From Lysobacterales bacterium (GTDB taxonomy: Bacteria; Pseudomonadota; Gammaproteobacteria; Xanthomonadales; Marinicellaceae), in assembly GCA_020442665.1 (NCBI GenBank), contig JAGRJP010000072.1, forward strand, positions 1 through 42,976: a DNA stretch of 42,976 bases, written 5' to 3'. Positions 1-42,976 of this stretch are shown here, piece by piece. The first letter of the stretch is position 1; each line of letters begins with the position of its first letter. The position numbers were made by a program, and so were the translations under genes. The notes below the pieces were generated by a model. The model did no database searches, was not told where the DNA came from, and was given only the letters and a program-made list of their open reading frames with translations.

Positions 1-100
1 AAGTTTTTTCTAAAATTTTGATAAATTATAACCATACATACTATATTTGGAAACATACCACAAACATATATCGGGAGTTTGAACTTTTTAAAATTTATTG

Positions 101-132
101 AAAAAAAAACAGACTCAAAGGTCTGTTTTTTT
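101..132 (-). terminator. Bidirectional intrinsic terminator after lpxC
   Basis: A hairpin with arms at 103-114 and 121-132 (AAAAAAACAGAC against GTCTGTTTTTTT) has a 6-nt loop. It gives a U-tract in either direction. It lies about 20 bp past the lpxC stop codon and closes the dcw transcription unit. The T-rich outer arms mean it could also stop a gene entering from the left edge. Positions 1-100 hold nothing I can identify. Confidence 0.85.
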
Positions 133-152
133 AATGTGCAAAGAAAATATAC

Positions 153-1058
153 TTATGCGAATACAGGGAATAAATTTTCTTCTTTTTGTGCTTTCTCTTC
201 AAATGTAACCAGTTCCCAGGCATCTTGCTGTTGTAATAACTCTCTGGCAAGTTGATTATTCAATGCATGTCCGGATTTATATCCATAGAATGAACCAATG
301 ACCGGATGACCCAATTGGTAAATATCACCAATTGCGTCCAGAATTTTGTGTTTAACAAATTCATCTTCGTATCTTAAACCATCTTGGTTAAGTACACGAT
401 AATCATCCAACACAATGGCATTATCCATGCTACCGCCTTTGGCTAAATTACTGGCATGAAGCATCTCGATATCACGCATAAAACCAAAAGTTCTGGCTCT
501 GGAAATTTCTTTCACAAAAGCATTCATACTCAAATCAATTTCTTTGGTTTTGGTGTGATCACTAAATGCTGGGTGGTTAAATTCAATCTCAAATTTTAGT
601 TTAAATCCATCGTAAGGTTCAAAGCGGGCAACTTTGTCTCCGTGTTGGACTTCAACCGGTTTGATTATCTTGATAAATTTCTTAGCCTTATCCTGAAATT
701 GAATTCCTGCGGATTGAATAAGGAATACAAATGGACCCGAACTACCATCCATAATCGGCACTTCAGAGGAACTGAGTTCAACACGACAATTGTCAATACC
801 CATTCCGCAAAATGCTGCCATCAAATGCTCAACAGTAGCCACACGGATTCCATCTTGAATCAATGTTGTTGACATACTGGTATCACCCACTAAAGACACT
901 TCAGCCTTTATACTGGGAGAATTCTCGCAATCTGTTCTGGTAAAAACAATACCGGTATCAACGTCAGCAGGTTTCAAAGTAATAAACACTTTTTGACCGG
1001 TGTGAATGCCGACACCTGTAGCTCTCACAACATTTTTCAGGGTTCTTTGTTTTATCAT
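153..1058 (-). CDS. lpxC: UDP-3-O-acyl-N-acetylglucosamine deacetylase LpxC
   Basis: LpxC is the zinc-dependent cytoplasmic deacetylase that removes the N-acetyl group from UDP-3-O-acyl-GlcNAc, the committed step of lipid A synthesis. At 301 residues it is close to the 305 of E. coli. The zinc ligands are visible as H78 ([10 protein letters not shown]), H237 and D241 (HKILDAIGD), and the catalytic histidine is H264 in SGHALNN. It is the last gene of the dcw cluster, 189 bp after ftsZ. Unlike the other dcw junctions, that gap contains a promoter (1098-1126) and several palindromes, so lpxC can be transcribed independently. The C-terminal tail (ENLFPVFA) is hydrophobic. In enterobacteria the LpxC tail carries an FtsH degradation signal; whether that holds here is inference. 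Confidence 0.97.
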
Positions 1059-1097
1059 TATGATGTTTTGAGATTATTCACAACTCTAGAACTGCCA

Positions 1098-1126
1098 AGT
1101 CTATCACATTAATTTCAGATTGACAA
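1098..1126 (-). promoter_or_regulatory. Predicted sigma70 promoter of lpxC
   Basis: Read on the minus strand, TTGTCA (1121-1126, 5 of 6 to consensus) is separated by exactly 17 bp from TAGACT (1098-1103, 4 of 6). This puts initiation about 30-35 nt ahead of the lpxC ATG. It would uncouple lipid A synthesis from division-gene transcription. The prediction rests on sequence match only. Confidence 0.6.
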
Positions 1127-1132
1127 AATATT

Positions 1133-1150
1133 AGTTGTAAATTAACAACT
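1133..1150. repeat. Inverted repeat just upstream of the lpxC promoter
   Basis: AGTTGT (1133-1138) and ACAACT (1145-1150) form a perfect 6-bp inverted repeat around a 6-nt AT-rich centre. The repeat lies directly upstream of the predicted -35 element of lpxC, a typical site for an operator. No binding protein can be named. Confidence 0.5.
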
Positions 1151-1154
1151 GGCT

Positions 1155-1170
1155 GTTGTATTTATACAAC
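1155..1170. repeat. Palindrome GTTGTA-TTTA-TACAAC between ftsZ and lpxC
   Basis: Perfect 6-bp arms (1155-1160 and 1165-1170) surround a 4-nt centre. The half-site shares the TTGT/ACAA core with the neighbouring palindrome at 1133-1150, so the two may be tandem operators for one regulator, or two small hairpins in the ftsZ-lpxC transcript. Confidence 0.5.
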
Positions 1171-1174
1171 GTGC

Positions 1175-1211
1175 GTTTCAGCAGCCCCCGGAGGTGAGGA
1201 ACTGCTGAAAC
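1175..1211 (-). terminator. Strong hairpin downstream of ftsZ
   Basis: A perfect 10-bp stem (GTTTCAGCAG at 1175-1184, CTGCTGAAAC at 1202-1211) has a 17-nt GC-rich loop and starts about 37 nt after the ftsZ stop codon. No U-tract follows in the direction of ftsZ transcription, so a simple intrinsic terminator is not supported. An mRNA-stabilising, processing or partial-attenuation hairpin fits equally well. Confidence 0.55.
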
Positions 1212-1247
1212 TGTATCGCGATTTAACTTAGTTAAAAAACTATAGGT

Positions 1248-2432
1248 TTAATCAACTTGGTTTCTTAGAAATGCCGGAATATTCAAATAATCGTCTGACA
1301 TCATTGGGTCTTTTTCAGCTCTGATTGAAACACTGTCATCATCTGAGTTGGACATCAATGAACTTCCCGCACCAACTGCCGTTCTTTTAGGAACATAGAG
1401 CTTATCGAGAACAGGATTGCTGGTACGATCTTCATCTGAGTTCAAATCTTTTACCAGTTTCACTTTAGGCTCTGCTGTACCATTAAGCCCTGTTGCCACA
1501 ACTGTTACACGAATTTCTCCCTCCATATCCGGATCAATTGCAGTCCCAATAACCACTGTTGAGTTTTCAGAGGTGTATTCTTCAACCATTTCACCAATTT
1601 CCTGAACTTCACCTAATTCCAAATCCAATCCCGATGTGATATTCACCAATATTCCTTTCGCACCGTGCATATCAATATCTTCCAGCAATGGACTGTGAAT
1701 TGCCAATTCAGTCGCATGTAAAGCTCTGTCATCACCTCTGCCAATACCTGTACCCATCATTGCCATACCCATTTCTGACATCACGGTTTTAACATCAGCG
1801 AAATCGACGTTAACCATGCCAGGGCAAGTAATCAAATCAGAAATCCCTTGAACAGCACCATGAAGAACATCATTAGATGCTTTAAAAGCATTTAGCAATG
1901 TTGTTGTTCTGTCAAAATGTGTCAATAATTTACCATTTGGAATAGTGATTAACGAATCAACATATTGTTCCAAATCTTTGATACCTTTATCAGCAACCGC
2001 CATTCTGCGTTTTCCTTCAAAAGGAAATGGCTTGGTAACAACTGCAACTGTAAGGATGTTCATTTCTTTGGCAATTTGCGCCACAACCGGAGCGGCACCT
2101 GTTCCGGTTCCACCGCCCATACCAGCGGTAATGAATACCATATCAGTATTCGCAAGAACTTCTTTGAAGCGTTCACGATCTTCCAAAGCTGCTTGTCTGC
2201 CGACTTCAGGGTTTGCACCTGCACCCAAACCTTTGGTGACGTTTTGACCAATTCTGATGATATTTTTACAACGAGTTTTTTCAAGAGCCTGAATATCTGT
2301 ATTGGCACAGATAAATTCGACACCTTGAATATCGGCTTCAACCATTTGCTGGACCGTGTTTCCACCGCCACCGCCTAAACCGATGACCTTGATTACAGCT
2401 CCTGAGCTGTCATTTTCCATTATTTCAAACAT
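1248..2432 (-). CDS. ftsZ: Cell division tubulin-like GTPase FtsZ
   Basis: FtsZ polymerises into the cytoplasmic Z-ring that recruits the divisome. The 394-residue protein has the N-terminal glycine-rich nucleotide loop (GGGGGNTV near residue 20), the tubulin signature GGGTGTGAAP near residue 107 and the T7-loop region (VNVDFADVKTVM). A variable linker of about 65 residues precedes the C-terminal peptide DYLNIPAFLRNQVD, which in the family binds FtsA and ZipA. A consensus GGAGGT ribosome site lies about 7 nt upstream of the ATG, the strongest in the cluster, as expected for the most abundant division protein. The gap to ftsA is 46 bp. All expected features are present. Confidence 0.98.
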   Translation of the reverse strand: MFEIMENDSSGAVIKVIGLGGGGGNTVQQMVEADIQGVEFICANTDIQALEKTRCKNIIRIGQNVTKGLGAGANPEVGRQAALEDRERFKEVLANTDMVFITAGMGGGTGTGAAPVVAQIAKEMNILTVAVVTKPFPFEGKRRMAVADKGIKDLEQYVDSLITIPNGKLLTHFDRTTTLLNAFKASNDVLHGAVQGISDLITCPGMVNVDFADVKTVMSEMGMAMMGTGIGRGDDRALHATELAIHSPLLEDIDMHGAKGILVNITSGLDLELGEVQEIGEMVEEYTSENSTVVIGTAIDPDMEGEIRVTVVATGLNGTAEPKVKLVKDLNSDEDRTSNPVLDKLYVPKRTAVGAGSSLMSNSDDDSVSIRAEKDPMMSDDYLNIPAFLRNQVD

Positions 2433-2478
2433 TTTCTATTACCTCCAAAATGCTATTTATGAAACAAAAAATACTCTG

Positions 2479-3702
2479 TTAAAATTCAGAGAAAAACCAC
2501 TTTTTAATTTTGCTGAATATATTGCCCGATTCAGTAAAATCACTCTCACCACGTTCATTCTTACTACCATAGAGCAACAACCCCACGCCGGTCGAATGAA
2601 CCGGATTCTTTACAACTTCTTTTAAACCGGAAATGTTAATCGGATGCCCGATTCGTACCGGTAAATGAAATATTTCTTCTGCTAACTCAATTGTGCCTTC
2701 CATTTTTGAAGCACCACCGGTTAAAACAATTCCTGCAGCAACCAACTCTGCAAAACCGCTTCTTTGTAATTCGGATTGAATTAAAGTAAATAATTCCTCA
2801 TAACGAGGTTCAACCACCTCTGCCAATGTTTGACGTGCTAATCTTCTTGCCGGACGATCACCGACACTGGGCACGGAAATTGTTTCTTCAGCCGATGCTA
2901 ACTGTCTCAATGCACAGGCATATTTCAATTTAATTTCTTCAGCGTATTGAGTCGGTGTTCTCATTGCAATTGCAATGTCATTGGTCACCTGATCTCCTGC
3001 AATTGGTATAGCAACAGCGTGTCTGATAGCCCCATTGGTATAAATTGCAATGTCTGTCGTTCCTGCTCCGATATCTACCAAGCAGACTCCAAGTTCCTTT
3101 TCATCGTCAGTCAAAACTGCTTCTGAAGATGCTAATTGTTCAACAATCAACTGATCCACATGCAAACCGCAACGAGCCACACATTTAGAAATATTTTGTG
3201 CCGCAGAGTCCGACCCTGTTATCAGGTGCACTCTGGCCTCTAAACGCACTCCGGACATTCCGATGGGACGCCTGATCCCATCTTGCCCATCTATGACATA
3301 TTCCTGTGGTAAAACATGCAAAACTTTTTGGTCCGCAGGAATCGGAACTGCCTTTGCCGCATCCAAAACTTTTTCAACATCCTGATACGTCACTTCTTTA
3401 TCCTTGATTGCAACAATTCCATGAGAGTTAATACTGCGAATATGACTTCCTGCAATTCCTGCATAAACGGACTGAATTTCACAACCTGCCATCAACTCAG
3501 CTTCTTCGATTGCTCTACGAATGGATTGCACTGTGGACTCAATATCTACCACCACTCCACGTTTCAAGCCTCTGGATGGTGACGAGCCGATTCCAACAAT
3601 TTCCAAACTACTGTCTTTGTGCTGCTCGCCAACAATTGCAACAATCTTGGATGTTCCAATATCCAAACCAACAACTAAATTGTTCTCTGATTTTCTAGCC
3701 AT
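2479..3702 (-). CDS. ftsA: Cell division actin-like ATPase FtsA
   Basis: FtsA is the actin-like protein that tethers FtsZ filaments to the inner membrane and signals to the later divisome. The 407 residues begin with the phosphate-1 motif VVGLDIGTSKIVAIVG and contain phosphate-2 (VDIGAGTTDIAIY, around residue 210) and an adenosine-loop-like GIVLTGGASKMEG. The last residues (FSKIKKWFFSEF) form the basic-hydrophobic amphipathic membrane-targeting helix typical of FtsA. The start overlaps the end of ftsQ by 8 nt, indicating translational coupling. Nothing is unusual. Confidence 0.97.
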   Translation of the reverse strand: MARKSENNLVVGLDIGTSKIVAIVGEQHKDSSLEIVGIGSSPSRGLKRGVVVDIESTVQSIRRAIEEAELMAGCEIQSVYAGIAGSHIRSINSHGIVAIKDKEVTYQDVEKVLDAAKAVPIPADQKVLHVLPQEYVIDGQDGIRRPIGMSGVRLEARVHLITGSDSAAQNISKCVARCGLHVDQLIVEQLASSEAVLTDDEKELGVCLVDIGAGTTDIAIYTNGAIRHAVAIPIAGDQVTNDIAIAMRTPTQYAEEIKLKYACALRQLASAEETISVPSVGDRPARRLARQTLAEVVEPRYEELFTLIQSELQRSGFAELVAAGIVLTGGASKMEGTIELAEEIFHLPVRIGHPINISGLKEVVKNPVHSTGVGLLLYGSKNERGESDFTESGNIFSKIKKWFFSEF

Positions 3703-4456
3703 TTAATTTTCCATCATCATGTAATTGTTGAATCTCATCAATTTGTTCCTGTAACTCAGGAACTTCATGCCACTTGACGACATAGCCATTGGTATAACGC
3801 AAATCAATAGAATCCAGTGGATTTGATTTCAGCTTTATTAATTGTGGCCATGTATCGGCCAGCCTTAATAATTTTGCATCAATTTGCTGAGAACCCAGAT
3901 TGACCTCCACTCCGTTACTTAAATTTGCCAACCAGCCACCTCTGTCACTAATATTCGCAGATGTTATCTCGTAACCTGTCTTCTTGGCGATTTCGTTATA
4001 TCTGACAAACTTGTGCCAAGTATTTTCTGAGTCAACATCTTTTGCATATATTTTTGGCAGCGTGGATAAATCGTCAATGCTGTCAACTTTGAATATTTCA
4101 CCTTTATCATTCAACAGCTTATTGTTATTCCATACGGCAGCTGCTTCATGTTCATTCAATTGCACCAAAAGAGTGTTTGGCCATTTTTTAGTCACAATCA
4201 CTGACTGAACCCAAGGAATTTCCAATAAATTTTCTCTAATCTGCGAAACATCAATTTTGAAAAACGACCTTTCCGGATAAGCAGCAACAGCCACTCTGAT
4301 TTGTTCAGAATTGACTCTTTTAAATTTTGCTGCGACATCAATATTATTCACTTCCCAATGTTTCGATTTAATCACACCTGAAAAAAAGGCAGCCATCAAC
4401 AGCACTGTCAAAGATAACATCAAAAGTGATAATTTTGTGCCTTTTGACATTTCCAT
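3695..4456 (-). CDS. ftsQ: Cell division protein FtsQ
   Basis: FtsQ is a bitopic inner-membrane protein that forms the FtsQBL subcomplex. The 253-residue product has a short cytoplasmic N-terminus, one transmembrane helix (about residues 8-26), a POTRA domain (about 37-110, including the conserved stretch around PWVQSVIVTKKWPN) and the periplasmic beta domain. The start codon overlaps the ddlB stop by one base (TAATG). A second in-frame ATG two codons later is an equally possible start. Length and position between ddlB and ftsA match the family. Confidence 0.93.
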   Translation of the reverse strand: MEMSKGTKLSLLMLSLTVLLMAAFFSGVIKSKHWEVNNIDVAAKFKRVNSEQIRVAVAAYPERSFFKIDVSQIRENLLEIPWVQSVIVTKKWPNTLLVQLNEHEAAAVWNNNKLLNDKGEIFKVDSIDDLSTLPKIYAKDVDSENTWHKFVRYNEIAKKTGYEITSANISDRGGWLANLSNGVEVNLGSQQIDAKLLRLADTWPQLIKLKSNPLDSIDLRYTNGYVVKWHEVPELQEQIDEIQQLHDDGKLNG

Positions 4457-5385
4457 TATTGGACTTCCTCATCAAATGCCGATGACAGAATTTGTAAAAC
4501 CAAATCTGCAAAATTCCAGCCAATGGCAGCAGCCGCTTTAGGAACCAAACTGGTTTTTGTCATTCCAGGTGTTGTATTCGCTTCCAAAAACCATCTGCTT
4601 CCTTTTTCATCCAAAATAAAATCCACCCGAGCCCAACCTTTAAGTTTCAAACAGTTGTAAACTATGAGAGCATCGCTTTGTAAGGCCTTTTCCATTTCAT
4701 AGTCTAATCCACTTGGACAGAAGTATTGTGTCTGAGAACTTTTATATTTGGCTTCATAGTCGTATAACCCAACATGAGGTTTAATGCGTATAACCGGCAA
4801 CGCCTCACCTTCAATGATTGATACCGTGCACTCTTGACCTTTTATAAAAGATTCAACCAGAACTGAATCCACATCTCCAAGTGCTTTTTCCACTGATTTT
4901 TGGAGTTCTTCAACGGAATCGGCATAATACAAACCTACACTTGAACCTTCTTCGGTTGGTTTTACAATCCAAGGTCCGTTATCTGTTATTTGTAACTCTG
5001 AAGGTTTTTTCAGGAGTTGAGATTTGGGCGTTAGAATTCCTTTAGCACTTGCCAGAGTTTTCGCCGTATTCTTATTCCAACTCAATACAGCGCCTTGAGC
5101 ATCACAACCCGTGAAAGGAATATTCATGCACGCAAGCAAACCAGCCAAATGACCATTTTCACCGGATTCTCCATGCAGAATATTAAATACTGCATCGAAA
5201 TTTTGCGGATTAGATGCAAGCAATTCCTTAACTCCATCAATGGCAACAGCCTTTACTCCTGATGATAATAATGCATCCAGAACTGCATTTCCCGAGTTGA
5301 GAGAAACCTCGCGTTCTGAAGATTCACCACCCATCACAACTGCAATCTTTAGCTCATTCAGTGGTTTTGGAAATTTAAGACTCAT
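4456..5385 (-). CDS. ddlB: D-alanine--D-alanine ligase DdlB
   Basis: This ATP-grasp ligase makes D-Ala-D-Ala for the MurF step. From the chosen start the protein is 309 residues (E. coli DdlB has 306) and begins MSLKFPKPLNELKIAVVMGG. The reading frame is open further upstream to a GTG at 5457, but those residues would lie inside murC. The ATG at 5385 has a GGAG ribosome site 6 nt upstream and overlaps murC by 11 nt. Motifs visible are GGESSEREVSL (N-terminal substrate loop), TEEGSSVGLY (serine loop) and the magnesium/ATP site RVDFILDEKGSRWFLEANTTPGMT. Confidence 0.95.
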   Translation of the reverse strand: MSLKFPKPLNELKIAVVMGGESSEREVSLNSGNAVLDALLSSGVKAVAIDGVKELLASNPQNFDAVFNILHGESGENGHLAGLLACMNIPFTGCDAQGAVLSWNKNTAKTLASAKGILTPKSQLLKKPSELQITDNGPWIVKPTEEGSSVGLYYADSVEELQKSVEKALGDVDSVLVESFIKGQECTVSIIEGEALPVIRIKPHVGLYDYEAKYKSSQTQYFCPSGLDYEMEKALQSDALIVYNCLKLKGWARVDFILDEKGSRWFLEANTTPGMTKTSLVPKAAAAIGWNFADLVLQILSSAFDEEVQ

Positions 5386-6814
5386 AATGTTCTCCATTTT
5401 CCAAGAAACCACTTTTAGCAATTTGTTTACTGACTTTACCGATACTACCGGCACCAACCATTAACACTAAATCACCATCATGAATTATGTTTTGCAAATC
5501 AATTTGCAGGTTTTCAATATCAGCTATATAAATCGGGTCGATTTTTCCTCTCGCTCGAATACTTCTGCTGAGATCCGCTGACTCAAATCCGGAAATCGGA
5601 TTCTCCCCGGCTGCATATACATCTGTTAAAATCAAAACATCGGCATGGTTTAATGCTTCGGTGAATTCATCAAATAAATCCCGTGTTCGAGTATAGCGAT
5701 GAGGTTGAAAAACCACAACTAAACGATTATCCCAACCTTGACGACTCGCCTGAATCACTGCCTGAAGCTCTGTTGGATGATGAGCATAATCATCCACCAA
5801 GGTGAAATGCCCTGATTTACATTTGATGTTTTCTGTTAGATTAAATCTTCTGCCAATTCCGGCAAAGTCAGCGAGACCTTTCGCAATGTTTTGAGCATCC
5901 ACACCTAACTCCAAACCAACTGCAAATGCTGCCAAGGCATTTTGAACATTATGTAAACCAGGCAGATTAATCACCACATTTTGCGCAACAACTTCGTTGT
6001 CATTAAGCACATCAAAACTCATATTAATTTGATGATGCTTAATATTCACAGCACGTATCATTGCTGTTTCGCTAAGTCCATAAGTTATAGTCGGACGTAA
6101 CAAACGTGATGCCAATTCAGCAACATGTTCATCATCCACACACAAAATTGCCACGCCATAGAATGGTAAATGATGCAAAAAGTTATTAAATGCTTGTTTC
6201 AATAGAGAAAAACGCCCTTCAAAGGTCTGCATGTGATCCGCATCAATATTTGTAACAACCGCTAAAACCGCTTGTAATAGCTGAAAAGAGCCATCACTTT
6301 CGTCAGCTTCTGCAACTAAATATTCACTGGTTCCCAATCCGGCATTCGTCCCTGCCGAATTCAACAATCCACCAATTACAAAAGTTGGGTCTAAGTGACC
6401 TGCCGCCAAAACACTTGCAATTAAGGATGTAGTGGTGGTTTTTCCATGAGTTCCGGCAACTGCAATTCCGATTTTGAAACGCATCAACTCACCCAGCATT
6501 TCTGCTCTGGATAATATTGGCTTGCCACTTTCACGAGCAGCCACCAGTTCCGGGTTATCTTTTTGAATGGCCGATGAAATGACTACTACGCTGGCATCAT
6601 TTATATTTTCAGCTTTATGTCCAACGGCAACTGTAATTCCCATATTTCTCAGGCGTTCAACCACGTCACCGGCTTGAATATCTGAGCCTGAAACATTAAA
6701 CCCAAGGTTGTGCAAAACTTCAGCAATGCCACTCATGCCACTTCCACCAATTCCAATCATGTGGATATTTTGCATACGACTGACAAATCTGTTCTCGGGA
6801 GTCATGTAACTCAT
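5375..6814 (-). CDS. murC: UDP-N-acetylmuramate--L-alanine ligase MurC
   Basis: MurC adds L-alanine to UDP-MurNAc in the cytoplasm, using ATP. The start at 6814 gives 479 residues and an ATGA overlap with the murG stop. A GGAGGT ribosome site precedes it by about 7 nt, whereas the longer start at 6832 would place that ribosome site inside the coding region. The N-terminal UDP-binding loop GIGGSGMSGIAEVL, the Mur-ligase P-loop VAGTHGKTTTTSLIA, the central EADESDGSF and NIDADHM motifs and the C-terminal DDYAHHPTEL motif are all present. Length is near the usual 490. Confidence 0.96.
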   Translation of the reverse strand: MSYMTPENRFVSRMQNIHMIGIGGSGMSGIAEVLHNLGFNVSGSDIQAGDVVERLRNMGITVAVGHKAENINDASVVVISSAIQKDNPELVAARESGKPILSRAEMLGELMRFKIGIAVAGTHGKTTTTSLIASVLAAGHLDPTFVIGGLLNSAGTNAGLGTSEYLVAEADESDGSFQLLQAVLAVVTNIDADHMQTFEGRFSLLKQAFNNFLHHLPFYGVAILCVDDEHVAELASRLLRPTITYGLSETAMIRAVNIKHHQINMSFDVLNDNEVVAQNVVINLPGLHNVQNALAAFAVGLELGVDAQNIAKGLADFAGIGRRFNLTENIKCKSGHFTLVDDYAHHPTELQAVIQASRQGWDNRLVVVFQPHRYTRTRDLFDEFTEALNHADVLILTDVYAAGENPISGFESADLSRSIRARGKIDPIYIADIENLQIDLQNIIHDGDLVLMVGAGSIGKVSKQIAKSGFLENGEHYES

Positions 6815-7857
6815 GCCATTACCTCCATGCAAATATCAGCGATTGTTTTAGCACAATTCGGTTTATATAATTTTTTTGAGGCTTCAGACATTTGCTTTCT
6901 TAATTCAACATTTTCTACCAAATCTTTGATAGTGGAACTGAGCTTTTCTTCGGAGTCCGACTCCTGCCAAATATAAGCTGCACCGCTATCAACCACAAGC
7001 TTTGCATTTGAAGTTTGATGATCATCAACAGCATAAGGATATGGAACAAAAATCGCCGGTAAACCAACCGCATTGATTTCAGCAATTGTTAATGCTCCTG
7101 CTCTGGCAATAATAAAATCCGCCCAACTGTAAGTTGCTGCCATATCATCAATAAATTCAACAACCTCGACCTCATCAGCTGATTGATAGTTTTCCTGAGT
7201 CATAGATTGATTATTTTTACCGCACTGGTGTTTGACTAATATTTTTCCTGATTGAATCAAATCCTTTAATAAACCCGGAATTCGTGTATTTAAACTTTTA
7301 GCACCCAATGATCCACCAATAATTAAAACTCTTACTTTATCGTCTGAATTCTCTGTTTTTTTGCAATCCTCGATATCTTGTCTGACCGGATTTCCAACCC
7401 AAACTGAGTTGTATAAACCATTCGAATTGAATCCGGTTAATACTTTTCTGGCCCAACGGGAAAGATATTTATTCGTCATTCCGAATTTACTGTTTTGCTC
7501 ATGGACAATCATTGGAATTCTTTTCAAACGAGCAGCTAATCCACCGGGACCGGCAACATATCCACCCATACTGACAACCAAAGAAACCTTTTCTTTTTTT
7601 AGAAATTTTCCCGCACTTCGAGTTGCACCAAATAGTTTGAAAGGCATTGTAAGCAAACCTTTCAGACCCTTTCCACGCAATCCTTTGATTGTTAATAAAT
7701 GGATGGTTATTCCATGTTTTTTTACGATGTTTTCCTCCATACCACCGACTGCACCCAACCAAACAATTTCCACATTTTGGTTTATTAGTTCTTTAGCCAC
7801 TGCAATTCCGGGGAAAATATGTCCGCCGGTACCACCTGCCATTATTGCAACTTTCAT
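6811..7857 (-). CDS. murG: Undecaprenyl-PP-MurNAc-pentapeptide GlcNAc transferase MurG
   Basis: MurG is the GT-B glycosyltransferase on the inner face of the membrane that converts lipid I to lipid II. The 348 residues start with the glycine-rich MAGGTGGHIFPGIAVA loop. They contain VVSMGGYVAGPGG, VHEQNSKFGMTNK, the GGSLGAKSLN loop and the donor-site sequence FIIARAGALTIAEINAVGLP. It overlaps ftsW by 4 nt at the start and murC by 4 nt at the end, both ATGA junctions, so it is tightly coupled to its neighbours. Confidence 0.97.
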   Translation of the reverse strand: MKVAIMAGGTGGHIFPGIAVAKELINQNVEIVWLGAVGGMEENIVKKHGITIHLLTIKGLRGKGLKGLLTMPFKLFGATRSAGKFLKKEKVSLVVSMGGYVAGPGGLAARLKRIPMIVHEQNSKFGMTNKYLSRWARKVLTGFNSNGLYNSVWVGNPVRQDIEDCKKTENSDDKVRVLIIGGSLGAKSLNTRIPGLLKDLIQSGKILVKHQCGKNNQSMTQENYQSADEVEVVEFIDDMAATYSWADFIIARAGALTIAEINAVGLPAIFVPYPYAVDDHQTSNAKLVVDSGAAYIWQESDSEEKLSSTIKDLVENVELRKQMSEASKKLYKPNCAKTIADICMEVMA

Positions 7858-9047
7858 AATGACACCTCAGCTGATTTTTTCTTGATTGCTTTTACAAAAT
7901 GGACTCGGTTTTCGTACGACACACGCATCACTAAAGCAATTGCCAGAATATTCATCATGATTGCCGAACCACCCGAACTGATAAACGGCAGGGTTAAACC
8001 TTTAGTAGGTAACAATCCGAGATTCACTCCCATGCTCAAAAAGGTTTGCAAGGATAACCAAACTGCGATTCCGGCACAGGCATAAGCTGAAAATTCTTTT
8101 CCAAGACTCAGTGCCACTTTTGAAATTGAAAAAATTCTGAAAATTAAAATCAGGTATATCACTATCAATGCAATAACTCCGACAAATCCCATCTCTTCGG
8201 CAAAAACCGAAAATACAAAATCGGTATGAGCTTCCGGCAGATAAAACAATTTTTGCACACTGCCACCAACTCCAATTCCGGTAATTTTTCCGCTACCAAT
8301 TGCTATCAAAGCCTGAACCAACTGAAAACCACCACCGAATGGATCGCTCCAGGGGTTTTGAAAACTAATTAATCTTTGGATTCGATAAGGTTCAGCATAA
8401 GCCAAAAATGCCATCATAGAAGCTGCAAACACAGCTAAGATTAATAAATCTCTGAATCTAGCTCCTGCAATAAAAACCATAAACAATGTGATCGTTAACA
8501 ACAAAACAGCCGATCCAAAATCAGGCTGCATAAGCAACAAAACAGCTAACAAACCCGATAGCATCAATGGTTTCACAACACCCATAAATTTATGCTGTAA
8601 GCCAACTTTATGGCGCACGACATATCCTGCCAAATACACAATCATTGCCAGTTTAACCGCTTCAACAACTTGGAATCTTGAAATACCCAAATTCAACCAG
8701 CGTCTGGCTCCGCCAACTTTGACACCCAAACCCGGAACAACCACCAAAATCAGTAGCAATAGCGAAATAATTATCAGAACCTTGCTCAATTTTTGCATCC
8801 ATTCCATTTTCATTGAAAGAACAATAAAACTGAGAAAAATTCCAAGTCCAATAAATACGATGTGTCTCTTCAAATAATAAAAAGCATCTCCATTGGAATT
8901 TTCAGCAATAGCAAATGACGAGGATGCCACCATGATTATTCCGAGCGAGATTAAACACCCCAAGGAAAATAACAGCCAAAAATCATAACCAACGGAAAAA
9001 ACTCCGGTGACTGATTTTTTGTTCGCTTGTATTGCTGTTGCTTTCAT
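7854..9047 (-). CDS. ftsW: Septal peptidoglycan polymerase FtsW (SEDS family)
   Basis: FtsW is the SEDS glycosyltransferase that polymerises lipid II at the septum with FtsI. The 397-residue protein is almost entirely hydrophobic with about ten membrane segments. It carries conserved SEDS stretches such as GARRWLNLGISRFQVVEAVKL, the loop around EAHTDFVFSVFAEEMGFVG and the C-terminal LPFISSGGSAIMMN. Its ATG follows the mraY stop codon with no intervening base. In most gammaproteobacteria murD sits between mraY and ftsW; here there is no room for it. Confidence 0.96.
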   Translation of the reverse strand: MKATAIQANKKSVTGVFSVGYDFWLLFSLGCLISLGIIMVASSSFAIAENSNGDAFYYLKRHIVFIGLGIFLSFIVLSMKMEWMQKLSKVLIIISLLLLILVVVPGLGVKVGGARRWLNLGISRFQVVEAVKLAMIVYLAGYVVRHKVGLQHKFMGVVKPLMLSGLLAVLLLMQPDFGSAVLLLTITLFMVFIAGARFRDLLILAVFAASMMAFLAYAEPYRIQRLISFQNPWSDPFGGGFQLVQALIAIGSGKITGIGVGGSVQKLFYLPEAHTDFVFSVFAEEMGFVGVIALIVIYLILIFRIFSISKVALSLGKEFSAYACAGIAVWLSLQTFLSMGVNLGLLPTKGLTLPFISSGGSAIMMNILAIALVMRVSYENRVHFVKAIKKKSAEVSL

Positions 9048-10130
9048 TTATCTAATTTTTAATGTCGCTAAACCAACTAAAACCATAATTAATGCCAAAA
9101 TCCAAAATCTCACCACCACTTTTGCCTCAGGCCAGCCTTTCAGCTCAAAATGGTGGTGAATAGGTGCCATTTTAAAAATTCTTTTCTTACGAAGTTTGTA
9201 AGAGCCAACTTGTAGTATCACGGAAACGGTTTCCATTACAAACACGCCACACATAATAAAAAACACCAGTTCCTGACGTGTAATAATTGCCACAATTCCA
9301 AGCGCTGCTCCTAATGACAAAGCCCCGACATCACCCATAAACATCTCTGCCGGATAGGTATTAAACCAAAGAAACCCCAATCCCGAGCCCACAATTGCTG
9401 CGCAAAATATAGACACTTCGCCACTATTTTTAATGAATGGAATATACAAATACTCAGAAAAAACTGCATGTCCGGATAGATAAGCAATCACTCCTAATGC
9501 GGCTGCAACCAAAACCACTGGCATGATTGCTAAACCATCCAATCCATCCGTTAAATTCACTGCGTTGGAAGAGCCAACCATGACAAAATAACCCAAAGGA
9601 ATCACTAACCATCCCAAAGACCAGTCCAAATCTTTCACAAAAGGAATCACCATTTGGGTTTTTAAACTCACATCACCGAAGTAAAACAAATACAGAACCG
9701 CACTGATTCCAAATAGCGATTGTAAAAAGTATTTCCATGTGGCTGACAAACCGGCAGAATTTTTCAAAACCAGTTTGCGATAATCATCCAGCCAGCCAAT
9801 CAATCCAAATCCAAACAACACATACATGCAAACCCAAACATAATTAATTGACAAATTGGCCCAAAGCAAACAAGAAAGCAATACAGCAAAAATAATCAAT
9901 CCACCACCCATTGTTGGTGTACCTTGTTTGGAATAATGCGATTCCGGGCCTAGTTTTCTGACTTGCTGCCCGATTTGTTTCATTTGTAGCTTTCTGATAA
10001 ATGCAGGTCCTAAAAACAAACTCAGAATCAATGCTGTTAATGCCGCTCCTATCGCTCTGAATGTTTGATAAGAAAACAAGTTCAACCAACTCAAATCACC
10101 ACGAAAATATTCTGCCAGCCAATGAATCAT
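9048..10130 (-). CDS. mraY: Phospho-N-acetylmuramoyl-pentapeptide transferase MraY
   Basis: MraY transfers phospho-MurNAc-pentapeptide to undecaprenyl phosphate, making lipid I. At 360 residues with about ten transmembrane helices it matches the family length. The catalytic aspartate motifs GWLDDYRK and [10 protein letters not shown], the [13 protein letters not shown] motif and the signature [23 protein letters not shown] are intact. It overlaps murF by 4 nt and abuts ftsW directly. Confidence 0.98.
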
Positions 10131-11467
10131 GCGACATCCTCCATACTTTTTAAATTGTCAATAACGGTTTCCAACCGCATACTTCTGGAGCCTTTAACCA
10201 ACACAGTTCCCACACTTTGCCAATGGCTCATCAGAAACTTCTCCAATTCTGCCTTGCTTGCAAAGTGAAGTGGTTGCTCGGAAAATTCATCTGATGCAAA
10301 TTTTGAGTCATTCCCAACTGTCAGCAATTGAGTTACATGATGCTGTTTTGCATAACTTCCGACTTGACGATGCATTTCTTTTGATTCATCCCCTAATTCT
10401 GCCATGTCACCAAAGACCAAAGTTGTATTTCCATCATATTGGCTGAGAACATCAATAGCTGCTTTCACTGATTGTAAATTGGCGTTATAGCAATCATTAA
10501 TCACTTTGTTCCCTTTGATTTCACCAACAAGCTCCAAACGTCCTTTTGCCGGAATGAAATTTTCTAAGCCTTGCTTTATTTCATCCAAACTGATTCCAAA
10601 TGACAAAGCGACTGCGGTTGCAGCAGCTGCATTTATTTCATTGTGTTGTCCTTGAACAGGTAATTGAATATCAATGATATTGAAATTTGAAGTCAGCAAA
10701 TCAAACCCGCTTTCAGCATGTCGAATCTTTATATCTGAATTTTCATTCAATCCAAAGCTTATCACCTTTCCACTTGTGGATTGACACCACTTTTCAAAAT
10801 TATCATTATCTTTAGGCAATACCGCAAAACCGTTGCTTTTAAGGGTTGAAATAATTTTACCTTTCTCTGTGACAATGTTTTCCAGACTGCCAAAGCGACC
10901 AATATGAGCCGCTGATGTATTTGTCAAAACAGCAGTGTGTATATCAACGAGTGAAACCAGCCATTCAATATCACCTAATTTCGCCGCGCCCATTTCTATC
11001 ACTGCAAATTCAACAGTAGGTGATAATTTGCATAATGTGAGTGGTACACCAATTTCATTATTAAAGTTGCCTTCAGTTGCCAAACATTGGTGTTTCACAG
11101 ATAAAATCGAATGAACCATGTTTTTAACAGTGGTTTTTCCATTAGATCCTGTAATTGCAACGATTTTTGTTTTACATTGCTTTGCCCAGTATTTGGCAAT
11201 TGTTGAAAGGCACTCTAAGGTGTTTTCACAAACAAGCTGAGATGCTACATTATCCTGAGCATGACTGACCAATACAGCAACCGCACCTTTTTTTAATGCT
11301 TGTGGACAATAGTCCTCACCTCTGAAATTTGGACCTGAAAGAGCGATAAACAACTTCCCCTTACAGTCTTCTCTGGAGTCTGTACTAATTCCGCGAAATT
11401 GTGTGGCCTTGCCGATTAAAGTAGAACCGGTTAATGTTGCAACTTGGTGAAGGTTCATGTTAATCAT
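10127..11467 (-). CDS. murF: UDP-MurNAc-tripeptide--D-Ala-D-Ala ligase MurF
   Basis: MurF attaches the D-Ala-D-Ala dipeptide made by DdlB to the UDP-MurNAc-tripeptide. The ATG at 11467 (ATGA overlap with the murE stop, AGGAG ribosome site 8 nt upstream) gives 446 residues. A GTG two codons earlier is also open but is less well placed. The P-loop [16 protein letters not shown], the central [15 protein letters not shown] region and the C-terminal [16 protein letters not shown] motif are all visible. Length is close to the 452 of E. coli. Confidence 0.95.
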
Positions 11468-12975
11468 GCACACTTCTCCTGATGCTCAAGCAAAATTTGT
11501 TTCGCCACACTTCTGTCGTCAAAGACAAATCTCTGTCCATTAACAATTTGATAAGCCTCATGACCTTTCCCGGCAATCAATATTAAATCATCTGCATCTG
11601 CATTTGTAATCACATGAGCAATTGCATCCCTTCTTGAATGAATGACTTTAGGTTGAGTTTCCATACCCATCAAAATATCTTGTACGATTTGCTCAGGATC
11701 TTCGAAACGAGGATTATCATCAGTGATAATCACATTATCAGCATATTGTTCGGCGATATGCCCCATTTGCGGACGTTTGCCTTTATCACGATTACCACCA
11801 CATCCAAAAACACACCATATTTTACGGGCATTATGTTGTTTTAATGCTTTGAGCACTTGTTCGAGTGCATCGGGAGTATGAGCATAATCAACAATTATTA
11901 ATGGATTACTTTGGGTTTCAGTATTACTGATAATGCAATTCATCCTTCCCGGTACTGGTTGAAGTTGTGGAATGGCATTACAAATTTCTTCAAAAGCAAA
12001 TCCTTGACCCAACAAAACTGTTGCAACAAGCAAGATATTCTCTACATTGAACAATCCTAATAGTGACGTATGAATTTCTCTTTTTTTACCATTAAAGCCA
12101 ATAGTGAAGTCCATGCCTTTTGCGGTGAGATTGACTTTTGAAGCTACAACATCTACTTCTTCATTATTCAGCCCAAAACTGAAAACTTTAGAACTAGCGC
12201 TATCGTTTTTAAAATCAATTAACCAACGACTGCCATAATAGTCATCGGCATTAACAGCTTTACAATGCGAATTGTAATTTGTGAAAAGTTGCTTTTTAAC
12301 ACTAGCATATTCTTCAATTGTTTTATGAAAATCCAAATGATCGCGACTCAGATTGGTAAATGCTACGCAATCAAAATCAAGCGTGTTCACCCGACCCTGA
12401 TGAATTCCGTGTGACGAAACTTCTAAACCGACGTGAGTGATGCCCTCTGATACAAATCCTGCTAATATTTTATGCAAATCCAATGCCGATGGAGTTGTGT
12501 TAGGCTGGTCATGCATTTGTTGCAAGTTTCCATAGCCTAAAGTTCCAATATAGCCACCTTTGATTCCAAACTGACTCCACATTTGTAACAGCATCCAAGC
12601 CGAGGAGGTTTTACCATTGGTTCCGGTAATTCCAACAATTTTCAATTTTTCAGCCGGATTTCCATAAAACTTGGATGACAATTCTCCTAGTCTTTGCGAC
12701 AAATTCTCTATTTCGTAAACATCTATTCCCAAGGGTTGACGTCGCGATTTAGGCTTCACTTTTTCATTGTCTTTTTTCTCTGAAAAAATCACACAAGCCC
12801 CAGCACGTTGCGCCTGATAGGCAAAATCAATTCCATGGTGGCTATCACCTGAAAGCGCAATGAACGCGTAACCTTGCTCCACTTTTCTGCTGTCCAGTGA
12901 CAAATCCACTACATCAGAATCATCACCAATGAGGTCAATTTCCATCCAGCTCAAAATTTCACTCAACTTAACCAT
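11464..12975 (-). CDS. murE: UDP-MurNAc-L-Ala-D-Glu--meso-DAP ligase MurE
   Basis: MurE adds the third residue of the stem peptide. The P-loop GITGTNGKTSSAW lies near residue 120, and the C-terminal ITDDNPRFED contains the DNPR motif that marks enzymes selecting meso-diaminopimelate. A DAP-type wall, as in other Gram-negatives, is therefore expected. The start at 12975 (MVKLSEILSWM, 503 residues) was chosen because GAGG lies 6 nt upstream and it overlaps ftsI by only 8 nt. Upstream extension to 13011 would add a basic peptide read inside ftsI. MurE needs a D-Glu-containing precursor, so the absence of murD nearby matters for this step. Confidence 0.95.
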   Translation of the reverse strand: MVKLSEILSWMEIDLIGDDSDVVDLSLDSRKVEQGYAFIALSGDSHHGIDFAYQAQRAGACVIFSEKKDNEKVKPKSRRQPLGIDVYEIENLSQRLGELSSKFYGNPAEKLKIVGITGTNGKTSSAWMLLQMWSQFGIKGGYIGTLGYGNLQQMHDQPNTTPSALDLHKILAGFVSEGITHVGLEVSSHGIHQGRVNTLDFDCVAFTNLSRDHLDFHKTIEEYASVKKQLFTNYNSHCKAVNADDYYGSRWLIDFKNDSASSKVFSFGLNNEEVDVVASKVNLTAKGMDFTIGFNGKKREIHTSLLGLFNVENILLVATVLLGQGFAFEEICNAIPQLQPVPGRMNCIISNTETQSNPLIIVDYAHTPDALEQVLKALKQHNARKIWCVFGCGGNRDKGKRPQMGHIAEQYADNVIITDDNPRFEDPEQIVQDILMGMETQPKVIHSRRDAIAHVITNADADDLILIAGKGHEAYQIVNGQRFVFDDRSVAKQILLEHQEKCA

Positions 12976-14701
12976 TGACGACCTCTTTTGCTTTGAAGTT
13001 CTGAGTTTCATTTTCCAAATCAGGTGAAATGTTCAGAATTCTCAAACTATCTTGCATGATGGTTTTGAAAACAGGAGCTGCCACCGCACTACCACCGTAT
13101 TCATCACCTTTCGGATCAACAATGCTGATAGCAACAATCAATCTTGGCTCTTTTGCCGGCGCATAACCAACAAAACTGGCAATATACTTGTTTGAATACC
13201 CACCTTTCTCTGCCATGATTGCTGTTCCGGTTTTACCGGCGACCGAATAGCCTTCAATTCGTGCTTTCTTTCCAGTATTTTGTTCAGTTACAACGTTCTC
13301 CAGCATCAAACTCACACGTCTGGCAATATCCGGATCGATAATTGCTTTATCCTGTTTGATATTCCCTTTCAGATAAGTTGGTGAACGCCAGCGACCTTTA
13401 TTCGCAATTGCTGCATAAGCGGTAGCTAATTGTAATGTTGTCACTTGCAAACCATAGCCAAAAGAAATATTTGCATGACGGGAATTACTCCATTGGTTAT
13501 AGTGCTCAATATTTCCGATAGACTCCCCGACAATTCCGCTGTTGGTACTTGAGCCAAAACCAAAAAGTTTAAAGGTATTCCATAAATGTTCTTTTTCTAA
13601 ACTCAAAGCAATTTTGGCGGTGCCGATATTACTGGATTTACCCAAAACAGTTTCCATATCTATCTCACCATAATTTCTGGCATCGCTAAATTCGTAACCA
13701 TCAACCTCAAATGGAGTGGTATCAATCAGGCTATCTTCATCAAACTTCCCACTCAAAAGTGCCGCAACCATTGTGAAAGGTTTAATCACCGAACCCGGCT
13801 CGTACATATCGTGCAAAGCACGATTTCTCATCCCTGCAATGGATTCACCGGATATATTATTGGGGTTGTATGAAGGCTGGCTTGCCATTGCTAGTATTTC
13901 ACCAGTCATTGCATCCATTACAATCGCCGCCCCTTTTTCAGCTTTTCTGGAATGAACGGCGGTTTTCAAAGCCTTATACGCTACATATTGCAATCTTCTG
14001 TCTATGCTTAAGTACAAATCTTCACCGGCTTGTGCCTCTGTGATTTCTTTCACGTCACGAATCACATTACCTTTTCTGTCTTGCATAACCTGTTTACGAC
14101 CGGATGTTCCAGACAATTGTTTGTCATAAGTGTTTTCAATACCTTCTTTGCCCACATCATTGGCGTCAGTAAAACCAATCAGCTGAGGCATGATTTCATA
14201 AGTCGGATAATATCTTTTAAATTCTTGCCTGAACTCAACACCATTGATATTTAAGGCTTTGACTGAATCTGCCATATAAGGCGGAATACGGCGTTTGATA
14301 TAGATAAATTTTTTGTCTTGTTTATTAACCACCAATTCATTCAACTTTTCTTCATCCAAAGACAAAACTTCTGCTAACTGACCCAATCTGGAAATTTGGT
14401 TAATCAACTTTGAAGGATCAACACCGACTGAAACCATTGGTGTACTGATAGCCAATGGCTCTCCATTTCTGTCGTAAATATTTCCTCGTGGAACCGGCAA
14501 ACTCACTTCTCTGATTTGCCTCATATCTCCCTGCTCAGTATAAAACTCCGTTCCCATGACCTGAATTGAGAAAGCTCTGACTGCGACAACACCAAAACAC
14601 AATAACAAAAACATAGTGACAACAGACATGCGCATTTTAATATTTGGCATATCTCCTGAAATCTCTTTCGTTTTTGTATTGTTGTGTTTAACCTTTTTCA
14701 T
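12968..14701 (-). CDS. ftsI: Septal peptidoglycan transpeptidase FtsI (PBP3)
   Basis: FtsI is the monofunctional class B penicillin-binding protein that crosslinks septal peptidoglycan with FtsW. The 577 residues have a short cytoplasmic tail, one transmembrane anchor (about 24-44), the dimerisation/pedestal region beginning PRGNIYDRNGEPLA, and the transpeptidase domain with the three active-site motifs: SVIK (nucleophile S304), SSN (356-358) and KTG (490-492). It overlaps ftsL by 4 nt (ATGA) and murE by 8 nt. Length matches E. coli PBP3 (588). Confidence 0.97.
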   Translation of the reverse strand: MKKVKHNNTKTKEISGDMPNIKMRMSVVTMFLLLCFGVVAVRAFSIQVMGTEFYTEQGDMRQIREVSLPVPRGNIYDRNGEPLAISTPMVSVGVDPSKLINQISRLGQLAEVLSLDEEKLNELVVNKQDKKFIYIKRRIPPYMADSVKALNINGVEFRQEFKRYYPTYEIMPQLIGFTDANDVGKEGIENTYDKQLSGTSGRKQVMQDRKGNVIRDVKEITEAQAGEDLYLSIDRRLQYVAYKALKTAVHSRKAEKGAAIVMDAMTGEILAMASQPSYNPNNISGESIAGMRNRALHDMYEPGSVIKPFTMVAALLSGKFDEDSLIDTTPFEVDGYEFSDARNYGEIDMETVLGKSSNIGTAKIALSLEKEHLWNTFKLFGFGSSTNSGIVGESIGNIEHYNQWSNSRHANISFGYGLQVTTLQLATAYAAIANKGRWRSPTYLKGNIKQDKAIIDPDIARRVSLMLENVVTEQNTGKKARIEGYSVAGKTGTAIMAEKGGYSNKYIASFVGYAPAKEPRLIVAISIVDPKGDEYGGSAVAAPVFKTIMQDSLRILNISPDLENETQNFKAKEVVNG

Positions 14702-14973
14702 TTTCGCTTGATACTAATAATCTGACTTTGTTCAGGCATCTGCATACCTAAATATTGCTTCGCCTTTTTTTCTATATTTGTGTTATCAACCATTGTTGAA
14801 TATTCCAATTGCAAACGTCCCCAATCCGCATTCAACTCATGTTCTTCATTAATCAACTTTTGTAATTCAACAAACTGATTGCGACTTTTGTGTTGTAAAT
14901 AAATATAATCAACAACAATACTTAGCAAAGCTAACAACAACAGCAAGGTGAATAACAAGCTACCACCTTTCAT
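14698..14973 (-). CDS. ftsL: Cell division protein FtsL
   Basis: This is a small bitopic divisome protein of 91 residues. It has one N-terminal transmembrane helix (about residues 5-25) followed by a periplasmic helix with heptad character (VELQKLINEEHELNADWGRLQLEYSTM), as in the FtsL/FtsB leucine-zipper pair. Sequence conservation in FtsL is low, so the call rests on size, topology, the coiled coil and the position between rsmH and ftsI. Both flanking junctions are ATGA overlaps. Confidence 0.93.
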   Translation of the reverse strand: MKGGSLLFTLLLLLALLSIVVDYIYLQHKSRNQFVELQKLINEEHELNADWGRLQLEYSTMVDNTNIEKKAKQYLGMQMPEQSQIISIKRK

Positions 14974-15887
14974 ACTTTTTCAATCACTCGCATAATCGAA
15001 CTTCGAGCCCGAGGATTGTTTTTCACTTCATTTTCTGAAGGTTTCACCGGCTTTCCAATTGTTTTGATATCCGACTTCCAATCAGGCGCGATTGGCAGTC
15101 TTTTGTCAAAAGCCACCGGTTTCATCTTCTCCTTGATAAAATTTTTCACAATTCTGTCTTCCAGCGAATGAAAGCTGATAACCACCAGCCTTCCGCCACT
15201 GCATAATTTCTCAACTGCTTCAGGCAAAACATTTTTAATTTGCTCGAGCTCACGATTAATATGTATCCGAATAGCCTGAAAGACCCGAGTTGCAGGATGT
15301 TTGTTTTGTTGCTTTTTATTAACCTGAACAACAATCGAAACTAACTCGGCAGTGTTTTCAATCGGCTTTTCATTCTCTCTGTACAAAACAATTTCTTTAG
15401 CAATCGCTGTTGCGTTTTTTTCTTCACCGTATCTCCAAAACACTTTGGACATTTCTTTCCAGTCCGCATGATTAAGCCAATCAGCCGCCGATTCACCTTG
15501 CGAGTTATCCATCCGCATATCCAAAGGACCATCCTGCATAAAACTAAAACCACGAGTCGCAACATCAATTTGTGGCGAAGAAATTCCCAGGTCAAACAAA
15601 ATTCCATCAACCCCCGTTTCAAAGTTTTTGTCTATCAATGCTCCCAGCATTTCAAACGCCCCATACTCAACCACTACCCTTTCATCTTCCTGAGATAATT
15701 GCTTCGCAACCAATATTGCCTCAGGGTCACGATCAACAACCAGTAATTTTCCATTTTCAAGTTTTTGTAAAATTCTGCGACTATGCCCACCACGACCGAA
15801 AGTCGCATCGACATAATTTCCACCTGCTTTAATATTCAGCGCATCAACCGCTTCATCCAATAAAACGGTAACGTGTTCACTCTTCAT
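14970..15887 (-). CDS. rsmH: 16S rRNA (cytosine1402-N4)-methyltransferase RsmH
   Basis: RsmH (formerly MraW) is the SAM-dependent enzyme that N4-methylates C1402 of 16S rRNA in the decoding centre. The 305-residue protein begins with EHVTVLLDEAVDAL and the SAM-binding motif YVDATFGRGGHSRRIL. FDLGISSPQID and the C-terminal VVISFHSLEDRIVKNF and NPRARSSIMRV blocks are typical of the family. Its ATG directly follows the mraZ stop. It is the second gene of the dcw operon, the normal position. Confidence 0.97.
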   Translation of the reverse strand: MKSEHVTVLLDEAVDALNIKAGGNYVDATFGRGGHSRRILQKLENGKLLVVDRDPEAILVAKQLSQEDERVVVEYGAFEMLGALIDKNFETGVDGILFDLGISSPQIDVATRGFSFMQDGPLDMRMDNSQGESAADWLNHADWKEMSKVFWRYGEEKNATAIAKEIVLYRENEKPIENTAELVSIVVQVNKKQQNKHPATRVFQAIRIHINRELEQIKNVLPEAVEKLCSGGRLVVISFHSLEDRIVKNFIKEKMKPVAFDKRLPIAPDWKSDIKTIGKPVKPSENEVKNNPRARSSIMRVIEKV

Positions 15888-16340
15888 TTAAAGCACTATT
15901 TTCTTCATTTCGTCAGTAACTTCATCACCTGACTTATTAATAACCGCTCTGCGAACTTTCATCAAAGCATCATCATTCCAGATTTCAAACTTCTTACCCA
16001 TGCCCAACATGACGACTTTTTTGTCCATTGATGCTTCTTGTCTCATATTTACAGGCAATTGAAGCCTGAATCCTTTGTCCGGCTCAATATGGAAAGCACT
16101 ACCGACCAATTTTAATTGCAAATTACGGTGCTCATCATTGAAACTGCTGAGTGCCATAATTTGATCTTTAAGCTTGTCCCACTCTTCCTCCGGATATAGC
16201 AAAAGTGAAGAAATTTCAAAAGGATTGTAGGTCAGAACCAACTTATTATTGCAAGCGCCTGCAATCAATTCACGGTACCTCACCGGAATTGCTAACCGCC
16301 CCTTGGCATCTAAATTGACTGCTGTTTCACCAAAAAACAC
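15888..16340 (-). CDS. mraZ: Transcriptional regulator MraZ
   Basis: MraZ is a ring-forming AbrB-like DNA-binding protein that represses the dcw promoter by binding tandem TGGGN repeats. The 150 residues contain the two MraZ half-domains, starting FFGETAVNLDAKGRLAIPVRYRE and ending with a second basic segment (GKKFEIWNDDALM). The start codon is GTG at 16338-16340. No ATG is available nearby, and this start gives the canonical N-terminus. Three 10-bp-spaced MraZ-box units lie only 8-32 nt upstream, so autoregulation is expected. Confidence 0.95.
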   Translation of the reverse strand: MFFGETAVNLDAKGRLAIPVRYRELIAGACNNKLVLTYNPFEISSLLLYPEEEWDKLKDQIMALSSFNDEHRNLQLKLVGSAFHIEPDKGFRLQLPVNMRQEASMDKKVVMLGMGKKFEIWNDDALMKVRRAVINKSGDEVTDEMKKIVL

Positions 16341-16347
16341 TATCTAA

Positions 16348-16382
16348 TCCCACAAAATATCACTTTTTCCCACATAATTGCA
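16348..16382 (-). promoter_or_regulatory. MraZ box (phased TGGGA repeats)
   Basis: On the minus strand TGGGA occurs at 16368-16372 and at 16348-16352, with a degenerate TGATA at 16358-16362 and a weaker TGCAA at 16378-16382. All are exactly 10 bp apart with 5-nt spacers. Known MraZ operators are direct TGGGN repeats with 5-nt spacing, so the match is close. The proximal unit coincides with the only plausible ribosome site of mraZ (GTGGGATTAG), so repressor binding would also cover the start region. Confidence 0.8.
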
Positions 16383-16410
16383 CTTTATCTCTATTTCAAA
16401 TCCAAGTCAA
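16382..16410 (-). promoter_or_regulatory. Predicted main dcw promoter upstream of mraZ
   Basis: On the minus strand TTGACT (16405-16410, 5 of 6) and TAAAGT (16382-16387, 4 of 6) are separated by 17 bp. The start site is predicted near 16375, within the MraZ box. This gives a very short leader of about 35 nt and a simple repression geometry. Confidence 0.75.
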
Positions 16411-16584
16411 CAACTACTTATTAAAAAAATGTAATGAAATCAAAGACTTAATTAATGTTAAACTTTAATAAAAACTCGTAACTTATTGAATAAAAATAAA
16501 ATTATTAGATTTCGTTGTATTTTTACTACCAAATTAACTCCAATCACAGTTGTTTTGGATGGAAAAAACCATGTATTCAGTTAA

Positions 16585-17769
16585 AATGTCGAGGCTGAAA
16601 TTCAGGAAAATAACACTATCGAAACAACTTCAAAAAAACTAACAATTGCCCTCGTTGCCGGAGAGGATTCCGGTGACTTATTAGGTGCTGATTTAATTGA
16701 CTCTTTGAAGTCTAAAAGACCTGATATTGAGTTCATCGGGGTTGGTGGCGAGAAAATGAAACGATCCGGAATGGAGCTCATCTGTACGAATAAGGAGTTT
16801 GCCATCATGGGCATTGCTGAAGTTGTCAAAAAACTTCCCAAATTATTAAAACTCAGAAAACAAATCATCAAAGATATCATTCAAGCCAAGCCGGATATTT
16901 TCATTGGAATTGACGCTCCGGATTTGAATTTTCCGATTGAAAAAAAACTTAAAAAGTCTAACATCAAAATCATTCATTATGTTAGTCCTTCCATATGGGC
17001 GTGGAGACCGAAGCGCGTTGAAAAAATCAATCGAATCACCGATCTGGTCATGACATTGTTTCCTTTTGAGCCGGATTATTATCTGAAATCGGGAGGAAAC
17101 GCTGTTTTTGTTGGTCATCCTCTGGCAAAGAATATCAGTATAGAAATTGATAAACCCAAGTCTAAAAAAACACTCGGATTAAACCCCAACCAGCCGGCAC
17201 TTGCAATTTTACCGGGTTCTCGGAGCAACGAACTCAAAACTCATACAGACATTTTCGTAAAAACCGCTTTAAAAATGCAAAAACAAAATCCGGAATTACA
17301 AATCATTTCTGCAAATACCAATCCGGAAAAAATTGATTTCATTAAAAAAATTGCCAATCAATACAAATTAAACATTCAAGTCCTCAATGATGCTACTGCT
17401 GTCTTAAAAGCCGCTGATTTTGCACTATTGGCATCAGGCACAGTCGCTTTAGAAGCCATGTTATGTAAAACACCGATGGTTGTTGGATATAAAATCTCAC
17501 CAATCACCTACAGCATCGTTAAAACTTTTAAAATGATGTTACTGCCTTATTATTCGCTGCCGAATGTTTTATACGGAGACTTTCTTGTGGATGAAGTTTT
17601 GCAAAAGCAAATGTCGGTAGAGAATTTATTTAATGCTTTATCAAAATTACAAAAAACCAATAAGCACGAAGAACTTATCGAAAATTTCACAATACTGCAT
17701 CAGTCATTATTAACTGATAAAGATGCCGCATCCAGAGTGCTAGAGTTTACCGAACAATGTCTGTTATAG
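16585..17769 (+). CDS. lpxB: Lipid-A-disaccharide synthase LpxB (start codon unclear)
   Basis: LpxB is the peripheral-membrane GT-B enzyme that condenses UDP-2,3-diacylglucosamine with lipid X to form the lipid A disaccharide. Family blocks run through the whole frame: LTIALVAGEDSGDLLGADLI, GVGGEKMKRSGM, DIFIGIDAPDLNFP, HYVSPSIWAWRPKRV, LPGSRSNEL and ALLASGTVALEAML. The frame opens after a stop at 16582-16584 and has no ATG, GTG or TTG before the conserved GEDSGD motif. The first such codon (TTG, 16705) would remove that motif. The best candidate is ATT at 16600 with GAGG 5 nt upstream (389 residues; E. coli has 382). A lost or miscalled base near ATG 16586 or in the 7-A run at 16632-16638 is the main alternative. 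The coordinates cover the full open frame. lpxB is divergent from mraZ, not in an lpxD-fabZ-lpxA operon. Confidence 0.93.
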   Translation, partial: NVEAEIQENNTIETTSKKLTIALVAGEDSGDLLGADLIDSLKSKRPDIEFIGVGGEKMKRSGMELICTNKEFAIMGIAEVVKKLPKLLKLRKQIIKDIIQAKPDIFIGIDAPDLNFPIEKKLKKSNIKIIHYVSPSIWAWRPKRVEKINRITDLVMTLFPFEPDYYLKSGGNAVFVGHPLAKNISIEIDKPKSKKTLGLNPNQPALAILPGSRSNELKTHTDIFVKTALKMQKQNPELQIISANTNPEKIDFIKKIANQYKLNIQVLNDATAVLKAADFALLASGTVALEAMLCKTPMVVGYKISPITYSIVKTFKMMLLPYYSLPNVLYGDFLVDEVLQKQMSVENLFNALSKLQKTNKHEELIENFTILHQSLLTDKDAASRVLEFTEQCLL

Positions 17770-18326
17770 TTGGAGTGGATGAAGCCGGCAGAGGACCTCT
17801 GGCAGGACCGGTAACTGTTGCAGCGGTGATTCTTAAAAAGCCCATACAAGGATTGAATGATTCCAAAAAACTATCGGAAAAAAAGCGTCTGGAATTAGAA
17901 CCAATTATCATTGAGGGCGCATTGGAATACTCTATAATCCATATTGATATCGAAACCATAGAAGACATCAACATTCTGCAAGCCAGCCTTTTGGGAATGC
18001 AAAAAGCGGTGCAACAACTTCAATCTCCTTTTGATAAAATACTGATTGACGGCAATAAATGTCCCAAGTTTTCAAAACCGTCAGAAGCAATTATTGGTGG
18101 TGATGGAATCATTGCTGAAATTTCAGCGGCATCAATTCTGGCAAAAAATGCTCGTGACCGGCTGATGCTAGAAATTCACAATGAATTTCCTCAATATGGT
18201 TTTAATAAACACAAAGGCTACGGAACCAAACTCCATTTAGAAATGCTTCAAAAGCACGGACCCTGCCCTTATCACCGAAAAAGTTTTGCTCCGGTTCGGA
18301 AATTATTACAAACAGAATTGTTTTAG
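17757..18326 (+). CDS. rnhB: Ribonuclease HII
   Basis: RnhB cleaves the RNA strand of RNA-DNA hybrids and starts removal of single misincorporated ribonucleotides. The 189-residue product begins with VIVGVDEAGRGPLAGPVTVAA, which carries the first two catalytic acidic residues. It also has KILIDGNKCP, SAASILAKNARDRLM and the HKGYGTKLHLEMLQKHGPCPYHRKSFAPV block. The ATG overlaps the lpxB coding region by 13 nt. The lpxB-rnhB pairing is common in proteobacteria and supports both calls. Confidence 0.97.
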   Translation: MSVIVGVDEAGRGPLAGPVTVAAVILKKPIQGLNDSKKLSEKKRLELEPIIIEGALEYSIIHIDIETIEDINILQASLLGMQKAVQQLQSPFDKILIDGNKCPKFSKPSEAIIGGDGIIAEISAASILAKNARDRLMLEIHNEFPQYGFNKHKGYGTKLHLEMLQKHGPCPYHRKSFAPVRKLLQTELF

Positions 18327-18431
18327 TGGATTTTTCTGACTTCAGTTCAATAAAAAAGTTTAAATTATATGAGGTGATTCTCTCTCAAATCTTGTATGTA
18401 TTAATAACAGGTACAATTTTGGGAGTTTATC

Positions 18432-20777
18432 ATGAAAAAAATCACACTATTATTCGCATTAACTTATGCGACATTCATTCAAGCATTCACCTATCAGGGG
18501 GAGCTGAGTCACACCGGAACATTGGTTGATGGAACGGCTGATTTTATCTTTGCACTCTACGATGCGGAGACCAATGGTAATCCGGTTGGAATGGATGATA
18601 TTCATTCAGGAGTCACTGTTGAAAACGGTCGTTTTGTGGTCAATCTGGAACAATGGACTGCCTATTATGACGGCACTCCCTTGTGGCTGGAAATTGAAGT
18701 CGATATCGGAGGAACAGGCACTTTTGTCACTTTAAACCCACGGCAAAAGCTGGAACCGTCAGTTTATGCCGAATTTGCTTATGACAGCATGGCAGCCGGC
18801 GGTGGCGACATCACCGGAGTCGTAGCCGGAACCGGTTTAACCGGTGGAGGAACCAGTGGAACGGTGACCTTGTATGTTGATAATACAATCATTCAAAATC
18901 GGATCTCCGGAACTTGTCCTGCCGGACAATCCATAAGAGCTATCAGCCAAAGCGGAACTGTCACTTGTGAAACTGACGATGATTCCGGGGGAGATATTAC
19001 TGGAGTCGCTGCAGGTACAGGACTCAGTGGTGGTGGAGTTACCGGAGATGTGACATTAAATGTGGATACAGCATCTATACAAAACAGGGTTACAGGTACT
19101 TGTCCTGCTGGGCAGTCCATTCGGGTTATCAATCAGAATGGTACAGTTTCTTGTGAAATTGATAATACACTCGATGCCAATTCATTATGGTCAACTAGTG
19201 GGAACGCAAGTGTCGGTTTATCTAGTTTTATAGGTACAACAGACGATTATCCTTTTAGGATTAAAGTCAATAACAAAAGTGTTTCAACTTTTATTGCATT
19301 TAACAATTCTGTTAATATTACTAATGGTGCTGATGCAAATACTATAAATGGCGGATTTGGTACTGGGTCGACTATTTCGGGAGGTGGTTCAGACCAAGAA
19401 TTTTGTGGAAGTTCTGGTACTTTAACTTGTAGAAACTTTATTTTTTCATCTTCATATTCAACCATATCAGGTGGTATAGGAAATATTATTGAAGGTGGAT
19501 CCAATGTTATATCAGGAGGAAGAGATAATTATACTTCTGACTCTTTTAGTGTTGTATCAGGAGGAAATGCCAACTCCGCTACGGGGCTAGCAAGCACTGT
19601 TCCCGGAGGAGAGTCAAATCAAGCCAATGGTGATTACAGCTGGGCAGGAGGCGCATCCGCAATAGTTAGACCGAGTGATACAGGGACATTCGCATGGGAT
19701 GGTGATGGCATCATAAACGATACATTTACTTCTGACTCTAGTAACCAGTTTATAGCAAGAGCACCAGGAGGTTTTTGGTTGGGCACTCAAACAGGTGATA
19801 TAACAGCTAATACAAATGCAGCTGCAATTACTCTTAGTAGTCAACAAGATGAAGATGTCTTAGTGTCCAGAGTTAATGGGCTTCCGAAAGTCATATTCCA
19901 CAGATATGGAGGTGTAAGCATTGGTAATACAGGTAGCACTAACTTTATTCCAGACGGGCTTTATGTACAATCAGGTTCAATGTTAAACGGCAATGTATAT
20001 ATCGGTGGTACTAATAGCTCAACTCTATCAAAATTACATTTAAGTACAATTCCAGGCAAGAATGCATTTAATATTGATACAGATGGAAATGATATATTCC
20101 TGGTAAAAGATACAGGTGAGGTTGGCATTGGTACAACTAATCCAAATTCAACGGTACACATAAGCTCGCCTTCCGATGAAACAGCAATGAGAGTACAAGT
20201 CAATGGCACAACACGATTTAGGGTTGACTCAAATGGAGCCGTTGCAATTGGTTCCAACTTTGCCGGCGCGACACTACCTGCTAGCGGATTAAAAGTTCAG
20301 GGTGACGCAGAAATAGTCGGCAGCCTCTCTAAAGGCGGCGGATCATTCAAAATTGATCATCCTTTAGATCCTGAAAACAAATATCTGTATCACAGTTTTG
20401 TCGAATCACCGGATATGATGAATATCTACAACGGAAATGTCATTACCGATAAAAACGGGGAGGCGTGGGTGGAAATGCCTGAATGGTTTGAAGCCTTGAA
20501 TATGGAATTTCGTTATCAGTTGACAGTGATTGGCAGTTTTGATCGTGCCATGATTGCTGAAGAATTAACCGACAATAGATTCCTGATTCGTACCGAAAGC
20601 GGCAATGTGAAAGTCTCATGGCAAATCACCGGAGTTCGTCATGATGCCTGGGCAGAGAAAAACCGCATTCCTGTTGAAAAGGACAAGGAGGGATTTGAAA
20701 AAGGTCGTTATCTGCATGCCGAAGCCTGGAATGCTCCCGAAGAAAAATCCATGTCCTATAGCGGAGAGGAAGAATGA
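18432..20777 (+). CDS. Secreted repeat-rich surface protein of unknown function
   Basis: The 781 residues open with a Sec signal peptide (cleavage predicted near residue 18, after IQA) and an N-terminal domain resembling one seen in many secreted marine gammaproteobacterial proteins ([20 protein letters not shown]). Two imperfect repeats of about 60 residues follow, starting [17 protein letters not shown] and [17 protein letters not shown]. Next comes a glycine-serine-rich stretch with YadA-head-like GG-x(n)-ISGG turns (about 300-410), then a fibre-like region. The C-terminal domain (from [20 protein letters not shown], about 636) is the most conserved-looking part. Preceded by GGGAG and followed by an ATGA overlap with the next gene. 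Likely a cell-surface or extracellular fibre; no enzymatic motif is visible. The middle (19190-20260) is more AT-rich than either end, consistent with modular exchange. Confidence 0.85.
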
Positions 20778-21028
20778 AGCGAAAATTCAAACTTCGTATG
20801 ACTTTGAGCCTGATACTGGTATTTATCACCAGTATCAATGCTCAGGAAATCAAATGGTACAGCATGGATAATGGAGGTGGCAAATCATCCGCCGGTGGAA
20901 TCGAATTACTCGGAGTTATTGGACAGGCTTATACCATACGAATGACTCATAACAATACCTCTCTATCAGGAGGTTATCTGCCGTTACCTGTTGATGATGA
21001 TTTGATTTTTATTGATTCATTTGAGTAA
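20774..21028 (+). CDS. Small secreted protein with C-terminal IFIDSFE tail
   Basis: This is an 84-residue protein: signal peptide (about 1-23, ending SINA), a glycine-rich body ([24 protein letters not shown] ... LSGGYLPLP) and an acidic-hydrophobic end, [11 protein letters not shown]. Tails of the form IFxDxFE recur at the C-termini of many secreted proteins in Xanthomonadales and related marine bacteria; I know this as a pattern, not as a named domain. The ATG overlaps the stop of the upstream surface protein (ATGA), so the two are translated together and probably act together. Function is unknown. Confidence 0.8.
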
Positions 21029-21099
21029 TTATCTTCAAGCAGCCAGATAGTTTAAAGCATCAATCTATTTTTTAAATCGTTATACTATAAATATACTAT

Positions 21100-21128
21100 T
21101 TTACTATATTAGTATTTGCTAATATAAT
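21100..21128 (+). promoter_or_regulatory. Predicted peroxiredoxin promoter
   Basis: A perfect -10 box TATAAT (21123-21128) lies 17 bp downstream of TTTACT (21100-21105, 4 of 6 to the -35 consensus). Initiation is predicted near 21135, about 45 nt before the peroxiredoxin ATG, which has a TTTGGAG ribosome site. An operator-like palindrome occupies the spacer and most of the -10 box. Confidence 0.7.
21105..21126. promoter_or_regulatory. Operator-like palindrome (TATATTAG-N6-CTAATATA)
   Basis: A perfect 8-bp inverted repeat (21105-21112 and 21119-21126) with a 6-nt spacer sits across the promoter spacer and -10 box, a typical repressor position. AT-rich palindromes of this type are bound by ArsR-family sulfide/persulfide sensors (BigR) that control blh-type persulfide dioxygenase genes, such as the one 0.8 kb downstream. 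A CTAATAT half-site recurs at 21923-21929 ahead of that gene. Assignment to BigR is inference; no arsR-like gene is in the window. Confidence 0.65.
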
Positions 21129-21181
21129 AGACACATGTTTAATACAAAACAGATAATTTAATAATATTTGGAGAATAAAAA

Positions 21182-21832
21182 ATGCAAGAACAAACAAATG
21201 AAATCGTACAATTTCCACAATTGAACAAACCGGCTCCTCACTTTAAAGCAAGAACAACTCATGGTACAGTTGAGTTGTCAGATTACAAAGGCAAATGGTT
21301 GGTTCTTTTTTCTCATCCGGCAGACTTTACTCCTGTGTGTACAACTGAATTTATGGCATTTGCCAAACATTATGATGAGTTTCAGGCAGAAGGAGCTGAT
21401 CTTTTGGGTTTATCAATTGACAGCTACTACAGTCACGTGGCATGGGTTCGTAACATCAAGGAAAAATTCGGAGTGGATATCCAATTCCCTATCATCGAAG
21501 ACTTGTCCATGAATGTTGCAAAGGCTTATGGAATGATTCATCCAGGAGCTGCAGATACTTCAGCCGTCAGAGCCACATTTATTATTGACCCGGAAGGCGT
21601 ATTAAGAGCAATGGTGTATTATCCAATGACAAATGGTCGTTCGATTCCTGAGTTTTTGAGAGTTCTAAGAGCACTGAAAGCCTCAGATGCTAACAAAATA
21701 GCGACTCCTGAAGGATGGCAGCCCGGTGATAAAGTCATTGTTCCCCCACCACAGGATATGGATGCAGTCGATCAGAGACTCAATTCTGATGCCGAATGTG
21801 TTGACTGGTACTTCTGTAGGAAAAGCCTATAA
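21182..21832 (+). CDS. Prx6-type peroxiredoxin (AhpC/TSA family)
   Basis: A thiol peroxidase of 216 residues that reduces H2O2 and organic hydroperoxides in the cytoplasm. The peroxidatic cysteine C53 sits in HPADFTPVCTTEF (PxxxTxxC). The conserved arginine lies in AVRATFIIDPEG. The C-terminal arm has two further cysteines in ECVDWYFCRK (C206, C212), the arrangement of archaeal-type Prx6 enzymes in which C-terminal cysteines take part in resolution. The gene has its own palindrome-controlled promoter and precedes a persulfide dioxygenase. A role in reactive sulfur as well as peroxide detoxification is plausible but is inference from context. Confidence 0.95.
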   Translation: MQEQTNEIVQFPQLNKPAPHFKARTTHGTVELSDYKGKWLVLFSHPADFTPVCTTEFMAFAKHYDEFQAEGADLLGLSIDSYYSHVAWVRNIKEKFGVDIQFPIIEDLSMNVAKAYGMIHPGAADTSAVRATFIIDPEGVLRAMVYYPMTNGRSIPEFLRVLRALKASDANKIATPEGWQPGDKVIVPPPQDMDAVDQRLNSDAECVDWYFCRKSL

Positions 21833-21845
21833 TTAACCTCGCAAG

Positions 21846-21878
21846 TATCCCTGAATCCTAACCTGGGTTTCAGGGATA
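21846..21878 (+). other. Hairpin between peroxiredoxin and persulfide dioxygenase genes
   Basis: TATCCCTGAA (21846-21855) and TTCAGGGATA (21869-21878) form a perfect 10-bp stem, with further CC/GG pairing possible in the 13-nt interior. It starts 13 nt after the peroxiredoxin stop. No T-run follows, so it may be a partial terminator or an mRNA 3'-end stabiliser that lowers expression of the second gene. Confidence 0.55.
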
Positions 21879-21949
21879 CATAGTTGAGGAAAATTATTTG
21901 AACCAAAATAACACTTAATATTCTAATATCCCAAATAACATATATTTTG

Positions 21950-22807
21950 ATGATGCAAGTAGAGACATTTTTTGATACAGACACTTCAACATTCACCTAT
22001 CTTGTGATCGATAAGACCTGCAATAAATGTGCTATTATTGATTCAGTACTCGATTATGATCAGTATTCTGGTCGTTTTACTACAAAAAGCGCCGATAAGA
22101 TTATCGAATATATTCTTACCAACAACCTAACCAACGAGTGGATACTTGAAACTCATATCCATGCAGACCATATTACTGCTGCTTTCTACCTACAAAAACA
22201 GATAGGTGGAAAAACCGCAATTGGTTCAAAAATAACTGATGTCTTAAAACTCTGGGTTCCCTTATTCGCAACTGAAGAAGACACTCCAATCACCGGAGAA
22301 CAATTTGATGTTTTATTTGAAGATAGCGAGACTTTCAGTATTGGAAATATGGATGCAAAAGTAATGCACACTCCAGGCCACACTCCGGCCTGCTCAACCT
22401 ATCTCATTGGAGATTCAGTGTTTGTCGGAGACACTTTATTCGCTCCCGAAAGGGGAACCGCAAGAGCTGATTTTCCCGGTGGAAATGCTTCGGATTTATT
22501 TGAATCGATTCAAAAAATTTATCGACTCCCTGATGAAACAAAAATTTATCTCTGCCATGATTATCCAGCATTTGATGAAGAAGCAATTAGCCAAACTTCA
22601 GTTGCTGAGCAAAAGCAACTTAATACGATGATAAAGACAGATACGAAAAAAAAGGATTATATTTTGATGAGGGAGACCAGAGATAAAACACTGAGTGTTC
22701 CTAAACTCATACTTCCATCAATTCAAACCAACCTCAGACTAGGAAACTTTGGAAAAGTATCTAAAAATGGCAATCAGTATATAAAAATTCCCATTAATAA
22801 AATTTAA
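21950..22807 (+). CDS. MBL-fold persulfide dioxygenase (Blh/ETHE1-like)
   Basis: A metallo-beta-lactamase-fold protein of 285 residues. The metal ligands are visible in ETHIHADHITAA (HxHxDH, about 69-74), MHTPGHTPACS, VGDTLFAP and LCHDYPAF. The RGTARADFPGG segment resembles the GRTDF region of ETHE1. The C-terminal extension (RETRDKTLSVPKLILPSIQTNLR) is typical of Blh, the BigR-controlled hydrolase. ETHE1/Blh enzymes use Fe(II) and O2 to oxidise glutathione persulfide to sulfite. Start choice: adjacent ATGs at 21950 and 21953, neither with a strong ribosome site. No rhodanese, SQR or ArsR gene is next to it. Confidence 0.9.
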   Translation: MMQVETFFDTDTSTFTYLVIDKTCNKCAIIDSVLDYDQYSGRFTTKSADKIIEYILTNNLTNEWILETHIHADHITAAFYLQKQIGGKTAIGSKITDVLKLWVPLFATEEDTPITGEQFDVLFEDSETFSIGNMDAKVMHTPGHTPACSTYLIGDSVFVGDTLFAPERGTARADFPGGNASDLFESIQKIYRLPDETKIYLCHDYPAFDEEAISQTSVAEQKQLNTMIKTDTKKKDYILMRETRDKTLSVPKLILPSIQTNLRLGNFGKVSKNGNQYIKIPINKI

Positions 22808-22850
22808 TGATAATTTCTTAAAATATTGTTGAGCCTATGGTGTAAAATTT

Positions 22851-22871
22851 AATTTGATTTAGATTCAAATT
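22851..22871. repeat. Short inverted repeat upstream of the VIT-domain gene
   Basis: AATTTGA (22851-22857) and TCAAATT (22865-22871) form a perfect 7-bp inverted repeat with a 7-nt spacer, about 95 bp before the VIT-domain gene. AT-rich repeats arise easily at this composition, so an operator role is only possible. Nothing else is recognised in 22808-22963. Confidence 0.35.
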
Positions 22872-22963
22872 ATTTTCTGAAAAGTTTAAGGAAAATCTCT
22901 GGGAATTTAACCCTTTTATATGCCCCATTCGTATACAGACTATTATAAATTTTAGAAGCTGAA

Positions 22964-25927
22964 ATGAAAAACTGTATTGTTACTGTATTATTGATATTAA
23001 CTTTTTCTATAACTGTATACGCCCAAAACCAGCCTACAGAAAGAAGACCTCCTCCACCAATCACAATCACTCCAATCGAAAGAACCGAGCATCCTGTTGA
23101 GGTCTCAGCATTTCATGTTGATAGCAAAATTTTTGGAAATCTTTCGCAAACAGAAATCACAATCAGCTTCTTTAACCCTAACAACAGAACTCTGTCAGCT
23201 GATTTTATTTTTCCCATTCCAGAAAACTCCACAATGAATGGTTATTCACTAGACATTGATGGTGTGATGATTGATGGCGTGGCTGTAGAAAAGAAAAAAG
23301 CCCGTGTCACCTTTGAAAAAATTGTCAGACAGGGGATTGATCCCGGTTTGGTAGAAAAGGTCGCCGGCAATGTATTTAAAACGAGAATATTTCCGCTCAA
23401 TTCAAATCAGTCCAGAACCATTAAAATTAAATTCTCCAGCGTTTTAGCAAAAAACGATAACGGATACAGTTATCAAATACCACTCATGTCAGGTCAGATG
23501 GTGAAAGATTTTAGCATGAAGCTACAGGCAATGAATCTGGATGCCAAACCCATTATCACCAACAGTCAGTTTGGCGGTCTGGATTTCTCAAAGTGGCAAA
23601 ATGCCTATGTCAGTGAGTTTAAAAAATCTGATTTAACCATTGAAAAACCTTTGACGATTGAGGTACCAAAACTATCAGAGAATCTTGCAGTTATTGGGAA
23701 AAACCAAAGCAATGAATATTGGTTTTCAATCAACCAAAATCTGCATGAGAATCTTTTCAAGAAATTAAAACAAGACAAGAAAAAACAAATAAATGAAGCC
23801 AACCTCATCTGGGATGCATCCCACTCTCGCAGAGATGCAAATCATGAGGCAGAATTCAAATTATTGAACGAGTTATTTAAACAGCATCCGGATTTACAAA
23901 TTAATTTGTATGTATTGAGAAACAAGATTAAATTTGTGGAGAAATTCAAGGTTAGCGAAAGCAATTGGAAAGATTTAAAAGCTCATTTGAAAAATATCCA
24001 ATTTGACGGAGCAACCAACTTCTCAGAGTTGAATAATATAAATCAATATTCTGATATCAACTTACTTTTTAGTGATGGTTTGCACACTTTTGCCAAAAAG
24101 GAAAAAATCAAATTCCAGCAGCCGCTTTTCGTATTTTCCAGCAATCTCAGCAATAATACCAATTTCAACCAGCAACTGTCGGAACAAAATGGCGGACAAT
24201 CGTTTCACTTAACTGACCAAACTGGCTTTGAAAAAACTATCAACTCATTCACTCAAGCCAGATTGCAGATATTATCCATTGAAGTTTTAAAAGGTAAAAT
24301 AGAAAACTTGGCTGATTTTCCCAAATCAGTCAACCTCAACAATCCACAGCCACTCACAGGAAAACTCTTATCTGATGAAGCGACCCTGCTGATTCATTAC
24401 GGACAACCAGGCAATATCATTGAATCAACAAAAATCGTTTTGAATCGAAATAATGTCTTGGAAACAAACCTACCTGAACAAATTTGGGCTCAACAAAAAT
24501 TGCAATCACTACAAAAAGATGCAGAATTTAACAAGTACAAGATTATCAATCTCAGTCAGAAATATTCTCTGGTTAGTGACTTCACCTCATTGATTGTACT
24601 GGATAATCTGCAACAATATGTTGAACATCAAATCGAACCGCCGAAATCCCTGCCCGAAATGCGTCAACAGTACTTTGCTCAGATAAAACAAAGTCAAAAA
24701 GACAAACAGGAGAAAGAATCCGGCAAAATCGAACAAGTCATCAGCATGTGGCAGGAAAGAAAAAACTGGTGGGAAAAAGAATTTCCATTCAAACCACCAA
24801 AAAAATTAACCGAGCCACTCGAAAATGAGATTGTTTTAGGGGCAGATTTTGAATCAACATCAGAAGAAGCTGAGTATGTTGAAAGTGAAATTTCTGCCAG
24901 CGAACCAATGGACCGCCAAGTTGTTACCGGCTCAAGAGTGCGCGCTCCATCACCGGAAGCTAAAAAGAAAGAAGGAAACGACTCAGCCGATATCACTTCC
25001 ATAAAAATAAGTGAATGGAATCCGGATACACCCTATTTAAAAGCACTTGAAAGTACAAAAAAATCCAGTCGGGAAAATAAGTATTACCAGTTAAAACAAG
25101 ATTATCTCAACTCCCCTGCTTTTTATTTTGATGTTGCCAACTTCTTTTTCAAAAATGAACAACAAGAACTGGGATTACAAATTTTATCCAATATTGCCGA
25201 ACTAAAGATTCAGGACAGTCGTTTGTTACGCACTATGGCGATGAAACTGAGAGAGTTCAACTATTTGGATTTATGCATTGATACTTATCGCAAAGTCCTT
25301 GAAGACAGAGACGAAGAACCTCAATCCTATCGTGATTTGGCATTGGTTCTGGCTCAAAAAGCGAAAAACTCAGACACTCAAAAAGAAGATTTGCAACAAG
25401 CTATCAAGCTTTTATACAAAGTAATTACAGAAAACTGGGATCGATTCCACGGTATTGAAGTCACTGTTTTAATGGAAATCAATCAGTTGATTCCAAAACT
25501 CAAAAAACACAATATTGACTATTCATTTGTTGATAAACGACTGATTCAATTGCTGGATGTCGATATGCGTATTGTCCTTAGTTGGGATAGTGATATGACA
25601 GATATTGATCTTTGGGTTATTGAACCCAGCGGTGAAAAAGTGACTTATGACAACACTTTATCCTCCGTTGGCGGCATGTTTCATCAGGATTTCACCGGTG
25701 GTTATGGTCCAGAAGAGTATCTCATCAAAAAAGCACCGAAAGGCGAATATACCATAAAAGTGCATTTCTATGGCAACAATTCTCCGGAACTGACAGGTGC
25801 AACCACACTTTATGTCGATGTCATAACCAACTTCGCTCGTGGCAGTCAAAAGTCACAGACCTTGAGTCTGAGACTAGACAAAGCTGATGATGACTATTTG
25901 GTTGGGAAAATAACTTTTGGCGAATAA
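22964..25927 (+). CDS. Periplasmic VIT and DUF2135 domain protein with TPR-like region
   Basis: The 987-residue protein starts with a signal peptide (cleavage near VYA, residue 20) and a proline-rich linker. A VIT (vault/inter-alpha-trypsin) domain covers about 35-165 (SQTEITISFFNPNN ... FKTRIFPLNSNQSRTIKIKF). Residues about 260-420 look like a degraded von Willebrand A fold (NLIWDASHSRRD, DINLLFSDG) without a clear MIDAS DxSxS. A charged stretch with VVTGSRVRAPSPE lies at about 652-664. TPR-like helices follow at about 700-820, then a C-terminal DUF2135 domain (RIVLSWDSDMTDIDLWVIEPSGE ... GEYTIKVHFYGN). Likely a soluble periplasmic or outer-membrane-associated adaptor. Substrate and partners are unknown. 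Confidence 0.88.
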   Translation: MKNCIVTVLLILTFSITVYAQNQPTERRPPPPITITPIERTEHPVEVSAFHVDSKIFGNLSQTEITISFFNPNNRTLSADFIFPIPENSTMNGYSLDIDGVMIDGVAVEKKKARVTFEKIVRQGIDPGLVEKVAGNVFKTRIFPLNSNQSRTIKIKFSSVLAKNDNGYSYQIPLMSGQMVKDFSMKLQAMNLDAKPIITNSQFGGLDFSKWQNAYVSEFKKSDLTIEKPLTIEVPKLSENLAVIGKNQSNEYWFSINQNLHENLFKKLKQDKKKQINEANLIWDASHSRRDANHEAEFKLLNELFKQHPDLQINLYVLRNKIKFVEKFKVSESNWKDLKAHLKNIQFDGATNFSELNNINQYSDINLLFSDGLHTFAKKEKIKFQQPLFVFSSNLSNNTNFNQQLSEQNGGQSFHLTDQTGFEKTINSFTQARLQILSIEVLKGKIENLADFPKSVNLNNPQPLTGKLLSDEATLLIHYGQPGNIIESTKIVLNRNNVLETNLPEQIWAQQKLQSLQKDAEFNKYKIINLSQKYSLVSDFTSLIVLDNLQQYVEHQIEPPKSLPEMRQQYFAQIKQSQKDKQEKESGKIEQVISMWQERKNWWEKEFPFKPPKKLTEPLENEIVLGADFESTSEEAEYVESEISASEPMDRQVVTGSRVRAPSPEAKKKEGNDSADITSIKISEWNPDTPYLKALESTKKSSRENKYYQLKQDYLNSPAFYFDVANFFFKNEQQELGLQILSNIAELKIQDSRLLRTMAMKLREFNYLDLCIDTYRKVLEDRDEEPQSYRDLALVLAQKAKNSDTQKEDLQQAIKLLYKVITENWDRFHGIEVTVLMEINQLIPKLKKHNIDYSFVDKRLIQLLDVDMRIVLSWDSDMTDIDLWVIEPSGEKVTYDNTLSSVGGMFHQDFTGGYGPEEYLIKKAPKGEYTIKVHFYGNNSPELTGATTLYVDVITNFARGSQKSQTLSLRLDKADDDYLVGKITFGE

Positions 25928-25939
25928 TTAATTGAAACA

Positions 25940-25969
25940 GCGGAGCTGCTCTCACAACTCCGCTTTTTT
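25940..25969 (+). terminator. Intrinsic terminator after the VIT-domain gene
   Basis: GCGGAG (25940-25945) pairs with CTCCGC (25958-25963) and is followed immediately by TTTTTT (25964-25969). It lies 12 nt after the stop codon and is a textbook Rho-independent terminator on the plus strand. Confidence 0.9.
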
Positions 25970-26016
25970 GGTGGTTTGGAAGCTATCTAAAATCAACAAC
26001 TCTGACCCATTGATTA

Positions 26017-26442
26017 TTATTTCACAATAACAGCACTTTCTATATACATATCTGATTTGTATCTAGAACCATAGTACTCTCTCGTATACTTTAACACTCC
26101 CGACATAGTTAATCTTGAACAAGCTTTTTGTTGAATATTATCAATATCAACATCAAGGTCTCCTACAAGGATTGAGTTTTCTGTACTGTAGGAAGCACAG
26201 GACTCTTTATCGACGAATAGAGCATTTATGTGAGTTTCTTCAAGATAATATCCTGTCAAAGTCACATTCTTCCCATTAAACGCGTTTGGGTTTGAAACAA
26301 CTCGTATAATAGGAACCACCGCCTCATCATATGAACTACTCAAAATTCCTTCATCATTAATTGGTTGTGAGTTTGATGTACAACAACCAAATAGTAAAAT
26401 AGCCATATAAATCAATGCATTTATCTTGTTTTTATAAGTCAT
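26017..26442 (-). CDS. Predicted small lipoprotein
   Basis: A 141-residue protein whose hydrophobic N-terminus ends in LLFGC, a plausible lipobox with C20 as the lipidated residue (a second cysteine follows). The mature part (IIRVVSNPNAFNGKNVTLTGYYLEE) resembles the start of small OB-like domains that carry a bound or structural element, but I cannot name a family. It also has two further cysteines (in ESCASYS and QKACSRL) that could form a disulfide. Composition is AT-rich. Single gene, with a weak hairpin (AATCAA 25991-25996 / TTGATT 26010-26015) just past its stop. Function unknown. Confidence 0.65.
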   Translation of the reverse strand: MTYKNKINALIYMAILLFGCCTSNSQPINDEGILSSSYDEAVVPIIRVVSNPNAFNGKNVTLTGYYLEETHINALFVDKESCASYSTENSILVGDLDVDIDNIQQKACSRLTMSGVLKYTREYYGSRYKSDMYIESAVIVK

Positions 26443-26492
26443 ATATATTACCTAAATTCCAATCAATTGAATAAATTTCACTGCTTTTTAGA

Positions 26493-26546
26493 TCAAACAC
26501 TCCACAACTCCTCTTCAGTCTCGTCTGTTACTCTGGCGACTACAAA
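26493..26546 (-). pseudogene. Displaced copy of the 3' end of the PduO-type gene
   Basis: These 54 bp match the last 54 bp of the adenosyltransferase gene (27032-27085) at 51 positions, including the first 33 without mismatch. Read on the minus strand they encode FVVARVTDETEEELWSV plus stop, against FVLARVTDETEEELWSV in the intact gene. Two of the three differences are synonymous third-position changes and the third is V/L. No start codon or other part of the gene is attached. It is a remnant separated from the intact gene by the zinc-ribbon gene. Confidence 0.85.
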
Positions 26547-26595
26547 CATTAAAAAAACAATGAGGAGTTAATGGCTCTGACTACTCAGGTTAAAA

Positions 26596-26952
26596 TTAAC
26601 CCCCAAAAAGAAAATCCAATGTTTGTTGACCCGGTGATACTTTACCGTGATATAACTCAGAATATTTACATCGCATGCAACATATAACACGATATTTCTC
26701 AGATTGAATATCAAAAAATGCACTCAAGCCTCCTCCAGAAGCTCTAAACTCCCTCACTTCGAATTTATCATGAGAACATTTAACACAGGAATAATTAATT
26801 GTAGGTTCGCGCAGAATCAACTCTTCTTTCATAATTTGAAACAACCCCTCATATTCATCAGAGTTCACTTTCGATAAACGTATATGTTCAATAAGCTCGT
26901 CATAGGTTAATCCAGGTATTTCCTCTTTTGTGAGAATTTTTCTTTCTTTCAT
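26596..26952 (-). CDS. Zinc-ribbon nucleic-acid-binding-like protein (DUF2082 type)
   Basis: This 118-residue protein has a helical N-terminal half (about 1-50, GLTYDELIEHIRLSK) and a C-terminal zinc ribbon with C56-x2-C59 and C92-x2-C95 (YSCVKCSHDKFEVREFR ... CCMRCKYSELY). The intervening FRASGGGLSAFFDIQSEKY is the signature of the small zinc-ribbon family annotated as nucleic-acid-binding. No enzymatic motif is present. It lies between a displaced and an intact copy of the 3' end of the adenosyltransferase gene, so it was probably inserted. Molecular function is unknown. Confidence 0.8.
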   Translation of the reverse strand: MKERKILTKEEIPGLTYDELIEHIRLSKVNSDEYEGLFQIMKEELILREPTINYSCVKCSHDKFEVREFRASGGGLSAFFDIQSEKYRVICCMRCKYSELYHGKVSPGQQTLDFLFGG

Positions 26953-27000
26953 ATGTTATATTTTTAGATATTAATCTATCTGATTTTATCATACGACTTC

Positions 27001-27027
27001 AAATCAATGGGTTAGAACCATTGATTT
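27001..27027 (-). terminator. Hairpin after the adenosyltransferase gene
   Basis: AAATCAATGG (27001-27010) and CCATTGATTT (27018-27027) form a perfect 10-bp stem with a 7-nt loop, starting 4 nt past the stop codon at 27032. It is AT-rich with only a short T-run, so it is a weak terminator or an insertion-associated palindrome. Confidence 0.55.
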
Positions 27028-27031
27028 TTAG

Positions 27032-27562
27032 TCAAACACTCCACAACTCCTCTTCAGTCTCGTCAGTCACTCTGGCGAGTACAAATAACCAGTCAGATAG
27101 TCGGTTGATATAAACTTTGAGCAAGGGGTTAAATTCATGCGATTTTGAGGCGGTTACCACTCTTCGTTCCGCCCTTCGACAAATGCTTCTGGACATGTGA
27201 AGGCGAGCAGTCAATTCGCTTCCGGCCGGTAATACAAAGTTTTTTAAAGGTGATAATGATTGATTGTATGATTGAATGGAATCATCCAGAGTTTCAATAT
27301 CCTTGTGTTTAATCAGCAAGGAGCCTTCTAAACATAAATCCCCACCATAATTAAACATTGTGTTTTGAAGCTCTTTTAGTTCTTTTTTCAACTTTGAATT
27401 TGCACAAACACATCGAACCAAACCAATCGAACTGTTCAGTTCATCAATGGCACCGATGGCTTCAATCAATGAATCATCCTTTGCTATCCTGTCACCTGAT
27501 GCCAGTCCGGTTGTTCCGTCATCACCTGTTTTTGTCACAATTTTACTGAGTCGATTACCCAT
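27032..27562 (-). CDS. PduO-type ATP:cob(I)alamin adenosyltransferase
   Basis: This enzyme transfers the adenosyl group of ATP to cob(I)alamin, making coenzyme B12. The 176-residue protein has the N-terminal ATP-binding motif VTKTGDDGTTGLASGDR, the AIGAIDELNSSIGLVR helix and the SRSICRRAERRVV active-site helix of the PduO (MMAB) family. It is divergent from gcvT with 77 bp between them. The last 54 bp differ slightly from a second copy of the same end at 26493-26546, so its present 3' end may be imported. No B12-dependent enzyme gene is in the window. Confidence 0.95.
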   Translation of the reverse strand: MGNRLSKIVTKTGDDGTTGLASGDRIAKDDSLIEAIGAIDELNSSIGLVRCVCANSKLKKELKELQNTMFNYGGDLCLEGSLLIKHKDIETLDDSIQSYNQSLSPLKNFVLPAGSELTARLHMSRSICRRAERRVVTASKSHEFNPLLKVYINRLSDWLFVLARVTDETEEELWSV

Positions 27563-27609
27563 ATTTTTATCAATCTACTGGTTTTATTTTGCAACAAATA
27601 GTATAGTTC

Positions 27610-27636
27610 ACAAAGTTTAAATTTAGCAAACTTTGT
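27610..27636. promoter_or_regulatory. Inverted repeat occupying the gcvT ribosome-site region
   Basis: ACAAAGTTT (27610-27618) and AAACTTTGT (27628-27636) form a perfect 9-bp inverted repeat with a 9-nt spacer, ending 3 nt before the gcvT ATG. There is no Shine-Dalgarno sequence ahead of the ATG. As RNA it would be a hairpin touching the start codon; as DNA it could be an operator. A TATAGT (-10-like) lies at 27602-27607. Confidence 0.6.
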
Positions 27637-27639
27637 TCC

Positions 27640-28713
27640 ATGAAAAAAACCTGTTTGCATCAGGCACATATTGATTTTGGAGCCAAAATGGTTGATTTTG
27701 GCGGTTGGGAAATGCCTATCAATTATGGCTCACAAATCGAAGAACATCATGCCGTTCGCAAAGACAAAGGTATGTTCGATGTTTCGCACATGACCGTTGT
27801 GGATTTGCAGGGCGATGACAGCGAAGCCTTTTTATTGAAATTACTGCCAAACGATGTCAGAAAATTGAGCAATGGTAAAGCCCTTTACAGCACCATGTTG
27901 AATAAAAATGGCGGTGTGATTGATGATTTAATCGTCTATAAACGTGGCGAAAACAATTATCGAATTGTTGTCAATGCAGCCACTCGCGAAAAAGATTTGG
28001 CATGGATGGAAAAACAAGTTGAATCCTACAATGCTCAGCTTCAGGAAAAACCGGAACTGGCGATGATTGCTGTTCAAGGGCCGAATGCCATTGAAGCCTG
28101 CTTGAAAGTTTTGCCTGAAAACATTTCTCAGCAATTATCTGAGCTCAATAAATTCTGTGCCATCGATGCGGAAAATTATTTTATCGGCAGAACCGGCTAT
28201 ACCGGTGAAGATGGCGTTGAAATTATGATTGCCGAAGATGATGCTCGCAAGTTGTGGGATGATTTGGCTAATGCAGGCGTTCAGCCTTGCGGATTGGGTG
28301 CCAGAGACACGTTAAGACTAGAAGCCGGAATGCATCTGTATGGACAAGATATGGACGAGAATATCAGTCCTTTGGAATGCGGATTAACTTGGACCATCAG
28401 AAAAACTGACAACGATTTTATCGGGGCAGATGCTCTGCAAGCTATCAAAGACAAAGGCATCAGCAAAAAAATGACCGGCGTTGTGCTTAGCGAAAAAGGC
28501 ATTCTCCGCCACGATCAAGAACTAATTGATGAAAACGGACCTTGTGGAATTATCACCAGCGGTTCTTTTTCACCCAGCGCTGAAGTCGCCATCGGTATGG
28601 CAATCGTTAATAAAGATATCGGCGAAGATGTCAAGGTACAAATTCGCAAAAAACAATTAGTAGTGAAGTTGGTAAAACTACCCTTCGTAAGAAATGGTCA
28701 ATCAAATATTTAG
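27640..28713 (+). CDS. gcvT: Glycine cleavage system T protein (aminomethyltransferase)
   Basis: GcvT transfers the methylene group from the aminomethyl-lipoyl arm of GcvH to tetrahydrofolate, releasing ammonia. The 357 residues contain MVDFGGWEMPINYGSQIEEHHAVR, GMFDVSHM, RTGYTGEDGVEI and the LRLEAGMHLYGQDMDE folate-site region. The C-terminal barrel (ITSGSFSPSAEVAIGMA) is complete. It starts the gcvT-gcvH-gcvPA unit, 18 bp before gcvH. Its 5' region has a hairpin in place of a ribosome site. Confidence 0.97.
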   Translation: MKKTCLHQAHIDFGAKMVDFGGWEMPINYGSQIEEHHAVRKDKGMFDVSHMTVVDLQGDDSEAFLLKLLPNDVRKLSNGKALYSTMLNKNGGVIDDLIVYKRGENNYRIVVNAATREKDLAWMEKQVESYNAQLQEKPELAMIAVQGPNAIEACLKVLPENISQQLSELNKFCAIDAENYFIGRTGYTGEDGVEIMIAEDDARKLWDDLANAGVQPCGLGARDTLRLEAGMHLYGQDMDENISPLECGLTWTIRKTDNDFIGADALQAIKDKGISKKMTGVVLSEKGILRHDQELIDENGPCGIITSGSFSPSAEVAIGMAIVNKDIGEDVKVQIRKKQLVVKLVKLPFVRNGQSNI

Positions 28714-28731
28714 AAATTAGAGAGAAACATT

Positions 28732-29139
28732 ATGAGTTACGTTCCAGATAATTTGAAATACACTGAATCTCATGAATGGATTGAGATTTTGGATAACGGC
28801 AATATCAGAGTAGGTATTACCGAACATGCACAAAGTGCGTTGGGTGATATTGTGTTCGTTGAGTTGCCTGAAGAAGAAAGCTACGCTGCCGGCGATGACT
28901 GTGGAGTTGTGGAGTCGGTCAAAACAGCATCTGACATTTACGCACCAATCAGTGGTACTATTGTTGCAGTCAATGATGCTCTTGAAGATTCGCCTGAACT
29001 GATCAATGAATCACCTTATGATGATGGCTGGATTTTTGAAATGGAAATCGAAGATGAAGACGACTTAGAAGATTTATTATCGTCTGATGAGTATAAAAAC
29101 TCAATCGAAGAAGATCAAGACGAAGACGAAGACGAATAA
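28732..29139 (+). CDS. gcvH: Glycine cleavage system H protein with acidic tail
   Basis: GcvH is the lipoyl carrier that shuttles the aminomethyl group between the P, T and L proteins. The lipoylated lysine is K64 in [17 protein letters not shown]. The protein is 135 residues, slightly longer than the usual 125-130. The extension is a strongly acidic tail of about 30 residues ([18 protein letters not shown] followed by an E/D run). The tail was probably grown by short GAA/GAC repeats. An AGAGAAA ribosome site precedes the ATG. Confidence 0.96.
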
Positions 29140-29192
29140 ATTCACAAAAATATAGAATAGACACATAAACAGATTGGTAACAGGAAAATATT

Positions 29193-30545
29193 ATGCCTTT
29201 CATTCCACACACGGCTGAAGATATAACAAAAATGCTGGAAGCGATTGGAGTTGACTCCATTGAGCAACTTTTTGATGAAATCCCTGAGGAACTCAAAGTC
29301 AGCGAACTGCAAAACATTCCAAAACAAATGAATGAAATGCAAGTCAGTCGTTTTATTAAATCCAAAGCAGCGCAAAATTCACAACTCAGTTGTTTTGCCG
29401 GAGGTGGAGCCTATGAACATCACATCCCTGCGGCAATCTGGCAACTGGCAACTCGTGGTGAGTTTTATACCGCTTACACTCCTTATCAGGCAGAAGTCTC
29501 TCAAGGGAGTTTACAGGTCATTTACGAATACCAAACCATGATGACCAAACTCACAGGCATGGAAGTCAGTAATGCCTCGCTATACGATGGAGCTTCAGCC
29601 TTAGCAGAAGCGGCTTTAATGGCTGTACGCGCCAATCGAAAGTCCAAATCGAAAACAATTCTGGTTCCAAAAACGGTCAACCCAATCTATAAAAAAGTTT
29701 TACACAATATTGTCCATAATCAGGACATTAAAGTGATTGAATTGGACTTTGATCACGCGACCGGAAAAGTCAGTTCTGAAAACCTGAAAAAATATCAGGA
29801 TGAAGACATCACCGCATTAGTCATTCCTCAACCCAATTATTTTGGAGTTTTTGAGGATGTCGATGCTTTAACTGATTGGGCTCATGCGAAAAACTGTTTT
29901 GCTATCGCAACAGTCAATCCGACATCATTGGCTTTGCTCAAAGCTCCAGGAGATTGGGGTCAAAATGGGGTTGATATTTGTATCGGTGAAGGCCAACCTC
30001 TGGGAGTTCCACTTTCAGCCGGTGGCCCTTATTTTGGGTTTATGACATCAAAAGATCAGTACATCCGTAATATGCCCGGACGCATTGTCGGACAAACAAC
30101 TGATTTGGATGGAAAACTGGGTTATACACTAGCGTTTCAGGCTCGTGAGCAACATATTCGCAGAGCTAAAGCCACATCCAATATTTGTACTAACCAAGGG
30201 CTAATGGTCACAGCAGCAACGATTTACATGGCTTTACTTGGTGAGCAAGGACTGAAAGATGTTGCCACCGCTTGTATGCAGAACATGCAATATCTCAAAC
30301 AAAAATTAGCTGACAATGGAATCAAGCAATTATTCAACAGCCCGAACTTCCATGAAGTTGTGATTGAAACCAAACAAAGTCCTAAAGAAGTTATAGCTAA
30401 ACTTGCACGTCAAGGCATTCTCGCTGGTGTTGATTTAAGTTCCGACTACCTGGAATTAGGAAATGCTTTATCAGTTTGTGTTACAGAAACCAAAACACTC
30501 GAAGATATTGATAATTTTGTCGAGCAACTGGCTCAATTAAACTAA
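29193..30545 (+). CDS. gcvPA: Glycine dehydrogenase (decarboxylating) subunit 1, GcvPA
   Basis: GcvPA is the N-terminal half of the split P protein, which together with GcvPB forms the PLP enzyme that decarboxylates glycine onto GcvH. The 450-residue length and motifs [44 protein letters not shown] and the C-terminal [22 protein letters not shown] match subunit 1. The PLP lysine resides in subunit 2, which is not encoded in this window, so the gene cannot act alone. A stable hairpin follows the stop codon. The gap to gcvH is 53 bp with an AGGAAA ribosome site. Confidence 0.97.
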
Positions 30546-30560
30546 CAAGACCGAAAATAA

Positions 30561-30603
30561 GACACAATGGACATTGCAAACAACTTTGTTTGATCATTGT
30601 GTC
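30561..30603 (+). terminator. Long hairpin after gcvPA
   Basis: GACACAATG (30561-30569) pairs perfectly with CATTGTGTC (30595-30603), and CAAAC (30577-30581) pairs with GTTTG (30588-30592) inside it, giving a two-part stem. No U-tract follows on the plus strand, so the structure may be a processed 3' end, a factor-dependent terminator, or a cruciform regulatory site for the downstream winged-helix gene. Confidence 0.55.
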
Positions 30604-30605
30604 AG

Positions 30606-30634
30606 TTGTTCATAAAGTTTGAATCACATATAAT
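30606..30634 (+). promoter_or_regulatory. Predicted promoter of the winged-helix/kinase pair
   Basis: A perfect TATAAT (30629-30634) lies 17 bp after TTGTTC (30606-30611, 3 of 6). The -35 region directly follows the hairpin at 30561-30603. Transcription would begin near 30641, about 23 nt before the TTG start codon. Confidence 0.5.
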
Positions 30635-30663
30635 ATTTTCATTCCTAAGATTCAATCAAAAAT

Positions 30664-30957
30664 TTGCAATACCAATTTGGCAACATAACCATAGATACTA
30701 AAAATTATCGTATTTTGGTGAATGGCGACATCACACCTGTCAAACCACAGGTTTTTAATTTGATTGTGTATTTAATTGAAAATCATCATCGGCTGGTCAC
30801 TAAAGATGAAATTCATGCAAATATTTGGTCGGGACGAATTGTTTCTGATACTTCAATCAGCTCACATATCAAATCAGCCCGAAAAATTCTTGGTGATGAT
30901 GGCAAAAAACAAAAAATCATCTTCAAAACTTTGCTAGAATGGGGGTTTAAGCAATAG
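30664..30957 (+). CDS. Free-standing OmpR/CadC-type winged-helix DNA-binding protein
   Basis: The 97 residues consist only of a Trans_reg_C winged helix: FGNITIDTKNYRILVNGD beta strands, KPQVFNLIVYLIENHHRLVTKDEIHANIW helices, the recognition helix in VSDTSISSHIKSARKILGDDG, and the wing (KIIFKTLLEWGF). There is no receiver, membrane or TPR domain. The only in-frame start is TTG at 30664; no strong ribosome site precedes it. It ends 6 nt before a Ser/Thr kinase whose C-terminal membrane-TPR portion resembles the sensor part usually fused to such winged helices. I infer that it is the output partner of the kinase. Confidence 0.85.
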   Translation: MQYQFGNITIDTKNYRILVNGDITPVKPQVFNLIVYLIENHHRLVTKDEIHANIWSGRIVSDTSISSHIKSARKILGDDGKKQKIIFKTLLEWGFKQ

Positions 30958-30963
30958 TTTTGG

Positions 30964-33516
30964 ATGTTGATGAATTCGGAAGATAAGAACAAAATAAATT
31001 CTTTATTCAAAAAAGTCGTGACCATGGGCACGATTGATGCCTTTCAGTTTCTGAATTCCGTTGAAGACGACCCTGAAATTGTTGAGCAGGTTATTAAACT
31101 GCTTTCAGACTCTCAAACCCGAACCATTTTTCTGGAAGGAAACCCGGAACTTGAAAACATCCTGCAACCTATTTCTCTGGAACGTGATTTAGTTGGTCAA
31201 TCCATTGGTAACATCGAACTGATTCAATTGCTCGGAAAAGGTGGAATGGGTGAAGTTTATCTGGGAGAGGATAAACAACTACAAAGAAAAGTAGCTGTCA
31301 AAACCATTCGGGGAATTTATCGCCCCAATGAAAATGCCAGAGACCGCTTTCGTCGAGAAGCCCTTATCCTTTCCAAACTCAATCATGAGAATATCTGTAA
31401 AATCTACAATATCATCGAAATTGATGATATCGACTTTTTGATTCTGGAATATGTTGACGGCACCACGCTGGATAAATACCCACTGTACAAACTCTCATAC
31501 GCAGAGAAACTCAAATTAGCCAAATCTCTGCTCAATGGTTTGTTAGTGGCTCATAATGAAGATATTGTACATCGTGATATTAAGCCTGATAACATCATTA
31601 TCAATAAAGATGGAAGTATTAAGATTCTGGATTTTGGAATTTCAGCATCACTCAAACAACAAAGCAATCAGAAAAAAACCGACATGCATCCGACTTTACC
31701 GATTTCAAAAACTGCAGCCGGTTCCATTGTCGGCACATTGGGTTACATGTCACCGGAACAAGCCACACTTGAGGAAATCAGTACAGCTTCAGATATTTAT
31801 TCCCTTGGAATCATCTTTCAGGATATCTTCTCATCACAACCGGCTCACTCATCGGATTTATCCAATGAGCAATTATTGAAACGAGCTCAAAAAGGCGAAA
31901 CCGATGAAGTTCAAAATGTTCCTGCTGATTTAACTCAACTCATCAATCGCATGAAGGCTCGTAAACCGGCTTCACGACCAACAGCTTTTGATGCGATTGA
32001 AAAGCTCGATAAAATTATCAACAAACCCAAACGTCGTATCAAACAATTTAGTATTGCAGCTTTACTCTTGCTGTCAGTTCTGGCATTCAGTAAATACACT
32101 TATGACTTAAAACAACAAAAGCTAGAAGCCGAATCAGCCCGAAATATTGCAGAACAAGCTCGTCTTGAAGCAGAAACTGCTAAAGATGAAGCTGAACAAG
32201 TCACTGCTTTTTTGGAGAGTTTCTTCACTGCATCCAACCCTTATAACCAGCAAGGGAAAGAAATCACTGCTTCTGAAATCCTTGAAGACGGTGCCAAACG
32301 GGTTGATGAGGAACTGGAAGATAAACCACAAGTTTTAATTCGAATTAAAAACATTATTGGTAATGTTTATGGGAAGCGAGGTCAATCTGACTTGGCTAGA
32401 AATCAATATGAAGAATCTTTAAAATTATTTGAGAGTCACTCAATTAAAGATGCTAAGTTAAATATTATCACTCTTGTTCAGCTTTCAGAGATAGAGTTTT
32501 TTGCTAATGACTATACCAGAATGCGCGATGTTCTGCTTATGGCTAAAAAAATAGCAGAAGAAAATTTATTATATGACAAAGCCGAATACCTCCCATTGAG
32601 ATTTAACTTGGCTGCAGCTTATGAAGAGTTGGGAGAACATGATAGAGCAATCAGTATGTTTGATGAATTGCTGCAAATCTATTTACAAGATGAAAAGAAA
32701 TTTAGAACCGCTATTATAAACACTTATAACTTTGTCGGTTTAATCAAAGCCGATGCTGGCAACAATGAGGCCGCTGAACAAGATTTATTGAAAGCACTAT
32801 CCTACTTAGATAAAAATGTTGTCACAGATTCTGAGCTCGAAACGACTTTATATCACAATCTTTCTACTGTTTATAAAGACCTAAAACAGTATCAAAAAGC
32901 CATTGATTCATTATTTAAAGTTGTAGATATGCGAACTAAAATATTAGGTGAACAACACCCTCTGTTGGCAATAACCTATGACAATATTTCCAGAAACTAT
33001 CGGCTATTGGAAGAATACGACACAGCTCGCAAATACAATGATTTAGCAATAAAAATTTTTCAGGATACCAAAACCATTAACATTGATTACGGTACGGTTC
33101 TTGGCAACAAGGCGATGATTTTAATTGATGCAGAGCAGAATTATTCTGATGCTGAAATATATACTTTAAAAGCAATTGATGTACTCAAACAAGTTTTTAA
33201 GGAAAGAGATCACCGTTTTATTGCAAACGAAATAACACTATTAGGTAAAATCTATTTGTTACAAGGTAGAAATAACAAAGCACTGGAACAAACACAAGAA
33301 GCGATAAATATGTACAATCGGATAAACTATCCGACGCATCTAATTGCAACTCAAGCATGGCTTAATCTTGCAGAAATCTACGACAAACTTAATCAAAAAA
33401 GTAAGGAGTTAGAAACTTACCATACTTTACTACAAAAATTATTACAAGAAAGTCGTCGTGATGAGGAAGCAATAAAAGAGGTAACAGAAAAAATCAGCTT
33501 TCTTTCAAAGGAGTAA
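30964..33516 (+). CDS. Membrane Ser/Thr protein kinase with periplasmic TPR tail
   Basis: An 850-residue Hanks-type kinase. After about 80 N-terminal residues the kinase domain shows the glycine loop GKGGMGEVY (91-99), VAVK (K113), HRDIKPDN (203-210), DFG (223-225) and SPE (263-265), so it should be active. A transmembrane helix at about 362-377 is followed by a charged coiled coil (LEAESARNIAEQARLEAETAK) and at least six TPR-like repeats (about 450-830). The TPRs would lie in the periplasm and act as sensor or scaffold. The coding sequence starts 6 nt after the winged-helix gene; an ATG at 30970 with GGA upstream is an alternative start. Kinases of this layout are often paired with ECF sigma factors; here the partner is a winged helix. 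The stop codon abuts the convergent comEC stop with no gap. Confidence 0.95.
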   Translation: MLMNSEDKNKINSLFKKVVTMGTIDAFQFLNSVEDDPEIVEQVIKLLSDSQTRTIFLEGNPELENILQPISLERDLVGQSIGNIELIQLLGKGGMGEVYLGEDKQLQRKVAVKTIRGIYRPNENARDRFRREALILSKLNHENICKIYNIIEIDDIDFLILEYVDGTTLDKYPLYKLSYAEKLKLAKSLLNGLLVAHNEDIVHRDIKPDNIIINKDGSIKILDFGISASLKQQSNQKKTDMHPTLPISKTAAGSIVGTLGYMSPEQATLEEISTASDIYSLGIIFQDIFSSQPAHSSDLSNEQLLKRAQKGETDEVQNVPADLTQLINRMKARKPASRPTAFDAIEKLDKIINKPKRRIKQFSIAALLLLSVLAFSKYTYDLKQQKLEAESARNIAEQARLEAETAKDEAEQVTAFLESFFTASNPYNQQGKEITASEILEDGAKRVDEELEDKPQVLIRIKNIIGNVYGKRGQSDLARNQYEESLKLFESHSIKDAKLNIITLVQLSEIEFFANDYTRMRDVLLMAKKIAEENLLYDKAEYLPLRFNLAAAYEELGEHDRAISMFDELLQIYLQDEKKFRTAIINTYNFVGLIKADAGNNEAAEQDLLKALSYLDKNVVTDSELETTLYHNLSTVYKDLKQYQKAIDSLFKVVDMRTKILGEQHPLLAITYDNISRNYRLLEEYDTARKYNDLAIKIFQDTKTINIDYGTVLGNKAMILIDAEQNYSDAEIYTLKAIDVLKQVFKERDHRFIANEITLLGKIYLLQGRNNKALEQTQEAINMYNRINYPTHLIATQAWLNLAEIYDKLNQKSKELETYHTLLQKLLQESRRDEEAIKEVTEKISFLSKE

Positions 33517-35790
33517 TCACAAATCCCAAATATTTCTTTTTAAGCCTTTGTAAGATTCAACTAAAACTCCTTCACTCAAAAATTTAATTTCAATCCTTCC
33601 TTTTTCTTGTGTGTCATAAAATTCGATACCTTTTTCAAGGTAAATTTGCTTAATTTGAGGATGAGGATGATTGAACTGATTCATGAAACCGGATGAATTA
33701 ATTGCAAATTTCGGATTGACTGCTTGAATAAAGTCCAAATCAGAAGAGGTTCGGCTTCCATGATGAGGGACAATTAAAACATCGCTTGCAATTGCTGTTT
33801 CAAGGTGATGAGTCAACCGATACTCAACCGGTACTTCAATATCTGCTGTAAGTAAAACCGAACCATATTCAGACTGAATGTGAATCACACATGATGAATT
33901 ATTACCAAGATAAGGTGTGATTTCAAACGGGCTTAGAATGGTAAAACTGATATTGTTCCATTTCCAGTTCTCGCCTGATTGACACGGTTCATAATTACCA
34001 TCAACTGATAATGTTTCAGCATTTGGGTACTTCTTCAAAATCTCCTCAATGCCACCAGCATGATCATTATCGAGGTGAGAAAGAATGACTTTATCAATGT
34101 TGGTAATCCCTGAATAATTTAAAAAAGGAATCACGACTGCATTTGCCATTGAAAATCCGGACTCGTATTTCGCTCCGGTATCATAAAGAAGGACTTTATC
34201 TTTAGTTCTAACCACAATCGACAATCCCTGTCCGACATCTAGCACATTAACGCTAAACTCATTATCTTCAATGCTATTTTCAGGTTTTATAAAAACTGGT
34301 AATAGCAAAAACAAGCCAAACCAACGCCAGCGAAAAACTGAAGAAGAAATGACCAATATGGAAAAAACAATCAAGCCAATAATGATAAGAAAACCACTAC
34401 TTGTTATTGAAACTACCAGATAATCAAAATCTTTGAAAAACTCTAAAATACCTAAGAAAATTTCAGAAATAAATTCTGTTAGCGAAAATGCCAATCCTCC
34501 TAGTTCCGAAGAAACAGGAGTAATCAGCAATGAAAACATAATTGTTGGAATTAAAAGCAAAGAAACTAAAGGCAAAATGATTAAATTGATAATTGGTGTT
34601 AATAGATTGATTTGATTGAAAATAACCAACATCAAAGGCATTAATCCAATTAGAATCATCAATTGTGCTTTGGTAATACTTATCAGTTTCGAGTGATATG
34701 GCTTCCGTCCGGTAAAAACATAAATCAAGATAGCAACTGCGGTAAAAGAAAACCAGAATCCCACATCCAGAACACTGAATGGATCAAATAATAATACTAA
34801 CATTAATGCAATTGACAAAGAGATCCAGCGTGAGATATTTCGTTTAATAATAGGTGAGATTGCAAACACAAAAACCATGATAAGTGCTCGAAGCGTTGGG
34901 ATAGACGCTCCCGCAAGCAAGGTATAAATCAAAGCTAAAAATATGGTAAATACCGCTTCAAATTTAAAACGATTGAATCGTTCGCTTGGAAATATTGCAA
35001 AGAACAATCTGCCAATGAAAATTCCTATCAATGCAACCAAACCAATATGCAAACCCGATATCGCAATAATATGAGCTGTCCCGGTTTGTTGAAACATTTG
35101 TGAATCTTCAAAATCAATCAGACTACGGTCGCCAATTGTTAAAGCTCTGATTAAACCCTCAACTCTGGGATTACTGATGTTTTCTGAAATCAAATCAGCA
35201 ATATTGGATCTAGCACGATTGATATGATTCAATAATCCCGGCGTTTTCTCTTCAAACAACTCTGCTTGTCTGACAGTCGCTGTTGCATCATAGCCTTGTC
35301 GAAACAACCATTTTGCATAGTCAAACGACCCCGGATTTTTAAAACCGTGTATGGGTTTGGGTTTGACCTCAAGAACCCAGCTTTGCCCAGCTTTCAATAT
35401 TGTTTCATTGTTATACCAGCTCACCAGAATTCTTCGTAATGGGAACTCGGGCTTTGAGTTTTCGACAGCAAAGGCAAACTTCTGCCGGACTCCCAATCGT
35501 CCCATATCGGTTAGTACCGGTAAATCAACAATCGTTCCAACAACTTCAATCGTGTCAATGGTTGTGTCTTGATATTGGTGTCTTTTTGCATTGATTGCGG
35601 AAAAGTTTGCAAGAATACTTCCAAGAAATAAGCCGCAAAGAAGAAGAAATATTGGCTGTGAAAGTTTTTTCCTGAGAAGAAATACTGCAAATAGACCAAC
35701 GAAGCAGAATATCAAAACATTGAAACCGGCTTGCTCAATCCAGAGCAACTGACTCATTGCTAACAAAAAACTGCCGGAGAAAATTATCAT
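33517..35790 (-). CDS. comEC: ComEC/Rec2 family DNA-uptake channel protein
   Basis: ComEC carries single-stranded DNA across the inner membrane during natural transformation. The 757 residues show N-terminal membrane helices, a DUF4131/OB-like region (about 40-180), the Competence domain with many helices (starting near FQQTGTAHIIAISGLHIGLVA), and a C-terminal MBL-fold domain (about 500-757). The MBL motifs DTGAKYESGF, LSHLDNDHAGGIEEI and VPHHGSRTSSD suggest an active nuclease-type centre. It follows lolD by 24 bp on the same strand and is convergent with the kinase gene with zero spacing. Confidence 0.95.
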   Translation of the reverse strand: MIIFSGSFLLAMSQLLWIEQAGFNVLIFCFVGLFAVFLLRKKLSQPIFLLLCGLFLGSILANFSAINAKRHQYQDTTIDTIEVVGTIVDLPVLTDMGRLGVRQKFAFAVENSKPEFPLRRILVSWYNNETILKAGQSWVLEVKPKPIHGFKNPGSFDYAKWLFRQGYDATATVRQAELFEEKTPGLLNHINRARSNIADLISENISNPRVEGLIRALTIGDRSLIDFEDSQMFQQTGTAHIIAISGLHIGLVALIGIFIGRLFFAIFPSERFNRFKFEAVFTIFLALIYTLLAGASIPTLRALIMVFVFAISPIIKRNISRWISLSIALMLVLLFDPFSVLDVGFWFSFTAVAILIYVFTGRKPYHSKLISITKAQLMILIGLMPLMLVIFNQINLLTPIINLIILPLVSLLLIPTIMFSLLITPVSSELGGLAFSLTEFISEIFLGILEFFKDFDYLVVSITSSGFLIIIGLIVFSILVISSSVFRWRWFGLFLLLPVFIKPENSIEDNEFSVNVLDVGQGLSIVVRTKDKVLLYDTGAKYESGFSMANAVVIPFLNYSGITNIDKVILSHLDNDHAGGIEEILKKYPNAETLSVDGNYEPCQSGENWKWNNISFTILSPFEITPYLGNNSSCVIHIQSEYGSVLLTADIEVPVEYRLTHHLETAIASDVLIVPHHGSRTSSDLDFIQAVNPKFAINSSGFMNQFNHPHPQIKQIYLEKGIEFYDTQEKGRIEIKFLSEGVLVESYKGLKRNIWDL

Positions 35791-35814
35791 GACAAATCCT
35801 TTGCCTCAATTCAA

Positions 35815-36501
35815 CTATTGTCGAACCAAATGACCACCGCTGAGTTCATAGATTTTGTTCATCTTTGATGCCAAATGTTTATCGTGAGTGACAATAATCA
35901 TACCGTTATTCTGCTGTTTGTTTAGTTCTAGCATCAATTCCATAACTTCCGAAGCGGTGGATTCATCAAGGTTGCCTGTTGGTTCATCAGCTAACAAACA
36001 AGCCGGATTGGTTACTAAAGCCCGAGCAATTGCTGCTCTTTGTCGTTCTCCACCGGATAATTGTGCCGGACGATGAGTTAATCTGTCTTTTAATCCAACC
36101 TTGGTGAGCAATTGTTCTGCTTTAATACTTGCAGACTTTTTACTTTCTTTAGCAATAAGTAAAGGCATCATGACATTCTCCAATGCAGAAAATTCAGGAA
36201 GTAAATGATGAAACTGATAAACAAACCCTAAATATTGATTACGCAATAAACCTCGTTTTTTACTGTTTTGTTTTGAAAAATCATTCCCTTTGAGAATCAC
36301 ACTACCCGAAGTTGGGTTGTCCAAACCACCGAGCAATTGGAGTAACGTGCTTTTACCGGCTCCGGAGGCACCCATAATCGCTACGCTTTCGCCATGTTCA
36401 ATTTGAAAATCTATGCCATTTAGCACCGGAATTTCAGTATCACCGTCTTTAAAAATTTGATGAACACTATGACATTGTAAAATGATTTCTGAGTTATTCA
36501 T
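35815..36501 (-). CDS. lolD: Lipoprotein-releasing ABC transporter ATPase LolD
   Basis: LolD is the ATPase of the LolCDE machine that extracts mature lipoproteins from the inner membrane and hands them to LolA. The 228 residues contain Walker A GASGAGKST, the Q-loop in YQFHHLLPEFSALENVMMPL (LolD-typical), the signature LSGGERQRAAIARAL, Walker B LLADEPTGNLDE and the H-loop VTHD. It overlaps the permease gene by 8 nt, so the two are translated together. Confidence 0.97.
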   Translation of the reverse strand: MNNSEIILQCHSVHQIFKDGDTEIPVLNGIDFQIEHGESVAIMGASGAGKSTLLQLLGGLDNPTSGSVILKGNDFSKQNSKKRGLLRNQYLGFVYQFHHLLPEFSALENVMMPLLIAKESKKSASIKAEQLLTKVGLKDRLTHRPAQLSGGERQRAAIARALVTNPACLLADEPTGNLDESTASEVMELMLELNKQQNNGMIIVTHDKHLASKMNKIYELSGGHLVRQ

Positions 36502-37735
36502 ATCTCAATGCCTCCGCAGGTTGAATTCGACTCGCTCTCCATGCCGGGTAAATCGTCGCTAAAATTGTTAACGTAAAAGCAATCACAACAATAGATATGA
36601 CATCAGAACTATGAACATCTGCGGTTATATCACTGATGTAATACACATCCGAAGACATAAAATCCACTTCAAAAAAGCCTTCCAGCCATGAAATTATCGA
36701 GCTGACATTGAATGAAATCAAAAGCCCAAGTGCAGTTCCTATAATTGTACCAATAGCTCCTATCACCACACCCGCAATAATAAATATTCGGGTTACCTGC
36801 GAACCTGACATTCCCAATGTTCGTAAAATGGCAATGTCGCTGTTTTTTTCTGTCACCAGCATCACCATCGTAGATAAAATATTGAACGCCGCTACGGCAA
36901 TTATCATCGAAAGAATAATAAACATCACAACCCTTTCCTGCTGAGTCGCTTTATAGAAATTCGCATTTTCCTGAGTCCAGTCTCTGACTCGCAAGAAACC
37001 ACCGAGTTTTTCTTCAATCTCATAGGCTATCTTTGGTGCTTTCATCAAATCAGTTGTTTTGATGCGGATTCCTTCAATACCTCCATCGGTTTTTTCCAGA
37101 TTTTGAGCATCATTCAAATGAATTAAAGCCAATTTTGCATCATATTCATAAGCACCCATTTCAAAAATTCCAACAACGGTAAATCTTTTCAATCGGGGCA
37201 AAACACCAACTGCCGTGGTTTTAAATTGGGGAATGTAAACAACAACTTTTTCCCCGGGACCAGTTCCCAATTGTGCTGCTAAATCCACGCCTAAGATGAT
37301 ATTGTATTCACCGGAAATCAAATCCTCCATTGAACCATATTTCATCTTTTCGGCTAACTGAGTGACATTCTTTTCGTATTCAGGAGAAACGCCTTGCACC
37401 AATGCTCCTGTTGTTCGGTATCCCTGAATCATTGCCTCAGAAGCAACATATGGTGCAGCACTGACAACTCCGGGATTTTCTTCAGCAATTTTAATGGCAC
37501 TTTCCCAGTCTTGAATATAATCATGTCCGTATGCAGAAATCGTCGCATGTGCCACAGAGCCCAGCATTCTTTCCTTGAGTTCCTTATCAAAGCCATTCAT
37601 AACAGAAATTACAACAATCACTGTCATAACTCCAATGGCAATACCCGCCATTGAAATCAGCGAGATAAATGAAATGAAGTGATTCTTCCTCTTTGCCCGA
37701 GTGTACCTCAAGCCGATAAACAATGGTAAGTTCAT
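36494..37735 (-). CDS. Lipoprotein-releasing system permease LolC/E
   Basis: The 413-residue permease has the LolC/LolE family layout. One N-terminal transmembrane helix follows LFIGLRYTRAKRKNHFISFISLIS. A large periplasmic MacB-like domain spans about 45-270, and three C-terminal helices include an FtsX-type segment (VTEKNSDIAILRTLGMSGSQVTRIF). E. coli has separate LolC and LolE flanking LolD; here only one permease gene precedes lolD. It may form a homodimer (the LolF-type arrangement), or a second paralogue lies elsewhere. I leave the symbol blank because LolC and LolE cannot be told apart by eye. Confidence 0.93.
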   Translation of the reverse strand: MNLPLFIGLRYTRAKRKNHFISFISLISMAGIAIGVMTVIVVISVMNGFDKELKERMLGSVAHATISAYGHDYIQDWESAIKIAEENPGVVSAAPYVASEAMIQGYRTTGALVQGVSPEYEKNVTQLAEKMKYGSMEDLISGEYNIILGVDLAAQLGTGPGEKVVVYIPQFKTTAVGVLPRLKRFTVVGIFEMGAYEYDAKLALIHLNDAQNLEKTDGGIEGIRIKTTDLMKAPKIAYEIEEKLGGFLRVRDWTQENANFYKATQQERVVMFIILSMIIAVAAFNILSTMVMLVTEKNSDIAILRTLGMSGSQVTRIFIIAGVVIGAIGTIIGTALGLLISFNVSSIISWLEGFFEVDFMSSDVYYISDITADVHSSDVISIVVIAFTLTILATIYPAWRASRIQPAEALRYE

Positions 37736-37817
37736 TAAATGATGTTATTCCTTAAAAGTATTAAGCTCTGACAATTATTATTTAATCTCATTCGAATTAT
37801 ATTTTATAATCAGATTC

Positions 37818-39716
37818 ATGAGTAAAAAGATTCTACCATATCTTATCCTTTTTCTAATTGTCATCGGCTTTGCTTTTTCCTATTTTTATGCAAAAAAATC
37901 GGTTGCTATTCCAGCTGACTTTCACGCAACACAATACACAGGTGCTCAATCCTGCAAGGATTGCCATGAGGACAAGTTCGATTCCTGGAGAAAAACCTAT
38001 CACAGCACGATGACTCAGGAAGCCAATGATGAATCTGTCGTTGGTCATTTTGATGGCAAAAAATACACTTACTGGGGAATTACGGTTCAACCTTTTAAGA
38101 AAAATGGTAAATACTACTTTTCCTATTACGACCCGCAAACCAATCAACTCTTGAACACTCTTGAAATCAAAAGAACTGTTGGCTCAAGACGCTATCAACA
38201 ATATTTAGCTCAAACTGATAATACTGAAGGAAATTATTACCGTTTAGAACTTTTATGGCATATTGGCGATCAGCGTTGGGTTCATTTGAATGGAGCATTT
38301 CTTGGTAGTGACCATCAACGTTTTGATAATCATACAGCTTTATGGAATCAAAATTGTATCTTTTGCCACAACACCGGCATTCAACCTAACATGTTGAACT
38401 ATGATGAAATTTTACAAAACAGTAAACAAGGGCAAGCGCTAAATCTTAAAGTCAATTCAAGATTTCAATCTCATGTCAGTGATTTAGGAATTGGTTGTGA
38501 ATCCTGTCACGCAAATGGTGAAGAACACGTCAGGTTAAGTCAAAATCCAATACGAAAATATTATCTCCACTTTAGTGATGATAGTGATTTAAGCATTGTT
38601 CATCCTGAAAAAGTTTCTGCTCAGAAATCCATGGATATTTGCGGACAATGTCATGGTCAAAGAACACCCAAGACTTTCGACATGGCAAAAACATGGATGG
38701 AAACCGGACCAACTTATCGTCCGGGCGATAGTTTACAAGATCATGTCAATCCTGTTTGGCAAAGTTCAAAAATTAACAATGTTCAAAGTGATATTTTCAG
38801 TTTACGCTTCTGGAAAGACGGCACTCCTCGTTTATCAGCTTATGAGTATCAAGGTTTATTACAATCCCAATGTCACACAAAAGCCGATTTAACATGTAAT
38901 GATTGTCACTCCATGCATGAGGGCAACCCTGAAGGTATGATAAAAAATGAAAACCTTACGAATAAACCATGTCTGCAATGTCATCAAAATTACGCTCAGA
39001 ATATTTCTGCACACACCAAACATGAAGAAAATTCTGATGGTAGTTTATGCTACAACTGTCACATGCCGAAAATTGTTTATGGTTTAATGGACTTTCACCG
39101 GAGTCATAAAATTGAATCTCCAAATCCTTCAAACGAGTTCGCTATTGACAAACCCAATGCATGCGCTGCTTGTCACGTTGATAAAACGGATACTTGGATT
39201 ACAGATAAACAACAAGAGTTATGGCAAAATAGTGAGGTTACAGATTTCTCACACAATAACATGATTCAGACAATTTATAAACTTCATTCCGGCGATCCGG
39301 CTGAACGAGGAATTGCAGCAAAAAACATGAGTTATCAATCTGAAATATTACATGTGAATGAGAAGTATTTTATGATTCCGCATCTATTGTTTGCAATGGA
39401 AGACAGTTATCCGGCTATCCGACGTTTTTCTCATCAAACTTTGATGTCAATCGTTTCACAATTAGCTATAGAATCACAGGAATTTTCGGATTTTGTAAAC
39501 ATTATCAAGGAATTTGATTTTATTGAAAACAACTCCAAACGAAGTGAATTGTCCGTCGATTACTGGAGTTATTATAATTCAATTGATAAAAGCCAGTGGC
39601 AAACTCCTCCTGAGGGAGCTTTGCTTGATAGTGAGTACCAACTTAAAATTGACGAAATCATCAAGTTGAGAGAACTGGCACTTGCACAAAACAAGCAGAT
39701 TGATATTGGAGAATAA
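37818..39716 (+). CDS. Membrane-anchored eight-haem c-type cytochrome
   Basis: The 632-residue protein has an uncleaved-looking N-terminal membrane anchor (about 5-24). Eight CxxCH haem sites follow: residues 46, 180, 227, 275, 360, 385, 411 and 449. Haem attachment therefore occurs in the periplasm. The spacing and context (TGAQSCKDCHEDKFDSW, GCESCHANGEEHV, LTCNDCHSMHEG, SLCYNCHMP) resemble cytochrome c554/octahaem-type families. After the haem region a helical segment of about 160 residues (GDPAERGIAAKNMSYQSEI ... AIRRFSHQTLMSI) looks HEAT- or TPR-like. A role as a periplasmic electron carrier or oxidoreductase is inferred; no partner genes adjoin it. It is divergent from lolC/E and convergent with the CheW gene. 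Confidence 0.92.
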   Translation: MSKKILPYLILFLIVIGFAFSYFYAKKSVAIPADFHATQYTGAQSCKDCHEDKFDSWRKTYHSTMTQEANDESVVGHFDGKKYTYWGITVQPFKKNGKYYFSYYDPQTNQLLNTLEIKRTVGSRRYQQYLAQTDNTEGNYYRLELLWHIGDQRWVHLNGAFLGSDHQRFDNHTALWNQNCIFCHNTGIQPNMLNYDEILQNSKQGQALNLKVNSRFQSHVSDLGIGCESCHANGEEHVRLSQNPIRKYYLHFSDDSDLSIVHPEKVSAQKSMDICGQCHGQRTPKTFDMAKTWMETGPTYRPGDSLQDHVNPVWQSSKINNVQSDIFSLRFWKDGTPRLSAYEYQGLLQSQCHTKADLTCNDCHSMHEGNPEGMIKNENLTNKPCLQCHQNYAQNISAHTKHEENSDGSLCYNCHMPKIVYGLMDFHRSHKIESPNPSNEFAIDKPNACAACHVDKTDTWITDKQQELWQNSEVTDFSHNNMIQTIYKLHSGDPAERGIAAKNMSYQSEILHVNEKYFMIPHLLFAMEDSYPAIRRFSHQTLMSIVSQLAIESQEFSDFVNIIKEFDFIENNSKRSELSVDYWSYYNSIDKSQWQTPPEGALLDSEYQLKIDEIIKLRELALAQNKQIDIGE

Positions 39717-39737
39717 TTTCTCTAATTGGTTTTTATT

Positions 39738-40190
39738 TTAGATCGACTCTGCCAAAACATATTCGATGAATTTAATGTTCGGGATTTCTGACATTTCATC
39801 CTGAACAGTTACCATTGAAGCGATGGCATTGCTAATGTCCGAATCGACTTCATGAACCTGTAAGTCACCTTGAGTAATCAGTTGCAGTCTTGGAACACCT
39901 TCCACAAGCAAAGCAAAATATGGAATTTTTTCATTGTCTCCAAGAGCTTTAACGACGACAACCCGCCCTGTTTTATCACGTTTGGCAGTTCCGCCTGTTG
40001 ATAATGAGTTGTAACACAGAACTGGAACATCATAACCACGCCAGTCAATTTTACCTGACAACCAATCCGGAGCATTATCAATTGATTGCAAATCCGTATA
40101 AGTTACTACCTCTGCAATAATCGCATTCGGCAGCAAAACTCTTTTTTCTGTAGTTACAGGAATCATAATTCCGCGGATTTCATTTGACAT
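39738..40190 (-). CDS. CheW-like coupling protein (ChpC-like)
   Basis: A single CheW domain of 150 residues (IRGIMIPVTTEKRVLLPNAIIAEVV ... APDWLSGKIDWRGYDVPVLCYNSL). CheW domains couple chemoreceptors to CheA-type kinases. It starts 2 nt after the stop of the hybrid kinase gene and is co-transcribed with it. In Pseudomonas the Chp gene set ends chpA-chpB-chpC, with ChpC a CheW-like protein, so ChpC is the likely equivalent. A role in type IV pilus twitching or surface sensing follows from the family, not from sequence here. Confidence 0.88.
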   Translation of the reverse strand: MSNEIRGIMIPVTTEKRVLLPNAIIAEVVTYTDLQSIDNAPDWLSGKIDWRGYDVPVLCYNSLSTGGTAKRDKTGRVVVVKALGDNEKIPYFALLVEGVPRLQLITQGDLQVHEVDSDISNAIASMVTVQDEMSEIPNIKFIEYVLAESI

Positions 40191-40192
40191 GA

Positions 40193-42976
40193 TTATTCTC
40201 TATCTTTAATAAGTTCTTTGATGTTTTCCAATAACTCTGCTTCTTGATACGGTTTACCTAAATAACGATCCACACCCAAGTCCATTGCTCTCTGTCTATG
40301 CTTCTCACCTGTTCTGGAAGTAATCATAATAATTGGAACATTGGCATACTTTTGCTCTTTTTTCATCTCAATTGCCAACTCGTAACCGTCCATTCTTGGC
40401 ATCTCAATATCTAACAGCATCACATCGGGCACGGCTTCTTTCAGTTTATCCAAAGCATCCAAACCATCTTTAGCGGTTACAACATCGTACTCATTTCTTC
40501 GAAGTATCCTTTCTCCAACTTTTCTCATGGTAATTGAGTCGTCAACAATCATGACTAATGGATCTTTCTCAATTTCTTCCTGAATCGCAACTTGAACCGT
40601 ATCATCAAGAGATTCCAGTTTTCTCATGTAAGCTCTTGCCAGAGGAATAATATCCAAAATCAGAACGACATTACCATCTCCAAGCACTGTGGCGCCATAA
40701 ATCCCGGGAACACTGGAAATTTGCGAACCCACAGATTTCACAACGATTTCGCGAGAACCTAAAATTCTATCAACACGAAGTGCCACACCATTTTCACCGG
40801 AACGTATCATCACCAATGGAATCTGATTGTTTTCAATCACAACTTCAGAATCAATGTCCAATAATTTATTCAACTCATGAATTTGATATTCTTCATTTGC
40901 ATACTCGTAAACAAAGTCTTGATTCTTCACTTTTTCTTGATAATCAGCGTAAGACATCCGAATAATTCCTTCCAAACCGGATACAGGAATCGCATAAACT
41001 GTTTCAGCAATTTCTACTAACAATGCAGCAGAAAGTGCCAATGTGTATGGCAATCGGATATTGAATCGCGTTCCCTTACCCGGCTCAGAGTAAATATCCA
41101 AACTTCCACCCAGCAAGTTTATCTGGTTACTGACAACGTCCATACCAACTCCACGTCCTGCGAGTTTGGAAACCTCATCGACTGTTGAAAATCCACTATT
41201 AAGAATTAATCGATCAATATTTGTATCGGAAATCAGAGCATCTTTTTTCAAAATACCTCTTTCTATCGCAATTTCTTTTACTCTCTTACGATTAATTCCC
41301 GCACCATCGTCCGCAACACTGATAACCACCTCGGTCGCTTCACGACGCACGTCAATATTGACAGAACCTTGTTTTGGTTTATCAACAGCTTCACGATCTT
41401 TCTCAATACCATGTGCTAAAGAGTTTCTCAACATGTGTTCCAAAGGTGCAATCACACCTTCCAGAACCGTTTTGTCCATTTCATCATCGGCACCGCGAAC
41501 ATCTAGCTTAACTTGCTTGTTCAATTCGTTTGCGGTTGTTCTTACCAAACGTCTCAAGCGTGGAACAATGGAGTTAAAGGAAACCAATCGAGTTTCCATC
41601 AAACCTTCTTGCAGTTCCGTATTTACCCGAGATTGTTGTGTTAATAAAGAGTCAGAAGTTCTGGCAACATCATCAAGATAACTGTGAATACTTGATAAAT
41701 CCGATACCGACTCCACAAGCGATCTTGACAATTGTTGTAATTGTGAGAATCTGTCCATTTCCAATGGATCAAAATCTTCTTCATCCGATTCCGAATGGAA
41801 GGTCGAAATAATTTGCGCTTCGGTTTCAGCATCCAGTTTTCTTAATTGCTCACGAATCCTGGCAACTGTGTTACCCAACTCTGATAAGTTAACCCGGAAA
41901 GATCCAATTTCCTGCTCAAGACGAGATCGATAGATACTCACCTCACCGGCATAATTCACCAAATTATCAAGGAGTTCAGAGTTTACCTTAATTTGGTTTC
42001 CGGACAGCACGTTGGATTTTTTCTTAGTTGATGTTTCTTCTTTGTCTGTATCGTCTTCTGAATCAACAGATTTTGAGATTGTCGGATCAATGTCCAAATC
42101 TGCAAAGTGAGACTGGTCGAATTTCGACTCCTCAGGAATTGCAGCTTCTTTCCCACCAATCAGTGATTTAACTTTTTCAACGATATGAGAAATATCAGAA
42201 CTTTGTCCATAATCTTTCTCACCTTTCATTTTATTTAGCAGGTCGAAAGACTCTTGAACGGTTGTTAATGCTCTACTATCAATACTCCGTCCTTCTTCAC
42301 TGACTTTCTCCAGCAAGGATTCAAGAACATGGCTCAACTCACCAATATTTTCCAATCCCGCCATTCTTGCACCACCTTTTAATGTGTGCAAATCACGTTG
42401 CAAGGCGAGAATCGAGGTTATATCATCCGGATTTTCTTCGAGTTCAGTAAGTAAATGCTCTGTCCTATCTAATATGTCGTCAGCTTCTTCCTTGAAGATT
42501 TCAAGTAACTCTTCATCGAACTCATCCACATCATCAGATGACTCTTCTTTACTTTCGTAGCTGGATGAAATGACTTCTCTGTATTTTGGCTCTTCAACAG
42601 TCTTAATTTCATCACCAAAATCGACTGAGCTTAAATCAATTACCTCATCGACTTCTGCGATGTCCTCAAACTCTAAAACTTCTACTTCATCTTCCTCGTT
42701 TTCAAGTTCGTCTTGCTCCATCAAGTCTTCCTGAACCCTAATGTCTTTTAATGTAAATTCTCTTAACTCAGGCACTTCTTCTGAATCTTCTTCTGAATCT
42801 TCTTCTAAATCTTCTTCTAAATCTTCTTCTGAATCTTCTTCTGAATCTTCTTCTGAATCTTCTTCTGAATCTTCTTCTGAATCTTCTTCTGAATCTTCTT
42901 CTGAGTCTTCTTCTGAGTCTTCTTCTGAGTCTTCTTCTGAGTCTTCTTCTGAATCTTCTTCTGAGTCTTCTTCTGA
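40193..42976 (-). CDS. ChpA/PilL-type hybrid chemosensory histidine kinase (5' end missing)
   Basis: This is the C-terminal part of a large CheA-like kinase. The frame stays open to the right edge, so the GTG at 42775 is not the true start. From the edge inward: an acidic tandem repeat (EEDS units, 67 residues), an acidic stretch, one HPt domain with phospho-accepting histidine in LHTLKGGARMAG, and a dimerisation helix region. These are followed by the HATPase domain (EHMLRNSLAHGIE, ADDGAGINRKRV, GRGVGMDVV), a CheW domain and a C-terminal receiver (VDDSITMRK ... LLDIEMPRMDGYE ... KPY). ChpA proteins carry several HPt/TPt modules upstream, so more probably lie outside the window. Together with the downstream CheW gene it suggests control of type IV pili. 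Confidence 0.95.
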   Translation of the reverse strand, partial: SEEDSEEDSEEDSEEDSEEDSEEDSEEDSEEDSEEDSEEDSEEDSEEDSEEDLEEDLEEDSEEDSEEVPELREFTLKDIRVQEDLMEQDELENEEDEVEVLEFEDIAEVDEVIDLSSVDFGDEIKTVEEPKYREVISSSYESKEESSDDVDEFDEELLEIFKEEADDILDRTEHLLTELEENPDDITSILALQRDLHTLKGGARMAGLENIGELSHVLESLLEKVSEEGRSIDSRALTTVQESFDLLNKMKGEKDYGQSSDISHIVEKVKSLIGGKEAAIPEESKFDQSHFADLDIDPTISKSVDSEDDTDKEETSTKKKSNVLSGNQIKVNSELLDNLVNYAGEVSIYRSRLEQEIGSFRVNLSELGNTVARIREQLRKLDAETEAQIISTFHSESDEEDFDPLEMDRFSQLQQLSRSLVESVSDLSSIHSYLDDVARTSDSLLTQQSRVNTELQEGLMETRLVSFNSIVPRLRRLVRTTANELNKQVKLDVRGADDEMDKTVLEGVIAPLEHMLRNSLAHGIEKDREAVDKPKQGSVNIDVRREATEVVISVADDGAGINRKRVKEIAIERGILKKDALISDTNIDRLILNSGFSTVDEVSKLAGRGVGMDVVSNQINLLGGSLDIYSEPGKGTRFNIRLPYTLALSAALLVEIAETVYAIPVSGLEGIIRMSYADYQEKVKNQDFVYEYANEEYQIHELNKLLDIDSEVVIENNQIPLVMIRSGENGVALRVDRILGSREIVVKSVGSQISSVPGIYGATVLGDGNVVLILDIIPLARAYMRKLESLDDTVQVAIQEEIEKDPLVMIVDDSITMRKVGERILRRNEYDVVTAKDGLDALDKLKEAVPDVMLLDIEMPRMDGYELAIEMKKEQKYANVPIIMITSRTGEKHRQRAMDLGVDRYLGKPYQEAELLENIKELIKDRE
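42776..42976. repeat. 12-bp tandem repeat encoding (EEDS)n
   Basis: About 17 units of a 12-bp repeat (plus strand consensus tcttcttctgaa) run to the window edge. On the minus strand each unit reads GAA GAA GAT TCA (E-E-D-S). Two units have TTA (L) instead of TCA, and several use GAC for GAT, a silent change. Because the unit is 12 bp, copy-number changes keep the kinase in frame. Confidence 0.95.

Follow-up and report, generated by a model that had tools for sequence, protein, structure and literature searches.

lpxB lacks a canonical start codon in two related Lysobacterales species and may be initiated at AUU

The gene encoding LpxB (lipid-A-disaccharide synthase) has no canonical start codon ahead of its conserved domain in the contig JAGRJP010000072.1 of a Lysobacterales bacterium, the 42,976 nucleotides of which are referred to here as the window. 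We propose, with a probability of roughly 0.55 judged from the sequence, that lpxB is initiated at AUU 16600, both in this genome (G000) and in a sister species (G004), the two being uncultured gammaproteobacteria. Ribosomes would bind a GAGG (16591–16594) and start at AUU 16600 with fMet, which would produce a 389-residue LpxB whose predicted N-terminal peptide is MQENNTIETTSK. The broader statement that lpxB uses a non-canonical start of any kind is likely, and we hold it with clearly greater confidence. The features discussed below are the following (the energies are for an assumed anti-Shine-Dalgarno sequence).

16600–17769, plus strand: lpxB (lipid-A-disaccharide synthase) in its most likely translated form, 389 residues from AUU 16600, based on PF02684 and the table 11 starts
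16600–16602, plus strand: AUU, proposed start codon, the first table 11 start in the frame, identical in the sister species
16591–16594, plus strand: GAGG, proposed Shine-Dalgarno (SD) core, 5 nt before AUU, −5.9 kcal/mol
16618–16620, plus strand: AUC, rival start, with AGGA at 16604–16607, −4.3 kcal/mol
16571–16642, plus strand: ATG frame, probably no coding partner of lpxB, based on its codon score and on 2 of 2 substitutions being nonsynonymous
16632–16638, plus strand: run of seven A (A7), slip site named in the initial annotation, unchanged in the sister species
16341–16599, no strand: intergenic region between the divergent mraZ and lpxB, ancestral on the mraZ side (to ~16524) and lineage-specific on the lpxB side
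17757–18326, plus strand: rnhB (RNase HII, PF01351), which overlaps the end of lpxB and moved with it

The lpxB frame lies on the plus strand, follows an in-frame stop (TAA 16582–16584) and is open from 16585 to 17769. Its product is LpxB: it matches PF02684 with 372.5 bits (cut-off 22.6) over profile positions 1–360 of 374. Between 16585 and the conserved LTIALVAGEDSGD, which begins at 16639, the frame contains no ATG, GTG or TTG. The first of these codons is TTG 16705, about 20 codons inside the conserved domain, which bears out the claim of the initial annotation that lpxB is devoid of a canonical start. Gene finders limited to ATG, GTG and TTG would cut about 35 residues off LpxB, inside the conserved domain. 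With the full start set of NCBI table 11 the open reading frame begins at ATT 16600, and the sister species has an equivalent ATT; a second table 11 start in the 5' end of lpxB, AUC 16618, was absent from the list of the initial annotation. The other elements that it described are correct: ATG 16571 and ATG 16586 share a different frame, closed by TAA 16640–16642, the A7 run occupies 16632–16638, and GAGG is found 5 nt before AUU 16600.

The closest relative among the genomes examined is a MAG from another species, Lysobacterales bacterium HKST-UBA248 (JAGRJO010000009.1), and the comparison of the start region within the sub-lineage rests on this one close relative; the other genomes named below by G numbers belong to the same genus. 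The LpxB proteins of the two species are 94% identical. Bases 16529–16613, including ATGTCGAGGCTGAAATT, are the same in both, and so is the A7 run. Over 4.4 kb the two sequences differ by 200 substitutions (about 4.5% throughout) and by a single indel, at 18329, outside lpxB. The contigs were therefore assembled as different sequences, and their base counts agree. It had been anticipated that relatives with an extra base, placing ATG 16571 or ATG 16586 in the lpxB frame, would expose an assembly error or a strain-specific indel. The nearest relative shows no such base, and both explanations are rejected since a separate species has identical bases. The 85 nt that are unchanged between 16529 and 16613 are only the ninth longest invariant run in the 4.4 kb, so this stretch is by itself no evidence of constraint, and that idea was dropped.

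An error common to both assemblies is unlikely. Both sequences are MAGs, and the same false base loss might have resulted from one workflow or from shared reads, in which case the true gene would start at an in-frame ATG; the fact that codon-like sequence extends to 16588, just after ATG 16586, would fit this. However, a difference of about 4.5% throughout with a single indel points to good base counts in separately distinct sequences, and the proposed site of the loss holds no homopolymer. We therefore regard this explanation as improbable.

The comparison of the two species also indicates that lpxB is a working gene. For positions 16600–17766, dN is 0.026 and dS is 0.26 (dN/dS of about 0.1), which resembles the values of the neighbours rnhB and mraW, and the frame is full-length and free of indels in both species. 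Purifying selection acts on it in both, and only a single copy was found in each genome. The genome of the window has one LpxB match only, and it contains lpxA with fabZ and lpxD beside it. lpxK is present in the sister species, and was not found in the genome of the window, a MAG that is 94% complete. In a plasmid collection, only distant lpxB matches were found. Considering the purifying selection, the intact frame in both species and the presence of lipid A genes, lpxB is very probably translated in both lineages. The loss of the start codon could also mean that lpxB is decaying and no longer translated to a useful level, and two genomes of the same genus (G006 and G010, with no assembly break nearby) have no LpxB match. 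This is nevertheless very improbable, given a dN/dS like that of the neighbours, a full-length frame in both species, and the presence of lpxA and, in the sister species, of lpxK. Since the canonical start has been lost and the gene is kept by selection, lpxB is most likely read from AUU.

The duplex predicted for the GAGG upstream of AUU 16600 has an energy of −5.9 kcal/mol with the assumed anti-SD, which places it close to the top 5% of random positions. The infC gene of the same genome (C324:27276–27500, minus strand) provides an internal control. It begins TAGAGGATAA-ATT-AAC-ATC and appears to start at AUU (or at AUC, two codons after AUU) and not at ATG, GTG or TTG; the upstream sequence reads GAGG-ATAA-AUU, and this GAGG, 4 nt before AUU, gives −5.8 kcal/mol with the same assumed anti-SD. 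The anti-SD is assumed for all SD energies because no 16S 3' end could be identified in the assembly, where a search with GGATCACCTCCTT returned only a match unlike 16S. AUU 16600, one of the three explanations put forward in the initial annotation, is thus the best supported: its SD equals that of the organism's own infC, its bases are the same in a second species, and the gene is under purifying selection. Some observations argue against it. The codon-like stretch from 16588 up to AUU is left unexplained by initiation at AUU, and AUC 16618, which also follows an SD-like motif (AGGA), would yield an N-terminus whose length is nearer to that of relatives.

AUC 16618 is the main rival of AUU 16600, and we consider it unlikely, if less so than the other alternatives. 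LpxB would then begin with fMet-ETTSKKLTIALVAGED..., where relatives have ATG, and AGGA 16604–16607 would serve as SD. This start would leave 9 residues before IALVAGED, a number close to that of same-genus relatives (7); AUC belongs to the table 11 starts and serves infC of Streptomyces (PMC5472188). AGGA is located 10 nt upstream and gives −4.3 kcal/mol with the assumed anti-SD, a weaker match than that of AUU. A weak −10-like box at 16582–16587 would set the transcript start at about 16594, after GAGG, but the promoter match is no better than in shuffled sequence (2 found, 1.7 expected), and the sigma-70-like match at 16560–16587 was set aside as being at chance level. Moreover, a start at AUC leaves the codon-like stretch 16588–16617 unexplained. 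GTC 16588 is the earliest plausible codon at the onset of the codon signal, and a GTC start is proven for sigR of Streptomyces (PMC5472188); however, no SD match lies upstream (0 kcal/mol with the assumed anti-SD) and AUU with its good SD comes 12 nt further on, so that a start at GTC is scarcely credible. Reinitiation at AUU 16645, just past TAA 16640, was rejected: this codon has no SD, and starting there would cut into the first conserved strand. AUU, and not AUC, would be the codon used; the yield may be low, and IF3 may discriminate against this start as it does for infC.

The codon signal around the start was assessed with a score trained on the genes of the window, on which real coding windows reach 6.2 bits in the median and −0.2 bits at the 5th percentile. 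The lpxB frame scores +7.7 bits over 16585–16638, which is typical of real genes; the ATG frame scores −5.8 bits over 16586–16639, which is lower than the 5th percentile just given, and the third frame scores −21 bits over 16585–16638. Stop-free shuffled bases match the score of the lpxB frame in 0.3% of trials. The codon signal upstream of the conserved domain is only moderate evidence, because the same level is reached by 5% of open intergenic windows. The codon-like sequence in the lpxB frame reaches 5' of AUU to 16588, just after ATG 16586. Two substitutions separate the two species over 16585–16638. One of them is synonymous in the lpxB frame; on the contrary, both are nonsynonymous in the ATG frame (T to K and L to P), which argues against a translated ATG frame and therefore against slippage at A7, even if two substitutions are few.

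The initial annotation had also considered such slippage, for the ATG frame from 16571. As assessed here, translation would start at ATG 16571 or ATG 16586, and a −1 shift, or an A added by the polymerase, at A7 16632–16638 would join this frame to lpxB. Indeed, A_AAA_AAC precedes TAA 16640 in the ATG frame, the sister species has the same A7 run and the same two ATGs, and an SD-like GGATGG is found ahead of ATG 16571 (ATG 16586 has no SD match with the assumed anti-SD). In addition to its non-coding score and to the two nonsynonymous substitutions, however, the region folds no better than shuffled sequences (z of −1.05), and runs of at least seven A are common, with 18 on the plus strand of the window, 3 of them within lpxB. 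Slippage is therefore disfavoured, and we regard it as quite improbable. The third explanation, a one-base loss after ATG 16586, does not hold as an error of one assembly or as a strain-specific indel, both species carrying the same bases, and could only have happened in the ancestor that they share. With the codon-like stretch starting directly after ATG 16586, such an ancestral one-base loss, followed by rescue from AUU, is a plausible history. It leaves the present-day need for a start unchanged in both species.

The gene order in relatives suggests how the canonical start was lost. lpxB starts with ATG in all of the more distant relatives with a readable start (27/27). Among same-genus genomes, the gene order is readable in five (G002, G003, G005, G008 and G009); in these, lpxB is preceded by lpxD-fabZ-lpxA and then by a gene of some 354 codons that looks thioredoxin-like by eye. 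The start codon of lpxB is ATG there, and lpxB often abuts or overlaps the end of the gene before it. The order lpxB-rnhB is common to relatives. In the window and in the sister species, lpxB-rnhB is outside the lpxA operon and divergent to mraZ, and the similarity (blastn) to the DNA upstream of mraZ in same-genus genomes stops at or before about 16524. Since lpxB-rnhB moved beside mraZ and the similarity ends at about 16524, the 5' end of lpxB is new and lineage-specific. lpxB-rnhB left the lpxA operon for the mraZ side, and lpxB acquired a new 5' region; the loss of the canonical start probably came after the move.

G006 and G010 have both lpxA (loci L081 and L083) and lpxK, but lpxB is missing downstream of lpxA and neither genome gave an LpxB match. 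The listed completeness of G010 is 99%; in these two genomes lpxB is in an assembly gap, diverged or lost. The fabZ protein of G006 begins with MTEENNTIET (L081:509–538), compared to QENNTIET in the proposed N-terminus of LpxB (window 16603–16626). The idea that lpxB took its 5' end from fabZ was rejected: there is no DNA match between G006 fabZ and the window, despite the likeness of the peptides.

Elsewhere in the window, a 781-codon open reading frame (18432–20777) follows rnhB; it has no Pfam match and is not covered by the alignments to the sister contig. Positions 42775–42976 align to many places of the sister contig that are shifted by 12 bp, pointing to a tandem repeat with a period of 12. 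This repeat is located at or just before the start of a minus-strand open reading frame (40193–42775).

To our knowledge, AUU starts have been seen for only few bacterial genes. An AUU start usually keeps the protein scarce. A literature search on lpxB and non-canonical start codons returned nothing relevant. LpxB is a core envelope enzyme, and such a start in two species would offer a natural test of how a cell copes with, or exploits, weak initiation once a gene has been relocated. That lipid A synthesis is throttled at the translation of LpxB, through AUU, IF3 and the state of the ribosome, instead of or beside LpxC turnover, is doubtful.

The proposed AUU start of lpxB adds a case to a small known class, to which infC and pcnB belong, and involves no new mechanism. 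In a survey, the switch from AUG to AUU was found once among 61,358 ancestral AUG starts (PMC5622118). AUU starts have been reported for infC (PMC5472188) and for cvfC1 of S. aureus (PMC13009471). infC of E. coli and relatives is, like lpxB, an essential gene with an SD core before AUU. However, it encodes IF3 and so regulates itself, whereas lpxB has no such loop; the AUU of infC is well documented in other bacteria, and that of lpxB is described here in two species only. pcnB of E. coli codes, like lpxB, for an ordinary enzyme and starts at AUU; according to the account of Binns & Masters 2002 given in PMC9764084, this start is experimentally proven, has a poor ribosome-binding site and keeps the level low, whereas lpxB has a fair SD and its start is deduced from the DNA. 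The start of sigR in Streptomyces, like that of lpxB, is non-canonical and misplaced by standard gene finders. Unlike lpxB, whose start is read from the sequence, sigR uses GTC, is known to be repressed by IF3, and its start has been proven by stop-codon scanning (PMC5472188). Lastly, a frameshifted lambda cI was rescued in E. coli by a non-natural start codon (PMC6397469). It resembles lpxB only in its possible history, a one-base loss near ATG and a non-standard codon in the old frame; the cI case is a laboratory mutation of a reporter circuit, whereas lpxB has been kept over evolutionary time.
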